Below, piece after piece: positions 1 through 64,000 of a stretch of 64,000 nucleotides of DNA. A program made the position numbers and the translations under genes. The notes below the pieces were generated by a model, which searched no databases, was not told where the DNA came from, and worked only from the letters and a program-made list of their open reading frames with translations. The stretch's first letter is position 1. Each line of letters begins with the position of its first letter. The DNA is from Parapedobacter soli (GTDB lineage: Bacteria > Bacteroidota > Bacteroidia > Sphingobacteriales > Sphingobacteriaceae): positions 1 to 64,000 of the forward strand of contig NZ_JAMXAY010000004.1 of the NCBI RefSeq assembly GCF_025460835.1, in the 5' to 3' direction.

Positions 1-150
1 CTTCAAAAAAGAAATATTGGGCTTTTTAAGGGTTGACTAATTATGAAAAGACAATTTTATAACACTTGCGTTGCTGCAATTGTTTAACTTTTAACGTGTG
101 ATGCAGTAAATAGTTATAAAAGAAATGTCAAAATTTTGTTAGAAAGCATC

Positions 151-798
151 TCAAAGCCTTAATAGCGTAGGAAGTTCCTGCATACGGGAGAACGTGGTTG
201 CACCCCGCGCAGCCAGTGCATCACGGTTTCCGTCGGCAGCAATGGCAAACACCCTGAAGCCTCCCTTTATGGCCGCTTCCACCCCTGCTATACTGTCTTC
301 CACCACGACGGTGGTTTGTGGATGGAAGCCCATGGTCTCGGCAGCGTGCAGAAAGATACCCGGGTGGGGTTTCCAGCTGTTAATCTCGTACGAGCTGAAA
401 ATATGAGCTTCGGGGAAATATCGGATAAGCCCCGTAAGGCCAAGATTGAGCAGAATCTTTTCCTTGGGCCCGCTGGAAGCAACACAGTACGGCACGGTAA
501 GCCTCGCTAACATCTCGGGAACACCCGGCAGAGGTCTGACATCCCGCCGGAAACGATCATAAGCCCGTGTCCGGAACTCCTGCTCGAAGTCAGACGGGAA
601 TACCCGGCCGGCACGCGCTTCCAATACCTTGATTGTTTCTGCCATATGCCGGCCACTGAATGCATAAACCGCATCGTCGAGGTCCATTCCCTCTGCACCA
701 AGTGCCGAAGCCATCTCCAGTAACACCGAAATCATCACGCGCTCGGTATCCACCAATACGCCGTCACAGTCGAAAATAATACTCGTTACTTTACCCAT
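151..798 (-). CDS. HAD-superfamily phosphatase, beta-phosphoglucomutase-like
   Basis: A 215-residue cytosolic HAD hydrolase, probably acting on a small sugar phosphate or related phosphoester. Motif I is DCDGVLVD at residues 10-17 (nucleophile D10, acid/base D12), motif II is SSG at 108-110, motif III is K143, and motif IV is the ED pair at 167-168. The helical cap after motif I places it in the beta-PGM/GPH-like subfamily I. The ATG at 798 lies directly before the conserved first strand. The substrate cannot be told from sequence. It stands alone, convergent with whatever lies left of the window; bases 1-150 are AT-rich and show no gene. Confidence 0.9.
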   Translation of the reverse strand: MGKVTSIIFDCDGVLVDTERVMISVLLEMASALGAEGMDLDDAVYAFSGRHMAETIKVLEARAGRVFPSDFEQEFRTRAYDRFRRDVRPLPGVPEMLARLTVPYCVASSGPKEKILLNLGLTGLIRYFPEAHIFSSYEINSWKPHPGIFLHAAETMGFHPQTTVVVEDSIAGVEAAIKGGFRVFAIAADGNRDALAARGATTFSRMQELPTLLRL

Positions 799-904
799 AT
801 ACCGATTATCTTAAACCAATTATTTCCTTATCCCGGAAGCCGTCCCGATTGCCGCAGTCGCCCCGCCGGGACAAATCATCCGTTCTCCTGGCATAGCTTT
901 CCCT

Positions 905-2107
905 TTATATGGCTGGCTGCCGCCTTATTGCAAATGCCACCGACACTAATAGCATCAGCAGGCCCGTAAAACCAAGTGCGATGGGCAGCGAAGAATAGTA
1001 GGCAATGAAACCCAATAGTGCGGGCCCTGCCAATTGGCCTGCGTACCCTATGGTGGTGATGGCCGGGATACTGACCTGGGGCGGTACACCGGGGATACGG
1101 CCTCCTTCGCTGAAAAAGACCGGTACAATATTGGCAGCACCGACACCCAACAGAATGAAGCCGGCAAGGGAGCCCCATACCCAGGGGCTTGCTATGGCCA
1201 GGAATAACCCGGCAGCGGCCACCAACCCACCGTAAACCACCACTTTCTTGCTGCTCAGACGGGCTACGATGCCGTCGCCAAGCAAACGCATCGCAGCCAT
1301 TGCCACGGAAAAAGCAGCATAACCTGCTCCGGCAAACTCGGGAGACACCCCTTTTATGTCGCGCAAGAACACGGCACTCCAGTCGAGCATTGCCCCTTCC
1401 GAAAGGAAAACAGCAAAGCACATGGCGCCCAGAAACAAGACACTCCCATGCAACCACAGAAAGCGTGCAGACCTACCGAGCTTTCCTGCGACCGAAGAAA
1501 ACCGGGATGTAGCAGCAGTTTCGACATCCAGCGAAAAAAGGTGCTTATACTTGGCAACTGCGATAACAACCAACAATACGGATATGCTTACGGCGGCATG
1601 TACCGGATGCAACCCTAGCGAAATCAAAAAACCGAGCCCCAGCGAGCCGAGTAGGCCGCCAACGCTGAAGAGTCCATGCAACGACGACATGATGGGCCTC
1701 CCATAGAGGTTCTGCACCTGTACGCCGTGGGCATTCATTGCCACGTCAACGGCACCGATACCGGCACCGAACAAAAACAAGGTTATTGCCATTGGAACGA
1801 TAGTGGGCAGCACCAGCAAGAGTGGTAATGTAAGGGCCACCACCACCACGCTGGCAGCAATAACAATACGGCTACCAAACCGATGTACCATCACCCCCGA
1901 AATGGGCATCATGAGCAACGCGCCGGCTCCCAACAACAAGAGTAACAGACCCAAACCAGCGTCATCGAGTTGCAACCGGTCCTTGGCATAGGGCACCATG
2001 GGCGCCCAGCTTGCAATGCCAATTCCGCAAACCAGAAAAACAGACTGGGTGGCCCTACGGGCTTTGCGTAGCTTAGCAGCTTCAATAAGCTCTTTATTAT
2101 CAACCAT
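905..2107 (-). CDS. MFS transporter
   Basis: An inner-membrane major facilitator of about 400 residues with roughly twelve hydrophobic segments. The first follows a charged N-terminus (VDNKELIEAAKLRKARRATQ). I chose the ATG at 2107 rather than an upstream start at 2191, because the extra 28 residues are low quality and overlap another possible ORF. The pattern resembles the Bacteroidota FucP/YbjJ-like sugar or drug carriers, but no substrate-specific residues can be read. It lies downstream of the small genes at 2.4-4 kb on the same strand and may be co-transcribed with them. Confidence 0.88.
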   Translation of the reverse strand: MVDNKELIEAAKLRKARRATQSVFLVCGIGIASWAPMVPYAKDRLQLDDAGLGLLLLLLGAGALLMMPISGVMVHRFGSRIVIAASVVVVALTLPLLLVLPTIVPMAITLFLFGAGIGAVDVAMNAHGVQVQNLYGRPIMSSLHGLFSVGGLLGSLGLGFLISLGLHPVHAAVSISVLLVVIAVAKYKHLFSLDVETAATSRFSSVAGKLGRSARFLWLHGSVLFLGAMCFAVFLSEGAMLDWSAVFLRDIKGVSPEFAGAGYAAFSVAMAAMRLLGDGIVARLSSKKVVVYGGLVAAAGLFLAIASPWVWGSLAGFILLGVGAANIVPVFFSEGGRIPGVPPQVSIPAITTIGYAGQLAGPALLGFIAYYSSLPIALGFTGLLMLLVSVAFAIRRQPAI

Positions 2108-2411
2108 TGTATATTTGCGATGTTTTGCAAGTATGCACAAATTCACATAATTCCCATTGTTCGTTTGACAAAATTTTCTGCAAAATATCATTGCATCGTG
2201 AAACTATTTGTTCAACAAACTCAAAAGGACTTCTACTATCCACATTTGATGCGGCCACTTCTTTTTGCTGCTCGACTTTTGGGAAGTACAAAGCGTGAAA
2301 TGCAACGGTATCTTTTTCAGTTAGCTGTTTTAATATTAACCGGTCGTTGCTCGACATAAACCCATTTAATGAGTATGCTGCCGTATATTTAACTGGTTTG
2401 TCCATTGGCAT
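2100..2411 (-). CDS. Small hypothetical protein (doubtful)
   Basis: A 103-codon ORF that fills the gap between the YjbR-like gene and the MFS gene, overlapping the former by 23 bases and the start of the latter by 8. No family is recognised. Residues around RLILKQLTEKDTVAFHALY faintly resemble the start of region 2 of ECF sigma factors, but the rest does not follow that family. It could be a decayed sigma-factor fragment or a chance ORF. Confidence 0.3.
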   Translation of the reverse strand: MPMDKPVKYTAAYSLNGFMSSNDRLILKQLTEKDTVAFHALYFPKVEQQKEVAASNVDSRSPFEFVEQIVSRCNDILQKILSNEQWELCEFVHTCKTSQIYNG

Positions 2412-2748
2412 CTGATCTAACTAAGATGCTTAGTTTTTTTGGTGCAACCTCACAGTAAGATTTGGTCAGGGCATCAATAAAAAGATCCTCATTAATGCTA
2501 TCCATTTCTATAATTGTCCAGCCTTGTTTACCCCACTTGTTTTCAACAGGATAGATTGCGACTTTATCTGCCGAAGAGAAGACATCCTGATCTATTTCTG
2601 ATAACTTGACGGTAACTCTTTTTTGCTTATCGTCATACGTTGCAAATATTTTTTTCTTCACCCTGAAAGAGATCTTTTCAAAGTGCGGCTCTTCTGTCGC
2701 TTCAGGAAATGAAAGCGCTAATTCCCGTAAGGTGTCGAACGTTATCAT
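2389..2748 (-). CDS. MmcQ/YjbR family protein
   Basis: A 119-residue protein of the MmcQ/YjbR (DUF419) fold. It opens with the typical helix containing ALSFPEATEEPHF, followed by FRVKKKIFATY and a wing containing WGKQGWT. The family is small, double-wing and DNA-binding-like with no firmly assigned role. It is the second of three small minus-strand genes downstream of the MerR regulator, separated from the SnoaL-like gene by 7 bases, which suggests one transcript and a shared stress or drug-response role (inference). Confidence 0.85.
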   Translation of the reverse strand: MITFDTLRELALSFPEATEEPHFEKISFRVKKKIFATYDDKQKRVTVKLSEIDQDVFSSADKVAIYPVENKWGKQGWTIIEMDSINEDLFIDALTKSYCEVAPKKLSILVRSDANGQTS

Positions 2749-2755
2749 ATTTTAA

Positions 2756-3136
2756 TTAATTTTTCACAGGGGTCAGATGTGTCAGTACACAAAGCCACTT
2801 GTCACTTTCTTTTTTATATACGTCCGTTACCCATTCGTCGGCTTCCATTGGTTCTCCCTGCCACGTTCCGGTATTTTGCCCACGACCCGTTACCAAAGCA
2901 ATGTTATCGTATACCTTGACCCGAAGAACTCTTTTTGTCATCGTGGAATGTGAAAGCAAACCTTGTTTCAGCACTTCAAAAAACCGCACTTGCGGTATAA
3001 TTCCACCTTGACTGTCTACCAATACCCAATCGTTGGTAATACATTTTTTTATTTCTGCGATGTCATTGGTAACAATCGCCTGGTTGAATTTGTCTTCAAT
3101 GCCTTGAAATACTTTTATCAAATCTGTTTCATTCAT
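2756..3136 (-). CDS. SnoaL/NTF2-like (DUF4440-type) protein
   Basis: A 126-residue cone-shaped NTF2-like protein. Features seen are an N-terminal helix followed by a W-V-DSQG strand, then VYDNIALVTGRGQNTGTW and the closing WLCVLTHLTPV strand, all typical of DUF4440/SnoaL-like proteins. These proteins bind or turn over small hydrophobic ligands, or have no known enzymatic role. It has no signal peptide, so is cytosolic. It lies 74 bases downstream of the TipAS-type MerR regulator and probably belongs to its regulon. Confidence 0.85.
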   Translation of the reverse strand: MNETDLIKVFQGIEDKFNQAIVTNDIAEIKKCITNDWVLVDSQGGIIPQVRFFEVLKQGLLSHSTMTKRVLRVKVYDNIALVTGRGQNTGTWQGEPMEADEWVTDVYKKESDKWLCVLTHLTPVKN

Positions 3137-3210
3137 ACTGATTGTTTTTTTATTTAGATAAGGGAAAGCCCAATGTTATCAAGGCTTTCCCTAACTATTT
3201 TTTGTTTACA

Positions 3211-3993
3211 TTATTTTTCCAAATTATTTTCGGCAAAATATTTTATTGCTTTCTGCAAGAATAGCGCAAATTCAGGTTGCGGACTTCCATCTGTAACATT
3301 AGCTAAATAGCGCTCGTCATTCACAAACAGGTCGCCAAGCCCCGCATAAGCATCGGGTTTTTGATCAGACACAACTGAATCGCCCCAAAATTTGCTAATT
3401 ATCCCATAATGCCTTGCAATGTGCTCCTGTACGATGTCCGATTCCGGGTTGTCGTTTTTCAGTACAAATAGTTCACTAAAGACATTTTCCATTTCCTTTT
3501 GAAGTGCTTCAACACCCGACTTACCAAGTTTCATTAGCTCTTTTTCAGATTGTTCAACCGTTTGTACGCCGTACTTACTAATTGCTTCTTTTCTGTAGGT
3601 CGTTCCAACTTCTTCCGGAAAACCTTTGTACAATTCTTCTGGATTTTTCATTGTTTCTCCTTTTTTAAGATTATCAATAGTAGTGTCGATTGTTTTCAAT
3701 AAATCAGAAATCCTTCTTTTACGGTTAAGCAGTGCCGACTTATGCTGCATTAGCGCTTTAACCAGATCGTAGTCAGTAGTGTCCATCATTTCAAGAATAT
3801 CCTTGAGCGGAAAGTCCATTTCCCGGAAAAACAGAATTTGTTGCAAACGCAATAACTCGTCATTCCCGTAGAGTCTATACTTTTTCTCTGTTCTTATTGA
3901 TGGACGAAGCAGACCAATCTGATCATAATAATGAAGTGTGCGTACGCTCACACCCGATATTTCCGCCAATTTTTTAACTGTAAGAGTTTTCAT
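3211..3993 (-). CDS. MerR-family regulator with TipAS ligand-binding domain
   Basis: A 260-residue transcriptional regulator. Residues 1-75 are a MerR winged HTH (VKKLAEISGVSVRTLHYYDQ, then IGLLRPS), followed by a dimerisation coiled coil to about residue 115. Residues from about 120 (NPEELYKGF) to the end match the TipAS antibiotic-recognition domain, which covalently or tightly binds thiopeptide-like drugs in the founding family member. The readable promoter and dyad directly upstream suggest autoregulation. The base composition is AT-richer than the genes from 7 kb on. Confidence 0.92.
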   Translation of the reverse strand: MKTLTVKKLAEISGVSVRTLHYYDQIGLLRPSIRTEKKYRLYGNDELLRLQQILFFREMDFPLKDILEMMDTTDYDLVKALMQHKSALLNRKRRISDLLKTIDTTIDNLKKGETMKNPEELYKGFPEEVGTTYRKEAISKYGVQTVEQSEKELMKLGKSGVEALQKEMENVFSELFVLKNDNPESDIVQEHIARHYGIISKFWGDSVVSDQKPDAYAGLGDLFVNDERYLANVTDGSPQPEFALFLQKAIKYFAENNLEK

Positions 3994-4018
3994 TCTTTCT
4001 TATTATTTATCGACAGTA

Positions 4019-4052
4019 CAAAGGTATGATATGACGTAACGTTAGGGTCAAA
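4019..4052 (-). promoter_or_regulatory. Promoter and MerR-type operator of the TipAS regulator
   Basis: Reading the minus strand, TTTG (4049-4052) is followed after 22 bases by TACCTTTG (4019-4026), the Bacteroidota -33/-7 pattern. Between them, 4032-4050 holds TGACGTAACGTTAGGGTCA, an imperfect dyad centred on the palindrome TAACGTTA. A dyad placed between the two promoter elements at this spacing is the arrangement MerR proteins act on by DNA twisting. Confidence 0.7.
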
Positions 4053-4552
4053 TGTTTTTTGAAATATTTTTTAAAATTCACATTAATCTGCTGTAAATAA
4101 ATTAATTAAAAAATTATACAATCTCATTTTTTATCGAATTTACGATACTTTCAGTATATCTATACCATTCCCCCAATTTGAGAAGTCAGCTCTTTGGTTG
4201 CTCGGGTTCATAGCACCCACACCAATTACGTTGGCATGGCTTGCCGGAAAACGGACGGATTGGGCAAAGATGCTTCGAAAGCGACACCAGCAATCCCTTC
4301 GTCATGGAGGGCACCTTCCGTAATTTTAGGGGCACCCAAAAGGGACACAAAAACCACTAAAATAAATCAAATAACAAATTGACTATCAGTATATTAATAC
4401 GCTATCTGTACCCCAAATATAGAATATTAAAAAGGGGCACCGAATAGGGCACATTTTCTTTGGTATAACTTGAATAAATTGGAGCTGAATAAAAGGAAAA
4501 GGCCCCTAAATCATAGATTTAAGGGCTTTTTGTGGTCTGTTGACCTCCTCTG
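4053..4552. other. Intergenic stretch left of the att copy
   Basis: No convincing gene. The ORF at 4194-4382 has no recognisable domain. The stretch holds a possible integrase arm site at 4433-4449 and, at 4505-4531, an imperfect hairpin (gcccctaaat / atttaagggc) followed by T residues. That hairpin sits about 20 bases from the left att copy, the same distance as the hairpin next to the intact tRNA-Pro, so it may be the original terminator of the tRNA before the element inserted. Confidence 0.45.
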
Positions 4553-4570
4553 TGTCGGGGTGGCAAGATT
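4553..4570. repeat. att direct repeat, left copy
   Basis: An exact 18-base copy of the 3' end of tRNA-Pro(TGG). It is not followed by any other tRNA sequence, so it is a target duplication rather than a second tRNA gene. Confidence 0.8.
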
Positions 4571-4623
4571 TTCCGCCATACCTCTAATATGTTGATATTG
4601 TGTTTGTTGACAAGTAACCTACC

Positions 4624-4656
4624 AAAAAGGGTAGCCGAATAGGTCTCATATTATCG
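4624..4656. repeat. Possible integrase arm-type site
   Basis: The motif AAAAAGGGTAGCCGAATAGG, followed by TCTCATATTATCG, recurs with changes at 6580-6612 and more weakly at 4433-4449. The core is (G)CCGAATAGG. Two copies lie just inside the two att repeats. Arm sites for a tyrosine recombinase are one explanation; a shared leftover of nested elements is another. Confidence 0.45.
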
Positions 4657-4889
4657 AGCCTATTTTATGGCTGTTTGTTCCTCTGGCAGAACCTGTTTCA
4701 ACCAGTCAATGTACATCTGTTGCCGTAAAGATACCAAAACTATCCGAATGATGGCAATCTATTTCGCCATAAAAATAGTACACCAAATCAATTCCGTAAA
4801 TGCCCAAAGCGAGAACAGCACAGGACAAGAACGTTGGGGTTTCGCAGGCCGCAAAAGAGCGAGGGGATTTATCAACTATAAGCGATTCT

Positions 4890-5969
4890 TTATATATTCT
4901 CGGTATTACTGTTCTCAAAAATCTCGTGTAATTTTTGTTGCAATAGCTTTTTATTGGGCAATTGGGTTTGGTACTCGGCAACCATTGCAGGGGAAAGCGA
5001 ACGGCTCAATGCAAATTCTACGACTTCGTTTTCCTTGCCCTTGCAGAGCAAAATACCGATACTCGGATTTTCGTGTTTCTTCTTTGCATTACGGTCAAGT
5101 GCTTCCAAATAGAAATTCAGTTGCCCCAAATGTTCGGGCTGAAATTCATCAGCTTTGAGTTCAAAGGCTATCAAGCATTGTAAATCACGATGATAAAACA
5201 GCAAATCAATATAGAAATCTCTATTGCCTACCTGCACTTTGTATTGTTCATCAATAAAAATAAAATCGCTGCCCAATTCAAGGATAAAGTTTTTCATCTG
5301 TTTGATTAAGCCCTTTTGTAAATCGCTTTCGCTGTGTGGGTCGGGCAGGTTCAGAAACTCAAACACATAACTGTCTTTGAAAGGGTTTGTTATATCGGTA
5401 TTTAATTCTCTCGGCGATGATGAGAGTTTTGCATTTCCTAACATAACCCGCTCAAAAAGGCTTGCGGAAATCTGACGGTCAAGCTCTCGTTTCGTGTATT
5501 TTTCTTTGATAGCCATACGCAAATAAAACTCTCGTTCTTCTTCGGTTTTACAGCGCGAAAAGATTGTAAGATGATGTGTCCAACTCAATTCTGCTAAAAG
5601 CGTATTTTTAATGTCTTGCGGTTGAAATTGTCGCACCGCCGGTGATACAATTTTATTTTTCTGACTATCAGTATTTTGTATTTGTCGCACCAATGGTGCG
5701 ACAAATTTGGTTTGGGTATAAGTTTCATAAAACTGTACCATTCTGTAAAGCCCTGCTCTGCTAAACCCTTTCAATTCGGGATTATTTTTCTGAATGAAAT
5801 CTGCTAATTCATTTACCGTTTTATCGCCCCATTCGGCAACAGATAACTTTTGTTTGACGTATACTCCCACATTCCAATACAGGTTAATGAGTTCGGTATT
5901 GACCGCCCTTATCGCATTGCTTCGGGACTGCTGTATGAGTTGTATGATGTCGATAAATCTTTTATCCAT
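4890..5969 (-). CDS. YhcG-type PDDEXK nuclease (DUF1016)
   Basis: A 359-residue protein. The N-terminal half (about 1-130) is the YhcG/DUF1016 helical domain (LINLYWNVG, WGDKTVNELA, GFSRAGLYRM); the C-terminal half holds a PDDEXK nuclease core with IDLLFY (Asp), then FELK (Glu-x-Lys) and the following Q-x-N-F-Y helix. YhcG proteins occur in genomic islands and beside restriction systems; a DNA-processing or defence role is likely but unproven. The ATG at 5969 is used because the longer frame begins with TTG. Residues 89-116 contain an unusual palindrome-derived insertion (VAPLVRQ ... VSPAVRQ). It is the only intact gene in the tRNA-Pro element. Confidence 0.88.
   Translation of the reverse strand: MDKRFIDIIQLIQQSRSNAIRAVNTELINLYWNVGVYVKQKLSVAEWGDKTVNELADFIQKNNPELKGFSRAGLYRMVQFYETYTQTKFVAPLVRQIQNTDSQKNKIVSPAVRQFQPQDIKNTLLAELSWTHHLTIFSRCKTEEEREFYLRMAIKEKYTKRELDRQISASLFERVMLGNAKLSSSPRELNTDITNPFKDSYVFEFLNLPDPHSESDLQKGLIKQMKNFILELGSDFIFIDEQYKVQVGNRDFYIDLLFYHRDLQCLIAFELKADEFQPEHLGQLNFYLEALDRNAKKKHENPSIGILLCKGKENEVVEFALSRSLSPAMVAEYQTQLPNKKLLQQKLHEIFENSNTENI
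5629..5705. repeat. Tandem palindromes inside the yhcG-like gene
   Basis: Positions 5681-5705 read TTTGTCGCACC, AAT, GGTGCGACAAA: 12-base arms around one unpaired centre base. At 5629-5650 a related imperfect copy reads ttgtcgcacc gcc ggtgatacaa. Both are read through in frame, giving the repeated VRQ-containing peptides. Confidence 0.7.
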
Positions 5970-5992
5970 TGCTGAAAGTATAAAGTACAAAT

Positions 5993-6208
5993 TTAAAAAT
6001 AATTGCCCCTAAAAGGCTTAATTGGGTGTTTATCTGTTGTATCGCCGATTGTATCGACCAATACTGCCCTTTTTTCCAACAACCCTTTGGTTGCTAAATC
6101 CACCAATTCTTGTGTAGCCAATGTTCTTTTAATCCCATTTAGTTCCTGATCACAGCTTCCCTTTCCCAAGCCCTTTTTGCATCCCATCCCGAAACGGCTA
6201 CCGAACAT
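5993..6208 (-). pseudogene. Gene remnant with winged-helix-like tail
   Basis: An open frame of 71 codons in a different phase from the integrase start upstream, but continuing its sequence after a frameshift (GMGCKKGLGKGS resembles the GWDAK... continuation of arm-binding domains). The later part, RTLATQELVDLATKGLLEKR, looks like the C-terminal winged helix found in Fic and AAA_4-type proteins. It therefore seems to join pieces of two former genes. No intact product is expected. Confidence 0.4.
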
Positions 6209-6339
6209 TTGACGGATATTTCCGTACGTTTGCCATTCACCGTTACCCTTGCATAGATAAGTGCTTTTCCCTGTGCCGTTGTCTTTTGTTTCTTGAGGTA
6301 GAAGATTACCCCGAATGTGCAGTTCTGTGTTTTCATCAT
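6139..6339 (-). pseudogene. Truncated tyrosine-recombinase integrase (arm-binding domain)
   Basis: The 66 codons encode the start of a Bacteroidota phage-type integrase: KTQNCTFGVIFYLKKQKT, GKALIYARVTVNGKRTEIS and the SGWDAK motif are the arm-type DNA-binding domain. The frame closes right after that motif and no core-binding or catalytic (R-H-R-Y) domain follows, so the recombinase is inactive. Its 5' end faces tRNA-Pro, the usual placing of an integrase in a tRNA-integrated element. Confidence 0.75.
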
Positions 6340-6631
6340 TTGTTTGTTTTTAATGGATGATGAGAGCTCACCCGACTACGTCGGCTTTCGGTTTCATATC
6401 AACTTTGTTCTAATGTTGCATGTCCTCTGCTTTGGCTCCGTTTGTAAGTATCCGGCTCGGAATGGGTTCCAGAATCCATGGAACAGGGGTACCGGAAAGC
6501 TACAAAAAGCACCAAAACAAACAGGTACAGTGATCTGATTTTCAGATTGTTGAATCCTTTTAAGGGACCCAAACTTAGGAAAAGGGGTAACCGAATAGGT
6601 CCCATTTTATCGCCCATGCCGGGCGCACAAC
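6340..6631. other. Non-coding right end of the integrative element
   Basis: About 290 bases between the integrase remnant and the tRNA-proximal hairpin. No gene is seen. It carries the arm-like repeat at 6580-6612 (AAAAGGGGTAACCGAATAGG followed by TCCCATTTTATCG). Confidence 0.5.
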
Positions 6632-6667
6632 AAAAAACCCGCAAATTTCATCAATTTGCGGGTTTTT
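6632..6667 (-). terminator. Hairpin terminator downstream of tRNA-Pro
   Basis: Arms CCCGCAAATT (6638-6647) and AATTTGCGGG (6653-6662) around a five-base loop, flanked by A's on the left and T's on the right, so it can terminate in both directions. It lies 24 bases beyond the tRNA 3' end and belongs to the element side of the att site. Confidence 0.75.
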
Positions 6668-6690
6668 GACTTCACTTAGTGTAAGTGTTG

Positions 6691-6765
6691 TCGGGGTGGC
6701 AAGATTCGAACTTGCGACCTCCTGCTCCCAAAGCAGGCGCGATAACCGGGCTACGCTACACCCCG
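6691..6765 (-). tRNA. tRNA-Pro (anticodon TGG)
   Basis: On the minus strand the acceptor stem is CGGGGTG / CACCCCG with discriminator A. The anticodon arm is CCTGC-TTTGGGA-GCAGG, giving anticodon TGG. The T arm contains the GTTCGAATC motif. No CCA is encoded. Its 3' 16 bases belong to the att duplication, so the gene is restored by the integrated element. Confidence 0.95.
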
Positions 6766-6813
6766 AACTGGTTACCTTTTTCGTATTTCAACCTTCCCGA
6801 CTCACCGTCGGGA

Positions 6814-6842
6814 CGCGATAACCGGGCTACGCTACACCCCGA
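6814..6842 (-). pseudogene. 5'-half duplicate of tRNA-Pro
   Basis: The 29 bases at 6738-6766 (acceptor 5' strand, D arm, start of the anticodon stem) recur exactly at 6814-6842. On the minus strand the copy continues into a TCCCGAC / GTCGGGA hairpin (6795-6813) in place of the anticodon arm, and no T arm or acceptor 3' strand follows. It is a broken tRNA copy, perhaps left by an earlier recombination at this site. Confidence 0.7.
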
Positions 6843-6996
6843 GCCCCGAGGGTCTGCAAAGGTAAAAATTTAATCTTATTTCCAAAAAATACATCATAAT
6901 TCTTTTTTGAAAAACACCTTTTGTATTCCAAAAAATATCGCTAATATTGCAGCTCGATTTTTACGGGATAATAATCGTCATTAATTACTCAAAATC

Positions 6997-7344
6997 ATGG
7001 ATTTAGTAAAGTTTGTAGAAGATCAGGCGGTAACAAAAAATGAGGTTCCCGCATTCAAGGCAGGGGATACTGTTAGCGTTCACTATAAAATCCGCGAAGG
7101 AAACAAGGAGCGTATCCAAGTATATCAAGGTGTTGTTATCCAACGGAATAGCGTTGGCACCAACCAAACCTTTACGGTACGTAAAATTTCAAACGGCATT
7201 GGTGTAGAGCGTATCTTTCCCGTAAACTCGCCCAACATCGAGAAAGTGGAAATAAACAACCACGGGAAAGTACGTCGTGCTAAATTGTACTACCTGCGTG
7301 GACTTACGGGCAAAGCTGCACGCATCAAGTCAAGGCGCTTCTAA
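6997..7344 (+). CDS. rplS: 50S ribosomal protein L19
   Basis: A 115-residue L19. Family landmarks include [29 protein letters not shown], the [22 protein letters not shown] stretch, and the basic tail containing [19 protein letters not shown]19 sits at the 30S-50S interface. It is transcribed alone here with a strong terminator directly after it, rather than in the trmD operon of Proteobacteria. Confidence 0.98.
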
Positions 7345-7369
7345 GAAGCCCTGCATTGTAAAGCATAAA

Positions 7370-7411
7370 AGAGAAGCTGGCTTTTTTAACAAGCCAGCTT
7401 CTCTTTTTTTT
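7370..7411 (+). terminator. Intrinsic terminator of rplS
   Basis: A 14-base perfect stem, AGAGAAGCTGGCTT (7370-7383) with AAGCCAGCTTCTCT (7391-7404), followed by a run of eight T's. It starts 26 bases after the rplS stop codon. Confidence 0.93.
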
Positions 7412-7476
7412 CGAAAAATATTTGTCTTCACAACTCATGACCGTTGGGTGACGCGAGCAACGGTGACACGAAAGGC

Positions 7477-7992
7477 TTACTTTAGAAAACTATACTTAAA
7501 CGAATAGTTGGCCGAATCGTGGGTCGCTTTATTATAATAGCTTAGAATCTCTAATTTCACGTAATCGCCTGCTGTGGTCCTGATTACCAACACACGGCCG
7601 GGGATCGGGTTGATGCTATGGTCGCCCATATCGTATTCATACCATCCGTTTCCACTCCCTGTTGGGATTGCTTTCTCTGACTCCGTGTCGGCCTTGAACC
7701 CCGCGGTAGGGCGCTGCGTCACACTGTCAAACGACGTCTCTTTCAGCAAGGCAGCCTGTGCTTTCCCACTACCGCTACTCCCTCCGTTTATCAATACCGT
7801 CGTGCGGTTAAACGCAATATCCCACTCATCCGATGCCGTGGGAACCTGTTTACCCGTAGTGAAGTTGAAATACGCTGTTTCGGTCGCTGCATTTATATTT
7901 GCTATGGTTTTAACCTCTTGCGCATGGGCCGTTATCGAAAATATCAACGCTACTACTGCCATTGATATCTCATTGAAATATCGTGTTTTCAT
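7477..7992 (-). CDS. HmuY-like haem-binding family protein
   Basis: A 171-residue exported protein with a signal peptide ending at ...ITAHA-Q (about residue 24). The body fits the HmuY fold: FNFTTGKQVP, DEWDIAFNRTTVLINGG, a central variable region, then VLVIRTTAGDYVKLEILSYYN and the final sheet NYSFKYSF. HmuY proteins are surface haemophores or related carriers; here there is no obvious lipobox and no TonB receptor next door, so ligand and partner are uncertain. It is convergent with rplS. Confidence 0.8.
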   Translation of the reverse strand: MKTRYFNEISMAVVALIFSITAHAQEVKTIANINAATETAYFNFTTGKQVPTASDEWDIAFNRTTVLINGGSSGSGKAQAALLKETSFDSVTQRPTAGFKADTESEKAIPTGSGNGWYEYDMGDHSINPIPGRVLVIRTTAGDYVKLEILSYYNKATHDSANYSFKYSFLK

Positions 7993-8055
7993 GCAGCAAA
8001 CTTAGCTAAATTCCAGCTTATTTAAAACGAATCTAATTTATTAGTATAATAAACT

Positions 8056-9378
8056 TCAACGTTCTGTCTCGTCAGATAGGCTGTATTTGAACTCATAACG
8101 TTCAAACAATTGTTTATGCAAGTCGTCAAGATTGATATCCCGTCCTTGGATGAAGGCGCGCTGTATGTCGTTGCCGAGCATATCCAACGCATCGCCGTCC
8201 GAAACAATTACATTAGCGTCTTTACCTACTTCCAACGTGCCTGTGTAGCCATCGATACCCAGTATTTTCGCAGTATTGCTGGTAATGGTAGCTAGCGCTT
8301 GCTCCTTGGTTAAACCGTAGGCTGCCGCTGTACCAGCCATAAAAGGCAGATTACGCTGTTGCCAAAACCCTTCTATGCCATAGGCAACCAGCACGCCGGC
8401 ATCGGTTAGTATTTTCGCTTGTTTGTACGGTAGGTAAACATCCACATCCGTAGCATAGGGCAGGGCGTGTGCTTGTTGCATGATTACCGGCACGTTATTA
8501 TCTACCAGTAGGCTGGCAACGAGATGGGCCTCGGCCCCACCCACCAATACCGGGGTGATGCCATACCGTTTAAAGGCCGATACAGCAGCAATGATATCCG
8601 TTGCTCTATTGGCGTGCACATATACCTGCCTTTCGCCCCCAAAGACCGGCTTGAATGCCTCGAACCGTGCATTGGAAATCCGTACGTTGCCAAGTTCGGC
8701 ATAGGCTTTGGCCTGGCCCAGAAAATCTTCCAGTTTGGCAATCTCCGTTTGCACCCGCTCCTTCTGGGCATCTGTGTTGGTAGCCGAGCTGCTGCCAAAA
8801 CGGGAAAACCGAACCGTAGGCCAATGGATATGGATCCCCTCATCTACTTTGTAAGCTGCGTCTTCCCAATTCCACGCATCGAGTTGGACCACAGACGACT
8901 GCCCCGACACCAGGCCACCCTGAGGCGTGACCTGCGCCAGCAAGATACCATTAGACCGTAGCGTATTGATTACCTTTGAATCTGTATTGTATGCAATCAG
9001 TGAACGGACATGGGCATTGTTTTCACCCACTTCCGTATCGTCTACAGTGGCTCTTACGGCTTCGATTTCTACCAAACCCAAGTTAGTGTTTGGCGCTATG
9101 AATCCGGGATAGATATGCTTGCCGGTAGCATCCACCACTACGGCATTTCCCGGCACACTGGGAGCGTCGCCCACGTAGGTAATCTTCCCCCCGTCAAACA
9201 CCAAGGCACCTCGCTCAATGACCGTACCGTTGCCTACATGGATGGTACCACCCGTAATGGCCACCGGCTGTGCTTGGGCCCCTGCCGGGTAAATGGTTGG
9301 TTGCGCCAGCGCAGTACCAGCAAATAGCAGGCTAGCTGCCCCTCCGGCTAATAAATATGTTCTGATTGAGTTCATCAT
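8056..9378 (-). CDS. Amidohydrolase-like protein lacking the HxH motif
   Basis: About 440 residues with a signal peptide (MMNSIRTYLLAGGAASLLF, cut near ALA-Q), placing it in the periplasm or outer envelope. It has the imidazolonepropionase-like amidohydrolase layout: a beta sandwich with GGTIHVGNGTVIERGAL and a C-terminal TGTLEVGKDANVIVSDGD. The position that normally reads PG(L/I)IDxHxH reads YPGFIAPNTNLG, so the first metal pair is missing. It follows the 1003-residue amidohydrolase by 7 bases and is probably translated from the same mRNA. Enzyme activity is doubtful; it may be a partner subunit. Confidence 0.85.
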   Translation of the reverse strand: MMNSIRTYLLAGGAASLLFAGTALAQPTIYPAGAQAQPVAITGGTIHVGNGTVIERGALVFDGGKITYVGDAPSVPGNAVVVDATGKHIYPGFIAPNTNLGLVEIEAVRATVDDTEVGENNAHVRSLIAYNTDSKVINTLRSNGILLAQVTPQGGLVSGQSSVVQLDAWNWEDAAYKVDEGIHIHWPTVRFSRFGSSSATNTDAQKERVQTEIAKLEDFLGQAKAYAELGNVRISNARFEAFKPVFGGERQVYVHANRATDIIAAVSAFKRYGITPVLVGGAEAHLVASLLVDNNVPVIMQQAHALPYATDVDVYLPYKQAKILTDAGVLVAYGIEGFWQQRNLPFMAGTAAAYGLTKEQALATITSNTAKILGIDGYTGTLEVGKDANVIVSDGDALDMLGNDIQRAFIQGRDINLDDLHKQLFERYEFKYSLSDETER

Positions 9379-9385
9379 TATCGTA

Positions 9386-12300
9386 TTAATGGGTGTGTAT
9401 TTCAAACTCGCCGATCTCACCGATGGTATCGCAGTGGTACTCCATATTGGGCTGCGCCGTGGGGCGTTGCGTTACACCACCACCACTTTTCGCCTGTAAT
9501 GATTTCCGGATCAGCCGTGCCCGTTCTGCGGCAAGCGCCTGCTGCTTCGCCGCATCTTCTTCGATATCCCAATATTTCACACCATCTACGAATGTCTTCT
9601 CTGCCTTTGCATAGATAGAGAGCGGTCTATCGCTCCATACTACCACATCGGCATCCTTGCCCGGTGCCAAGCTACCTACGCGATTGCCCACATGGAGTAT
9701 TTCAGCCGGGTTGAGCGTTACCATCTTGAGTGCTTCCTCTTCGCTAACGCCACCATACTTCACTGCCTTTGCGGCTTCCTGGTTGAGCCTCCGGGCCATC
9801 TCCGCATCGTCAGAATTGATAGCGGTCAAAACATGCTGCTTATGCATCAGGTAGGCATTATACGGTATCGCTTCCTGTACTTCCATTTTGTATGCCCACC
9901 AATCGGCGAAAGATGCTCCGGCAATTTGCCGACTGGCCATCTTATCAGCCACCTTATACCCTTCTAAGATGTGGGTAAACGTATTTACCTGGAAGCCCAT
10001 GCTATCTCCTACGTGCATCAGCATATTGATTTCAGACTGCACGTAAGAATGGCACGTGATAAAGCGTTTCTTATCCAGTATCTCTACCAATGCGTCCAGG
10101 GTAAGGTTTCGTCTCAGGGTTTGGTCGCCAGCCGCCATCCGGGCTTTGTATTCCTTGGCGCGCGTGAATGCATCGTAGTATACTTGTTCCACACCCATGC
10201 GGGTTTGTGGGAAACGGGAGCCTGTAATACCCCAGTTGCTCTGCTTCACATTCTCTCCAAGAGCAAACTTGATAAACCCGTCGTTGCCGCCGAACTTCAA
10301 CCCTTCGGGGTTCTTGCCCCAGCGGAGTTTGATAAGCTGCGATTGCCCACCGATGGAATTGGCCGACCCGTGCAGTAGATGCGAGGTGGTAACCCCGCCT
10401 GCCAACTGACGGTAGATGTTGATGTCTTCCGAATTGACAACGTCTCCGATCCGCACTTCTGCGGTGACCGAATGCGAGCCTTCGTTGACGCCTCGACTGA
10501 TGGCAATATGCGAATGCTCGTCGATGATTCCTGGGGTTACATGTTTACCGGTACCATCGATTACCGTTGCGCCGGCTGCCGACAGGTTTTTACCCACAGC
10601 CTTAATCTTTCCGCCAGCGAGCAATATGTCGGTGTTTTCGAGGATACCGTCCGCCTCATTGGTCCACACGGTGGCGTTTGTAATCAGTACTGTCTTCGCT
10701 TCGGGCAACTTGGTATTGCCATAGGCCACAAAGGGGTAGATTACCTCTCCTTCCGAAACGGCATTCGTTTTACGCAGCCTCGGCGATGCCTTTGCAGTGT
10801 AAGCAGCGGTATGGGTCGCGGCCCATGCCGACACCGTACCATCCGGTTGCACAGCCTCTCCCCTCAGCGAGAGCGGATGGTCATCGGCAATGTAGCCACT
10901 GATACGGGTAGTGCCCTCCTGTCCTTTCGGATTGAAACTGAACGACAGCAGGTCGCCCGTGCGTGTGGCGGTAACCTTGGTTTCTGCCGTGTCGTTTCCT
11001 ACCTTCAAGTGGGCCGTAAGTTTGCCATCGCGTTCACCGATAAACAGACGCGCGGCACCGGCACCCGGTAGCGTTGTAGCGTATTCTCCGGTAATGTATT
11101 GTACGTCGACTTTCGTAGCAACAAACTTCTCTCCCTGCACCCAGTTCTCGTATATAATGGTACCTTCTTTAAACAGCGTATCGCTGGTGATGATGAAGTT
11201 AGCCAGCTTCCCACGTTCGAGCGTCCCCAATTTATCCGATACACCCAGCATTTCTGCCGGGATTTCGGTAAGGGCACGCAGCGCATATCCTTGCGAGAGC
11301 CCATTATCGAGCGCAAGCCGTAGGTTTGTCCAGAAGTCACGGAGATTGCCAAGCCCTATTGGGGAGAGGGCAAAACGTACACCTGCCTTTTCGAGCATCG
11401 CTGCGTTGGCAGGCGCCATTTCCCAGTGCTTAAGCTGGGCCAGTGTCACATTGCGCGCATCGGCCGGGTCTTCCACATCATACACCTTTGGGAAAACAAG
11501 CGGCACAATCAAGCTGGCTCCCGTAGCCCTGACGTCTTCCAACCGTTGGTACTCATTCCCTCCCGCTTTGATAATATAGCTTTTCCCGAATTCCTTGGCG
11601 ATTTTATCTGCTCTCAAAACGTCGAGCACATCGTCTACTTCAAAAAATTGAGGTAGGTTTTGCAGTTTGCCAAATGCTTCAAGCGAAATATTGTATTCTT
11701 CGTGTTGTGTGGTATACCATTGGCTATCGTAATAAGTTTGACGGAGAAGAGCGATGGTACCCATCAACGACGAGGGGTAGCTGGTTTCGGCTCCCCCCTT
11801 ATTGAACGAGTAATGGGCTCCGGCATCAGGCAGGATAATCACCTCGTTTTCCCGTGCATTAGCCAACGTGGCCACCACAGAACTACCCCGCGCGATGCCA
11901 TCACGCACGATAGACTGCACCGCTCCAAAACCGATTTTCCGCAACTCTTCGGTTTGCTTTTCGTTCACTGAAAACGTCTCTTTGGCAGCTACTTCGGGAC
12001 GTATCGCCTCATTCCAACCGTAAGCTCCTTGCTTAGTCGATTCGAAAATCTGCGACCTGCGGCCCCCGGAAACGGACTGGCTGCGCTGGCTCCTGCTAGC
12101 TTGGCCGTATTCGCTAAATGCATCGATAAACGAAGGATAAATGAACTTACCCTGCAAATCGACGGTCACGTAGCCTTTGGGCACCGATTGGTTCCTGCCC
12201 AGTGCAGCTATGTGCTTACCATCAACCAGCAAGGTACCGTTGCGGATGACCTCGCCAGCTTTGACAACGATGTTTGCATTCGTAAAGGCAAACAGTTGCG

Positions 12301-12397
12301 GCCTTTCATCGTGTGAGCCATTTACCGGGTAGGTTTCTTGTGCAACCGCGGCACCACACAATAGGGTAGCCACTAATAACAGTAAGGTTCTCTTCAT
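9386..12397 (-). CDS. Two-module amidohydrolase, exported
   Basis: A 1003-residue protein with a signal peptide (KRTLLLLVATLLCGAAVAQ). It contains two amidohydrolase modules. Module 1 (about 20-440) has the sheet and TLERGKLANFIITS ending, but reads IYPSFIDAFSEYG where HxH is expected. Module 2 (about 570-970) keeps TPGIIDEHSHIAIS, then CHSYVQ and THILEGYK metal/active-site positions and ends SLAPGKDADVVVWS. Module 2 is therefore the probable catalyst, perhaps a periplasmic metallo-dipeptidase or cyclic-amide hydrolase (inference from related Bacteroidota proteins). The start at 12397 begins at the basic n-region of the signal peptide. Confidence 0.9.
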   Translation of the reverse strand: MKRTLLLLVATLLCGAAVAQETYPVNGSHDERPQLFAFTNANIVVKAGEVIRNGTLLVDGKHIAALGRNQSVPKGYVTVDLQGKFIYPSFIDAFSEYGQASRSQRSQSVSGGRRSQIFESTKQGAYGWNEAIRPEVAAKETFSVNEKQTEELRKIGFGAVQSIVRDGIARGSSVVATLANARENEVIILPDAGAHYSFNKGGAETSYPSSLMGTIALLRQTYYDSQWYTTQHEEYNISLEAFGKLQNLPQFFEVDDVLDVLRADKIAKEFGKSYIIKAGGNEYQRLEDVRATGASLIVPLVFPKVYDVEDPADARNVTLAQLKHWEMAPANAAMLEKAGVRFALSPIGLGNLRDFWTNLRLALDNGLSQGYALRALTEIPAEMLGVSDKLGTLERGKLANFIITSDTLFKEGTIIYENWVQGEKFVATKVDVQYITGEYATTLPGAGAARLFIGERDGKLTAHLKVGNDTAETKVTATRTGDLLSFSFNPKGQEGTTRISGYIADDHPLSLRGEAVQPDGTVSAWAATHTAAYTAKASPRLRKTNAVSEGEVIYPFVAYGNTKLPEAKTVLITNATVWTNEADGILENTDILLAGGKIKAVGKNLSAAGATVIDGTGKHVTPGIIDEHSHIAISRGVNEGSHSVTAEVRIGDVVNSEDINIYRQLAGGVTTSHLLHGSANSIGGQSQLIKLRWGKNPEGLKFGGNDGFIKFALGENVKQSNWGITGSRFPQTRMGVEQVYYDAFTRAKEYKARMAAGDQTLRRNLTLDALVEILDKKRFITCHSYVQSEINMLMHVGDSMGFQVNTFTHILEGYKVADKMASRQIAGASFADWWAYKMEVQEAIPYNAYLMHKQHVLTAINSDDAEMARRLNQEAAKAVKYGGVSEEEALKMVTLNPAEILHVGNRVGSLAPGKDADVVVWSDRPLSIYAKAEKTFVDGVKYWDIEEDAAKQQALAAERARLIRKSLQAKSGGGVTQRPTAQPNMEYHCDTIGEIGEFEIHTH

Positions 12398-12488
12398 CTT
12401 TAGGGGAATCATGTGTAATTAATCATGCCAGATTACCCGCAGCGTCTAGCCCGAAACGGTTACTGCAACAGGAAAGCACGGCTTAAAC

Positions 12489-12496
12489 CAAATATA
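12489..12496 (-). promoter_or_regulatory. -7 element upstream of the amidohydrolase operon
   Basis: TATATTTG on the minus strand matches the Bacteroidota TAnnTTTG consensus, 92 bases before the start codon at 12397. No clear -33 TTTG is seen, so the call is tentative. Confidence 0.45.
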
Positions 12497-12541
12497 AACG
12501 GTTCCTTTAAAAAAGAAAGCAAAAAACACCTCACGTAATAG

Positions 12542-14287
<1,746 letters not shown>

Positions 14288-14307
14288 CGAACAGCGCAGA
14301 TTAAGAA

Positions 14308-16149
14308 ATGGATAGAAATACACTGACGGGCCTGGTTTTAATTTTTGTCATCATTGCAGGTTCTTTCTACTTGCTACAACCTTCGGACGAAGAAATTAAA
14401 CGTGAGCGCCAGTTGCAAGATTCGCTTGCCAACACACGGAATGCCATTGAAAATGTATCACAAAATCGCACCGATACCGCGGCAGCAGCAAATACACCTG
14501 TAATTGACTCCGTACTGCTAAGCGGGCCCTTTGGGCAAGCGATTGACGGCGAAGACCGGATTGTTACCCTGGAGAACGAGAACATTAAAGCTACAATCAG
14601 TACGAAAGGTGGCCGGATAAAATCCGTCGAGCTCAAAGACGAGAAAACATACGACGGGCAACCACTGGTTATGTTTGACGGTGAGCACAACAAATTCGGC
14701 CTCTTTTTCTCGGCAGCAGGCAAAAACATCATCACCAACGACCTGTATTTTACTACAGAGGGCAATAACATCCATGTAACGGGCCAAGACTCGGCATCGG
14801 TGACGTTCCGGCTGACGTATGCCACTGACAAGTACATAGACTACGTTTACTCCATCCGCGGCGGCGACCATAATGTTGGTTTCACCATCGTAACAAAGGG
14901 TATGCAAGACGTGGTAGCACCCACCGAAAGCCAGCTGGTGCTCAATTGGGAGACGGCACTTACCCAAAAGGAGAAAGACATGGATAGTGAGCGCCAACGT
15001 TCTACCTTATATTATGCCCTTGCCGCTGATGATATAGACCATTTGAGTGTTTCCAAGGACGATAGCGAAGACCTCACCGAGCAAATCGGCTGGGTATCGT
15101 TCAAGCAGCATTTTTTCTCGAATGTTTTGGTTTCTGAGAACGGCTTTGATGGTGGGAAGGTGAATGTTTATACCAGTGCGGACTCGGATATCGTAAAACT
15201 ATTTACCGCCAACCTACGCCTCGACTTCAACCGCCAAGACATCAACACCTACCCTATGCATTTCTTCTTCGGGCCCAACCAATATAAGGTTCTGAAAGCC
15301 CACGGGTACGGGTTGGAAAAACAAATCGATATGGGGTGGGGGCCCATGAAATGGATCAACAGGTTTATCACTGTGCCTGTGTTTAATTTCTTGGACAGCT
15401 TCAATTGGAGCTACGGCTTGGTCATCCTTATCCTTACCGTACTGTTGAAATCCCTGCTGTCGCCACTCACCTACCGATCATACGTATCTATGGCTAAGAT
15501 GCGTGTACTGAAGCCGGAAATGGACGAAATCAAGGAAAAAGTGGGCCAAGATAACCCGACGTTGCTTCAGCAGGAATACCTCAAATTATATAAGCAGGCG
15601 GGTGTAAACCCCCTGGGTGGATGTATTCCCATGCTCTTGCAGATGCCGTTTACCATCGCATTTTTCTTTTTCTTCCCTAACCTGTTCGAATTGCGGGGCG
15701 AAAGTTTTCTGTGGATAAAGGATTTATCCACATACGATTCGGTGATTTCATTTTCACCGCTGCCTATTATCGGTGTGGATCACATTAGTTTGATGTGTAT
15801 CTTGATGACCTGCGCCACATTGTTATCTACTTGGTACAACAATTCCATTTCGGGTGCTGCCAATGCACAGATGAAATACATCGGTTACTTTATGCCACTG
15901 ATTTTCCTCTTCGTATTGAATAGTTTCCCGGCCGGCTTGAACTACTATTATTTCCTCTCAACGATATTTACTTTCGGACAGCAACTCGTTATCCGCCAAA
16001 TGGTAAACGATGACAAAATACTGGCTATCATAGAGGCCAATAAGAAAAAACCGGAGGCTAAGAAAAAGTCGAAATTCCAGCAACGGATGGAAGATTACAT
16101 GCGTCAACAGCAAAATCAGCCTAAGCCTAAACCCAAAGGAAAAAAATAG
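14308..16149 (+). CDS. yidC: Membrane protein insertase YidC
   Basis: A 613-residue inner-membrane insertase. The N-terminal TM (residues about 5-24) is followed by a large periplasmic beta domain and then, from about 350, the conserved membrane core with WGPMKWINRF, SYGLVILILTVLLK, PLTYRSYVSMAKM and NPLGGCIPMLLQMPF, including the hydrophilic-groove arginine of the YidC/Oxa1 family. The C-terminus is a Lys/Pro/Gln-rich ribosome-facing tail ending in PKPKPKGKK. It probably shares a transcript with pyrG, a common Bacteroidota pairing. Confidence 0.97.
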   Translation: MDRNTLTGLVLIFVIIAGSFYLLQPSDEEIKRERQLQDSLANTRNAIENVSQNRTDTAAAANTPVIDSVLLSGPFGQAIDGEDRIVTLENENIKATISTKGGRIKSVELKDEKTYDGQPLVMFDGEHNKFGLFFSAAGKNIITNDLYFTTEGNNIHVTGQDSASVTFRLTYATDKYIDYVYSIRGGDHNVGFTIVTKGMQDVVAPTESQLVLNWETALTQKEKDMDSERQRSTLYYALAADDIDHLSVSKDDSEDLTEQIGWVSFKQHFFSNVLVSENGFDGGKVNVYTSADSDIVKLFTANLRLDFNRQDINTYPMHFFFGPNQYKVLKAHGYGLEKQIDMGWGPMKWINRFITVPVFNFLDSFNWSYGLVILILTVLLKSLLSPLTYRSYVSMAKMRVLKPEMDEIKEKVGQDNPTLLQQEYLKLYKQAGVNPLGGCIPMLLQMPFTIAFFFFFPNLFELRGESFLWIKDLSTYDSVISFSPLPIIGVDHISLMCILMTCATLLSTWYNNSISGAANAQMKYIGYFMPLIFLFVLNSFPAGLNYYYFLSTIFTFGQQLVIRQMVNDDKILAIIEANKKKPEAKKKSKFQQRMEDYMRQQQNQPKPKPKGKK

Positions 16150-16181
16150 GAAAGCAACTATATAGGTTACAATTAATCAAA

Positions 16182-16214
16182 CTTTGGCATGCCCCCACTT
16201 GGGGCATGCCAAAG
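16182..16214. terminator. Bidirectional hairpin between yidC and the cbb3 operon
   Basis: A perfect 14-base stem, CTTTGGCATGCCCC (16182-16195) and GGGGCATGCCAAAG (16201-16214), with a five-base loop. It is located between the convergent ends of yidC and the oxidase-associated genes. There is no strong T-run on either side. Confidence 0.75.
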
Positions 16215-16218
16215 TGGT

Positions 16219-16620
16219 TTAGGGCATAGCGAAATAGCGGAAGAGGTAATACAGCGCCCAGCCTGTAAACGCGATGATCAGTACCCATACCCACGAAGGG
16301 ATACTCTGCGGCGTTTCGCTACCCTCGATGAGGAACGATCGGTTGCCTTTGCCATATGCATTGATCATGATGGGGATTACCCCATCCACTACGGCATCTT
16401 CGGTTATTCCTTCCACATCAATTGCCGGCCCATTTCGTACAACGAACGGGATGACCCGGATACCTTCCTTGCCTGTAGGGTCTTTCCCTACGATTTTCAG
16501 CGTATGAGGGCCGTCTACCAGCTTTCTGGTATCCAATTCGAAATTGATCGGCGACATCACCTCCGCAATGGGTTGCGGATGATCATCGAGAAAAATGCGT
16601 ATCTTACTTTTACCTTCCAT
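16219..16620 (-). CDS. Tail-anchored protein of the cbb3 operon
   Basis: A 133-residue protein: an Ig-like beta region (EGKSKIRIFLDD, then SPINFELDTRKLVDGPHTLKIVGKDPTGKEG) followed by one C-terminal TM helix (SWVWVLIIAFTGWALYYLF). The ATG at 16620 is used; the longer frame starts with TTG and would overlap the upstream stop. It lies 2 bases after the small CPVC protein and closes the ccoNO operon, so it is probably an oxidase-associated or assembly protein. I do not recognise a named family. Confidence 0.75.
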   Translation of the reverse strand: MEGKSKIRIFLDDHPQPIAEVMSPINFELDTRKLVDGPHTLKIVGKDPTGKEGIRVIPFVVRNGPAIDVEGITEDAVVDGVIPIMINAYGKGNRSFLIEGSETPQSIPSWVWVLIIAFTGWALYYLFRYFAMP

Positions 16621-16622
16621 AA

Positions 16623-16898
16623 TCAATCAAGGTCTAATATATTCCGTTTGATGTGGTCGGGCGTATCTTCCCCGGGCCTCACCAGCCACTTCATGGAGTA
16701 ATACAGTGTAACCAGTACAATCACCGTTATCACTCCAACAATGAGGTAATCCCAGTTATTGTCGGGCCCGGCACCATGGGCAACTCCGCGCAGTACCTTA
16801 GGCTGTTGTTTTTCACATACGGGACATGCCCACCCGGCAGTTGCGGCCACTAATAGCAGCAAGGTCAAGGCTGTTGCCTTCAGATTACTACGTTTCAT
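16623..16898 (-). CDS. Small membrane protein with CPVC motif, cbb3 operon
   Basis: About 91 residues: a signal peptide (KRSNLKATALTLLLLVAATAGWA), a CPVC motif directly after the predicted cleavage site, then one TM helix (WDYLIVGVITVIVLVTLYYS) and a short charged tail containing EDTPDHIKRNI. The paired cysteines could bind copper or take part in redox maturation of the oxidase (inference). It lies 24 bases downstream of ccoO. An ATG four codons upstream (16910) is also possible. Confidence 0.75.
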   Translation of the reverse strand: MKRSNLKATALTLLLLVAATAGWACPVCEKQQPKVLRGVAHGAGPDNNWDYLIVGVITVIVLVTLYYSMKWLVRPGEDTPDHIKRNILDLD

Positions 16899-16921
16899 CT
16901 TTTGTAACATGATCGTTTATA

Positions 16922-17926
16922 TTATTCGCTGGCACCTTGTGCCAGAAAATCCATAATTTCTTTAATCTCATCCTCGGTTACCTGTGCACCAGAATTGCCC
17001 CAGCTTGTCCTTTCGTGGTTAATGATAGCAGTTACCTCCGCAGGAGTAAGCTCCATCATGGTACCGATACCGGGCATTGCCGCAAATTCGGGCCGTGCAT
17101 CATAACCGTTCATGATAATATCCACATACAGCTCCAGGTCGTCCCCGTTTACCACGGTGCTTTCGGTGAGCGAGGGGAACGCACCGGGCAGGCCCTGGCC
17201 GTTGGCTTGGTGGCAAGCTTGGCAATGGGTTGCATACAGTAGTCCGCCATCTAGTCCGCCGGCATCTTCTCCCCCTTCAGCTTTAGCTTTCTCCCTGGCA
17301 TAGAGAAACTCCGGCGTTGGCCTTCCATCGGGCAGCGGCACTTGCTTGAGCGATTGTAAGTAGGCTACCAATTGCAAGGCTTCTTCCGTAGCAACCACCT
17401 TGCCCTTTCCGGGCTTAAGGTACGCATCGGGCACATTCACCACCACATCACTGTCTGCGGGAAATGCCTTGTACTCAAACAGCCAGGGATATGCCGGCAT
17501 TACCGAGGCTTCTACCACGATGCGTGGGTTGTAGAGGTGTACCAGGTTCCACTCCAAGCTGGGCTGTCTGTTACCCACGTCGGTGAGGTCGGGGCCCGTA
17601 CGTTCAGTCCCCATCAGCGTGGCGGTGTTCCGCCATACGTCGGTACGTTTGATACCGGCATAATCGGCCGCTACGCTTGGCCGTTTACCCCAAGGCCTAT
17701 CCATATCCACATTACGCACCTGCTGGGTATGGCAGGCCACGCAGCCGTTGGCAATAAAAATCGATTTTCCCTTCTCAGCCGCCTCACTCAGCGGCTCATA
17801 CCCCGGCAGGGGTGCGTTTTTCTGCTGGTTGTGTAGCGCTGGAAGGATGGCTACGAACAATGTCAGCACAAAGAACAACAAAAATGCCGCAGTAAAAAGC
17901 TTTCTATGATCATTAAAAAATTCCAT
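16922..17926 (-). CDS. ccoO: cbb3 oxidase subunit II (CcoO) fused to a second cytochrome c domain
   Basis: A 334-residue membrane-anchored dihaem protein. One TM (about 10-30) is followed by a CcoO/FixO mono-haem domain with CVACH (C62, C65, H66), the QQVRN context and the Met ligand region. A second class I cytochrome c domain has CQACH (C235, C238, H239). The second domain resembles a CcoP domain, so one chain may supply electrons in place of separate CcoO and CcoP. It is directly downstream of ccoN. Confidence 0.93.
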   Translation of the reverse strand: MEFFNDHRKLFTAAFLLFFVLTLFVAILPALHNQQKNAPLPGYEPLSEAAEKGKSIFIANGCVACHTQQVRNVDMDRPWGKRPSVAADYAGIKRTDVWRNTATLMGTERTGPDLTDVGNRQPSLEWNLVHLYNPRIVVEASVMPAYPWLFEYKAFPADSDVVVNVPDAYLKPGKGKVVATEEALQLVAYLQSLKQVPLPDGRPTPEFLYAREKAKAEGGEDAGGLDGGLLYATHCQACHQANGQGLPGAFPSLTESTVVNGDDLELYVDIIMNGYDARPEFAAMPGIGTMMELTPAEVTAIINHERTSWGNSGAQVTEDEIKEIMDFLAQGASE

Positions 17927-17965
17927 CTTCTATTGGAGTATTATGCTGTCTGTCAAGTCGCTGAA

Positions 17966-20107
17966 TTAATCCTGTTTGGCATGCTGGATTGCCGTCTCCC
18001 TGATATCGAGTGTCTCTCTATCCACCGATAGCATTCTGTACATATTATATGCAAAAAACAGGTGTGACAACCACATTAAGCTGCCACCTATTGCCCGCCA
18101 GAGCCAATAAGGCATCATAAACGTCACACTTTCAATGAATGGTTTGCCATCCATCCACATCAGGCCCTTCAGTGTGCTGCCATACATCAACGGCACGGTG
18201 TAAAACATCAGCCCGATCAATGCCATCCAGAAGTGCGCACCCACGGTAGACTGGGGTGCCTCACGGCCGGTCAGCCTTGGTACTAATGCATAGATTGCCG
18301 CCCATAGGAAGAAGCTGATGATACCATACATGGTAAGGTGCGAGTGTGCTACCGTAAAATCGGTAAAGTGCCACAATAGATTGGTATATCTGAATGCCTC
18401 GGCAGTACCCTGTAGCGATCCGGTAAAATAAAAGATGATACCGATGAGAAAAAACGGAAGCGTATAGCTGTCTTTAATCTTATACCAACCGCCTTTGAAA
18501 GTCAGCAAAAAGTTGGCAGTACCGGCCGCGACGGGGATAACCATCCCCATGCTACCTACAATGGCCACCGTTTGCAGCCACCAAGGTATGGCACTAAAGA
18601 CGAAATGGTGGGTACCTATAAGTGTGTAAAAAAGGATCTGTGTCCAGAAGGCCAAGATACCCAAGCTATATGAATAAATAGGCCTATTCAACTGCTGCGG
18701 CAGGAAATAATACACTACACCCAGCATAAACAGCATAAACCACATGCCTACCCCTTGGTGCATGTAGTACCCCTGCACGATTGTTTCGCCCAGACCATTT
18801 TGCCACCACGGGATATACGCCACGATGGATATCACCAAGGCAAAAATCACGGCCGAAATAATGTACCAGTTGGAAATATAGATTTCATGGGTCTTTCTTC
18901 TTGCAACGGTCTTGAGGTAATTGATTAATGTGAGTACCAGACCGATGCCAAACAACAGCATGATGGGCCAGATATACTCCCGATACTCGCCTCCGCCATT
19001 ATTAATACCAGCCATCAACGACAATGAGCCTAATATCACTGCCGCATTGATGAGGTAAAACGAGTACCACCCCATTTTCAAACTGGCTATCGCCACGTTA
19101 CTTACACGGGGCACAACATAATATCCCAAGCCTATCATGGCCAGTGAGGCCCATCCCCAGAATACCGCATTGGTATGCACCGGACGTAAGCGCCCGAAAC
19201 TTAGCCAACTCACTTGGTCGGCATCGGGCGCGACAAACTTGATGCCTAAATATTGGCCTACAGTGGTCCCGAAAAGTAACCAAAAAGTAGCAGCTATTAG
19301 ATACCATACGATCAGTTTGGTAAGTTGCGGATCGATATTGGGCCGTGGTTGTGCTTTTTTCTTCACGGCAACAAAAGGTAACCCTGAACTTTCGCGGAGC
19401 CTGATTACTCCCAGATGATCGGTAGGCTTTTCAGATCCCGACAACTCATTATTCGTAAGCTTGAAGTCCAGAGCTTTCTTCCTTTCTACCAATTCACGTT
19501 CGGCAGCCTCACTATCTACCTCACGCAGGTACGCCGCCAGTTCGTCGGCCTCTGCCATATCCATCTTCTTTCGGTACCGCTTCAGCACGCGTGAGGCCTT
19601 GCCGACCATGATCACAAAACCCACGAGAATCGGTATAAGCAGCAGCACTATAGTAATGATAATACCCGCCTGACCCAAAAGGGATTCGCCCTGACCATTG
19701 CCGGCAGGCTGTGCCCATGACATCAAACTGAGTGACGACAATAAAAGGACAAGTGTTGCTTTCCGCAAGGAATCGTCGCCCGAGGCTGTATGCTTTTTGT
19801 GCCGTTCGCGGACGATTGCGATCAATCGGCCGAGTTGGTGGGTATCCAATTGCTGGAGGTACTTGCTATACCCCGATCGTCCAACTGCATTCCGGCGGTC
19901 AGCTATTCGTTTAATGTTTTCGATACGATGCAATAGCCATATCGAAAACAGTAGAATAACGACCACTGCCACCAGTGAAATCAAAATAATCACCTCCGTA
20001 CGATTAAACGTAAACGAGAACGGGCGCATCTCCCCCTGTGCAAAGAGGAATACCGGAAACAGCACCAATAAAACAATGCATGTAACTAATGATGACATCT
20101 TAACCAT
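17966..20107 (-). CDS. ccoN: cbb3 cytochrome oxidase subunit I with long N-terminal extension
   Basis: About 713 residues. The catalytic core starts near 260 (PQLTKLIVWYLIAATFWLLFG) and contains the haem and copper histidines in RPVHTNAVFWGW, MHQGVGMW, LIGTHHFVFSAIP and HFTDFTVAHSHLTMYG. The first 240 residues are unusual: two units, each with a signal-like hydrophobic stretch ending in AQ, a second TM and a basic helix (FSIWLLHRIENIKRIADRR; VGKASRVLKRYRKK). No ccoQ, ccoG or ccoS lies nearby. The ATG at 20107 is chosen since the longer frame opens with TTG. Confidence 0.93.
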   Translation of the reverse strand: MVKMSSLVTCIVLLVLFPVFLFAQGEMRPFSFTFNRTEVIILISLVAVVVILLFSIWLLHRIENIKRIADRRNAVGRSGYSKYLQQLDTHQLGRLIAIVRERHKKHTASGDDSLRKATLVLLLSSLSLMSWAQPAGNGQGESLLGQAGIIITIVLLLIPILVGFVIMVGKASRVLKRYRKKMDMAEADELAAYLREVDSEAAERELVERKKALDFKLTNNELSGSEKPTDHLGVIRLRESSGLPFVAVKKKAQPRPNIDPQLTKLIVWYLIAATFWLLFGTTVGQYLGIKFVAPDADQVSWLSFGRLRPVHTNAVFWGWASLAMIGLGYYVVPRVSNVAIASLKMGWYSFYLINAAVILGSLSLMAGINNGGGEYREYIWPIMLLFGIGLVLTLINYLKTVARRKTHEIYISNWYIISAVIFALVISIVAYIPWWQNGLGETIVQGYYMHQGVGMWFMLFMLGVVYYFLPQQLNRPIYSYSLGILAFWTQILFYTLIGTHHFVFSAIPWWLQTVAIVGSMGMVIPVAAGTANFLLTFKGGWYKIKDSYTLPFFLIGIIFYFTGSLQGTAEAFRYTNLLWHFTDFTVAHSHLTMYGIISFFLWAAIYALVPRLTGREAPQSTVGAHFWMALIGLMFYTVPLMYGSTLKGLMWMDGKPFIESVTFMMPYWLWRAIGGSLMWLSHLFFAYNMYRMLSVDRETLDIRETAIQHAKQD

Positions 20108-20185
20108 ACCCAAACCTAACTATATTAATACCTTTTTATCCTCTATATATACACGGCTAACTATAAGAAACCTTCCCGTCGCCGT

Positions 20186-20620
20186 TTAATCTCGCCTAAG
20201 GAATGTCAACTTGCTGTCCAACTCCTCAGTGAATGAACCGAGCTTTGCATTTTCAAGCATATTCCGCATTTCTTCACGAATAACCTTGAATTGGTAGTGG
20301 ATGGGGCATGGCTTCACTTCAGAACATTGTTTCAACCCCAGTCCACAACCATAAAATATTTTCTCGCCATCCACCGATTTTACTATCGTGGCCAAAGAGC
20401 TTTCAAGCTGCTCTTCATTCAAGAAAAAACCACCGTTGGGACCCTTCGTGGAGAGCACTAACCCTTTGCGGCTCAAATCCTGTAATATCTTTGCGATGAA
20501 TGATTCCGGTGAATCTATCTCCTTACTAATTTCCTTGATACCAGCTTTCTCCCCTTCCTTGGAACGCTTGGCGATAAAAATCATCGCTCTAATCGCATAT
20601 TCACATGTTTTTGAAAACAT
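20186..20620 (-). CDS. Rrf2-family regulator with Fe-S-type cysteines
   Basis: A 144-residue transcription factor with the N-terminal winged helix of Rrf2 proteins (FSKTCEYAIRAMIFIA, IKEISKEIDSPESFIAKILQDLSRKGLV, STKGPNGGFFL). Cysteines 92, 99 and 105 (YGCGLGLKQCSEVKPCPIH) form the cluster-binding pattern of NsrR/IscR-like members. It is the first gene of the ccoNO unit, 78 bases upstream, so it probably controls the oxidase in response to NO, O2 or iron (inference). TATATTTG on the minus strand at 20640-20647 is a good -7 element. Confidence 0.92.
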   Translation of the reverse strand: MFSKTCEYAIRAMIFIAKRSKEGEKAGIKEISKEIDSPESFIAKILQDLSRKGLVLSTKGPNGGFFLNEEQLESSLATIVKSVDGEKIFYGCGLGLKQCSEVKPCPIHYQFKVIREEMRNMLENAKLGSFTEELDSKLTFLRRD

Positions 20621-20639
20621 CTTCTACTTAGATTGCGGG

Positions 20640-20647
20640 CAAATATA
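20640..20647 (-). promoter_or_regulatory. -7 element of the Rrf2-ccoNO operon
   Basis: TATATTTG on the minus strand, 20 bases before the Rrf2 start codon, matches TAnnTTTG. The leader would be very short. Confidence 0.55.
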
Positions 20648-20704
20648 CAAAACAATGAAATAAAAGATAAAAAACTCTTTTTTTATTTTTTACGTGATGG
20701 AACC

Positions 20705-22054
20705 TCATACAAACGCGCTGAATCCGGTGATTGACCGGCCTACAATCAGCGAATTGATTTCTTTCGTTCCTTCGTACGAATAAATCGCTTCCGCATCAGC
20801 GAGGAAGCGCGCAACATCATATTCCAATAAAATACCGTTACCGCCCATCACCTCCCTGGCTTGGCTTACAATATCGCGGGTGCGTAGTGTACAAAACACT
20901 TTCGCGAGCGATGCGTGTTCATCGCGCAGCATACCGTTATCCTGCAATTCAGATAAGCGATATACCAATGTTTGCATAGCGGTAAGGTTAGACAGCATCT
21001 CTACCAAATGGTTTTGAATCAATTGGAACGATGCGATAGGCTTACCAAATTGTTTACGTTTACGGGTATAATCGAGGGCATTTTCGTAAGCTCCCCTAGC
21101 ACACCCTACCGCCATCCAAGCCACACCAGCGCGGGTAAGCTGAAGGACTTTACTAGTATCTTTGAACGAATTGGCATGCTGCAACCGGTCACTTTCCTCT
21201 ACCAGGCAATCCGTCATCGTAATCAAACCATTCTGCACAATCCGCAGGGCCATCTTTCCCTTTATCTTCTCTACTTCAAAACCGGGGGTACCTTTGCGCA
21301 CTAGGAACCCTTTCACCTCCCCGTCGGCCAAGTCTTTTGCCCAGATGACGGTTACGTCAGCAAATGTGGCATTCCCTATCCACTTCTTCTGGCCATTGAG
21401 CAACCAGCCATTTTCCGTTTTACGGGCCGTAACGGTAAGTCCGCCGGCGGCACCCGATCCCACCTCGGGCTCAGTGAGGCCGAAGGCACCGATCAGTTTC
21501 ATCTGCTGCATAGCGGGCAACCATTCCTGCTTCTGCGCATCGGAACCGCAAAGGTATATCGACCCCATGGCCAAGCCACTCTGCACCCCGAAGAACGTGG
21601 CCACCGATGCATCTACCCGAGCAATCTCCATGGCAATAATCCCCTCCATCAACGATGATTTACCGGCACAGCCGTAGCCATCATAGGTAAGGCCACAGAT
21701 ATTCAGCTCAGCCAACTTCGGGATAATCTCAAATGGAAACTCATCACGCAACCAATAGTGGTTTACCAGTGGACGTATCTCCCGCTCCATAAACTCACGC
21801 ACCTTCAGTTGCAGTGCGCGGTCTTCCTCGCTGAGCCGCATGTGCAGCTCGTAGAAGTCACCATTGATGGGTGGCAATTCGCGCTTGGGCTGTCCGCCCC
21901 GGAGCATTCTCATCAGTGCGTTGAACTGGTTGTCGTCCAACTTGGAAAATGCATCCATCACTCTTGGCAGGTTTACCTTCTGGGATAACTTATCCAGTTG
22001 CTCGAAATCAATGCGCTTAAACAACTGGTATGCCTTTTTGATTCTCGAAAACAT
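20705..22054 (-). CDS. Acyl-CoA dehydrogenase (glutaryl-CoA dehydrogenase-like)
   Basis: A 449-residue FAD flavoenzyme. After a 65-residue helical start (FKRIDFEQLDKLSQKVNLPR) come the acyl-CoA dehydrogenase blocks: substrate/FAD loop GAFGLTEPEVGS, NGQKKWIGN, RKQFGKPI, VMGGNGILLEYDVARFLADAEAIYSYEGT with the C-terminal catalytic region. The latter resembles the glutaryl-CoA/isovaleryl branch. It oxidises a short-chain acyl-CoA, probably in amino-acid breakdown, consistent with the carboxylase gene just upstream. Confidence 0.92.
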   Translation of the reverse strand: MFSRIKKAYQLFKRIDFEQLDKLSQKVNLPRVMDAFSKLDDNQFNALMRMLRGGQPKRELPPINGDFYELHMRLSEEDRALQLKVREFMEREIRPLVNHYWLRDEFPFEIIPKLAELNICGLTYDGYGCAGKSSLMEGIIAMEIARVDASVATFFGVQSGLAMGSIYLCGSDAQKQEWLPAMQQMKLIGAFGLTEPEVGSGAAGGLTVTARKTENGWLLNGQKKWIGNATFADVTVIWAKDLADGEVKGFLVRKGTPGFEVEKIKGKMALRIVQNGLITMTDCLVEESDRLQHANSFKDTSKVLQLTRAGVAWMAVGCARGAYENALDYTRKRKQFGKPIASFQLIQNHLVEMLSNLTAMQTLVYRLSELQDNGMLRDEHASLAKVFCTLRTRDIVSQAREVMGGNGILLEYDVARFLADAEAIYSYEGTKEINSLIVGRSITGFSAFV

Positions 22055-22083
22055 AATTTTTTGTTTTTTTGCCGTTTGCCTAA

Positions 22084-22188
22084 ATCTAGTGTCTGTTGTC
22101 CAGTGTCTAGTGTCTAATGTCTAATGTCTAGTGTCTAATGTCTAATGTCTAGTGTCTAGTGTCTCAAATCTCAAGTCTCAAGTCTGTA
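22084..22188. repeat. Degenerate heptamer tandem repeat
   Basis: Fifteen consecutive 7-base units of the type GTCTAGT, GTCTAAT, GTCTCAA. They fill the gap between the two acyl-CoA genes, and the last units run into the 3' end of the carboxylase gene, whose stop codon (22178-22180) lies inside a unit. Confidence 0.9.
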
Positions 22189-23809
22189 TCACCCCCACGT
22201 TGAAAGGCCTTTCAATCGGTGCCTGGTTGGCTGCTTCGATTCCCATCGAAATGACTTTCCGGGTATCCAACGGATCGATGATCCCATCTACCCACAGGCG
22301 TGCCGCGGCGTAGTAAGGCGTTGTCTGTTGATCATACCGCTCGGTTATTTCCTTAAGCAGCGCTTCCTGTTGCTGCTGATCGACCTCGGCTCCGGCATTC
22401 ATTAACGATACAGTCTGGATTTGGAGCAAGGTCTTCGCCGCTTGGCTGCCCCCCATTACCGCGATCTTGGCCGAGGGCCAAGCAAAAATAAGCCGCGGAT
22501 CGTATGCTTTCCCGCACATGGCGTAGTTGCCCGCCCCGTATGAGTTTCCGATAACGATGGTAAATTTGGGCACCACGGAATTGGCTACCGCGTTGACCAT
22601 CTTAGCGCCATCTTTGATGATACCGCCCTGCTCAGCCCGGCTCCCTACCATAAACCCCGTTACATCCTGCAGGAAGACCAGCGGTATTTTCTTTTGGTTA
22701 CAATTCATGATGAAACGGGTGGCCTTGTCCGCAGCGTCCGAATAGATGACACCGCCAAACTGCATCTCCCCTTTCTTGCTTTTCACCACTTTTCGCTGGT
22801 TGGCTACCACACCTACGGCCCACCCCTCTACGCGGCCCAGGCCGCAGATGATGCTTTGGCCGTAGCCGGCCTTATATTCTTCAAAGTCGGAATCATCCAG
22901 CAGCCGGCGGATGATTTCATCCATGTCGTACGGTTTCTCGCGCGAGGCGGGCAATATGCCGTAGATTTCCCGTTCGTCCAATTTCGGGGCAGCTGGCTTT
23001 ATCCGGTCAAACCCGGCGTCTTTCGGCTTGCCGAGCTTGTCCATGATGCTGCGGATGGCTTCCAAACACGTTTTATCATCCGGTTGTTTGTAGTCGGTTA
23101 CGCCCGATATTTCACAATGGGTAGTTGCGCCCCCCAGCGTTTCGTTGTCCACCGACTCACCGATGGCCGATTTAACGAGATAGGAGCCTGCCAGGAACAC
23201 CGATCCGGTGCCGTCCACGATCATGGCTTCGTCGCTCATGATCGGTAAATAGGCACCACCGGCCACGCACGACCCCATGATGGCCGCCAATTGCACAATT
23301 CCCTCACTGCTCATGCGCGCATTGTTGCGGAAAATGCGTCCGAAATGTTCCTTATCGGGAAAAATCTCATCCTGCATGGGCAGGTACACGCCTGCGGAGT
23401 CTACCAGGTAAATGATTGGCAGCCGGTTTTCCATGGCAATCTCCTGTGCACGCAGGTTCTTCTTGGCCGTCATCGGGAACCACGCTCCTGCCTTTACGGT
23501 CGCGTCGTTGGCCACCACCACACACTGGCGGCCGGCCACATAACCGATACCCGCGACCACGCCGGCCGATGGGCACCCCCCATGTTCGGCATACATGCCC
23601 TCGGCAGCCGTGGCACCGATTTCGAGCCAGGGCCGTTCGGCATCAAGCAAGTGGTTGATCCGCTCGCGTGCCAGCATTTTCCCTTTGGCTTTCTGCTTTT
23701 CCGCTGCCTTGGCGCCACCTCCTTGGTACACGTTCTTCAACCGGTGCTTAAGTGCCGCCAACGCTTGCTTGTTCACATCCTCATTTTGGTTAAACTCAAG
23801 GTTTATCAT
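22178..23809 (-). CDS. Acyl-CoA carboxylase, carboxyltransferase (beta) subunit
   Basis: A 543-residue biotin-dependent carboxyltransferase. The N-terminal domain has KGKMLARERINHLLD, then GGCPSAGVVAGIG and VYLPMQDEIFPDKEHFGRIF, which match methylcrotonyl-CoA carboxylase beta better than propionyl-CoA carboxylase; the C-terminal domain has FLQDVTGFMVGSRAEQGGI and GNSYGAGNYAMCGKAYDPR. A leucine-degradation role fits the nearby dehydrogenase. The biotin carboxylase/BCCP alpha subunit is not in this window. The last four codons and the stop lie in the heptamer repeat. Confidence 0.93.
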   Translation of the reverse strand: MINLEFNQNEDVNKQALAALKHRLKNVYQGGGAKAAEKQKAKGKMLARERINHLLDAERPWLEIGATAAEGMYAEHGGCPSAGVVAGIGYVAGRQCVVVANDATVKAGAWFPMTAKKNLRAQEIAMENRLPIIYLVDSAGVYLPMQDEIFPDKEHFGRIFRNNARMSSEGIVQLAAIMGSCVAGGAYLPIMSDEAMIVDGTGSVFLAGSYLVKSAIGESVDNETLGGATTHCEISGVTDYKQPDDKTCLEAIRSIMDKLGKPKDAGFDRIKPAAPKLDEREIYGILPASREKPYDMDEIIRRLLDDSDFEEYKAGYGQSIICGLGRVEGWAVGVVANQRKVVKSKKGEMQFGGVIYSDAADKATRFIMNCNQKKIPLVFLQDVTGFMVGSRAEQGGIIKDGAKMVNAVANSVVPKFTIVIGNSYGAGNYAMCGKAYDPRLIFAWPSAKIAVMGGSQAAKTLLQIQTVSLMNAGAEVDQQQQEALLKEITERYDQQTTPYYAAARLWVDGIIDPLDTRKVISMGIEAANQAPIERPFNVGVIQT

Positions 23810-23934
23810 GGTTCACAAGATACGGCATTTTTTTTATCTCGGTACTTTTTTACTTTTTTGGGTTACCTTTTGGCTCAAGTGGTATTAAAACGTAATTAAA
23901 CAGGTTTGTTTTAAACATCAAAAAGGAAATTAAC

Positions 23935-24135
23935 ATGAAAAATGCATTCAAATTCGGTTTTTTAGGTTTGTTCGCTGCTGTAGCTTTCGCTGCTTGCAAC
24001 ACCACAACTTCTGAGAGCGAAGACACTGCCGATTCGTTGGCAACTGAAATCGAAGCACAAGTTGACGCTACCACCGATTCTATCGATTCACTCGGTGACG
24101 CTGCGATCGACTCGTTGGATTCGTTGGTAAACTAA
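23935..24135 (+). CDS. Small Asp/Ser-rich lipoprotein
   Basis: A 66-residue lipoprotein: signal KNAFKFGFLGLFAAVAFAAC with the lipobox A-F-A-A-C, then a Thr/Ser/Glu/Asp-rich low-complexity tail with repeated D-S-(I/L)-D-S-L. No function is known; such short acidic lipoproteins are common in Bacteroidota and often highly expressed. A well-formed start context (AAAAAGGAAATTAAC) and a strong terminator show it is a real, independent gene. Confidence 0.85.
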   Translation: MKNAFKFGFLGLFAAVAFAACNTTTSESEDTADSLATEIEAQVDATTDSIDSLGDAAIDSLDSLVN

Positions 24136-24160
24136 TTAATCGGATTGAGAAATTAGAAAA

Positions 24161-24191
24161 GGGGCTCCGCCGGTTGGCGGAGCCCCTTTTT
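24161..24191 (+). terminator. Intrinsic terminator of the small lipoprotein gene
   Basis: An 11-base perfect stem GGGGCTCCGCC / GGCGGAGCCCC with loop GGTT, followed by TTTTT. Confidence 0.93.
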
Positions 24192-24279
24192 CTTTGGACT
24201 TAATACCGATATCCATTTTATTGATACTATTTTACAATCAAGCCACCAATCTCTTGCTTTATATGCATAAAATCGGTAA

Positions 24280-24294
24280 GTTAGCATTACTAAC
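24280..24294. promoter_or_regulatory. Dyad in front of the AraC gene
   Basis: GTTAG-cattA-CTAAC, a short interrupted palindrome ending 16 bases before the AraC start codon, could be an operator. No supporting copy was found elsewhere. Confidence 0.3.
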
Positions 24295-24310
24295 GTAATA
24301 CACCCGCATT

Positions 24311-25186
24311 ATGAAAGCAGTAGAATACAGGTTGCCCAAGGAGTTTGACAAGTCGTTCATCGTGTTTACCGAGCGTGGCACGTATTTCCCCTGCCCCTGG
24401 CATTACCATCCCGAATATGAGTTTGTACTGGTCAACAAAAGTACCGGTAGGCGCATGGTGGGCGACCATATCGGCCACTTCAATGAGGGTGATTTGGTAT
24501 TCATGGGCCCTTCCCTCCCGCATGTATGGGTCAACGACGCCACCTACCTAGAGGGCAAAGCGCAACAGGAGGCGGATGCCGTGGTTGTCCACTTCGTTGA
24601 GGATTTCCTTGGTGAGAACTTCCTTTCCTTACCCGAATTAGAGCCCCTTAAAAAGATATTGGATTTATCCAAGCGTGGGTTGGTGATTACCGGGAAGACC
24701 AAAAACGAAATCAACAGCCGGATGAATGGTATGATCGGTGAGAGCGGTCTGAGCCGATTGTCGTCGCTTTTCGCCATGTTTGATATCCTGGCCCACAGCA
24801 CGGAGTATGAGCCACTGGCCAGCCCCACCTACATGCAGCACACGCAGGGCTACTATTCCGATCGGTTCAGTAAAATCACGGATTACATCCTACGCAATTA
24901 CCACCGCGATATTACACTAAACGAGGTCGCTTCCGAAGCCAGCATGGCCATCACCACGTTTTGCAACTTCTTCAAGGAGCATTACCGGATGACGTTCGTT
25001 GAATACCTCAACACCATCCGTATCGGCCACGTTTGCAAGCTGCTTGCCGATAGCGATGACAACGTGGTTACCATTGCCTATGAATGCGGGTTCAACAACC
25101 TCGCCAACTTCAATAGGCAGTTCAAGCGGCTAAAAGGCATGTCACCCAGCGAATACCGGAAAATGCTTATCCCGGCTTCTGCGTGA
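24311..25186 (+). CDS. AraC-family transcriptional regulator with cupin sensor domain
   Basis: A 291-residue regulator. Residues 1-130 are a cupin-like sensor (FPCPWHYHPEYEFVLV with the histidines of the family, GDLVFMGPSLPHVW); residues about 185-285 are the double HTH (ITDYILRNYHRDITLNEVASEA, then NTIRIGHVCKLLADSD, IAYECGFNNLANFNRQFKRLKGMSPSEYRK). This is the common Bacteroidota sugar-sensing type. No target operon is adjacent on the same strand; pyruvate carboxylase is convergent. Confidence 0.92.
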   Translation: MKAVEYRLPKEFDKSFIVFTERGTYFPCPWHYHPEYEFVLVNKSTGRRMVGDHIGHFNEGDLVFMGPSLPHVWVNDATYLEGKAQQEADAVVVHFVEDFLGENFLSLPELEPLKKILDLSKRGLVITGKTKNEINSRMNGMIGESGLSRLSSLFAMFDILAHSTEYEPLASPTYMQHTQGYYSDRFSKITDYILRNYHRDITLNEVASEASMAITTFCNFFKEHYRMTFVEYLNTIRIGHVCKLLADSDDNVVTIAYECGFNNLANFNRQFKRLKGMSPSEYRKMLIPASA

Positions 25187-25298
25187 ACATTAAAAACCCA
25201 CACTCCACACCAATGTTTTCATCGCTCTCAAAAAACTTTCGATAGTTATCCCGCAAGGATAACAGCGGTTATATTCATGCAAACGTGCAATAAAAACC

Positions 25299-25348
25299 AA
25301 ACATACTTGAACTTTATTACATTATGTAGGCAATATTAAAGTATGTTT
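25299..25348. repeat. Spaced inverted repeat between AraC and pyc
   Basis: AAACATACTT (25299-25308) and AAGTATGTTT (25339-25348) form a perfect 10-base inverted repeat with a 30-base AT-rich spacer. It lies between convergent genes, so a weak terminator or protein-binding site is possible. Confidence 0.4.
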
Positions 25349-25399
25349 GAAAATATTGACTGATTGCGATGTGGTACAGCGGAATATCCCATTTACCAT

Positions 25400-28300
25400 T
25401 TAGGTTAATTCCAACACTATATCGTCGGTATTGACCAGGGTGCCTGCCTCCAGCTCAACCCTCTTTACCGTACCCGCCACAGCAGCCGTAACGGTAGTTT
25501 CCATCTTCATTGCTTCAATAACAAAGAGTGGCTGATTTACCGCTACTACATCGCCGACGGCCACAAACACCGCGGTCAACATTCCTTGCAACGGTGAGCC
25601 CACGTGCCGGAGGTTGGAAGCATCCGCTTTTCTATTTTCTTTCCGCACAACCTCCGATTGCCCATCGCGTATTTCCAGATTACGTGTCTGTCCATTTAAT
25701 TTGAAGAATACCGTACGATTACCGTCAACATCTGGTGGACCGATAGATACCAACTTCACCAGCAGTGTTTTTCCCTTTACAAGCTCTACGGTCGTTTCTT
25801 CGCCGGGTTTCATACCATAGAGGAAATACTGCGTGGGCACCACAGAAACATCACCGTATTTTCGATAAGCAGTTAAATAGTCTATAAATACTTTCGGGTA
25901 AAACTGATAACTCAGGTAATCCGTAAAGGTAAGATCTTCCCCATATTCCCTTCGGAAGCGTTTGAAATCCAAATCGAGATCCAGCAACGGCAGGTGTTTG
26001 TTGGGGCGGTCGGAATAGGCGCCTTGTTCTTTCAATACCATCCGTTGTAATTTAACTGGAAAACCACCTTCGGGTTGACCGATGTCTCCGCGGAAAAAGG
26101 ACACTACCGAATCGGGGAACGAAAGGCTACCACCCCGTTGTAATACATCTTCCCCGGTTAGGTTGTTTGCCACCATGTATTGGGCCATATCACCAACCAC
26201 CTTAGAGCTTGGCGTTACTTTGACAATATCGCCAAACAATCGGTTCGCTTCTGCATAACTGCGTTTAATCGCATCTATTCGATCGCCCAAACCAAGTGCA
26301 TTTGCCTGTTGCTTCAAGTTGGAGTATTGCCCCCCGGGTATCTCATGACTGAACACCTCGGCCGATCCAGCTTGCATCCCCGATTCGAAAGGGCTGTAAT
26401 AAGTCCGCACGGCTTCCCAATAGTCGCTATATGCATTCAGACTGCCAATGTCAAAAGGATTTTCCCGTTCATGGAAACGCATCATCTCTACAACCGCATT
26501 GAAATTGGGTTGGGAAGTTAAGCCAGATAGCGCCCCTAATGCACAGTCGACCACATCGACTCCCGCCTCAATAGCCTTCAGATAGGTAGCTGTCTGCAGA
26601 GACGACGTATCATGCGTATGGAGGTGAATGGGTATTTTTACCGCATCCTTCAATGCCGTTATGAGTTCCGATGCGGCATACGGCTTCAACAAACCAGACA
26701 TGTCTTTGATGCCCAACATGTGGGCTCCGGCGTTCTCCAGATCCTTCGCCATTCGCAAGTAATACTTGAGATCATATTTCGTACGCTTCACGTTCAAGAT
26801 ATCGCCGGTATAGCATAAAGTCCCCTCGGCAATGCCCTCCGTACGTTTCCGAACCATTTCGATGCAGGGAGCAATATTTTCCATCCAATTGAGTGAATCG
26901 AAAATGCGAAATACATCCACGCCTGTTTCCCAACTCTTTTCCACGAATGCTTCGATGAGGTTATCTGGATATGCGGCGTACCCTACGCCATTACACCCGC
27001 GAATAAGCATCTGCAGCAGGACATTAGGAATCGCTTCGCGCAATTTTGCCAACCGTTTCCAAGGATCTTCCAACTGGAAGCGTAGGCATACGTCAAAAGT
27101 TGCCCCACCCCACACTTCCATGCTGAATGTCTGGGGGTGCGCTTTCGCGAACCCGGAGGCGACTTTTAACATGTCAAATGTGCGGACTCTGGTAGCAAGC
27201 AACGATTGATGCGCATCGCGCAGGGTCGTATCGGTATAGTGTATTCGCTGATCATTCACTAGCCACTGGCATAATCCGTCTGGGCCGGACTCGGTCAGTC
27301 GATCTTTGGTTCCTTTCGGGGAGCGCACCTGTTCGTCGACGGTAGGTATCACCGGTTGGTCCAGTTTCGACGGCCGTACCGCCCCTTTGGTATCGCGGTT
27401 CCCGTTTACCGAGATATCCCCGAGAAAGGCCAGCAACTTGGTACCACGATCTTGCTTACCTGTAGACTTAAACAGTTCCGGATGTGTAGCGATAAACCCC
27501 ACCGTGGCCTCTCCCGATAAAAAGAGGGGGTGGGTTACCAAGTTCTCCAGAAATCCAATGTTATTTTTCACACCACGGATACGGAACTCCCGCAATGCCC
27601 GGTCCATCCGTTTAGCGGCTTCTGCCAGTGTATTGCCGTGAGTGCTGACTTTCACCAACATCGAATCAAAGAATGGGCTCACCTTCATTCCCGGATAAGC
27701 GCTGCCTTCATCCAACCGCACACCGAAACCAGCTGCATTGCGGTAGGTAATGATTGTGCCGTAATCGGGCTTAAAACCGTCTGACGGATCTTCCGTCGTG
27801 ATGCGGCATTGTATGGCAAACCCATTGAGTGGGATGTCGTTCTGTTCGCCCAACCCCACTTGCTGGTCGGACAGTTTGTATCCGGAAGCGATGTACAGTT
27901 GCGTTTTTACCAAGTCAATACCAGTCACCATTTCCGTCACGGTGTGTTCTACCTGAATACGTGGATTCACCTCAATGAAATATACCTGTCCATCAGCATC
28001 CACCAAAAACTCCACGGTACCTACATTGTCATACCCCGCCGCTCTGGCGATGGCTACGGCATAAGCATATAGTTTCTCGCGGGTTTCAGCACGCAGGTTC
28101 GCCGCCGGGGCTACTTCCACCACCTTTTGGAACCGACGCTGCACCGAGCAGTCGCGTTCGTAAAGGTGCGTCACGTTTCCATGATGATCGCCCACCACCT
28201 GCACTTCGATATGTCGCGGATTTTCTATATATTTTTCCAAGAAAACCGTGCCGTCGCCAAAGGCGTTCAACGCCTCGTTCTTCGCGCTCGCAAATGCAAT

Positions 28301-28840
28301 GTTCAATTCACTGTCATTACGTATCACCCGCATTCCTCTCCCACCGCCTCCTGCCGCGGCTTTGAGCATCAACGGATAGCCGATGCGCCAGGCTTCAGAT
28401 AGCGCTTTCTCAACAACATCCAACGTTTCGAGACTACTGCCAATTGTAGGCACCCCGGCCTCTTGCGCCGCCGATTTAGCCCGCACCTTATCCCCAAGCA
28501 TATCCATCACTTCTGGTGACGGGCCTATAAAGACAATCCCTTCTTCTGTACATCGGCGGGCGAAACCCGCATTTTCAGATAAGAAACCATACCCGGGATG
28601 AATAGCATCCGCACCACAATTCCGGGCAATAGCGACAATCGCATCAATATCCAGATACGGCTTAAGTGGTTCGCTATCTAACCCAATCTGGTAAGCTTCG
28701 TCAGCCTTGTATCGGTGTAGCGAGTACCGGTCTTCAAAAGTATATATGGCTACCGTTCCAACACCCAATTCATTACACGCACGGCTAATCCGGATAGCAA
28801 TCTCGCCGCGGTTGGCGATGAGTACTTTTTTTATGTCCAT
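25400..28840 (-). CDS. pyc: Pyruvate carboxylase
   Basis: A full-length 1146-residue single-chain enzyme making oxaloacetate from pyruvate with ATP and bicarbonate. Biotin carboxylase: IKKVLIANRGEIAIRISRA, GGGGRGMR and the EVNPRIQVEHTVTE catalytic region. The carboxyltransferase follows from about 530 (HYTDTTLRDAHQSLLATR, RGCNGVGYAAYPDN, HLHTHDTS). The biotinyl domain ends the chain with EAMKM; K1112 is the biotinylated lysine. It stands alone and is anaplerotic. Confidence 0.97.
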   Translation of the reverse strand: MDIKKVLIANRGEIAIRISRACNELGVGTVAIYTFEDRYSLHRYKADEAYQIGLDSEPLKPYLDIDAIVAIARNCGADAIHPGYGFLSENAGFARRCTEEGIVFIGPSPEVMDMLGDKVRAKSAAQEAGVPTIGSSLETLDVVEKALSEAWRIGYPLMLKAAAGGGGRGMRVIRNDSELNIAFASAKNEALNAFGDGTVFLEKYIENPRHIEVQVVGDHHGNVTHLYERDCSVQRRFQKVVEVAPAANLRAETREKLYAYAVAIARAAGYDNVGTVEFLVDADGQVYFIEVNPRIQVEHTVTEMVTGIDLVKTQLYIASGYKLSDQQVGLGEQNDIPLNGFAIQCRITTEDPSDGFKPDYGTIITYRNAAGFGVRLDEGSAYPGMKVSPFFDSMLVKVSTHGNTLAEAAKRMDRALREFRIRGVKNNIGFLENLVTHPLFLSGEATVGFIATHPELFKSTGKQDRGTKLLAFLGDISVNGNRDTKGAVRPSKLDQPVIPTVDEQVRSPKGTKDRLTESGPDGLCQWLVNDQRIHYTDTTLRDAHQSLLATRVRTFDMLKVASGFAKAHPQTFSMEVWGGATFDVCLRFQLEDPWKRLAKLREAIPNVLLQMLIRGCNGVGYAAYPDNLIEAFVEKSWETGVDVFRIFDSLNWMENIAPCIEMVRKRTEGIAEGTLCYTGDILNVKRTKYDLKYYLRMAKDLENAGAHMLGIKDMSGLLKPYAASELITALKDAVKIPIHLHTHDTSSLQTATYLKAIEAGVDVVDCALGALSGLTSQPNFNAVVEMMRFHERENPFDIGSLNAYSDYWEAVRTYYSPFESGMQAGSAEVFSHEIPGGQYSNLKQQANALGLGDRIDAIKRSYAEANRLFGDIVKVTPSSKVVGDMAQYMVANNLTGEDVLQRGGSLSFPDSVVSFFRGDIGQPEGGFPVKLQRMVLKEQGAYSDRPNKHLPLLDLDLDFKRFRREYGEDLTFTDYLSYQFYPKVFIDYLTAYRKYGDVSVVPTQYFLYGMKPGEETTVELVKGKTLLVKLVSIGPPDVDGNRTVFFKLNGQTRNLEIRDGQSEVVRKENRKADASNLRHVGSPLQGMLTAVFVAVGDVVAVNQPLFVIEAMKMETTVTAAVAGTVKRVELEAGTLVNTDDIVLELT

Positions 28841-28858
28841 ATCGTTTTACCTATAAGG

Positions 28859-29710
28859 TTATGCTTGTTCACAAACCTGCTTCTGCTCTCCGAGTCCATC
28901 CACACGTAGTTCCACCACGTCGCCCACTTTCAGGTAATGTGGTGGCTTCATTCCCAGACCAACGCCGGCGGGTGTACCTGTCAGGACCAGGTCTCCAGCT
29001 TCGAGTGTCATGAACTGCGACAGGTAATGGATAATATGGTACACATCGAAAATCAGGTTTTTGGTATTCCCATCCTGCATTACCTGCCCATTTACGCAGA
29101 GTTGCAGGCGAAGGCTATGGACATCCGGCACCTCATCCGCAGTAAGCAGCCAAGGTCCCGTAGGGCTAAAGTTATCGCATGATTTCCCCTTTGTCCACTG
29201 CCCATCACGTTCCAGCTGGAAAGCGCGTTCGGATACGTCGTTGACAACGCAGTATCCTAAGATATAGTCTTTTGCTTCCTCTTTGGTTTGCAGGTAGCGC
29301 GCCTCTTTGCCTATTACCACGCCCAGTTCCACTTCCCAGTCTGTTTTCTCGCTGCCACGCGGAATGATAATCGAATCATAGGGGTCCACAACGGTGTTCG
29401 ATCCTTTCTGAAAAACAATCGGTTCTTCTGGAATCGCCATGTTCGATTCCCGGGCATGATCTGAATAGTTCAACCCGATACAGATAACTTTTCCCGGGCG
29501 GGCAATGGGTGCTGCCCAGCGCTCCTTTTGGTTCACCGCAGTTGGCCGCGGGTTGATAGCCAGGAATTCGCGCAGTTTCTCCATGCCGCCGTTACTGAAA
29601 AAATTCCGGTCCCAATCTTTAAAGCGGTCAGAAACGTCCCTTCTCGTGTTGTGTTCGTCCAAAATACCCGGACGCTCCGCCCCCGGGTTACCAAAACGGA
29701 TTAGTCTCAT
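28859..29710 (-). CDS. Fumarylacetoacetate hydrolase family protein
   Basis: A 283-residue FAH-superfamily enzyme. The core starts near residue 70 (GKVICIGLNYSDHARE), followed by FQKGSNTVVDP, WEVELGVVIG with metal-binding acidic residues, YCVVNDVSERAFQ, KSCDNFSPTGPW and GDLVLTGTPAGVG. The arrangement is that of the 2,4-diketo-3-deoxy-L-fuconate / acylpyruvate hydrolase subgroup. It is 18 bases upstream of pyc on the same strand. The exact substrate is not readable. Confidence 0.9.
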   Translation of the reverse strand: MRLIRFGNPGAERPGILDEHNTRRDVSDRFKDWDRNFFSNGGMEKLREFLAINPRPTAVNQKERWAAPIARPGKVICIGLNYSDHARESNMAIPEEPIVFQKGSNTVVDPYDSIIIPRGSEKTDWEVELGVVIGKEARYLQTKEEAKDYILGYCVVNDVSERAFQLERDGQWTKGKSCDNFSPTGPWLLTADEVPDVHSLRLQLCVNGQVMQDGNTKNLIFDVYHIIHYLSQFMTLEAGDLVLTGTPAGVGLGMKPPHYLKVGDVVELRVDGLGEQKQVCEQA

Positions 29711-29883
29711 AATGATGTAAACTTATATCGTTGCCTATTTTTTTATCTTGTTACGCGCCAATTCCCAAAAGTAAATAAGCCCACCTCGTGTAGCCCTATA
29801 ACGGCAATATAAGATGCTATTTCGATAAGATTTGATAACGTAGCCGTGCAGCATTCCCCGATGCGCACGCCGGTTTGCGTGAG

Positions 29884-29923
29884 CATTAAAAACAACAAAC
29901 CCCGGCCGAAGCCAGGGTTCGTT
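29884..29923 (-). terminator. Terminator of the lysis-like operon
   Basis: On the minus strand a 13-base stem (AACGAACCCTGGC / GCCGGGGTTTGTT, two G-T pairs) with a TTCG tetraloop, followed by GTTTTTAAT. It begins 21 bases past the stop codon of the last gene. Confidence 0.88.
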
Positions 29924-29943
29924 GTACCATCAAATAGGCATGC

Positions 29944-30465
29944 TTATCGCTTCCACAGACGCCATACGAGATAAATAACGCCACAAACGACCCCCAGCCA
30001 CACCCACCAGGGAATTTTCAGTAGCGGCGAAACATCAGCCTCCTGCTGCTTCATACGCGTATCCCGTTGTACGGCGGTATGTTCACGCGTTGCCGCCAAG
30101 GCTGCCGAGCTATCCACAACAGCAATCGCTACGTCTGACTCGGCCGCCGCTATTCTCCCGCTATTCCGGTGGATGACCACCCGTTCGGCCTGCCCCACGT
30201 AGCCGCTATCGACACTCAACCGGAAGGTGCCTACGGGGATGATCTCTGCCACGTTACTCGCATATTCCAGCCGGATGCTGGCCGAGCTCGTCTGCTCAAG
30301 CCGACGCAACCGCCTTTCCTGTTTAGCCGTCTGCCCTACGCGGGTATGCAACGCCGTCCGTTCGTTGGTCGACTGCTTCCGCGTAGCGCAACCGGCCAGC
30401 AGACCAATCAATATGGCCACTATGCGCACCATAACCTTTATCGCCTCCATCGTCCCAGCTGTCAT
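29944..30465 (-). CDS. Spanin-like lipoprotein with C-terminal TM helix
   Basis: A 173-residue protein: n-region and hydrophobic stretch VRIVAILIGLLAGC with lipobox LLAGC (Cys 26), a polar body of helix and sheet (about 30-145), then one C-terminal TM helix IPWWVWLGVVCGVIYLVW and a basic tail RLWKR. Anchoring in the outer membrane by lipid and in the inner membrane by a C-terminal TM is the topology of phage unimolecular spanins. Its ATG at 30465 overlaps the stop of the upstream gene by ATGA; the much longer frame upstream of it reads through that gene out of phase. It is last in the four-gene operon. Confidence 0.75.
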   Translation of the reverse strand: MTAGTMEAIKVMVRIVAILIGLLAGCATRKQSTNERTALHTRVGQTAKQERRLRRLEQTSSASIRLEYASNVAEIIPVGTFRLSVDSGYVGQAERVVIHRNSGRIAAAESDVAIAVVDSSAALAATREHTAVQRDTRMKQQEADVSPLLKIPWWVWLGVVCGVIYLVWRLWKR

Positions 30466-31097
30466 CGGGCCAGGATACTTACCGGCTCCGTCCAGTCGCT
30501 CGCGCCCACGCCGTTCTTGGCCCGTACGCGTACATAGTACTCCACCCCTTTTTGCAGGGGTGCCAACACGTTGATGTTGCTCCGGGGCGTATCCAATATT
30601 TCCACAGGCCATACCAACTGGCCGTTCGCGTCCACCTCGTCGGTATATTGATACTCATAGAGGCGCACATTATCCACAGCTTCAAAGTCGAGCCTAGCTT
30701 GTCCTTTTTGCCGGTAGTCGGTCAATGTCACCCACAGCGGCGTTTGGGGCGGCACCGATTTGGTAGGCAGGGCAACCGGGCGGAAGCCGCTGCTCAAAAT
30801 TACAGACAATGCACCGTCGGCGGTCTTGTTTACATAAAAAGCAAGCTGTCTCAATAGCTCGATCAACACCTCACGGCTGTCGTTTTTCAGGCTAAAGTCC
30901 AGCGGGCTTCCCTTTCGGTTCGCCATTTCCATTTTTTCACGGAAATCATCGGTCGCCGTCAGCACCGTAGCGAGATCGGGATCGGGGGTTGCAAAGTATG
31001 CATTCCCATCCATCGCCGCGTGCACGGTATAGCCAAAGGTCAATAATTCCTGGTCTTTCATGTGTTTAAAGCCACTCCTGGCTATTCTTTTTTTCAT
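30462..31097 (-). CDS. FnIII-domain protein of the lysis-like operon
   Basis: A 211-residue protein without a signal peptide. Residues about 13-105 form a helical domain (DQELLTFGYTVHAAMDGNAYF, then NDSREVLIELLRQLAFYVNKTADG) seen with small FnIII proteins of Bacteroidota; residues about 120-211 are one fibronectin type III domain (FEAVDNVRLYEYQYTDE, EYYVRVRAKNGVGASDWTEP). A second in-frame ATG at 31061 is also possible. FnIII domains in phage-like operons usually bind sugar or protein surfaces; its role here is unknown. Confidence 0.8.
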   Translation of the reverse strand: MKKRIARSGFKHMKDQELLTFGYTVHAAMDGNAYFATPDPDLATVLTATDDFREKMEMANRKGSPLDFSLKNDSREVLIELLRQLAFYVNKTADGALSVILSSGFRPVALPTKSVPPQTPLWVTLTDYRQKGQARLDFEAVDNVRLYEYQYTDEVDANGQLVWPVEILDTPRSNINVLAPLQKGVEYYVRVRAKNGVGASDWTEPVSILAR

Positions 31098-31162
31098 TTT
31101 TTTGCGTTTTTGTTATTTGCTTTTTGCTTTTTTGCTACTCATTTATTCGCTAGTTCACTCGG

Positions 31163-31639
31163 TCAATTGGCCCATCGCGATACCGCGCGAATCGTTTTTA
31201 TCCATCGCCGCTTACGCACCACGGCATTGTTCACATTACCTTCCACAGTAATCACCCACTTCCCATCCCACTCATCCACGAAGCCACAATGGGCAATCCG
31301 CTTTTTGGAAGCGACGTAAATGCCGAATACGTCACCTGCCTTTGGTTCTTGGTTTCTCAATCGCGGCGCGTTCGTCCAAATAATATTTTGAGATGGAAAA
31401 AGCGCTGCCGCCCACGCATTCCGCGGCTCGGTATATCCGGCCTGGCCATAGCACCAGCTTACGAATGCCGCACACCACTCGTAGCCTTCGCCCAAGCCGC
31501 AGTAATGCAGGTACTGCCCTACTCGCGGACCATCATTGTTACCGGCCGCTTCCTGCACGCCGATCTCAGCACGGTAAACGGCAGGCAGCCCATCACGCAC
31601 TATTTCCGCTCCTGGCTCCAACGTCTGGCGGCTAATCAT
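31163..31639 (-). CDS. CHAP-type endolysin-like amidase/peptidase
   Basis: A 158-residue murein hydrolase of the CHAP (NlpC/P60-related) superfamily. The catalytic Cys is C56 in YEWCAAFVSWCYG, His is H117 in KRIAHCGFV, and the third residue is N135 in TVEGNVNN. The ATG at 31639 is chosen because it forms TGATG with the stop of the holin-like gene; the frame runs 27 codons further upstream to 31720, but that part overlaps the previous gene out of phase. Without it there is no signal peptide, so export would need the holin-like protein, as in phage lysis. Confidence 0.85.
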   Translation of the reverse strand: MISRQTLEPGAEIVRDGLPAVYRAEIGVQEAAGNNDGPRVGQYLHYCGLGEGYEWCAAFVSWCYGQAGYTEPRNAWAAALFPSQNIIWTNAPRLRNQEPKAGDVFGIYVASKKRIAHCGFVDEWDGKWVITVEGNVNNAVVRKRRWIKTIRAVSRWAN

Positions 31640-32112
31640 CACACTAACGCTACCAACGCTACTACCAAGCCCCAGAAGAGCGATAGCAAGAGCAGCAGGT
31701 AATACCCAATTTGCTTCCATGGTTTCAATACGTTAAAAGATGAGCGGAAATCCGCGCGGTCGAATCCCGCGAGGCGTTTAAAGAATACCCATACCAGCCA
31801 AGCAGCCATGAGCCAAAAGAAACCGACAGCAAGCGCAGCCAGCACAATGATGCTGAGCACGCCGATATCGGGTACGGCCGCTGTTGTATCGAGCCACCAT
31901 AGTAGCGGCCCGAGGTATAGGAATAAAATCAATAAAAGCGGTACGCCTACGAGCGGCCAAGGGAAAAGCCGCGGTTCGGGGCGTACCGCTTGTTCATGGA
32001 GGAAATCCACATAGTCCTCCGCATCGTCCACCTTGCGCAGCCGGCGCTCTGCCGGTTGGCTTGCCGGCTTCTCCAGCCGCAGGTGTCTGTTCATTATTGT
32101 TTGCTGTAACAT
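31639..32112 (-). CDS. Three-TM holin-like membrane protein
   Basis: A 157-residue protein with a charged cytosolic N-terminus (about 1-45) and three hydrophobic helices: PLVGVPLLLILFLYLGPLL, VLSIIVLAALAVGFFWLMAA and GYYLLLLLSLFWGLVVALVA. Size and topology resemble class I holins. No family signature can be confirmed by eye. It is the first gene of the operon, coupled to the CHAP gene by TGATG, and has a canonical promoter upstream. Confidence 0.7.
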   Translation of the reverse strand: MLQQTIMNRHLRLEKPASQPAERRLRKVDDAEDYVDFLHEQAVRPEPRLFPWPLVGVPLLLILFLYLGPLLWWLDTTAAVPDIGVLSIIVLAALAVGFFWLMAAWLVWVFFKRLAGFDRADFRSSFNVLKPWKQIGYYLLLLLSLFWGLVVALVALV

Positions 32113-32136
32113 AAGCGTTTAATTTTTTTGTTACGG

Positions 32137-32167
32137 CAAACATAGACTCCACCACTAGCCGCTCAAA
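32137..32167 (-). promoter_or_regulatory. Promoter of the lysis-like operon
   Basis: Minus strand TTTG (32164-32167), 19-base spacer, TATGTTTG (32137-32144): a near-ideal Bacteroidota vegetative promoter. The predicted transcript start is near 32131, about 20 bases from the first start codon. Confidence 0.75.
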
Positions 32168-32219
32168 ATCCGCGGACAACGTGGACGGAAAACGGAAGAA
32201 GTGGATAGATGGCGGACAG

Positions 32220-33446
32220 TTACGGTGCTTTCAGCCGTTGTTCCAATTGCTTTTTCAGGTAAATCTGCAATAGTTGCCGCTGTTCCGGTTCTAGTTTTTC
32301 TTTAAATACCCGCATAATAGTTGTCGTTGCGAAATAGGGCAATTCATTATGTTTAGTGTAATATGTGAGCCAATAGGTAGCAGCAGCCTCTCCTTGGGAT
32401 TTCATCAAACCAAATAATGCTACATGACGCCATCCGTTTGACATTTCCCTTAGAACAGGTGACATTTTCCCCAATGAATAGCGAGATACCTCGACATCGC
32501 GAAGTAGTGTCAAGGCTTCCGCATAACGGCCATACCACACGAGTAAAAACGCCTTCTTAAAATTCAAGTTAGCAACCGTGGTGCTGTCCCTATTATCTCG
32601 TATTTCTCGATAGATGTTTTCCAAGGCAAGCTCAGGTTCAAGGCCTAGATACGGGTCGTAATCAAAAATCTCAGAGGCAAATGTCCAGTGCTGGTATTGT
32701 GCCTGCGTGGTACGCAGGAAATGATTTGCCTTCTCCCGATCGTGCTTGAGATAGGCATAGAATTTCAGGCGAAGCCCAAAATCCCGCCGTTCGGGGAAAG
32801 CTACAATCAGCGAGTCGGCGTGGGCCAAAGTTTCGTTTAGGGGTCGTTTTTTTTGATTGTCTATGTTGTCGCTATAAGCCTCTTCAAAACGCTCCTGACG
32901 CCGCTGCAATTCGCCGGTCTGCGTATGGCCGCCCATTGATTGCTGCACTACATAATCTAAGGCAGCAAAATCACCCGATCCTTGCCATACCAATCTTCCC
33001 TTGCTGTCTATAAGATAAAGAACTGGAAACGCCGGAATGCCTCCCCACGATAGGTTGACGGATCGATCGCGCGTATCGAGTGCTATGGTATATTCCATAC
33101 GGTCTCCCATGTTTTCTTTCAGTGTTAAGATCGCACTACGATATGCCGCTTCCGTTCGCTTATCACGTGGGTAATAGGTGTATATACTTACTACCTCCAG
33201 ATAACCGGCATATTTCTTCTGCAAATCTGTGAGATGCGGGATCGCTTCCCGACAGGGCTTACAGGCCAAGTGCGTAAACTCTACCAGATACAACATATTA
33301 GGCTCAAAGGAGGTCACCGGTCCCCCGTGCAACCATTCGGCCACTTCCAAAGGGGGAACCTTCTCCCCTACTTCCAGTTGCGGCTCCTGAGCAGTAAGTA
33401 GACCCGTCATCATTAGGCCTACAAGTATTAGCATCAAATTTTTCAT
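32220..33446 (-). CDS. TlpA-like thioredoxin-domain protein
   Basis: A 408-residue exported protein (signal KNLMLILVGLMMTGLLTAQ). Residues about 30-165 form a thioredoxin fold with ACKPC (C62, C65) and the cis-proline region IPAFPVLYLID; the C-terminal half is helical with no recognised domain. TlpA proteins reduce or isomerise disulfides in the periplasm. It is the third gene of a SusC-SusD-TlpA set. Confidence 0.88.
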   Translation of the reverse strand: MKNLMLILVGLMMTGLLTAQEPQLEVGEKVPPLEVAEWLHGGPVTSFEPNMLYLVEFTHLACKPCREAIPHLTDLQKKYAGYLEVVSIYTYYPRDKRTEAAYRSAILTLKENMGDRMEYTIALDTRDRSVNLSWGGIPAFPVLYLIDSKGRLVWQGSGDFAALDYVVQQSMGGHTQTGELQRRQERFEEAYSDNIDNQKKRPLNETLAHADSLIVAFPERRDFGLRLKFYAYLKHDREKANHFLRTTQAQYQHWTFASEIFDYDPYLGLEPELALENIYREIRDNRDSTTVANLNFKKAFLLVWYGRYAEALTLLRDVEVSRYSLGKMSPVLREMSNGWRHVALFGLMKSQGEAAATYWLTYYTKHNELPYFATTTIMRVFKEKLEPEQRQLLQIYLKKQLEQRLKAP

Positions 33447-33460
33447 TTAATAGTCTTTTG

Positions 33461-34849
33461 TCAATAGTCCGGATTTTGTATCAAAAATGGGTTCGCTTCG
33501 AGTTCTCGCTGCGGGATGGGCAATAATAGGTCGTTGCGTCCCCAGCGTTTCAAATCTGCCCAGCGATGACCCCACTCGTAGGTAAACTCAATGAGCCGCT
33601 CCCGCTCAATGACGTCCATTACTGCGCCAGCTTCTAATCCCGCCAGTGGTTCTAATCCGCTATGTGCCTCGCGCACCGCATTCACGTCGGCTATCGCGCC
33701 ACCCACGTCGCCCTGCTTTAGCCGCGCTTCTGCCCGGAGCAGGTAAGCCTCCGTTAGGCGCAATACCATACTGTATTCATCTGGTCGTTCGCCCATAGGG
33801 CTCTGCCGGATTTTATACTTGGCAACATAATTATAAACATCGACCCCATTGGGCATGGTATAACTGCCTACCCATTCCCGCAGGCGCAGGTCTGCTGGTT
33901 CCAGCGCGTCCAGCACCTCCGCGGCATAACTATACCGGGGTGGCGTGGTTAATGCGTCATTCGGAAGCGCCTGTGCTCCCTCGTGCGAAGCCCGCGAATT
34001 TTCCAATACGAATAGTTGCCAGATAGCTTCATGGTTATTTTTTAGGTACACCTCTTCAATTGGCACTAAATCATACCATCCGGTTTGCCCGATTACCGCA
34101 GCCGCCGCATCTCCCGCTTCCGCCCACCGTTGCTGGTAGGCGTATACCCTCGCCAACAGCAGTTGGGCTGCCCAGCGATTGGGCCGTACCCGCTCATCCA
34201 GCGCATGACTATAATCCCCTGGCAACAGGTCGACCGCTTCTTTCAGATCGTTCTCCACGTGATCATAAACCACCTGTGGGGCGGACCGGGGCAACTGCTG
34301 CGTTACCCGGTAATCGCTCGTAAGCACCAACGGTACCCCGCCGAACAACTGCACCAGTTGATGGTGACAGAAAGCCCGCATAAACAGCGCTTCCCCGCGC
34401 AATTGCGAAGCCAATGCGGCCGTTACGCCCCCGTATGTCGCTAACCCATCCAACACCTCATTGGCTTGAAAAATCGTTTTATATGCGCTCGCCCAGAGGG
34501 TATTCACCGCGTCATTGTCGGGCAACCAATTTCGCGCAGCGAATTCACCTACATTGGCACTATTCAGGTTATACAACAATACCCCGGCAGCCACGTCCGT
34601 CAAGGCCGTTACGCTATTATCGCCCCCATTCGCAAAGTGGCTAGTTCGGGACACCATGATATCCTGGTAGATAGCCGCCACCGCTCCATTTGCCAGCGCA
34701 TCATCCTGAAATACCGCTTCCGGCACGAGCTGATTATGTGGCATATCCACTGCAAGGTACGATTCGCAGCCACCCAGCGTGATTACGATCGCGACAAGTA
34801 CACTTCGGATAGCTACTACTTTATTTTTCTTTCTATTTAAGCTATTCAT
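33461..34849 (-). CDS. SusD/RagB-family nutrient-binding lipoprotein
   Basis: About 462 residues. Signal and lipobox lie in VAIRSVLVAIVITLGGC, followed by ESYLAVDM. The helical body has TPR-like repeats (GEALFMRAFCHHQLVQLFGGVPLVL, WAAQLLLARVYAYQQRWAEAG) and the C-terminal signature ERLIEFTYEWGHRWADLKRWGR. The start at 34849 is chosen because it gives a proper signal; the longer frame overlaps susC. Surface-exposed, it closes over the SusC channel at 34873-37704. Confidence 0.93.
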   Translation of the reverse strand: MNSLNRKKNKVVAIRSVLVAIVITLGGCESYLAVDMPHNQLVPEAVFQDDALANGAVAAIYQDIMVSRTSHFANGGDNSVTALTDVAAGVLLYNLNSANVGEFAARNWLPDNDAVNTLWASAYKTIFQANEVLDGLATYGGVTAALASQLRGEALFMRAFCHHQLVQLFGGVPLVLTSDYRVTQQLPRSAPQVVYDHVENDLKEAVDLLPGDYSHALDERVRPNRWAAQLLLARVYAYQQRWAEAGDAAAAVIGQTGWYDLVPIEEVYLKNNHEAIWQLFVLENSRASHEGAQALPNDALTTPPRYSYAAEVLDALEPADLRLREWVGSYTMPNGVDVYNYVAKYKIRQSPMGERPDEYSMVLRLTEAYLLRAEARLKQGDVGGAIADVNAVREAHSGLEPLAGLEAGAVMDVIERERLIEFTYEWGHRWADLKRWGRNDLLLPIPQRELEANPFLIQNPDY

Positions 34850-34872
34850 TATAAAATGACATTTATGGTTTA

Positions 34873-37704
34873 TCAAAACGTTAGCTGTATACCTCCCGTA
34901 ATCACCCGCAATAACGGCAGGTTCAAACCACCCACTTCGGGATCCAGACGATTCCGGCGATCGTGTACCCAGAGGTTCTGTCCGTTGACCGATAGTCGTA
35001 AATGCTGTATGCCCAGTGCCTGGCACCACGTTTCCGGCAACTGCCACGCCAGTGCTACATTTGAGAGTCGTACGAAAAAAAGGTTTTCCAGCCAGGCATT
35101 GCTATTAAAACTCAGGTAGCTATGCTGGGTGTAATATTCGTTAAAGCCAGTCGAAAACCGTTGGATCGGTTTTTCATCGCCCGGATGCTGCCAACGATCC
35201 ATCACCCCTATGGGTTGATTACCGATTGCCGCTCCGGGGGCGGCAAACGCCTGTTCATAACGACGTTCTCGTTTATCTAATTGCAGTGCGACACTGATTG
35301 TTATCCCACCATAACGAAAGCTATTCTGCACGCCACCATAAATGGTACGGTATTTATCGCGCCAGATACGGTCGGCATCGTTGGCACTGCCGTTTCCGTC
35401 CACGTCGTCAAATTCATACTTTCCGGTCTCGGGATTTACGCCGACGTAATGATATACCCGGTTCCGATCCATGCTTTCACCAACCTGATACGTTGTTGCA
35501 TAACTACTCGCCGCGATGTTTGGATATGATAATAATTTGCGCTGGGGGAAACTCAGGTTAACTGCAGTATTCCACTCGAATTGGTCGCTTCGCAGGTTAA
35601 CCGAATAGACCTCCATCTCCCATCCGCTGTTCTGCACCTCGGCGGGCAAGTTAAACTGAACAGACGTAAAGCCGCTGATGGCGGGCAGTGGATACCCCAC
35701 CAACTGGTTACCACTCCGGTTGCGGTACCAAGCCAGAGTGCCGCGGACCCGATTATCCAGCACGCCGATTTCAAGTGCCGTTTCGAGCTTCCGGTTGGTC
35801 TCCCATTGATAGTCGGCATTGGCCAAGCGGGTGGGGGTAACCCCTGATACCTGATAGAGAAAGGAGTTGCTAAACGAATAAGCGGCAAGGTAGCCATAAT
35901 CATCAATCTGGTCACTGCCCGTAATGCCATAGCTGGCCCGTAGCTTGCCAAACGATAACCATGGCAGCGCGCGCTTTATGCCAACCTCCTCGGCAAACAA
36001 CCAAGCCGCCCCCACCGCACCGAAATTGCCCCAACGTTTGCCCGGCCCGAAGCGGCTACTGCCATCCCGCCGCGCCGTCAGGTTTAGAAAATAGCGGTCG
36101 TTTAATGCGTAATTGATGCGCGCAAAGGCCGCGAGGTAACGGTATTCGGTCTGCGGATTACTGTTAAACTGAAGCAGATCAGCTGCTCTTTTGTTGCGCA
36201 GAAGTTGTTCATTGGCAAAGCCGAATGCCCGGAACGCATGGCCTTCACTGTCCATCTGTTGAAACGTACTGCCCACCAACGCGAGCAGGTGACCGGGGCC
36301 TATCCGCATACGATAAGTCGCTTGAGGCTCGATATTCCAAGTAATCAACCTATTATCTTTCCACTCCACTTGGCTTTCCGGATTTAACGCTGGGTTCCGC
36401 GTACTGCCGGGGTTTGTCAATTCTTCATCCATCTCCAGTTGGTTAAACCCTATATTCACCTTCAATTCCAGCCGCTCCCATACTCGGTAGGCCATTGATG
36501 CCAGCACATTGCTGTTGCGATTAGTCTGGTCGTAAGGCTGGCGCAGATACCCCATCGGGTTGTTGTTGAAGGTAGTGCCCGGCCAATTGATATCCCCGTT
36601 TTCGTCAAGCATGTCTGGCGCATTTGGGGGGAGGGTCAGTGCCAATGGGGTGATATTATTGCGGAAGTTGGGCAAGTTCGTGTGATCCTGGCTGTAGGTG
36701 ATGGCCAGTTGTGCCCGTAGGCGGTCGTTTTCTCCTCCAGTACTGAGTGATGCATGTCCGCTTCCGCGCCTATAGCCGAAGTCGCCGGGGTAAACATTGC
36801 CTTGTTTCAAAAAACTGCCGCTGAGCAGGTAGCGCACCGCACTGCTGCCCCCACTCAACGAGGCTCGGGTGTCCGTGCGACCTGCTGTGCCACCCAGTAG
36901 TGCCCGCTGCCAGTCGGTATATTTGGTTTGATCATATTCCAGCAAGTCGCGCGCTGCGTTGCCGGTCATCGAGGCCGAGGGGGTATTGGCGTACGCTTCC
37001 CGCCGCATTTCCAAATATTGCTCGGTATTGAGCAAGTCCATGAATTTGCGCACTTTCCCTGCGCCGAAATTGGTGCCGACCGTGAGGCGGGCTTTTCCAA
37101 GCTGACCCATTTTTGTGGTGATTAGCACAACCCCATTGGCCCCACGGCTTCCGTAGATGGCCGTGGCATCAGCATCCTTGAGCACCTCAATGCTGGCGAT
37201 ATCACTTGGGTTGAGGGTGTTGAGCGGATTGGATTGAATGTAACCGCCCGGCTGCTGCAGGGAAGTTGAAGTGAACGGCACCCCGTCAATCAGATACAGC
37301 GGGTCATTTACACCTGGATCGGACCGTAAACTGTTCTGTCCACGGATGCGAACGGTAAATCCGGCACCGATTTCACCATTTTGTTGCTGGATGTCTACAC
37401 CGGCCATGTGGCCTTTGAGGGCTTCCAACGGATTTAGGACAGGTTGTTGCTCGATTTCTTTTGCCGTTACACGGGCGATGCTTCCGGTCCGTTCGCGGTC
37501 TTTCACAGTATAGTACCCCGCATTGATTTCTACTTCTTCGATGGCGAGCGTGTCCTTCCGTATGTTGACGGTATCTGCGCGATAGCCCGTAGCCGCGGGG
37601 GCCGGCGTGTTGCCGGCCGCCCAGGCACAGGTGCTTACGCATGGAAAGGACAGGATAAGGGCATAGCCAGCCCGTATGAATAGGTGTTGTTTCTTATTCA
37701 TCAT
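34873..37704 (-). CDS. SusC/RagA TonB-dependent transporter, short N-terminus
   Basis: A 943-residue outer-membrane transporter. After the signal peptide it has a TonB-box-like region (DTLAIEEVEINAGYYT), a plug with ALKGHMAGVDIQQQNGE and VLKDADATAIYGSRGANGVVLITTK, and a 22-strand barrel ending in ITGGIQLTF. The carboxypeptidase-D-like N-terminal domain usual in SusC is absent. The cargo is unknown; peptides or glycans are both possible given the downstream TlpA gene. Confidence 0.93.
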   Translation of the reverse strand: MMNKKQHLFIRAGYALILSFPCVSTCAWAAGNTPAPAATGYRADTVNIRKDTLAIEEVEINAGYYTVKDRERTGSIARVTAKEIEQQPVLNPLEALKGHMAGVDIQQQNGEIGAGFTVRIRGQNSLRSDPGVNDPLYLIDGVPFTSTSLQQPGGYIQSNPLNTLNPSDIASIEVLKDADATAIYGSRGANGVVLITTKMGQLGKARLTVGTNFGAGKVRKFMDLLNTEQYLEMRREAYANTPSASMTGNAARDLLEYDQTKYTDWQRALLGGTAGRTDTRASLSGGSSAVRYLLSGSFLKQGNVYPGDFGYRRGSGHASLSTGGENDRLRAQLAITYSQDHTNLPNFRNNITPLALTLPPNAPDMLDENGDINWPGTTFNNNPMGYLRQPYDQTNRNSNVLASMAYRVWERLELKVNIGFNQLEMDEELTNPGSTRNPALNPESQVEWKDNRLITWNIEPQATYRMRIGPGHLLALVGSTFQQMDSEGHAFRAFGFANEQLLRNKRAADLLQFNSNPQTEYRYLAAFARINYALNDRYFLNLTARRDGSSRFGPGKRWGNFGAVGAAWLFAEEVGIKRALPWLSFGKLRASYGITGSDQIDDYGYLAAYSFSNSFLYQVSGVTPTRLANADYQWETNRKLETALEIGVLDNRVRGTLAWYRNRSGNQLVGYPLPAISGFTSVQFNLPAEVQNSGWEMEVYSVNLRSDQFEWNTAVNLSFPQRKLLSYPNIAASSYATTYQVGESMDRNRVYHYVGVNPETGKYEFDDVDGNGSANDADRIWRDKYRTIYGGVQNSFRYGGITISVALQLDKRERRYEQAFAAPGAAIGNQPIGVMDRWQHPGDEKPIQRFSTGFNEYYTQHSYLSFNSNAWLENLFFVRLSNVALAWQLPETWCQALGIQHLRLSVNGQNLWVHDRRNRLDPEVGGLNLPLLRVITGGIQLTF

Positions 37705-38245
37705 GAGTTATTAGGTCATCAATAATGGTTAACGAGTCTTCGATCGATTCAACTCGACAGCTAACTCGGCTTTTTAGGTTTCTTGGCAAAAAGAATGCAA
37801 AAGGCATCCATTCCGCCTATTTTGTCGGATTTTTTCTTCATTTTTACCCTTTGGTTTAGTAAGTGGCGTAGGGTACATAAAAGGGCTGGTTAGGCTTCCA
37901 TACGGTCGCAAAAAAAGTATGGATTGGAATCCTGCCTCCACGTGGCCCCTTATGTTTCCGACACAAGACACGCTTCTACAACAGGACCCAATCCACTAGT
38001 GGCAAAGATAGCCAAATGTGTGGATATGGGTATATACCTGTTGCCTCGTCTCTTGTATCGGATTTTTGGGGAACGAGACCTTCAATGTATTTACCTACAT
38101 CAGTTATATGTAATCATTCATTTATGCCATAGGCACTGTGTTTTTCTTGTCAACTCATTCATGCTGCATCCGCTTCGTGGGGATGGTTGAACAAAGATAC
38201 GCATACAAATAGTAAATCAAAAATATTCGTTTAAAAATATTTTTT
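37705..38245. other. Divergent intergenic region between susC and a plus-strand gene
   Basis: No convincing gene in 541 bases. On the minus strand TATCTTTG occurs at 38003-38010 and at 38192-38199; either could be the -7 element for susC, leaving a leader of about 290 or 480 bases. A long leader leaves room for RNA-level control, but no known riboswitch fold was recognised. Confidence 0.45.
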
Positions 38246-38794
38246 ATGGATAACAAATCATTGATATACAAAGATATAATCAGAGAATTAAATAAGAAAT
38301 CAGGAGACAAGCTACTCAAAACAAGAGCGATATTGGTTTTATCAAGAGGAACAATAGGTAAAAAGATAAGTGTTGATGGACAAACAATTGGCAGCCTTGA
38401 AGAAGGAGAGACCGGCGGTCACACAGACAAACTCAGCGCATTGATTCTTTTCTACGGTTACACGCATAAGGAGTTTTATGATTTCGACAAACCGCTGCCT
38501 ACCGAAAGGCAGCTAAAAAGCCGGATGAAAAGGTTTCACGAGGCCATCGGTTCCGACGCATACAAAATCATCTATGACCGACCTGATCTTATCGACCTTA
38601 TTGAGTTCAGGCTTTTAGCAACCGACCTCTTCAGTGAGTGGGTCACCGCCGAGCAGGTCATTTCCTATTGCAAAACAAAATACAAGTTCGAATACCTCCC
38701 CTCCAGCACACCCAACACCCTAGACAATGCCGTAAAAAAAGGCTGGCTAGCGGTGGACGAAAAGGCGAAGCCTAAAAGGTATAGGAAGAAATAG
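38246..38794 (+). CDS. Hypothetical protein, possibly DNA-binding
   Basis: A 182-residue soluble, basic protein that I do not recognise. The N-terminal half begins like a helix-turn-helix (KTRAILVLSRGTIGKKISVD, then QTIGSLEEGETGGHTDKLSALILFY, reminiscent of XRE-type repeats). The C-terminal 60 residues (SEWVTAEQVISYCKTKYKF, NTLDNAVKKGWL) look like a winged helix. It is AT-rich, single, and lies next to a toxin-antitoxin pair, so it may have arrived with it. Confidence 0.65.
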   Translation: MDNKSLIYKDIIRELNKKSGDKLLKTRAILVLSRGTIGKKISVDGQTIGSLEEGETGGHTDKLSALILFYGYTHKEFYDFDKPLPTERQLKSRMKRFHEAIGSDAYKIIYDRPDLIDLIEFRLLATDLFSEWVTAEQVISYCKTKYKFEYLPSSTPNTLDNAVKKGWLAVDEKAKPKRYRKK

Positions 38795-38931
38795 GTAAAA
38801 CTTCTCCTTCTGCCGCGTCATCTAAAGCTTGTCCTTAAATAGCTCCAGACCGTTATGGTCGCTAAAAGTACTGAGACAAATAATGTGGTTTTGTCAAAAT
38901 TATTCGTTATTTTCGCATAAAACGAATTGGC

Positions 38932-39165
38932 ATGTATACGGCGATTAAAGGTGTTTACGAAAATGGTGTACTTAGGCTTTTAGAACCTGTCCGCGGTATC
39001 AAGAAGGCTGACGTAGTGATCACGTTTCTTAATGAGGAAAGATTGAATTCCAAAAAGGTTAGGAAGCCAGGGGGACTTCTGCGCTTACAGCATCACAAAG
39101 GTAAGCTTCTCGATATTCCTGAAGACTTCAACGACCCCATTGAGGACATGAAGGATTATATGTAA
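38932..39165 (+). CDS. VapB-type antitoxin (DUF104/DUF2281-like)
   Basis: A 77-residue antitoxin. The N-terminus YTAIKGVYENGVLRLLEPV is the DUF104/AF2212-type beta-barrel start, and the tail GGLLRLQHHKGKLLDIPEDF with DPIEDMKDYM is the toxin-wrapping segment typical of DUF2281 antitoxins. Its TAA overlaps the toxin ATG by one base (TAATG). Confidence 0.85.
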   Translation: MYTAIKGVYENGVLRLLEPVRGIKKADVVITFLNEERLNSKKVRKPGGLLRLQHHKGKLLDIPEDFNDPIEDMKDYM

Positions 39166-39566
39166 TGCAAATCCTAATTGACACACAAATCCTGATTTGG
39201 TTTCAGCTTAACCATCCAAATTTGAGAGCGACTGCTTTAGAATTGATTACTGACAGCAAACATACTATTTACGTATCTGATATCAGCCTCTACGAAATCA
39301 CAATTAAACAAACGATTAGTAAGCTCCCTGACTTCAATGTTGATATTACGGACATCATAACGGTAGGAAAAGAAGATGGATTCAATTTCATACCGCTTAG
39401 TCATGAAACGATAGCCGAATACGCTCAGGTCCCGTTGCATGAAAACCATCGTGATCCTTTTGACCGAATGATTATCGCTACTGCAAAGGCACATGATTTG
39501 GCAATCCTGTCGACAGATGAAAAGTTTGAAGGGTACCAACATTACGTACCGATTATCCGAACATGA
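39165..39566 (+). CDS. VapC-type PIN-domain toxin
   Basis: A 133-residue PIN-domain endoribonuclease. The metal-binding acidic residues are visible: D6 (ILIDTQILIW), E44 (SLYEITIKQ), D97 and D100 (HRDPFDRMIIATA) and D118 (LSTDEKF). VapC toxins cleave tRNA or rRNA until held by the antitoxin encoded just upstream. The pair appears intact, and is the functional counterpart of the broken pair at 62.6-62.9 kb, from which it differs in sequence. Confidence 0.9.
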   Translation: MQILIDTQILIWFQLNHPNLRATALELITDSKHTIYVSDISLYEITIKQTISKLPDFNVDITDIITVGKEDGFNFIPLSHETIAEYAQVPLHENHRDPFDRMIIATAKAHDLAILSTDEKFEGYQHYVPIIRT

Positions 39567-39584
39567 CGCTGACACACTCCTCAC

Positions 39585-40610
39585 CTACAGCCCATACCCT
39601 ACCAACTCATCTCCAAACAACGCAAACAAACGCTGCTTTTTCACCAAAAAACCTTTGAACGGTTTCATCGGTATCTTGGGAATATAAAAGCTGTATTGGT
39701 AAGTGCCACGCTCATCTAAATCATACACATCAATGACAATATGCTGCTCAAAATCATCCCTGCTTTCATTGGCGGCCATGATGTTGCTGTGCACATACAA
39801 CAAATTGCCATCCACCGCACTGTGCACATTCACCGGCATGGGCGGCGAGGCAAGTGTAGTCGTCATCGAATCCAGACGCCCCACTTTTATTTTCGCTTGG
39901 CTGATGGTATCAATGGTGTTTGCCCAGTATTGAACCACCAGATTCGTATCTGCAACGAGGTATTGATTTCGGTTGGTGTAAACGTATACTACCCGGTTGT
40001 TCGCGCCATCGGCATGTAGCTTACCATAAGTGCAGAAAAAACCGTCCACCTGCTTCTCCAAAAGGTCGGTATGCCATTTGGGGGCTTTCATGCCGTCCTG
40101 CCACTTACCGAGTGCATTTTCGCTGTTTACCATGCCCAGCATCACAAGCCCCCGATCAGAAGTAGGCGCCGCCTGCAAGAAATAAACGCTATCCATTAGT
40201 TCATAGGCCCACCATTGACCGCGCCAGCCGTAGCGTACGAAAGGTTTGATGCCGTCCAGGATATAAAAATAATTGCCCTGCACGCGCAGGGCGAGTTGCT
40301 CAAAGCCAAATCGGGCCGATTGAATCGGGGTGCTCGCGATATCTAGCGTATGGAGCCCTGCCTGCCAGCTATGCATGATGCGGTTATGGTTACCAAGGTA
40401 AAGGCTGTCGCTTGTGATACCGGCCAAATAAAAATCGTAGTTGGACAGGGTCAGACGGACTGTTGGTTGGAGTGTAGACTGTAGGGTACGCGAGAACCCA
40501 AGAAATTGTTGGTTTGCGCGTAACGGCCTGTTATAATATAACCAGCCTATGCAAACTACAGCCATAACAGTGCATCCAACAAGCCATATGAATTTCGCTC
40601 TGCCTTGCAT
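39585..40610 (-). CDS. Membrane-anchored propeller-like protein of the MauE module
   Basis: A 341-residue protein with one N-terminal TM (KFIWLVGCTVMAVVCIGWLYY) and a large extracytoplasmic beta-rich region, with repeats such as LYLGNHNRIMHSW, YFYILDGIKPFVRYGW and VVYVYTNRNQYLVADTNL that suggest a propeller. No family name is known to me. It is last in a three-gene unit with a Cys-rich secreted protein and a MauE/DoxX protein, an arrangement that recurs in Bacteroidota. Confidence 0.7.
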   Translation of the reverse strand: MQGRAKFIWLVGCTVMAVVCIGWLYYNRPLRANQQFLGFSRTLQSTLQPTVRLTLSNYDFYLAGITSDSLYLGNHNRIMHSWQAGLHTLDIASTPIQSARFGFEQLALRVQGNYFYILDGIKPFVRYGWRGQWWAYELMDSVYFLQAAPTSDRGLVMLGMVNSENALGKWQDGMKAPKWHTDLLEKQVDGFFCTYGKLHADGANNRVVYVYTNRNQYLVADTNLVVQYWANTIDTISQAKIKVGRLDSMTTTLASPPMPVNVHSAVDGNLLYVHSNIMAANESRDDFEQHIVIDVYDLDERGTYQYSFYIPKIPMKPFKGFLVKKQRLFALFGDELVGYGL

Positions 40611-40693
40611 ATCAGAAAGATTTTAAAAATGAGCGCCGGAAACCAATGTCCCAGCGCCCCCTTCCCCCTTTAAATAGGAGATAGAAGTGAAGA

Positions 40694-41002
40694 TTATTGG
40701 ATGGACCGATACAACGCAACGCACGATTCAGACGCGACGTTTTCCAAGTGTGCCTGCACCAAGTTCCCAGATTGGGATCCGGCCGTCGCCTCGCACATAC
40801 ACGGAAAATCCGTCACATTGGTCTGGCAAGTTTGTTCCTCCTCTTCTACGCAATCCTGACAAGGTATCCCCGCTTCAGGATCAAAATACTTCCTCACCGG
40901 CTCGTCCACAGCCGACGGTTTCTGGATGACCCCTTGGGCCACCACGCCTCCCACTGACACCACTGCGGCCAGTACGAGTGCGATTAATTGCTTTCTTCCC
41001 AT
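40694..41002 (-). CDS. Cys-rich secreted small protein (DUF6520-like)
   Basis: A 102-residue protein with a signal peptide (GRKQLIALVLAAVVSVGGVVAQ). The mature part has six cysteines in two clusters (IPCQDCVEE, QTCQTN, FPCMCEAT) plus one near the end (SESCVAL). Size, signal and Cys spacing resemble DUF6520 proteins. Its neighbour upstream encodes a MauE/DoxX redox membrane protein, so this is a candidate disulfide-bonded substrate (inference). Confidence 0.7.
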   Translation of the reverse strand: MGRKQLIALVLAAVVSVGGVVAQGVIQKPSAVDEPVRKYFDPEAGIPCQDCVEEEEQTCQTNVTDFPCMCEATAGSQSGNLVQAHLENVASESCVALYRSIQ

Positions 41003-41070
41003 GAGATAAGCAAGTTAAATTATGTAAGCACCTACTCTATTTCTCCGGTTTTCGGCGTCCCCGGTTTTTT

Positions 41071-41454
41071 TTATTCCTTCAATATGCCATACACCGACAT
41101 CCCGATAAATGCCAGGTTTATATACACATGGTCCTTCAACGATAACGACTCGAACAGCGCATTGCACCCACAAGGTGGACGGTCTGCTCCGCTCATCAGC
41201 ACGCTAATGTAAATCGTGAAACCCACCATCAGTGTAAAGAACCCGTAATAGCCGATAAGCCGCGTCCACGGAAGGAAAAGCAATACCGCAATAGCCAACT
41301 CGGCAATAGGAATCGACCACGACACGAATGTTTCATGCCCCGTGAGGATGGGCGATTTGCCCACCTGGATCTCAAATGCCGTCCGGTGTGCCAGCTTGTC
41401 CACGCCGGAATAAACAAAAAGAGCAAAACAGGCTATCAACATCAGCAATTTCAT
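41071..41454 (-). CDS. MauE/DoxX-family membrane protein
   Basis: A 127-residue protein with four hydrophobic helices (KLLMLIACFALFVYSGVDKL; SWSIPIAELAIAVLLFL; LIGYYGFFTLMVGFTIYISV; VYINLAFIGMSVYGIL) and the PPCGCNALFESL loop characteristic of the MauE/DoxX group. MauE supports disulfide formation in methylamine dehydrogenase; Bacteroidota relatives are thought to act in periplasmic redox. It starts the three-gene unit; TACCTTTG on the minus strand just upstream (41477-41484) fits a -7 element. Confidence 0.85.
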   Translation of the reverse strand: MKLLMLIACFALFVYSGVDKLAHRTAFEIQVGKSPILTGHETFVSWSIPIAELAIAVLLFLPWTRLIGYYGFFTLMVGFTIYISVLMSGADRPPCGCNALFESLSLKDHVYINLAFIGMSVYGILKE

Positions 41455-41974
41455 CGTTCATTAGGATTATAGAGCAAAGGTAAACTGCCGTTTTACCTTT
41501 TGGATGCGAACAGCTTCACAGAAAAACCGAATCGGGTGTGAAGCGCTTCACTCTTTTCAAAAAACGGCCATTTTCAACGGCGACTTCTCGAAAATCGCTG
41601 ACCGGAAATCGTGGGAAACCGGTCGATGATTGTATCGTCATGATGGATGGATGGAAACTACCGATCGCTATATGTAACCTACAAGGGTGTTATTCGCCCG
41701 AACGACCATCCCTTTTTGCATCGGCGATCGGTTGTAGTAGCTAACCGACAGGAGATCCAGCGCAACCGCCCGAACGTTTAAAACCACATGTTGGCACATG
41801 GCAATCCCCAACCGGGAATCGCCATATGATCATCATTGTACTACTTTCGTCGGGCAGGGATTTAAACGTATAGCCAGTAGCAGCCCATCACCCATCAAAG
41901 AGAACTAAGCACCGACCGGTCTATCCAAGCAACCGTTGTTTGTTTTATGAAAACCAACCGTCGATTCCGTGGTC
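41455..41974. other. Intergenic region between the MauE unit and the HTH operon
   Basis: 520 bases without a convincing gene. It includes the MauE-side -7 element and an inverted repeat ACCGATCGC (41660-41668) / GCGATCGGT (41724-41732) with a 55-base spacer, of unknown meaning. Confidence 0.4.
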
Positions 41975-42301
41975 TTACGCTGCGCCTTTCGCTTCCTCAG
42001 GTTGCATATACCGATAAGGCAGCCGCTCCTGCCGGTGTCGTTGATACAAGCGTCTCACCTCCTCGGCATTATAGTAATCGCTTTTCCCTTGGCGGTCTAC
42101 CGGGTGTAGCAGTCGCCCGCGCACCCAAGCATAAAACGTGGTGCGGCCGATATGCAATTCGCTGCATGCCCATGTGGTGTCGATGAATTCCGGCAGTATT
42201 TTCACTTCTTTAACCGGTTTAGGTAGCCGCACTTCCAGTAGGTCATTTGTTCGTTGGTGTTCGCGGAGAATTTCTTCCCAAAGGGTGTACATGTTCTTCA
42301 T
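41975..42301 (-). CDS. Helix-turn-helix protein
   Basis: A 108-residue protein with a MerR/excisionase-like HTH in the middle (TTWACSELHIGRTTFYAWVRGRLL, then NAEEVRRLYQRHRQ) and a charged start. Such proteins are either excisionases or small regulators in Bacteroidota. It is the last gene of a triplet, 22 bases downstream of the Crp-like gene. The DNA target is unknown. Confidence 0.75.
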   Translation of the reverse strand: MKNMYTLWEEILREHQRTNDLLEVRLPKPVKEVKILPEFIDTTWACSELHIGRTTFYAWVRGRLLHPVDRQGKSDYYNAEEVRRLYQRHRQERLPYRYMQPEEAKGAA

Positions 42302-42323
42302 TATTATACGATTTAGTTAGGTA

Positions 42324-42983
42324 TTAACGTTGCCGTCTGCTCCTGTAGAGACTGAAGCCGGCATCCTTCTGTTTGTTCAACCATTCGCGTGTCGTTTCAA
42401 GGTAGCTTGCCAGCACAGCGTCGGGAAACACGGCCAGTGCATCGTCCCATTGTTGCAACAACCAGCAGACCCGTTCGGCAACGGATGTCGCGGCACGAAT
42501 GGCCGTAAGTCGTTCATATTCGCGTTTACGCATGGCCAATAGCCACAGCGCTGTGAGCCGCCATGCATCCGGGTGTGTGTCGCAGCAATGCCAATAGGCT
42601 TCTGCACCGATTGATAGCACCGTTCCCTCTTGCTCCACAATCGCCGTATAATGGCTTTTCTCCCGGGTAGGCAGTGTATCCGGCAGGATGAAATCGCCTT
42701 GCCGACGTATCCATAATACAGCGCCACCGCGCACTCCTTCATACGCTACGGCACTACTATCCAGTAGAAAATACACACGTTCCGGAAAGTTACCCGCGGC
42801 CACCAATACGGTGGCTTTGGGTAACTCTTGCCGACGGAGCGAATAACGCAGTGCTTCCAGAAATGCTGCGTCCAATGGTTTATGCAATGGCCGGTACAGG
42901 TGATGCAGTGCCGCAATGACCTGCTCCAGTTCGGCATTCGATGCGTCATACATCGGAAACGCTGATGCGGCAACGGTTTTCAT
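42324..42983 (-). CDS. Crp/Fnr-like cyclic-nucleotide-binding protein
   Basis: A 219-residue protein with a cNMP-type beta barrel (ELPKATVLVAAGNFPERVYFLLDSSAVAYEG, FILPDT) and a C-terminal helical region (VAERVCWLLQQWDDALAVFPDAVLASYLETTREWLNKQK) that aligns with the HTH region of Bacteroidota Crp relatives but is weakly conserved. Ligand-contacting residues of true Crp are not evident. Its ATG overlaps the upstream stop (ATGA). Confidence 0.8.
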   Translation of the reverse strand: MKTVAASAFPMYDASNAELEQVIAALHHLYRPLHKPLDAAFLEALRYSLRRQELPKATVLVAAGNFPERVYFLLDSSAVAYEGVRGGAVLWIRRQGDFILPDTLPTREKSHYTAIVEQEGTVLSIGAEAYWHCCDTHPDAWRLTALWLLAMRKREYERLTAIRAATSVAERVCWLLQQWDDALAVFPDAVLASYLETTREWLNKQKDAGFSLYRSRRQR

Positions 42984-43381
42984 GCGGAATCGCCGTGCTC
43001 GGTGATCACGAAACGGAGGAAATCGCCCGTCCGGGCGGTCGGCGCCGGCTCACCGGCAGACGTATTTGATTCCGAGCGGATGTACTTCGTGCTAGCCCGT
43101 ATAGACTGTTCAGGTTTAACAAGTTCAAGCGGCAGCTGGTAATCGATGGCATAAGCAATCTGCCGCGCCCATAGATACGCGATTCCTTCCTCCAAGTTTT
43201 CCGCGTACTCCAGTTGCTCTTCGGTGAGGACAAACCGGGTTTCTAAAAATTCACCTAATCCGCTAATGGCCAGCATCGCTTCCGCTTGCCGGTCATGTTC
43301 GCTTAAGCCGCTCAACCAAGCGTTGTACTGTACCACCCCCGCGGGGGTAAAATCAAATTGTACTGTTAAGTCCTTTTCCAT
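42980..43381 (-). CDS. Hypothetical acidic protein, first of the regulatory triplet
   Basis: A 133-residue acidic soluble protein (EKDLTVQFDFTPAGVVQYNAW, then HDRQAEAMLAISGLGEFLE) without a recognised domain. The start at 43381 is the in-frame ATG next to the conserved-looking first strand. It is translationally coupled to the Crp-like gene, so a shared function is likely, but none can be named. Confidence 0.65.
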   Translation of the reverse strand: MEKDLTVQFDFTPAGVVQYNAWLSGLSEHDRQAEAMLAISGLGEFLETRFVLTEEQLEYAENLEEGIAYLWARQIAYAIDYQLPLELVKPEQSIRASTKYIRSESNTSAGEPAPTARTGDFLRFVITEHGDSA

Positions 43382-43508
43382 GACGTAAGTTTGATTATTG
43401 TTAATGAAACGACCGAACACACGTCGGTCACCATTGCAAACCTATCGCCCTGCGCAAGAAAAACCAATGTTTTTAGGGATTTAAAGGGATTGGATGGGTG
43501 CTGCCCAC

Positions 43509-44531
43509 TCAATCGGAATCGGTGGGTACACCAAACCACCAAGCCTCAAACTCCTTCCCTCGCCGCTTGGTCACCTTTAGCACCCTGGCTTGGTTTCGCC
43601 CATCAACGGTAAACCGCATCTTCAGTGGCAGGTACCAATAGATGCCTTCTTTGTAAGGCTCGGCAATCGCATCACGATTGACCAACTTAAATTGGTCATA
43701 TTCGAAAAATTGCTGACGATCCAGCAGTTCGTATAGGTCCATCACCGATAGTTTCATATTGAACTCGCGCGTGCCATCCATCCGGTACTCCCAGACCGAT
43801 TCCTTCAGTCCGCTATTATCATAGCAAGCAACATCCACCTTGGCTTCCTGCTGGAATTTCTCCTTATCGACATGCTCCAGGATTCCCCGTACCGGTCTGC
43901 CACGTTTCCTTTTCGGAATTACTACCGACTTAACAGCCAGCAACAGCCTCCGCGGCCCAGCCCCCAATCCCTTACGCCTCTGCCATGGCGGGAGTTTTCC
44001 AATCCCGTCCGCGGCCATGCTTGCCGCTTGTGCTTCCCACCAGTTCCGTATGGCCCGCCGCGCTGATCGACTTTTCTGCATGAAATAATTCAGGTAGATT
44101 ACGTTGACTGCAAGAACCATCACGACCGCAAAGGGATAATCGATGTGGTAGTACCGCGGTATGGCATCAGGCGCTTCCCGCTCGATGAAATAAATAGCAA
44201 AAAATCCCATCAGTACCAGCGACGGGATGATGACCCCGTGGTAGAGTTGCAGCGCTGTACGCATCAGAGGCCTTGCATACCACGGGTGCGAGACATCCAA
44301 TTGTTTAAAGCTTCGGGATACGAGGTTCAGTACTATGTAAGCGACCAAACAGCTTGGTCCGGCAGCCTTGTAAAAATCCCAATCCCGGATGGCCTTGCCG
44401 AAACCATCATCTCCGGTGTAAAGCACCATGAATAAGCCAATAAAAAGTGCCACGATGGCGGATATCCAGCCGTCGAAATATTGAATCTGGATGGGCGGTA
44501 AATGCCGCATCCGTAGAAAATGTTTTTGCAT
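43509..44531 (-). CDS. Membrane-bound LytTR-type regulator
   Basis: A 340-residue protein with four N-terminal TM helices (DGWISAIVALFIGLFMVLY, SCLVAYIVLNLVSRSF, HGVIIPSLVLMGFFAIYFI, YPFAVVMVLAVNVIYLNYF), a linker, and a C-terminal LytTR-like DNA-binding domain (SVMDLYELLDRQQFFEYDQFKLVNRDAI, ending VTKRRGKEFEAW). Membrane-bound LytTR proteins of Bacteroidota are one-component regulators. It is single, with a -7 element TATCTTTG at 44601-44608. The target genes are unknown; the triplet downstream is a candidate. Confidence 0.85.
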   Translation of the reverse strand: MQKHFLRMRHLPPIQIQYFDGWISAIVALFIGLFMVLYTGDDGFGKAIRDWDFYKAAGPSCLVAYIVLNLVSRSFKQLDVSHPWYARPLMRTALQLYHGVIIPSLVLMGFFAIYFIEREAPDAIPRYYHIDYPFAVVMVLAVNVIYLNYFMQKSRSARRAIRNWWEAQAASMAADGIGKLPPWQRRKGLGAGPRRLLLAVKSVVIPKRKRGRPVRGILEHVDKEKFQQEAKVDVACYDNSGLKESVWEYRMDGTREFNMKLSVMDLYELLDRQQFFEYDQFKLVNRDAIAEPYKEGIYWYLPLKMRFTVDGRNQARVLKVTKRRGKEFEAWWFGVPTDSD

Positions 44532-44600
44532 CTGCCAGCAATTTTGCAGTGTTCAGTTTGGTTTGTCCTCATTAGGAAGGCAAACGGATTTTTGGTGCTG

Positions 44601-44608
44601 CAAAGATA
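44601..44608 (-). promoter_or_regulatory. -7 element of the LytTR gene
   Basis: TATCTTTG on the minus strand, about 70 bases before the start codon, matches TAnnTTTG. Confidence 0.5.
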
Positions 44609-44767
44609 GCAATCAAGCGCTTAGAAAACTAATGGTAGATTACGGTATTATGGTTATATTTTACAACGAAACCTTTGGATTCATACAAAAGTTTTATGTA
44701 TCCGATTCCTCAAAGGAGTTTATAGCATAAATGGTATTGACCACGACAGTTCGCCCTACACTACGTA

Positions 44768-46060
44768 TCACTTTACCGGCAAATCCATTGTCATCATATA
44801 AACCTGCCGAGTGCCATTATGAGTGGAATTGAAACCAACCATATCACCATTGGGACTCCATCTACAGTGCAAATCACACCTTAACCAGTCGTTATCCGAA
44901 TCATATTGTGGTGCGTGATAAAATCTTCCAAGCGGAAGGACTGCCTCCGTCGCCATATCCATAAGGTATAATTTCTGTTCTCTTAATTCTCCTGATGGGT
45001 AAGAATCTGTGATCATCCACTTCCCGTCAGGGGAAAAGGTACCGTGTCCATCGTAATCCAATAAACCACTTCCCAATCGTTTGTATCTCTTCTTTCCCAC
45101 TTCGAATAACACGTGCGCATATTGAGCCCCTTTATACCTAACAGTAAACATCAGTTCATTGGCATTCAACCAATCATAATGTGAACCATCCCAGCCATCT
45201 GGAAAACAGCGTTCCAAGCCACTCCCGTCCAAATTAACAGTAAATGCCGTGGTACTCCGCTTCGGGAATCCCCTTGCCATCCATGAAATTTTTGATCCGT
45301 CACGACTAAACAACGTATGGCAGAAATATTCTAGACCTTCGTGACTGTCTATTTTTGGAATGTAGTCAACGATCGCCGCTATGGAAACCAGCAGTTCCGA
45401 TGTGCCATTTTCTAGATCAATCAAAAACAAACCATCATCTTCCGGATACATCACATTTCTTCTTACGTCCTGCCCGTTGCCGCCGTAGCCATAGTCTGGC
45501 CGAGTTAGTCTTAATCTCGAATAGTTTATACTTACTGCATATTTCCCATCCGGTGAGACCGAACTTACGGGGTACGGAAAAGTACGGATTTCTTCTTTTG
45601 TGTGTACATTTAAAATTACCGACACCGATTTTCCTTCTCGATAGTCGTTATATATAATCAATGAATCCGGTGAACTACCCAGCCAATGGGCCATGCACCC
45701 CTCTTGAAAGTTCCAAGCTCGTGTAGCCGTCAAAGGAATAAATTTAAATGTATTAATATCCACTAATCCCAGTATTGCTGCATCATTTTCATTTGGAAGG
45801 CGATCTTTGACAGACGTTCGCAGTACCGTCACATGACGTTGAGATTTATTCCAAGAATTAATACCATAATAGCTAGCATACAAATGATCATACGGCCCTT
45901 TCGTCAATTGTATTGGCTCACTTACCTTAGGGAACACTACAACTAGTCCAGTAGTTTGTCTTTCATTACAAGATAAAATCAATGCATTCACGACAACATA
46001 GAACACCCATATTTGCATTTCCTTAAAACGATTCTCTCCACTAAATCTCAAAGATTTCAT
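44768..46060 (-). CDS. TolB/WD40-like propeller lipoprotein
   Basis: A 430-residue lipoprotein (lipobox ALILSC after a long n-region; a second ATG at 46018 is possible). The body has repeated PD40-type strands: SSVSPDGKYAVSINY, LFSRDGSKISWMARGF, GTFSPDGKWMITDSY and CRWSPNGDMVGFNS, typical of TolB-like beta propellers. Such proteins accompany SusCD loci as surface or periplasmic binding/lyase-like components. It is downstream of the sulfatase and now separated from it by an IS element. Confidence 0.82.
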   Translation of the reverse strand: MKSLRFSGENRFKEMQIWVFYVVVNALILSCNERQTTGLVVVFPKVSEPIQLTKGPYDHLYASYYGINSWNKSQRHVTVLRTSVKDRLPNENDAAILGLVDINTFKFIPLTATRAWNFQEGCMAHWLGSSPDSLIIYNDYREGKSVSVILNVHTKEEIRTFPYPVSSVSPDGKYAVSINYSRLRLTRPDYGYGGNGQDVRRNVMYPEDDGLFLIDLENGTSELLVSIAAIVDYIPKIDSHEGLEYFCHTLFSRDGSKISWMARGFPKRSTTAFTVNLDGSGLERCFPDGWDGSHYDWLNANELMFTVRYKGAQYAHVLFEVGKKRYKRLGSGLLDYDGHGTFSPDGKWMITDSYPSGELREQKLYLMDMATEAVLPLGRFYHAPQYDSDNDWLRCDLHCRWSPNGDMVGFNSTHNGTRQVYMMTMDLPVK

Positions 46061-46160
46061 CTATAAATAATTTGTCGGCTGTTATCAGCTAACGGTTTCA
46101 AATCTGTTAATAAAGCACAGCCAAGAGTTGTAAAATTTCATCTGCGAGCTCTAGGCTCAA

Positions 46161-47539
46161 CCCTGTGTGCTTAGCTGTGCAACACCTGTTTCATATGCGG
46201 GGTCCAACCCACCAGTAACTATTCCGGCTTTCATTTCAGGGATCAGACACGGATGCCCAATCCCTTCAATTCATTCTGCAAATGTGCTATACGCTTTTGG
46301 TTACGGCGCCTTTCAAACTCCTCCACCGAGTAAGCCATGTACGACAGCCTGGCGGTCAGGACAATATAGGCAGCGGTCAGGATCTTGTGTCCTATTATCA
46401 ATAGCGCCTTTTTGCGTCCTTTACGTGCCGCCATGCTGTCGTACTTGGCCCTGAGGTAAGTCCCCTTCGTCCGGGTAGCCGCCCATGCCGCCTCCACCAG
46501 TAAACTCTTAAGGTATTTGTTGCCATGGGTTGTCCGGCCGCTCATCCGCTTGCCCCCGCTCTCATTGTTGCCCGGACAGATGCCCGCCCATTTGGCCAGC
46601 CGCTTCGGGTTGCCGAAGGTCTCTTCCGGACTGGTGCCAACCTCGGCAAGCATCTTCACCGCATTCAGTGTATTGACACCCGGTATGGTTTTCAGCAGCT
46701 CAATACTTTCCCGGTCATCTGCCAGCAACCGCTCCACTTCCTGTTGCAACACGGCAATCTGCGATTCCAGGTAAGCCATGTGGTGTTTGATCTGCCGGAG
46801 CATGAACCGGTGGTGGTCGGTCATCCGGCCGGTGATCGCCTTCAGCAACTCTGCCCTGCCTACCTTCAGCTTGCCATGGTAGTGTTCATCGATCAGCGCC
46901 TCCAGGTCTGTCCGGCCAGCCATAAGACCCTCGATGATACCCGTGGAAACAACGCCCGAGGTGTTGCTCACAACGCTGCTTAACTTGATGTTCGCGTCCT
47001 CAAGCACCTTCTGGATCCGGTTCTTCTCCGAGGCCAGCTGCTGCGTCAGCTTCGTCGAGTAACGGTTCACATCCCGCAGCTGGCGGATCTTCTCCTCCGG
47101 AATGAAACTCGCCTTCAGTAAACCGGCCAACAACAACCTGCATATCCACTGGCTGTCTTTTCTGTCCGTCTTCCGGCCTGGAACGTTCTTCAGGTGCCGG
47201 GCATTCACCAGGATGACCGTGAAGTCTTCCTCCAGAATATTGAATACCGGCTTCCAGTAAACTCCCGTGCTTTCCATCGCAACGTGCGTAACCCCATGGC
47301 CCTGTAACCAATCGCGTAAGTCATTCAAAGAACCCGTGTACGTGTCGAAGGTCCGCGTCTCCCGGATTAACTCCGCCCCGTCTACTGTGGCAACAACGTT
47401 CTTCTCATGAACGTCCAGGCCACAACCCCGGCTCACTACCTGTTCGAAGTGAACCCTAGGGACTTCTGATGTTGGTGCTTTCTTCATCGCTGTATGATTT
47501 CAAGAAAGGTACGCAACTCCATTTACATGCCCCTGTGTG
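46161..47539 (-). mobile_element. IS110-family insertion sequence
   Basis: The element carries one transposase gene (46243-47487). The bounds are proposed from a CCCTGTGTG repeat at 46161-46169 and 47531-47539, with short non-coding ends and no terminal inverted repeats, as usual for this family. Exact ends could shift by tens of bases, mainly toward 46060. Confidence 0.55.
46243..47487 (-). CDS. IS110-family transposase
   Basis: A 414-residue DEDD recombinase. The RuvC-like N-terminal domain shows D25 (RGCGLDVHEKN), E72 (AMESTGVYWKP), D108 and D111 (RKTDRKDSQWICRLLLAGLL); the C-terminal Transposase_20 domain shows LKTIPGVN and KWAGICPGNNESGGKRMSGRTTHGNKYLK with the serine active-site region. 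All catalytic residues seem present, so it may be active. Family members use an RNA made from a non-coding end of the element to choose targets. Confidence 0.95.
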   Translation of the reverse strand: MKKAPTSEVPRVHFEQVVSRGCGLDVHEKNVVATVDGAELIRETRTFDTYTGSLNDLRDWLQGHGVTHVAMESTGVYWKPVFNILEEDFTVILVNARHLKNVPGRKTDRKDSQWICRLLLAGLLKASFIPEEKIRQLRDVNRYSTKLTQQLASEKNRIQKVLEDANIKLSSVVSNTSGVVSTGIIEGLMAGRTDLEALIDEHYHGKLKVGRAELLKAITGRMTDHHRFMLRQIKHHMAYLESQIAVLQQEVERLLADDRESIELLKTIPGVNTLNAVKMLAEVGTSPEETFGNPKRLAKWAGICPGNNESGGKRMSGRTTHGNKYLKSLLVEAAWAATRTKGTYLRAKYDSMAARKGRKKALLIIGHKILTAAYIVLTARLSYMAYSVEEFERRRNQKRIAHLQNELKGLGIRV

Positions 47540-47541
47540 TG

Positions 47542-47940
47542 CTATAATCTCATGTTGGCTTCATATTGTATAAAGTAAGTTCCGTTTACTACTTGCTTAA
47601 ATTGAAACGGCGGACTCCTATGACGACCCTCAGGAAGATTGATACCGATGAAGATACGAAATTCTAATAGCTGACCGCGGGCATTCGTCAATTTCACTTC
47701 TAACTTCACTTCACTTTCTTCGCCTAGATGATGAATTACAGGCCTGATCCCATCAGCAGGACCTCAAACGACATCTACATTATCACTTCCTCCCCAAGTA
47801 GGTTGAAAGACCATGCTATTGGCATAGTAAGTTAGTTTTGGATGTCCCAAATTATCTATAAGAACTTCTAATATGTCCCCATATTAACGCCCCCTCTCAA
47901 AGAACACCATGAAAAGCCTTCCTTATAAAATCGCGTCTAA
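47542..47940 (-). pseudogene. Broken gene remnant, C-terminal beta domain
   Basis: On the minus strand a frame runs DILEVLIDNLGHPKLTYY, FQPTWGGSDNVDVV, then a TGA in place of a codon, then GPADGIRPVIHHLGEESEVKLEVKL and ends NGTYFIQYEANMRL before TAG at 47542. Upstream, TRFYKEGFSWCSLRGG lies in another frame, so there is also a frameshift. It is a beta-rich C-terminal fragment of an unidentified exported enzyme or binding protein of the sulfatase locus. The IS element lies against its 3' end. Confidence 0.7.
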
Positions 47941-47942
47941 CC

Positions 47943-49595
47943 TCAACGTGCTTTACTTTGACCGCGATATATGAAATCCCGGTTTGGGTATAGATAAACA
48001 CCAACTTTACGTGCCCAACTTTCATATATCGTATCTAATCTTGACACCTGATCGTGATTAGAAATGGCAAGATCGTGCGTTTCAAATCTATCTTTGCTCA
48101 GGTCATATAATTCCCAAGGGCTCTCGAAGTCACCTACGAGCTTGAGGTTGCCATGACGAAGCCCTCTGTTACCTCCATGTTCCCAAAACATAAACTCAGG
48201 CTCTTTGAGCTCTTCCCCTCTAAAAATCGGCAATAAGCTGCGACCAGGGGTAGGGGTGATTGGATTATCCGCGAACTCACTTGGATATGTTGCGCGACCG
48301 ACATCGCATAAGGTCTTCATAATATCAACGACGTAGCCCGGTTGTTGGGTTATTTGAGCCGCCTTGATCTCGGACGGCCAATATGCAATAAATGGTGTAC
48401 AAATTCCCCCGTCGTACATGTGTCCTTTATACGATCGGAAAGGTGTGTTGGAGAGATTGGCCCATCCTTGGCCATAACTCATGTAAGAATCTTCATGACC
48501 GCATTGATATCCATTTTGGCCAAAGTCGAACCCACTATACCCACCCGCAGGTGAGGCTCCATTATCCGATAGAAATAAAATGAGCGTATTCTTATCTTTC
48601 CCCATCTTATTCAGTTGGGTTAGTATTCGACCAATACCTTGATCCATCCGGTCAATTTGAGCAGCATATACTTCCATTTTCGACGCCATATCTCTTTTAT
48701 TCTCGACATTATCCCAGAGCAAAGCAGCATCTCGTTCCAGTACAGAAAATAGATCATGCCCTTCAAATAATCCAAGCTCCTGCATTCTTCCTAACCGCTC
48801 CCTTTTTAGGCGATCCCATCCAATATCGAATTGCCCCTCATATTTATTTATATCGGATTCCAACGCTTGAAGCGGACTATGAGGTGCTGTATAGGATAGA
48901 TATAGAAAGAAAGGATTGCGTTTGCCCGTCTCTTCTTCCAAAAATCGGATTGCGTAGTCTGTAATCGCGTCGGTCATATAAAACCCCTCTTTCGGTGGAG
49001 TATATAGCGAATCATTGAAGGCCATTTTTCGCTTGACGCCCTTCCACACGGTTTTGGTAATATCAAAGTAGTTCGCGGCCCCACTAATCAATCCGAAATA
49101 CTTATCGAAGCCTCGGTCGGTCGGCCAATGCGGGCGGTTTTCGCCCACATGCCATTTACCGGCCATTAGCGTCGAATACCCCGTCTCCCTCAACACTTCG
49201 GCTATTGTTACGCAATTGCGGTTGAGGTATCCTTGATACGGACCATTTGGTACCGGCGGCGGTATATCATGGGCTGCAACCATACCCCCAACCCCGGTTT
49301 GATGTGGATATAACCCTGTTATCAATGATGCCCTCGTGGGACAGCATTTCGCTCCATTATAAAATTGCGTAAACCTTAGGCCATGATACGCCAAGCTATC
49401 CAAGACTGGGGTACGAATTCTTGTGGCTCCGTAACTTCCCAAGTCCGAAAAACCCATATCATCTGCCAAAATCAATATGATATTTGGCCTATTGGCCTTG
49501 TCCTTGCTACCACAACTCGAGTGGTAAAACGTAACAGCAATTATAATCGCCAAAACCAAGGCAGTACCCACATATACGACCTGTCTATTCCACAT
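47943..49595 (-). CDS. Sulfatase (arylsulfatase family S1), lipoprotein
   Basis: A 550-residue type I sulfatase. The N-terminal signal ends at C28 (FYHSSC), suggesting a lipoprotein. Metal ligands lie in ILADDMGF; the formylglycine site is C84 in CCPTRASLITG, matching C-x-P-(S/T)-R. HVGENRPHW and the FFLYLSYTAPHSPL and ILFLSDNGASP blocks follow. It removes sulfate from a sugar; the needed maturation enzyme is not in the window. It is downstream of BNR and propeller genes, so acts on the same substrate (inference). Confidence 0.93.
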   Translation of the reverse strand: MWNRQVVYVGTALVLAIIIAVTFYHSSCGSKDKANRPNIILILADDMGFSDLGSYGATRIRTPVLDSLAYHGLRFTQFYNGAKCCPTRASLITGLYPHQTGVGGMVAAHDIPPPVPNGPYQGYLNRNCVTIAEVLRETGYSTLMAGKWHVGENRPHWPTDRGFDKYFGLISGAANYFDITKTVWKGVKRKMAFNDSLYTPPKEGFYMTDAITDYAIRFLEEETGKRNPFFLYLSYTAPHSPLQALESDINKYEGQFDIGWDRLKRERLGRMQELGLFEGHDLFSVLERDAALLWDNVENKRDMASKMEVYAAQIDRMDQGIGRILTQLNKMGKDKNTLILFLSDNGASPAGGYSGFDFGQNGYQCGHEDSYMSYGQGWANLSNTPFRSYKGHMYDGGICTPFIAYWPSEIKAAQITQQPGYVVDIMKTLCDVGRATYPSEFADNPITPTPGRSLLPIFRGEELKEPEFMFWEHGGNRGLRHGNLKLVGDFESPWELYDLSKDRFETHDLAISNHDQVSRLDTIYESWARKVGVYLYPNRDFIYRGQSKAR

Positions 49596-49670
49596 GCAAA
49601 ATTCGAAATTATAAGATAAATATCTATTTCACCAAATTCCATGAACCCCTTTGGATGTAATTAGCCGTGT

Positions 49671-50864
49671 CTAATTAGTCGGGCAGTAAATGCAAAGGAA
49701 ATCTCGATAATTTAATTTAAGCCGTAAATTCCCATGATGCGTAGTAACCCATAAAATTCCGGGACTAACTTCAAAAACGTAGGGATAACTCAAGAAGAAT
49801 CGCTTACCTGAACCATCCTCTAAGTACTTAGCGATGATTTTTGGCTTACTCCAAGTCTTCCCATCATCGTCGGAAAAGGCCATGGAAAGCTCCTCTCTAA
49901 AATTGCTAGCTGCGACTTCCGACCACTGGCCATCCCCACCCCACAATTCATGGTGCGTTTTTCCTTCAGGGAACTGCCGATGCCAAATCAGAACGAGCCT
50001 CCCGTTCGACATCCGCTTTAAGATTCCTGGCGCGGAACTGGCCGAAATCATCGTGGGTTTGATATCCTTCCAAGTCAAACCCTCATCGTCAGAAAAAGCT
50101 TCCCAAAATGTACCCCAGTTTGTCCTCATCAATTGCCAAATTCTCCCGTCCTTCAATTGCTCAATGGTCGATTCGGAAACCCCTCCATGATGCCCAATCC
50201 CACCCAAATCAATAATATTGCTACGCTCCCAGGTTTTACCGTCATCTCTAGATGTATAAGTCAGAACCGCATGTCGACCCGGGTGATGGCGAGCCATCAT
50301 AGTCGTAAAAATGACATTTCCGTTCCGGGTTTCTATCATGTCTCTAATGCAACCAGTATATTCGTTATGAAGCTTCTGTAGATCTTGCCAGGTTTTTCCA
50401 CCATCAAGACTCCTAATTGTATAGGTTGGCCTAATGGCATAATGTTCGTTCCAATCTCTAATTTCTGGATTCCAATAGGAACTTTTCTCCTCATAGTTTA
50501 TGAATGCAAGTATAATTGCACCGCTTTTGGTCTTCACCAACGCATTGTGATATTTGAATTGAATTTTATCTCCCTCTTTAAAAATCCTATGGCGTTCCCA
50601 TGTCTTTCCCTCGTCATTGCTGATGAGGGACTGAGAATCTTCGACTGCCAAAATGCTGCCATTATCAAGTCGCACAAATGGCCCTAAAGGAACGCTTGGC
50701 ATCTCATCAATCGTTTTTGGAATCCATACGCCGTTTGCTAATGTCTTTCCAGGAATACCGTTTACTGTCTGCGCCACAAGCTTACCTACATCGAAGAAAC
50801 CTGTCAAAACCAACAACACACTACCAAGTAAGCTGCTGGCACGTAAATGTTTATAAAATATCAT
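49671..50864 (-). CDS. BNR-repeat sialidase-like protein
   Basis: A 397-residue exported protein (signal FLGSVLLVLTGFFDVGKLVAQ region). It has five Asp-box repeats: SNDEGKTW, SLDGGKTW, SRDDGKTW, SDDEGLTW and SDDDGKTW, the hallmark of a six-bladed sialidase-type propeller. The catalytic RIP motif of true sialidases was not found near the N-terminus, so the exact bond cleaved is uncertain. Placed between the sulfatase and a second propeller protein, it is probably a hydrolase or sugar-binding partner. Confidence 0.85.
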   Translation of the reverse strand: MIFYKHLRASSLLGSVLLVLTGFFDVGKLVAQTVNGIPGKTLANGVWIPKTIDEMPSVPLGPFVRLDNGSILAVEDSQSLISNDEGKTWERHRIFKEGDKIQFKYHNALVKTKSGAIILAFINYEEKSSYWNPEIRDWNEHYAIRPTYTIRSLDGGKTWQDLQKLHNEYTGCIRDMIETRNGNVIFTTMMARHHPGRHAVLTYTSRDDGKTWERSNIIDLGGIGHHGGVSESTIEQLKDGRIWQLMRTNWGTFWEAFSDDEGLTWKDIKPTMISASSAPGILKRMSNGRLVLIWHRQFPEGKTHHELWGGDGQWSEVAASNFREELSMAFSDDDGKTWSKPKIIAKYLEDGSGKRFFLSYPYVFEVSPGILWVTTHHGNLRLKLNYRDFLCIYCPTN

Positions 50865-50896
50865 GATTTATAAGATTAAACTTACGACAACTTTAA

Positions 50897-52507
50897 TTAT
50901 TTAAATCTGAATGAATACAGGTCGGCATCCTTTAATACGAACCTCAATCGAACCGGTTTGTTAATAGTACTTAGCGACATGGTCTCCCCTTCTCCTCGCT
51001 TCCATTCCACTCTCCGTTCTACGGAATCTCCGAATACTGGGAAACAATTAATCGCTTCAAAACCCTGGATTGGAATAAAACCGTTCTCCTCTAGTACTTC
51101 CACACGCACTTCACCTGCTGCGGAAGTAGAAAAATTGATATACAGGTCATCACCTTCAAAAAGAATAGGCTTAGTAATGAGCTCCCCTCCATTCATATCG
51201 GCATTTACCGAAACAAATCCGTCTACTCTCATCGTGTAGCGCCGCAGTTTAGTACCTTCATCACCAATCCAATAGTTTTCTACTGCATAAATCGAAAGTT
51301 CATTAGGGGCGCCCTCAAACTCACTTGTTGTTTCAATGAGATGCCACCCTACAAAGCCATCACCATACGTCCAACTTCCGACGCGTTCTATGCCGGGGCG
51401 AAGGAAGACTCGATTCCACTTTTTAAAGTGAGCGCCATCCCTTGAGGCCATGAACAGCCCATCAGTCAAAGCAGTACCATACCTCTGACTAAATTTCATT
51501 CTAGTCATTCGACCTTCGTATCCCGGTAACGCATTCAGCGAACTGGTTAAGTTTTCTAAAGGTTCATAACTCTCCTTCTGGGAAAACCTGAACCTATCCT
51601 TCTCTACATATCTGCTGGGGAATCCCACATAGATATGCGGTGCCCGATAGTATGGTTTGATGGGGAAATGATACAACTCTTCGATTGGTGAGTCAATGTA
51701 GTTGACATCGGTATGTCCGTGCCAGTGAATGAAATCTTTCGATACTGCCGTTCGGATTAGTCGTGTGCCATCCTGTCCATGACGCCAATATATACGATAT
51801 TCTTGCCTCTCCGCATCCCAGAAAGCAAGATTTTGTGAATCAAAGAAGCCTCCGTCATCCTTTTCGATGACTGGATTATTGCTCAATAGACTCCAATGCT
51901 TTCCATCGGGAGACTTCACGGCCAACAATCCCTTATTGTGTACAGGGCCTTTCCCACCATGAAGGATGACTAAGCCTTTGTACAATTCATCTTCTCGGAC
52001 TGCGGGATTGGTATCCTTGAAAAAACCTCCGCTCCATGTGACGTACATTCCCTCGTATTCTTTCTCCTTGCCATAAGAAATAACAACAATATTATTATTG
52101 GTTGAGCCATTAAATTCGCATAAGTTCAAAACAGGTTTCGTCCAATTAATCCCATCCTTGCTCTCTGCATAGCAAAGATTCTTATGATGAAATTTACCCG
52201 AATTCCCCCCAATATGTCCTCCTCTATAAAACATTTTAAACGTATCACCATCTTTGAATATACTGTGATAACTCGTTGCATTTCCTTCCCACGGTTCATC
52301 GTGCACAATCACGACTTCTTTGGGGACAGGTTCGTGCAAAATTAACTGAGCAGAGCCTTTAAGTTCGTCAATCAGGTAATCGTCAACAAATAACTCTAAG
52401 CGTGACGCAATATTCAGGGCTTTCGGACGAACATCCAATAACTCTTGAGCTTGTATTAAACCGATAATGAAACTAAGACTTAATAGCGCAAACAATTTTC
52501 TAATCAT
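50897..52507 (-). CDS. Five-bladed propeller glycoside hydrolase-like protein
   Basis: A 536-residue exported protein with signal MIRKLFALLSLSFIIGLIQA. The body resembles GH32/GH43/GH130-type propellers: LELFVDDYLIDELKG, HSIFKDGDTFKMFYRGGH, CYAESKDGINWTKP, then RTAVSKDFIHWHG, and a C-terminal beta sandwich starting near RYTMRVDGFVSVNADM. No catalytic acids can be assigned by eye. The ATG at 52507 is used; the longer frame overlaps susD. Related proteins are frequent in Planctomycetes and marine Bacteroidota. Confidence 0.8.
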   Translation of the reverse strand: MIRKLFALLSLSFIIGLIQAQELLDVRPKALNIASRLELFVDDYLIDELKGSAQLILHEPVPKEVVIVHDEPWEGNATSYHSIFKDGDTFKMFYRGGHIGGNSGKFHHKNLCYAESKDGINWTKPVLNLCEFNGSTNNNIVVISYGKEKEYEGMYVTWSGGFFKDTNPAVREDELYKGLVILHGGKGPVHNKGLLAVKSPDGKHWSLLSNNPVIEKDDGGFFDSQNLAFWDAERQEYRIYWRHGQDGTRLIRTAVSKDFIHWHGHTDVNYIDSPIEELYHFPIKPYYRAPHIYVGFPSRYVEKDRFRFSQKESYEPLENLTSSLNALPGYEGRMTRMKFSQRYGTALTDGLFMASRDGAHFKKWNRVFLRPGIERVGSWTYGDGFVGWHLIETTSEFEGAPNELSIYAVENYWIGDEGTKLRRYTMRVDGFVSVNADMNGGELITKPILFEGDDLYINFSTSAAGEVRVEVLEENGFIPIQGFEAINCFPVFGDSVERRVEWKRGEGETMSLSTINKPVRLRFVLKDADLYSFRFK

Positions 52508-52533
52508 GATAGATTTCTTTAGATAAAATTTCT

Positions 52534-54315
52534 TTAAGGGCGATCCCATCCGTCGTTTTGCTCCAGTTTTGGGTTTACGACCAATTCGTTGAACGGCAAT
52601 GGCGCAAAATATTTATGATCAGGATACAGTCTCGGTGCGTTGGACTGCCAAAGAATACGTCCTTTATCTCCTTCTGAAAGCTTCAGGGTAGCATTATTGA
52701 TAACAAAATAATAAACACCTGTTACGGGATTTGCAACACTTCCTGTAACAAACATCACATCCGAGCGACCGTCTTCATTTATATCCATCAAGACATTCAA
52801 TTCGGGCACGTAAAATCCATCCTTTTCCCGTTCAAGCAAATGTCCCTGCCTCCATCGCTTTAGATCATCATACCTAACGCCCTCACCAAACAGCTCGATT
52901 GCTCTTTCCCGTCGGATCTCCATCAGCGACGCAGAATTCAAATCACTGTAGAACTGTTCCTTCATATAGGGGTCTATTACCGTTGGCATGGAAAGGTCTT
53001 GGATGCCCGCGCGTTTCCTCAACAGTGCAATTGAATTTTCCCAGTCAGTGGAAGTAAACTCCCCGAGTTCTGCCTTAGCTTCCGCATAATTCAATAGCAC
53101 TTCAGCGTATCGAAAGATAGGTATCGAGTTATAGTTTTGTTCCAGCGTTTCATATAGCTTATCATCTAACGAGAATTTCAAAACCTGGTATCCCGTTCGA
53201 GCTCTCCCAAAGTTGATTGGGGCTTTAAAACCGTCGGAATAGGTGTACGCGGGGGTTCGAATGGTCTGAGATAATCGGTAATCACGATTTTTAACTTCTT
53301 CTACAAAAATCGTCGAATTATAATCGGAATTATCAGTAAATCGCGTTCCATCAATATTCAGGTAAGTATTAACAAACCGTTTTGTTAAAAAAACACCATC
53401 ATTTACTGCATAAAAGCGGGTTCCATCATGCCATACTTGAAGACTATTGTTATATATACGAGCAAGTATGATTTCCTCGTTAATGGGATTCTCGCGTGTA
53501 AAGAGCTCGCGATAGTCGCTTTGAGGACTTCCCGTTTCATATATAGAATAATTTCCACTGTTGATTACAGAAAGCGCTGCATCTCTTGCCTTCTCCAACC
53601 AAGAATCGGCCGTGGAAGCCAATCCCAATTCGTGATGATATTTCCTGAACGTACCTTCGAATAGGCAGATACGCGATTTCAAAGCGAGTGCCACCCATTT
53701 TGTGATAATCGAACTTGTTGGGTCTTTACGATCACTGATATGAGCCACAGCAAAATCCAAGTCGGCTAAGACGGAATCCATAACCATCTCTCGTGAATCC
53801 CGGCCCTTGAACAAAAGCGGACTGTCTGGTTCCAAAGGCTCTCCATACCAAGGCACGTCCCCGAAGAAACTAACCTTATCGAAATAGAACCAAGCGCGAA
53901 AAAACCTTGCAATACCAGCATAGTGATCCCTGATGTTATCAGGGACATCGTTATTTCGGTAATTGGCTAAAAAATAGTTGATGTTTCTTAGATTTCCCCA
54001 CGTCCAGTTTTGCGCGTTCCTACTGGTAAAGTTGGATGTTAAATACGTATTGACAAATGCCCATCCAGTCAAATCGCTCATAACATCTTGATTGAAAAAC
54101 CAACCTTCTACCCCACTCCCCGAATACTTTCTAGCCCATGGTACCGGGGGCAGCATTTGATAAAAACCATTTGTGTAAAGCTCCAAATTCTGCTCTGTCG
54201 CAAAAGCCTGACCCGAAGTAAGGCTGTCGAGCGGGTCTTTATCCAATAAAGCCTCGCAAGATGATACTACTAACGATATCCCTATAATCGTAAGTATTTT
54301 TTTAAGTGCTTTCAT
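52534..54315 (-). CDS. SusD/RagB-family lipoprotein
   Basis: A 593-residue lipoprotein, lipobox VVSSCEALLDKDPLDS. It contains the SusD TPR-like core (YLANYRNNDVPDNIRDHYAGIARFFRAWFYFDKVSFFGDVPWY) and the C-terminal RagB signature (SLMEIRRERAIELFGEGVRYDDLKRWRQG). It caps the adjacent SusC channel and binds the incoming glycan. It lies 20 bases downstream of susC. Confidence 0.94.
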   Translation of the reverse strand: MKALKKILTIIGISLVVSSCEALLDKDPLDSLTSGQAFATEQNLELYTNGFYQMLPPVPWARKYSGSGVEGWFFNQDVMSDLTGWAFVNTYLTSNFTSRNAQNWTWGNLRNINYFLANYRNNDVPDNIRDHYAGIARFFRAWFYFDKVSFFGDVPWYGEPLEPDSPLLFKGRDSREMVMDSVLADLDFAVAHISDRKDPTSSIITKWVALALKSRICLFEGTFRKYHHELGLASTADSWLEKARDAALSVINSGNYSIYETGSPQSDYRELFTRENPINEEIILARIYNNSLQVWHDGTRFYAVNDGVFLTKRFVNTYLNIDGTRFTDNSDYNSTIFVEEVKNRDYRLSQTIRTPAYTYSDGFKAPINFGRARTGYQVLKFSLDDKLYETLEQNYNSIPIFRYAEVLLNYAEAKAELGEFTSTDWENSIALLRKRAGIQDLSMPTVIDPYMKEQFYSDLNSASLMEIRRERAIELFGEGVRYDDLKRWRQGHLLEREKDGFYVPELNVLMDINEDGRSDVMFVTGSVANPVTGVYYFVINNATLKLSEGDKGRILWQSNAPRLYPDHKYFAPLPFNELVVNPKLEQNDGWDRP

Positions 54316-54335
54316 AACTATTAGTGATAAAAATG

Positions 54336-57300
54336 TTAAAGAGATATCTTAATCCCTATAGTGTAGGTCTTTAAAATTGGATAATCGTTACCCTGAAACT
54401 GCACCTCAGATGTCTCAATGAATTCAGGATCCACAAAACCTTTGGTAATCTTAAACATTGGAGAATATGTCCAAATATTTTGCCCTGAAACAAATATGCT
54501 AAGATTCTGGATACCAAAAGGGCTCAAAGTGCTGTTAGGTATGTTATACATAACCGTCAAATCCTTTAACCTAACATAGCTGGCATTCTGCAGATATCGC
54601 GTTTGTGGCTGAAGTTGGCGAGTTGGGGTCACCCCCGCAAACTTGATTTGCGGAAAATAGCTGTCCGTGTTATCAGGCGTCCAAAAATCATCATACAAAA
54701 ACTCTGGAAAAATCGCATAGGAACTCCCCGCTAGTGGACCCCAGAAATTTACTGCTCCATTGCCTGGATACCAATCTCGCTTTCCTACGCCCTGAACAAA
54801 AATAGAAACAGAAAAATTATTCCAATTTACGCTTCCATTGAACCCATAGCTATATCTAGGGGTGGAATTGCCAATAATCTTCCAATCGCCGTGGTCACTA
54901 AGCGTTTGATTTCCCTTGCTTATCTTTCCATCTCCGTTTAAATCTTTAAATTTAACATCTCCCGGTGTCACAATATTGCCAAGTGAGTATTGAACTTCGC
55001 TATGATCGGCACTGCTCTCAATATCTTGCGGAGATTCAAAAATACCTTCGGTAACCAAACCCCAAATATCGCCATACCGAAGTCCTTCATACAAGTTTGT
55101 TTGAAAGGTGCTTGTGTTAATACTAATTACATCACTTACATTGTTGAATTTAGTTATAGTTGATACGTTATCCGAAAGTATAAAACGCAGATTATAAGAC
55201 AGTGGTCTACCAGCTAGGTGTGTTTGGTCGTTCCATCCAAGGGACAATTCGAAACCCTTTGTCTCTAAGTCGGCGAAATTGCCTCGAGGAACGCCCGCGC
55301 CAAATACAAGCGGAAGTGCAGGGCCACTGGTAATCATGTCTGACGTCTTCCTTTTATATAAATCGAGAGAAAACGAAAACCTATTTCTGAACAAGTTCAT
55401 ATCCAGTCCACCATTGATGGTTGTAGCTGTTTCCCATGTAAGGCTTTCGGGTATAACTGAAGGACTAGATGTATACGCCGTTTGTTTGCCATTCAAGATG
55501 ATATTTCTGGCAAACCCTGTTCCAATCTGTTCCAAAAACAAATAAGGCGCAATTTGACTATTCCCCAATGATCCATAAGATGCTCGGATCTTTAGATTAT
55601 CCATCCACGATACTTTGTTTTTCAGGAATGCCTCTTCAGACACCCTCCAACCTACTGAAATAGATGGAAAAAAACTATACTGCTGGGAATGCGGGAATTT
55701 AGATGAACCATCTAATCGACTATTCACTTCCAACAAATATCTTTCATTATAATTATAGTTAATCCGAGAGAATACACCCGCCGTGGCCCATTGATTCCCG
55801 CCTCCTCGAATAACGCTATTATCGCCGACGGCCAAATTGAAATCGTCTAACGCGGGAACGATAAGATTATCTCGGAAGACATACAGACTCTTGTTTAGGG
55901 TTGTCTCGTAATTTCCACCCAATAACACTTTAAGGTCATGCTTACCAAACGTTGACTGGTACTCGGCATAAACATTGGAGCTGAAGTAATCATTGGTCGT
56001 CCTTTCCTCCGAAAGCTCACTGATACCTGAATCAATTGTCTCGTTCGGACGTATACTATACGGCTGGGATATTCGCTTTTTGGTTACTTTTCCGTAAATC
56101 CCCCGATACGAAAAATCACCCCGTATTCTCAGTTTTTCTCCCATGAGCTTTCCTATAAAACTAATGTCTTGTTGAACCATATTGTAGGCACTCCATATTC
56201 CACCTTCGCCATACAACGATCCTAACCCACGCCCGTCGACAATTGCGCCCCTCGTAAAGGTACCATCAGGATTAAAAATTTCCATCACAGGTACATTCGT
56301 AGCATTTAGCTGATAAAACATATTATATCCCTCCAAATTGAATGGATCGAAATAGTCCCGCCTGTTCATACTCGTATTGGTATTAATAGCCAACCAATCG
56401 GTCACTTCTAACCCGCCCTTTATTCGAAGGTTATATCGGTTGAATTTGTCAGACCTAATTTTATATAAGCCGTCTTGACCGAAATAATTAGCCGAAATCA
56501 AATAGTGCGTATTTTCTCCCTTTCCCGAAACGGTTATCGAATGTTCTGTGGAAGGAATACTGCTATTAAAGTACTCCTTTTCCCAATCATGATTGCCGAA
56601 GTACATATATCTCCCCGTCACTGGATCGACTTCAACGACTTCGAAATCTTGATCCGGATTTTCATACCGATATTTCAATTCATCCAAATAGCTCAACGAA
56701 AACGGCACATAACTCGACCCCAATTCAGCGGGGAGATAATCGCCGTCATAAAAAGCGTTAATTGCTTCATAACCAAATTTAACCCTAATGTAGGGGTCCG
56801 TAACATACTTGCGATTTTCGGTTCTGCTATTAAATGAGTAGTTTCCCGAATAGGTTATTTGGGGTTTAGCGTTTTTTGGGTTCTTTGTAGTTATTAGTAT
56901 AACGCCAAAGGCCCCACGCGAGCCATAGATAGCAGCCGAAGCGGCATCTTTTAAAACGGCAACACTCTCGATATCATTTGGATTAATTGTTTCCGGATGA
57001 CCGGGTATGCCGTCTATTAAAATCAGCGCCTCCCCCCCTGCGCCAATGGATGTAAGCCCCCGCACATTGAGTGCCGGAGACGCCGTGGGTCTCCCATTCG
57101 AGTGACGGATGTTAAGATTTGGTATCAGGCCTTGCAAAGCTCTGGACAAATTGGGTACCGGCCGATTTTCAAGATATTCCGATCCAATCTGTTCCACCGC
57201 ACCTGTCAGATTTACCCGCTTTTGCGTTCCATAACCGACTACAACTACCTCATCCAAAATTGGCGAACCCGCTTGCAATGTAACAGCAATGTGAGCACCC

Positions 57301-57647
57301 CCATCTACTAACACTTCCTGTGTTTGGTAGCCAGTATGAGAGATTACCAATGTAGCGCGTTCCCCGATGATTTCCAACGAGAACTTTCCCTCGCTATCGG
57401 TTATCGTTCCCCTGCTAGTTCCTTTAATCAAAACATTCACACCGAAAAGGGGTCTTCCATCTGAAGAAACGACTGTTCCTTCTACCTTCGAATTTTCTAT
57501 GGTAAGCTCGTAATCGACTCCATGTATTGCAGCAAATAAATGCCAATCATTAGACATACAAGCGGTACCCCCGAATGTGGGATTCGAAGAAAGAAAAACA
57601 GACAACATCAGGATGCCTATTAATACTTTTTTCATCTTTCTTTTCAT
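54336..57647 (-). CDS. SusC/RagA TonB-dependent transporter
   Basis: A 1103-residue transporter with signal peptide (MKKVLIGILMLSVFLSSNPTFG), a carboxypeptidase-D-like domain (VEGTVVSSDGRPLFGVNVLIKG, GTITDSEGKFSLEI), a TonB box region (ILDEVVVVGYGTQKR), a plug with ESVAVLKDAASAAIYGSRGAFGVILITTK, and a 22-strand barrel ending in YTIGIKISL. It probably imports oligosaccharides released by the surface hydrolases of this locus. It is the first SusCD gene after the MFS and aldolase genes. Confidence 0.95.
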   Translation of the reverse strand: MKRKMKKVLIGILMLSVFLSSNPTFGGTACMSNDWHLFAAIHGVDYELTIENSKVEGTVVSSDGRPLFGVNVLIKGTSRGTITDSEGKFSLEIIGERATLVISHTGYQTQEVLVDGGAHIAVTLQAGSPILDEVVVVGYGTQKRVNLTGAVEQIGSEYLENRPVPNLSRALQGLIPNLNIRHSNGRPTASPALNVRGLTSIGAGGEALILIDGIPGHPETINPNDIESVAVLKDAASAAIYGSRGAFGVILITTKNPKNAKPQITYSGNYSFNSRTENRKYVTDPYIRVKFGYEAINAFYDGDYLPAELGSSYVPFSLSYLDELKYRYENPDQDFEVVEVDPVTGRYMYFGNHDWEKEYFNSSIPSTEHSITVSGKGENTHYLISANYFGQDGLYKIRSDKFNRYNLRIKGGLEVTDWLAINTNTSMNRRDYFDPFNLEGYNMFYQLNATNVPVMEIFNPDGTFTRGAIVDGRGLGSLYGEGGIWSAYNMVQQDISFIGKLMGEKLRIRGDFSYRGIYGKVTKKRISQPYSIRPNETIDSGISELSEERTTNDYFSSNVYAEYQSTFGKHDLKVLLGGNYETTLNKSLYVFRDNLIVPALDDFNLAVGDNSVIRGGGNQWATAGVFSRINYNYNERYLLEVNSRLDGSSKFPHSQQYSFFPSISVGWRVSEEAFLKNKVSWMDNLKIRASYGSLGNSQIAPYLFLEQIGTGFARNIILNGKQTAYTSSPSVIPESLTWETATTINGGLDMNLFRNRFSFSLDLYKRKTSDMITSGPALPLVFGAGVPRGNFADLETKGFELSLGWNDQTHLAGRPLSYNLRFILSDNVSTITKFNNVSDVISINTSTFQTNLYEGLRYGDIWGLVTEGIFESPQDIESSADHSEVQYSLGNIVTPGDVKFKDLNGDGKISKGNQTLSDHGDWKIIGNSTPRYSYGFNGSVNWNNFSVSIFVQGVGKRDWYPGNGAVNFWGPLAGSSYAIFPEFLYDDFWTPDNTDSYFPQIKFAGVTPTRQLQPQTRYLQNASYVRLKDLTVMYNIPNSTLSPFGIQNLSIFVSGQNIWTYSPMFKITKGFVDPEFIETSEVQFQGNDYPILKTYTIGIKISL

Positions 57648-57753
57648 TTAAGTTATTAATTATTTATGTTAGTTAATCCATTATGTCCAAACATAATTGT
57701 GCTCTTTCCATCGCCATAGCTTCCCATCCCTAGCTTTGGACGCCACACCGTCA

Positions 57754-58548
57754 CTATTCTAAGTAAGATTTCCCATCTCCACGTGAACTGCCAAACGCAC
57801 CTAGAATATTTTGGCAGTAGTTTTTCAGTCCAACTACGTCCGCCCCAATACTTACGAAACGGTACCCCATAGCTCGTAACTCATCAAAATTAGCAGCGGT
57901 ACCCACCGTCGCTGCAAATTTCCCGTACTTATTCGCTACGTTCGCTACCCGCTTTCTTGTTTCAATCAACAATGGGTGATCCCACTGCCCTGGGGCTCCA
58001 ATACTTTGACTAAAATCGCCTGGACCAAAAAACAGCATATCGAACCCTTCCAACTGCGCAATCTCTTCCAATTCATCCAACGGTTCAACATCCTCAATTT
58101 GCAATGCTAAAAACCGTTCGCTGTTAGTGGATGAGAGATACTCATCGAAATCCATGGCCGTATATGCACCGTCCGCATTACCGCCATCAATAGGTCGACG
58201 CCCCAAGGGGTGAAAGCGCGTCATCCGAATGACGGTCTTTGCATCTTCCACTCCCATGATATGTGGCACCAAAATCCCAGCGGCATCTAACTCCAAAGGC
58301 TTGATATAATCACTGTAATGTCCTCTGGGTACACGAACCATAAGGTCTACATTATGTGCTTTGGTGGCCCAAACGTGAGATGCAATGACCGACCAATCCT
58401 GACCGATGTGTTCGAGATCCGCCCAAACACAATCAAAGCCGCAGATGGCTGCGATTTCCGAAACCTGGGCATCTTTCAAATTAACCTTCAAACAACTGGC
58501 CATATCTCCAGATCGCAACCTTTGAAGCACCTTACTTTTTCTAATCAT
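57754..58548 (-). CDS. HpcH/HpaI-family aldolase
   Basis: A 264-residue class II aldolase. Family landmarks: GFDCVWADLEHIGQD with acid-base Asp/His, VRVPRGHYSDYIKPLELDAAGILVPHI, HPLGRRPIDGG with the Arg, LQIEDVEPLDELEEI with metal Glu, and FFGPGDFSQSIGAPG. It is a reversible cleaving enzyme making pyruvate and an aldehyde from a 2-keto-3-deoxy acid. This points to sugar acids (for example deoxy-aldonates) as intermediates of this locus. Confidence 0.92.
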   Translation of the reverse strand: MIRKSKVLQRLRSGDMASCLKVNLKDAQVSEIAAICGFDCVWADLEHIGQDWSVIASHVWATKAHNVDLMVRVPRGHYSDYIKPLELDAAGILVPHIMGVEDAKTVIRMTRFHPLGRRPIDGGNADGAYTAMDFDEYLSSTNSERFLALQIEDVEPLDELEEIAQLEGFDMLFFGPGDFSQSIGAPGQWDHPLLIETRKRVANVANKYGKFAATVGTAANFDELRAMGYRFVSIGADVVGLKNYCQNILGAFGSSRGDGKSYLE

Positions 58549-58568
58549 CTATCTAAAATTTTATTGAC

Positions 58569-59795
58569 TTATAGTCGCCATTTCGGCTTTAAGCGAAATA
58601 GCAGAAACGCACAACATACCATAGCAATTGCCGCAACCTGAAAAATAAGGCTCAGATTTACCTGCTCATCCCTAAGCAAACCCGCCACATAGATGCCTAT
58701 ACCTCCAATCACACAACTACATAAGTTCAGAAAGCCATACCCGGTGGCGAGATAACGCTTATCGACAATCATCCCCAGTACAGGCATCATATTCGCATCT
58801 AGGAATGGTCGAGTCAATGCATAAAAAATGAAGCCGACGACAACCACCCACAATACGGAGACATAGCTAGCAATAAACACTCCTGGAACGGCTATGAGAA
58901 AGCCGATTGCGGGCAACCAAATCCTAGCGTTAACATTTGTTTTGAACCAGCAATCGGCTATAACTCCTCCCAAAATAACACCTACAAGCATAAACGGAAA
59001 GAAATAGGCAGTGGAGTAAATTCCTGCCTCCGTCTGAGATAGGTTAAATTTTTCAAGATAGTATGTCGGAAGCCAACCATTTACAATCCAACTAATAGCC
59101 CCAGACATACCCCAAATAACTAAGAGGATTACAAAAAATGGGTTACGAAATAGACTAATCAGCATTTTCCCAAACGTTGGCTTCTTTATTTCGGAAAAGG
59201 TCGACGCCATTTTTTCATCCGATTTCTTTGGATAATCTTTCAAGAGAAAGACAAGTCCAACGGCGTAGAAAACACCCATAATCCCAAAAATACTGAAGGC
59301 GTAAGACCAATCATGAGTTTCGGCAAGCCATCCGCCAACAAACCCGAGGCTCTGACCAATCATCATCCCAGCTGCATGGATACCGATAGCCGTAGACCTT
59401 GTTCTCACCGTGTGCCAATCCATAATCAACGCCAGGGCCGCTGGGATATAAAACGCCTCACTGATCCCCATCAACGCACGCGCGAATAATAGCTCGCCAA
59501 ATGACGTGGCCAAAGACGTCAACCACGTAGTCAATGACCAGAAAAACAGGCTCCCAATAATTACTTTGCTTCTACTATACCTATCTGCTAAATAACCCGC
59601 AAAAGGACTACAAATGCCGTATATCCAAAGAAAAACGGATGTCAACAACCCAAACTGTGCATCGGAAATTGGTATTTCCGCAATAATACTACCCCGCATA
59701 GTTACGATCATCATACGATCCAAATAATTCAGCGCAGCAACTACAAAAAGTAGTGCCAAAAGCAACCAGGGGTAATATCTGCGTTTTCTAATCAT
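58569..59795 (-). CDS. MFS transporter, anion:cation symporter-like
   Basis: A 408-residue twelve-helix carrier with the MFS motif GYLADRYSRSKVIIG after helix 2 and MMIVTMRGSIIAEIPISDAQFGLLTSVFLW, resembling the anion:cation symporter (ACS) branch that takes up hexuronates, sialate or other organic acids. It overlaps the 322-residue gene by 8 bases and is followed by the aldolase after 20 bases. It probably imports the monomer or acid into the cytosol. Confidence 0.9.
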   Translation of the reverse strand: MIRKRRYYPWLLLALLFVVAALNYLDRMMIVTMRGSIIAEIPISDAQFGLLTSVFLWIYGICSPFAGYLADRYSRSKVIIGSLFFWSLTTWLTSLATSFGELLFARALMGISEAFYIPAALALIMDWHTVRTRSTAIGIHAAGMMIGQSLGFVGGWLAETHDWSYAFSIFGIMGVFYAVGLVFLLKDYPKKSDEKMASTFSEIKKPTFGKMLISLFRNPFFVILLVIWGMSGAISWIVNGWLPTYYLEKFNLSQTEAGIYSTAYFFPFMLVGVILGGVIADCWFKTNVNARIWLPAIGFLIAVPGVFIASYVSVLWVVVVGFIFYALTRPFLDANMMPVLGMIVDKRYLATGYGFLNLCSCVIGGIGIYVAGLLRDEQVNLSLIFQVAAIAMVCCAFLLFRLKPKWRL

Positions 59796-60738
59796 GGGAG
59801 GAATACATCAAAACCGCATACGCTGCTGTCGCATGGGTATCTGCATCATATCCGGGTTTGGAAGAATCAGATACAGATGCGTATATACTAGACAATATTC
59901 TAGCTTCTCCTGGCCCACCTCTTTCCGAAATCCCATTTAACACATGAATTAAAGTGGACGGGTCTGTTCGCGACGCCATCAACCACTGTTTAATACCTAC
60001 CAAGTCTTTATGATTAACATTCGGAGCCGTAATCCACGCGGTAGTACATAAACTGGCTCTAGTGGAAGTCGCTCCGTCGAATTCCTCCGTAATGTTTAGT
60101 AATTCCTGCCAATCTTCTTCGGAAAATGGACGCAAATAGCGGAGTACATAGGAAATGATTGGGATAACCGCTTCTCTATCGTATGTCTGGCACATTTTTA
60201 GCCATACCAAACATTGCGTTCGTACAAAGTCCATCCCGATTGTTAGTGAATACGCCGCGCTCCAAAGAGAATAGATATTAAAGGGACTAATTGTACGTAT
60301 ATCGATTTCAGTCAATGGGGGGTTAGAACCTATCACGGGAACTTTTAGTTTGGCCAACGTTTCGATCGCGTGAAGCCGATCTGGACTGTCAATCGTGTCA
60401 TATACATCACGTATTTTTGTAATCCATGTTTGACGTTCCTCAGGTGTATCAGCGACTTGTGCCAATACTCGCCAAATGCCTATGCGATACTGAAATTCAC
60501 CGGAAAACAGAGTTTCTTCTTTCATAAATTCTTCTTTGACTTCCGGTAGAAACGACATGGACCATATAAGATATTCAGCCACGTGGACCTTTACCCAACC
60601 ACTTTCAGAATATAATAGGCTTTTTAAAACACTCGACATTTTGCAGTTTTCGTCGGCAGTTTTCGTTGTTTTAGTAAGAGCGCGATCCGGCATAAAAATC
60701 ACAATAAGCGTGAGCTGCGTAATAATAAACTTCTTCAT
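59788..60738 (-). CDS. Helical exported protein of unknown function
   Basis: A 316-residue protein with signal KKFIITQLTLIVIFMPDRALT. The rest is predicted all-helical with HEAT-like repetition (SLLYSESGWVKVHVAEYLIWSM, EERQTWITKIRDVYDTID, then SPDRLHAIETLAKLKV). No named family is recognised. The ATG at 60738 is used because the longer frame starts with TTG. It is the first gene of the SusCD operon and overlaps the carrier gene by 8 bases. Confidence 0.7.
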   Translation of the reverse strand: MKKFIITQLTLIVIFMPDRALTKTTKTADENCKMSSVLKSLLYSESGWVKVHVAEYLIWSMSFLPEVKEEFMKEETLFSGEFQYRIGIWRVLAQVADTPEERQTWITKIRDVYDTIDSPDRLHAIETLAKLKVPVIGSNPPLTEIDIRTISPFNIYSLWSAAYSLTIGMDFVRTQCLVWLKMCQTYDREAVIPIISYVLRYLRPFSEEDWQELLNITEEFDGATSTRASLCTTAWITAPNVNHKDLVGIKQWLMASRTDPSTLIHVLNGISERGGPGEARILSSIYASVSDSSKPGYDADTHATAAYAVLMYSSHD

Positions 60739-61146
60739 AAAAATAAACTTTTTCAAAAAAATAAGCCCCTCTTTTGGCGGATTTGCAACTTGTATAAATT
60801 AAAGACTACATATACACCTCACGCCATTCGCGCTTAGGCAGCGGTTCTATTCAGAAAAGCTGTTCAACATAAGCGTATTTTTTAATCTAGTCCATACTGC
60901 AGGTCTTGGATATCTCGTTGGATATAATAACCCTTAATGATTAACCAAAAATAACGTGTTAACGAATGTAGTACTACAATTTTCCTATGTATTATTGGTA
61001 CAATATTTCAATGGCGGAAATGGGTTGAAATATGCTATTAGGTTCTGGAAAGAATGGTCGATGAAGAGTTTGTGGGTTGATTTCGAAAAACAGGAAAAAT
61101 CTGGAATTGGATTCCATTTTTTTCCAACAATTCATTATATTTCTCT
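60739..61146. other. 408-base gap holding the candidate promoter of the SusCD operon
   Basis: No gene is seen on either strand. The minus-strand promoter and dyad at 60946-60979 are annotated separately. The sequence is strongly AT-rich and includes a GTTAAC-centred motif next to the promoter. Confidence 0.5.
60946..60979 (-). promoter_or_regulatory. Candidate promoter-operator of the SusCD operon
   Basis: Minus strand: TTG (60977-60979), a 23-base spacer, then TATTTTTG (60946-60953), matching TAnnTTTG. A perfect 12-base palindrome TGTAGTACTACA (60967-60978) covers the -33 element and would fit a repressor. The leader would be about 200 bases. Confidence 0.5.
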
Positions 61147-62508
61147 TCAGACCACTAACTGTCGTCCAAGCACATTCCTAATTTTTCCCTCTGCGTTTTC
61201 CACCAAATAACTAGTTCGGCATCGCCAGCATTCGTAGCCGCCTTTCTCGAGTTCATGTGCCGGTGGAACATAACCTACGTAATCATTGGCGAGGCAAACG
61301 GTGAAATACTTTTCATCCGGCCAACGGGCTTTCAGGTTCAACCCAGTCTCTGAAAAAAACTCACCTCCCAAAGCGCCAATCGCCCCCGAACCGATACGAA
61401 AGCCTTGAATGGGAAAGAGCCTTTCATCCGCGAACTTACTCAACAACACCTGCTCACGTGCATAAACTTGTTTAAAAAAATTGGGTTCGCCGAAAGTTAT
61501 ATTTTCATAATCGGTTTCGGAAACAATTCGTTCGGCCGTGGTTAATTCTGCTGCCGTGGGTTTACGTGTACCGATCAGCAAATCAGTATAATTAGCCTCC
61601 AAAACAGGTGCTTCCTCCCAATGCATATCGGATAGTGACTCCACAACCGCTGATGCCAAATCGGCACCAATCACCTTGCTCTTTTCATGATTGCCCGATG
61701 GGTACCGGTCCGGGTCTTGAAAATCCCAAATGTTTATTTCACCACTGGTGCCGTTACTCATCATTCCGACAAAACGATGGTCTGTGCCCAGGCCGGAAGC
61801 CACCGACCGGGCAAAATATCCAAAATAATCTGCACTGAGCGTACCGCGTTCGCAATCGCCTACATAGTGTAACGAATAGTTGGCCAACAGGCTAATCCAA
61901 CGGCCATCGGTGCCCTGTACGGCTAAATATCGCAGTCCTGGGTCTGGCATGGTGGTTGAACCAACAATCTGCTTCTCGTCGCCAAAAGGATTGGTCTTTA
62001 CCGCATCCATACCGCCTGTAACTGGATTGATTGCTTCATAGCCCCCATCCATTTGATAGCGCCTGCATAAGAGATGTTGCGGCTGATCCACACTACCCCA
62101 GCCGATTTTGGCGGGACGGAGGTTTGCGTAAGCATCCGTAGCTGCTTGGACAATTCGCTGGGGTAGCCATTGACGGTAAGCCCAATCTACATGTCCCATT
62201 AAAAGCTCCGCCACCGAACCACCGGAATGGGTATGGGTGGCAGCAATAAGTTGGCATTCGCGTGGAATCCCTAACGAATGGGCAATTGTAGCTTTAACTT
62301 CGTCCAAAAAGTCGCGTTGCATGGCGCATATATCTACCATGACAATGAGCAACGTCGTTTTCGCATCCTGCAATACTAAAGCCTTTGCAAATAATGGATC
62401 GGCAATCTCGTTGGCGTATCGGCTTGTAAACTCGCCATTGATCACCGTGCCTAGTGGTGGCGTGATATCCACCTGTGCTGCGCCGGCCTTGAATGTATGA
62501 TGTGACAT
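61147..62508 (-). CDS. Neutral/alkaline ceramidase-like hydrolase
   Basis: A 453-residue protein of the neutral/alkaline non-lysosomal ceramidase superfamily, without a signal peptide. It starts with the typical FKAGAAQVDITPPLG, then VDICAMQRDFLDEVK, THTHSGG (metal His pair) and MSNGTSGEINIWDF with the serine-containing loop. Family members are Zn amidases; most bacterial ones have unknown substrates, and a sugar-amide or other amide is as likely as a lipid here. TACCTTTA occurs upstream (62526-62533). Confidence 0.85.
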   Translation of the reverse strand: MSHHTFKAGAAQVDITPPLGTVINGEFTSRYANEIADPLFAKALVLQDAKTTLLIVMVDICAMQRDFLDEVKATIAHSLGIPRECQLIAATHTHSGGSVAELLMGHVDWAYRQWLPQRIVQAATDAYANLRPAKIGWGSVDQPQHLLCRRYQMDGGYEAINPVTGGMDAVKTNPFGDEKQIVGSTTMPDPGLRYLAVQGTDGRWISLLANYSLHYVGDCERGTLSADYFGYFARSVASGLGTDHRFVGMMSNGTSGEINIWDFQDPDRYPSGNHEKSKVIGADLASAVVESLSDMHWEEAPVLEANYTDLLIGTRKPTAAELTTAERIVSETDYENITFGEPNFFKQVYAREQVLLSKFADERLFPIQGFRIGSGAIGALGGEFFSETGLNLKARWPDEKYFTVCLANDYVGYVPPAHELEKGGYECWRCRTSYLVENAEGKIRNVLGRQLVV

Positions 62509-62604
62509 AACCCAAAATTTATGAGGCTAAAGGTAGTCGGGTTTTATTACGTTGGCTACTATTTATGTATAAATAGTTGGTATAATATTTCGAAGACGCT
62601 TTCT

Positions 62605-62737
62605 TTATCGCTTATTGAAAACGAAATTTAGCTTCTGGGCAGTGTAACCTTCAAATTTGCGGTCGGAAGAGACGAGTATAAGTTTTTCGGCGATGGCTTG
62701 GGATATAATGGAATAGTCGAAGGGGTTATGGTAGATT
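62605..62737 (-). pseudogene. Remnant of a VapC-type PIN toxin
   Basis: On the minus strand, after the antitoxin stop, a frame reads VIYHNPFDYSIISQAIAEKL then ILVSSDRKFEGYTAQKLNFV. This is the C-terminal third of a PIN-domain toxin (the H-x-PFD...SQA and SSD blocks), while the N-terminal two thirds, including the first Asp and the Glu, are missing. The toxin is therefore dead. Confidence 0.75.
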
Positions 62738-62903
62738 ACTTTAAGACTGCTTTCCTATCCACGATCTCGATGCCCGGATTTTTCACAGCTTTCAGGAACG
62801 CCAACCAGGTTTTAGACATTTTCTTCGCTTTGACCAACTCCTCTGCTTCTGCTATGGCTTCATCGATATTTTTGCCATTTATTTTTTTCGTCGTTTTCAT
62901 CAT
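62736..62903 (-). CDS. Small antitoxin-like protein of a broken TA pair
   Basis: 55 residues starting MMKTTKKINGKNIDEAIAEA, then EELVKAKKMSKTWLAFLKAV and KNPGIEIVDRKAVLK. It is charged, mostly helical, and sits directly in front of the PIN-domain remnant, so it is read as an orphan antitoxin. Too short for most gene-finding cut-offs. Bases 62870-62900 are AT-rich, as usual for starts in this window. Confidence 0.6.
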   Translation of the reverse strand: MMKTTKKINGKNIDEAIAEAEELVKAKKMSKTWLAFLKAVKNPGIEIVDRKAVLK

Positions 62904-63035
62904 GTCTATTATCTCTCACAAACTTACATAAAATCAAAACAACTAACTAATTAGCTAACTGCTTGTACTGAACAGCGCACAACGAAAAACCACACACCAT
63001 AATTGTCACTCACAAAAAGACAATTAACATAAATC

Positions 63036-63054
63036 TGTCACTATGATAGTGACA
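63036..63054. repeat. Perfect 19-base palindrome
   Basis: TGTCACTATGATAGTGACA with 9-base arms around one centre base, 20 bases past the AbiEii stop. A looser ATTGTC / GACAAT pair lies at 63002-63024. It could be a terminator stem or an operator; there is no T-run. Confidence 0.5.
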
Positions 63055-63073
63055 AAATCACGGGCTGTGATTG

Positions 63074-63934
63074 CTATTTGCTTGTTTGGAATTTCAACTT
63101 TCCAATCAAATCCGTAAAATAGCTAGGGCCCCAAATGGACAATACCCGGTCATCCTTAATGAACCGCACAACATCTTCTTTAACACGGTCAAAAGACACG
63201 GTTTCGATTTTCGTGATGAGCAACTCCTTAACCTGCTCAGGGCTGATACCGTCTTCTGGCCAATCACCGGTATCTTGCGCACGTAACAGAAAGTGGTTTA
63301 GGTTTAACGAAACGCCTTTTTTTACATACCATTCCAAATCATACCAATCCCTGCCCTTGACCCTGCTTTTCCATTTACGATACAACAGGGCATGCATTTT
63401 ACCGGCAAACAAATCCGGAAGGGAAAAACATTTTACATAAAATGAAAATGGCCTTAACAAGAGTTTTTCCTCGGTTTGAAAACCAAGCGGGGGGACGCGG
63501 TCTACCTCGATTTTGATCTTAACCGTCCTATTGGAAAGAGCCCCTGCTTGCTCCACCATTCCTTCGAGGATTAATTCTTTCCAAATGGTTTCTGACTTCA
63601 GAAAGGCGGATTCGATAGTTGATGCCCTGGCCTTCTCTTTCTCACGGATGTTAACCGTCATACCAGTGGCTGCAAACTCCGTAATAATCGAACCAAAATA
63701 GGGCTCAAGCGAAAATGCCGGGTTGGGTGCTAATAAGGAAAAATCTAAATCCTCGGAGTACCTGTCTAGGCCATAAAATATACGCAGCGAAGTGCCGCCG
63801 TAAAAGGCCGCCTGCTCAAAGAAATCGGTACGTGCTAACCCAGCGAGGACAATTTCCTGCATTATTTCACGTAATGCGGCAAAACGCTCTTCGCCGGTCT
63901 GCGGGTTGTACTCGGCCAGCCATTCACGGATCAT
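63074..63934 (-). CDS. AbiEii/AbiGii-type nucleotidyltransferase toxin
   Basis: A 286-residue toxin of the type IV AbiE toxin-antitoxin system, which blocks growth or phage spread by transferring nucleotides. Family motifs seen: AFYGGTSLRIFYGLDRYSEDLDF (GGTSLR 46-51 with D62 and D64) and KIKIEVDRVPPLG, and FAGKMHALLYRKWKSRVKGRDWYDLEWY with the C-terminal Lys/Asp block. Its ATG overlaps the upstream gene's stop by ATGA. Confidence 0.92.
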   Translation of the reverse strand: MIREWLAEYNPQTGEERFAALREIMQEIVLAGLARTDFFEQAAFYGGTSLRIFYGLDRYSEDLDFSLLAPNPAFSLEPYFGSIITEFAATGMTVNIREKEKARASTIESAFLKSETIWKELILEGMVEQAGALSNRTVKIKIEVDRVPPLGFQTEEKLLLRPFSFYVKCFSLPDLFAGKMHALLYRKWKSRVKGRDWYDLEWYVKKGVSLNLNHFLLRAQDTGDWPEDGISPEQVKELLITKIETVSFDRVKEDVVRFIKDDRVLSIWGPSYFTDLIGKLKFQTSK

Positions 63935-64000
63935 AAGTGGTCAATGGTTTTGATTAACATACGGATACTGCTTTTTTTGGGCGCATCATTAACCCAAGAA
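63931..64000 (-). CDS. Partial gene upstream of AbiEii (AbiEi-type antitoxin expected)
   Basis: Only the last 22 codons are in the window: WVNDAPKKSSIRMLIKTIDHL then TGA. The position and the ATGA overlap with AbiEii fit the AbiEi antitoxin, but the visible part is too short to identify on its own. Confidence 0.55.
   Translation of the reverse strand, partial: SWVNDAPKKSSIRMLIKTIDHL

Follow-up and report, generated by a model that had tools for sequence, protein, structure and literature searches.

Lysis genes of tailocins and gene transfer agents either act for a particle or come from a recognisable gene cluster, and colicin-type bacteriocin operons encode a cytosolic toxin without an export signal together with a small lysis lipoprotein. 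The described cases of lysis genes that were taken from phages and domesticated include those of tailocins and gene transfer agents as well as the explosive-lysis endolysin of P. aeruginosa (PMC7815802, PMC13236601, PMC4834629). In phages themselves, holin, endolysin and unimolecular spanin (u-spanin) can form one cassette; the T1 gp11-type u-spanin has a lipobox, a C-terminal transmembrane (TM) segment and no periplasmic cysteine, and u-spanins are often paired with pinholin/SAR-endolysin systems (PMC6139136).

In a stretch of 64 kb from Parapedobacter soli, hereafter the window, four intact open reading frames follow one another on the minus strand (29944-32112). A sequence-only reading had taken them for a lysis cassette without a phage. 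Gene order and u-spanin topology are common to this cassette and the phage holin-endolysin-u-spanin cassettes of the T1 gp11 type, whereas the cassette in the window lies free in the chromosome, belongs to a multi-copy set and includes a partner gene (FnIII or DUF6266) that is absent from 50 viral loci. As in pinholin/SAR-endolysin systems, the holin-like protein is small with several TM segments and the endolysin has an N-terminal hydrophobic segment rich in Gly, Ser and Ala. With tailocins, gene transfer agents and P. aeruginosa explosive lysis the cassette has in common that lysis genes of phage origin appear to have been kept by the host for release; in those cases, however, the genes work for a particle or stem from a recognisable pyocin or gene transfer agent cluster, while here there are no particle genes nearby and about 20 copies are possible per genome. 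With colicin-type operons it shares a cytosolic protein without an export signal that is encoded together with a lysis function, but no toxin or immunity domain was found in it, and a full holin-endolysin-spanin set takes the place of the small lysis lipoprotein.

The first gene (31639-32112, 157 aa) encodes a holin-like protein in which the three predicted TM segments were found at residues 54-72, 83-101 and 139-157. Three hydrophobic segments are also present in 97 of 125 members of its family. The protein matched no holin family in Pfam, PHROG or NCBIfam; it is a small multi-TM protein whose gene adjoins an endolysin gene, as for holins, and its homologues stand directly upstream of CHAP endolysins on 50 viral contigs. 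The gene directly upstream of gene 1 belongs, in several copies of the cassette (L071:4880-5323, L194:4180-4644, L072:4892-5296 and L070:5103-5633), to a family of proteins about 130-150 aa long whose N-termini are similar (as in MKKQFLKYPFTTAGVVLWQ); two members of this family were compared with Pfam and gave no match.

The second gene encodes a CHAP endolysin (Pfam CHAP, E 4.6e-9; PHROG 'endolysin', E 9e-9), so that the domain proposed for it was recovered, while the start proposed at a TGATG joint was not. Very probably the gene begins instead at the ATG at 31720, which yields a protein of 185 aa (31163-31720) and an overlap of 82 nt with gene 1 (31639-31720). An in-frame Met giving this 82-nt overlap is found in 58 of 78 genomic gene 1-gene 2 pairs, and in a further 10 the Met gives 79 nt; among 50 viral pairs, the two overlaps occur in 12 pairs each. 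The ATG sits within CCATGG, the codons for a Pro-Trp pair that the alignment shows to be conserved in gene 1. Counted from this start, the catalytic residues are C83, H144, E160 and N162, the Cys, His and Asn being those read before as C56, H117 and N135. All four are almost invariant among 158 relatives, with C83 in 155 and H144 in 154 of them. The nearest relatives of the CHAP protein in the window are about 69% identical at best, so that any orthology of this particular copy with those of other genomes is tentative.

The start at 31720 also adds a hydrophobic N-terminus (residues 11-29) to the protein. Because of this segment in the longer protein, the enzyme probably exports itself, the N-terminus serving as an export or anchor segment. 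Residues 11-29 are a candidate for either a SAR-like or a cleaved export segment, and several relatives resemble cleaved signal peptides.

The third gene (30462-31097, 211 aa) encodes a protein with neither a signal peptide nor a TM segment. Its AF2 model (pLDDT 89, pTM 0.53) shows a helical bundle (residues 15-102) and an FnIII domain (residues 117-211), the arrangement of the two domains being uncertain as judged by the pTM value. The FnIII assignment, which had been made from the sequence and which falls below the threshold in Pfam (E 1e-4), is clear in the model and in the comparison with FnIII structures (Foldseek, E 2.6e-6). Neither Pfam, the model nor Foldseek produced a toxin match for gene 3, as a colicin-like protein would give. 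The earlier suggestion of toxin release is thus left without a toxin domain in the FnIII partner, while release of a protein or of DNA is a possible use.

Gene 4 (29944-30465, 173 aa from its ATGA start) encodes a lipoprotein with a C-terminal TM segment, as had been described; the lipobox is LLAGC, the single TM segment spans residues 149-167, there is no periplasmic Cys, and the gene also has homologues in phages. Lipobox and C-terminal TM segment occur together in 40 of 50 relatives, and a periplasmic Cys is missing in 35 of 40. By its topology, gene 4 therefore appears to encode a unimolecular-spanin-like protein. It should be underlined that the profile for gene 4 is weak, so that its absence from a given locus says little.

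A promoter and a terminator frame the four genes, both largely as reported before. The promoter (32137-32167, minus strand) lies about 25 nt 5' of gene 1 and fits the Bacteroidota pattern TTTG/TAnnTTTG with the sequence TTTG-N19-TATGTTTG. Six exact TTTG-N18..22-TAnnTTTG sites were found in the window as against 1.6 expected, and none of 100 shuffled sequences reached six. All six sites are on the minus strand. The intrinsic terminator (29892-29925, minus strand) is a hairpin with a 15-bp stem followed by a T-run (-26.3 kcal/mol, z -5.7). Genes 3 and 4 are joined by ATGA as proposed, while genes 2 and 3 stand 65 nt apart, so that not all joints are coupled.

The neighbours of the cassette are largely as previously stated. 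Upstream lie SusC-SusD-TlpA-like genes (32220-37704, minus strand), which were compared with Pfam; the TlpA-like gene gave no Pfam match at 1e-4 and is named so from the sequence-only reading and the sequence itself. Downstream are genes for an FAH hydrolase and a pyruvate carboxylase. Pfam recognised no phage structural, packaging or integration gene among the neighbours compared with it. Likewise, no integrase, structural gene or att-like feature was seen in the flanks read around the chromosomal copies, nor were phage genes found by eye in regions of 7-12 kb around most copies in Sphingobacteriaceae. FAH and pyruvate carboxylase are 84-89% conserved in three congeners, in which everything beyond FAH differs, so that these genomes provide no clean empty site.

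What a single window could not have revealed is the presence of several copies of the cassette in this genome, which measures 5.17 Mb and is assembled in 177 contigs. Complete copies are present on C112 (the window), C24 and C128; genes 1-2 at the start of contig C118 and genes 3-4 at the end of C92 are probably one split copy, and gene 3 also occurs alone. Gene 1 was found in 30 of 101 Sphingobacteriaceae genomes. One genome of another genus, G019, has about 20 copies of gene 1 and about 30 matches to gene 3. These loci were gathered through similarity to CHAP or gene 1, so that loci lacking both are under-counted, and the few occurrences of gene 1 beyond the family are a minimum, as the phylum-wide search scored at most 14 candidates per genome.

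Related CHAP genes were also found at 79 viral loci, with gene 1 directly upstream in 50 and gene 4 present as well in 4. Three of the viral contigs were checked for phage genes, and they encode terminase and tape measure (L108), portal (L113), and tape-measure matches with a weak portal match (L124); the remaining IMG/VR contigs are counted as viral on the word of the collection. The homologous phage context, together with their own features, indicates that genes 1, 2 and 4 correspond to holin, endolysin and spanin, respectively. In a quick tree of 122 CHAP domains, one group of 61 (SH-aLRT 94) took in nearly all chromosomal copies that have a partner, and L108 and L113 were its nearest viral rows. 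A second tree, from which long and partial rows had been taken out, was likelier with the 60 chromosomal rows as one clade (p-AU 0.966); as this clade was chosen after the first tree had been seen, the value means that one clade is not rejected, rather than proved. Selection appears to be purifying, since dN/dS, calculated for three pairs of copies, lay between 0.07 and 0.41 in each cassette gene that was compared, with gene 3 the most constrained (0.07) in the pair for which all four genes were compared.

A separate group of loci, L080-L091 (Fulvivirga, Marivirga, Aquimarina), has the same holin-CHAP pair embedded in a conserved gene cluster, most of whose members are unnamed, in nine genomes. 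The genomes belong to several families, one being labelled as a Rickettsiales MAG that is probably misbinned, and the CHAP proteins form one group (SH-aLRT 100). This cluster may be an unrecognised prophage.

In many relatives, DUF6266 (PF19781) stands in for the FnIII gene, often as one or two copies just upstream of gene 1. The DUF6266 model consists of helices and an FnIII-like sandwich (pLDDT 83; Foldseek FnIII, E 1.5e-4), and comparison of its profile with that of the gene-3 FnIII family revealed no homology. Gene 3 and DUF6266 accordingly share an architecture, both models ending in an FnIII-like sandwich, and kinship between them is not proved. A partner of either kind is located next to gene 1 at 24 of the 28 best loci of related genomes as against none of 50 viral holin-CHAP loci (p 3e-16), and at 18 of 20 loci in G019. 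Gene 3 had no match in 50,697 phage records and none in plasmid records. Scans of viral sequences with single FnIII or DUF6266 sequences, which reach close relatives only, also found nothing. The FnIII family does not depend on the cassette, as it exists without lysis genes both in the genome of the window and in other families.

Three DUF6266-like genes in tandem were seen in OP209177.1 (L187, 8038 bp, deposited as a tailed phage), a record that also encodes a tail-fibre-like protein and a CHAP endolysin; this is a hint that the DUF6266 partner, too, may have a phage past. No mention of DUF6266 was found among the open-access PMC papers searched. FnIII or DUF6266 genes also pair with a DUF5675 gene at loci without the lysis trio (L024:1754-2838, L208:3998-5210 and L209:1741-3544), DUF5675 being confirmed by Pfam in L024 and L208 and assigned by sequence likeness in L209. 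A functionally unannotated phage family, phrog_1501 (E 7e-17), is related to DUF5675, which might be an alternative lysis partner. Furthermore, short repeats (in translation VRIHVGFRPIHVGVARSVLRF) form a long tract at L026:5400-6186 on contig C171, upstream of an FnIII-family gene and in the same open frame.

With regard to regulation, the region of 7-8 kb around a copy in G019 contains an HTH_17-like gene in 15 of 24 cases (controls, 0 of 20) and an ECF sigma gene in 12 of 24 (controls, 1 of 20). The HTH and ECF profiles were built from genes beside cassettes, with 6 ECF and 4 HTH seeds among the 24 copies, and controls came from one genome; the enrichment is therefore suggestive and not more. 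At one locus of G019 (L214), the order SusC-SusD-TlpA-HTH-FnIII repeats that of the window, which itself has no HTH gene; identities to the window are 42% for SusD, 32% for TlpA and 51% for gene 3.

Taken together, our reading, with moderate confidence, is that the cassette is a phage-type lysis operon that became domesticated; it is one of several paralogues in this genome and belongs to a family with many copies whose centre is Sphingobacteriaceae. As predicted from its genes, the operon would in all likelihood lyse the cell that produces it. That the host has domesticated it, as the sequence-only reading had suggested, is likely, and this agrees with the phage-linked homologues, the fit to a single clade, the purifying selection and the location outside prophages in the flanks read. 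Whether the FnIII protein is cargo is a more doubtful matter: it is encoded in the operon and carries no export signal, which is consistent with such a role, but we consider the role possible at best, as the FnIII family also occurs without lysis genes.

The phage ancestry of the trio could also mean that the lysis genes are left over from integrated phages, as in a decaying prophage or a satellite remnant. Genes 1, 2 and 4 do have linked phage homologues, and DUF6266 relatives were found in a phage-like record of 8 kb alongside a tail-fibre-like protein and a CHAP endolysin. However, neither a structural gene nor an integrase is found in the flanks read, where the neighbours are SusCD, FAH and pyruvate carboxylase, the reading frames are intact with dN/dS below 1, partner-bearing copies group together instead of being scattered among the viral rows, and neither the phage records nor the viral loci yielded the FnIII gene. 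On the basis of context, intactness, selection and tree we rejected a remnant, which we hold to be quite improbable. The small satellite remnant once suggested is likewise not supported, since integrase, structural and att-like features were not seen in the flanks read and a single origin fits the many intact copies that have a partner. Still less probable, to the point of being hardly credible, is that the cassette serves as a release device for extracellular contractile injection systems (eCIS) or tailocins whose genes lie elsewhere in the genome. The genome of the window does have an eCIS locus on contig C103 (L028, G000:C103:34000-53000), where a CIS_TMP tape measure (PF19268, 5e-92), an eCIS_core protein and a protein with muramidase and CHAP domains were observed. 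Among 101 Sphingobacteriaceae genomes, however, both gene 1 and eCIS occur in 5, gene 1 only in 25 and eCIS only in 18 (p 0.44), and no eCIS match was obtained in G019, the genome richest in copies. With co-occurrence thus absent, eCIS release was rejected, and the proposed release of tailocins or other contractile particles was not borne out.

Two further readings accept the trio as functional and differ in its purpose, and we consider both unlikely to a similar degree. One is an abortive or defensive suicide module that answers infection or envelope stress, the FnIII or DUF6266 protein being a sensor or a brake. This would agree with lethal genes that stand alone under regulation as multi-copy, divergent paralogues, and with the presence in G019 of HTH or ECF regulators and of SusCD loci close to the copies; SusC-type proteins are phage receptors in some Bacteroidota. 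On the other hand, known defence genes were not seen to cluster with the cassette in the flanks read, and neither the four proteins nor a DUF6266 relative matched any PADLOC family, by which a known defence system was discarded. The other is a non-lytic envelope device, in which membrane protein, CHAP hydrolase and lipoprotein would reshape the envelope, for instance for assembly or export of the FnIII protein, while the cell stays alive. The endolysin's own export segment and the nearby SusCD outer-membrane loci fit such a device, whereas the closest relatives of the trio are in phages, where lysis is the only role expected.

Returning to the domesticated lysis operon, its genes suggest how it may work. 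From its own promoter, the cell would make a three-TM holin, an exported CHAP endolysin and a periplasm-spanning lipoprotein. The holin would permeabilise or depolarise the inner membrane, the endolysin would cut the peptidoglycan, and the spanin-like protein would breach the outer membrane. A fraction of the cells, probably a small one, would lyse on cue, and the cytosolic FnIII protein, lacking an export signal, would be freed along with other cell contents. Altruistic lysis that releases the FnIII protein is plausible in this light. A more far-reaching scenario, which we put forward as speculation with rather low confidence, is that a single captured lysis cassette was copied many times in Sphingobacteriaceae, each copy forming a 'lysis secretion' unit with its own cytosolic FnIII/DUF6266 product and its own HTH or ECF/SusCD wiring, so that a few cells burst on a nutrient or surface signal and thereby deliver this product.

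No description of the operon was found among the open-access PMC papers searched, and the results suggest that a captured phage module for self-lysis has been put to a use that nobody has described. Known domesticated lysis genes are mainly found in tailocins, gene transfer agents and defective prophages, whereas here a complete set for inner membrane, wall and outer membrane appears to stand alone, conserved and amplified, with dedicated partner proteins. Two orphan families, the unnamed FnIII family and DUF6266, would gain a testable context should the proposed function hold. If the operon acts as we infer, programmed lysis would be a regular and multiply encoded trait of a large environmental group.
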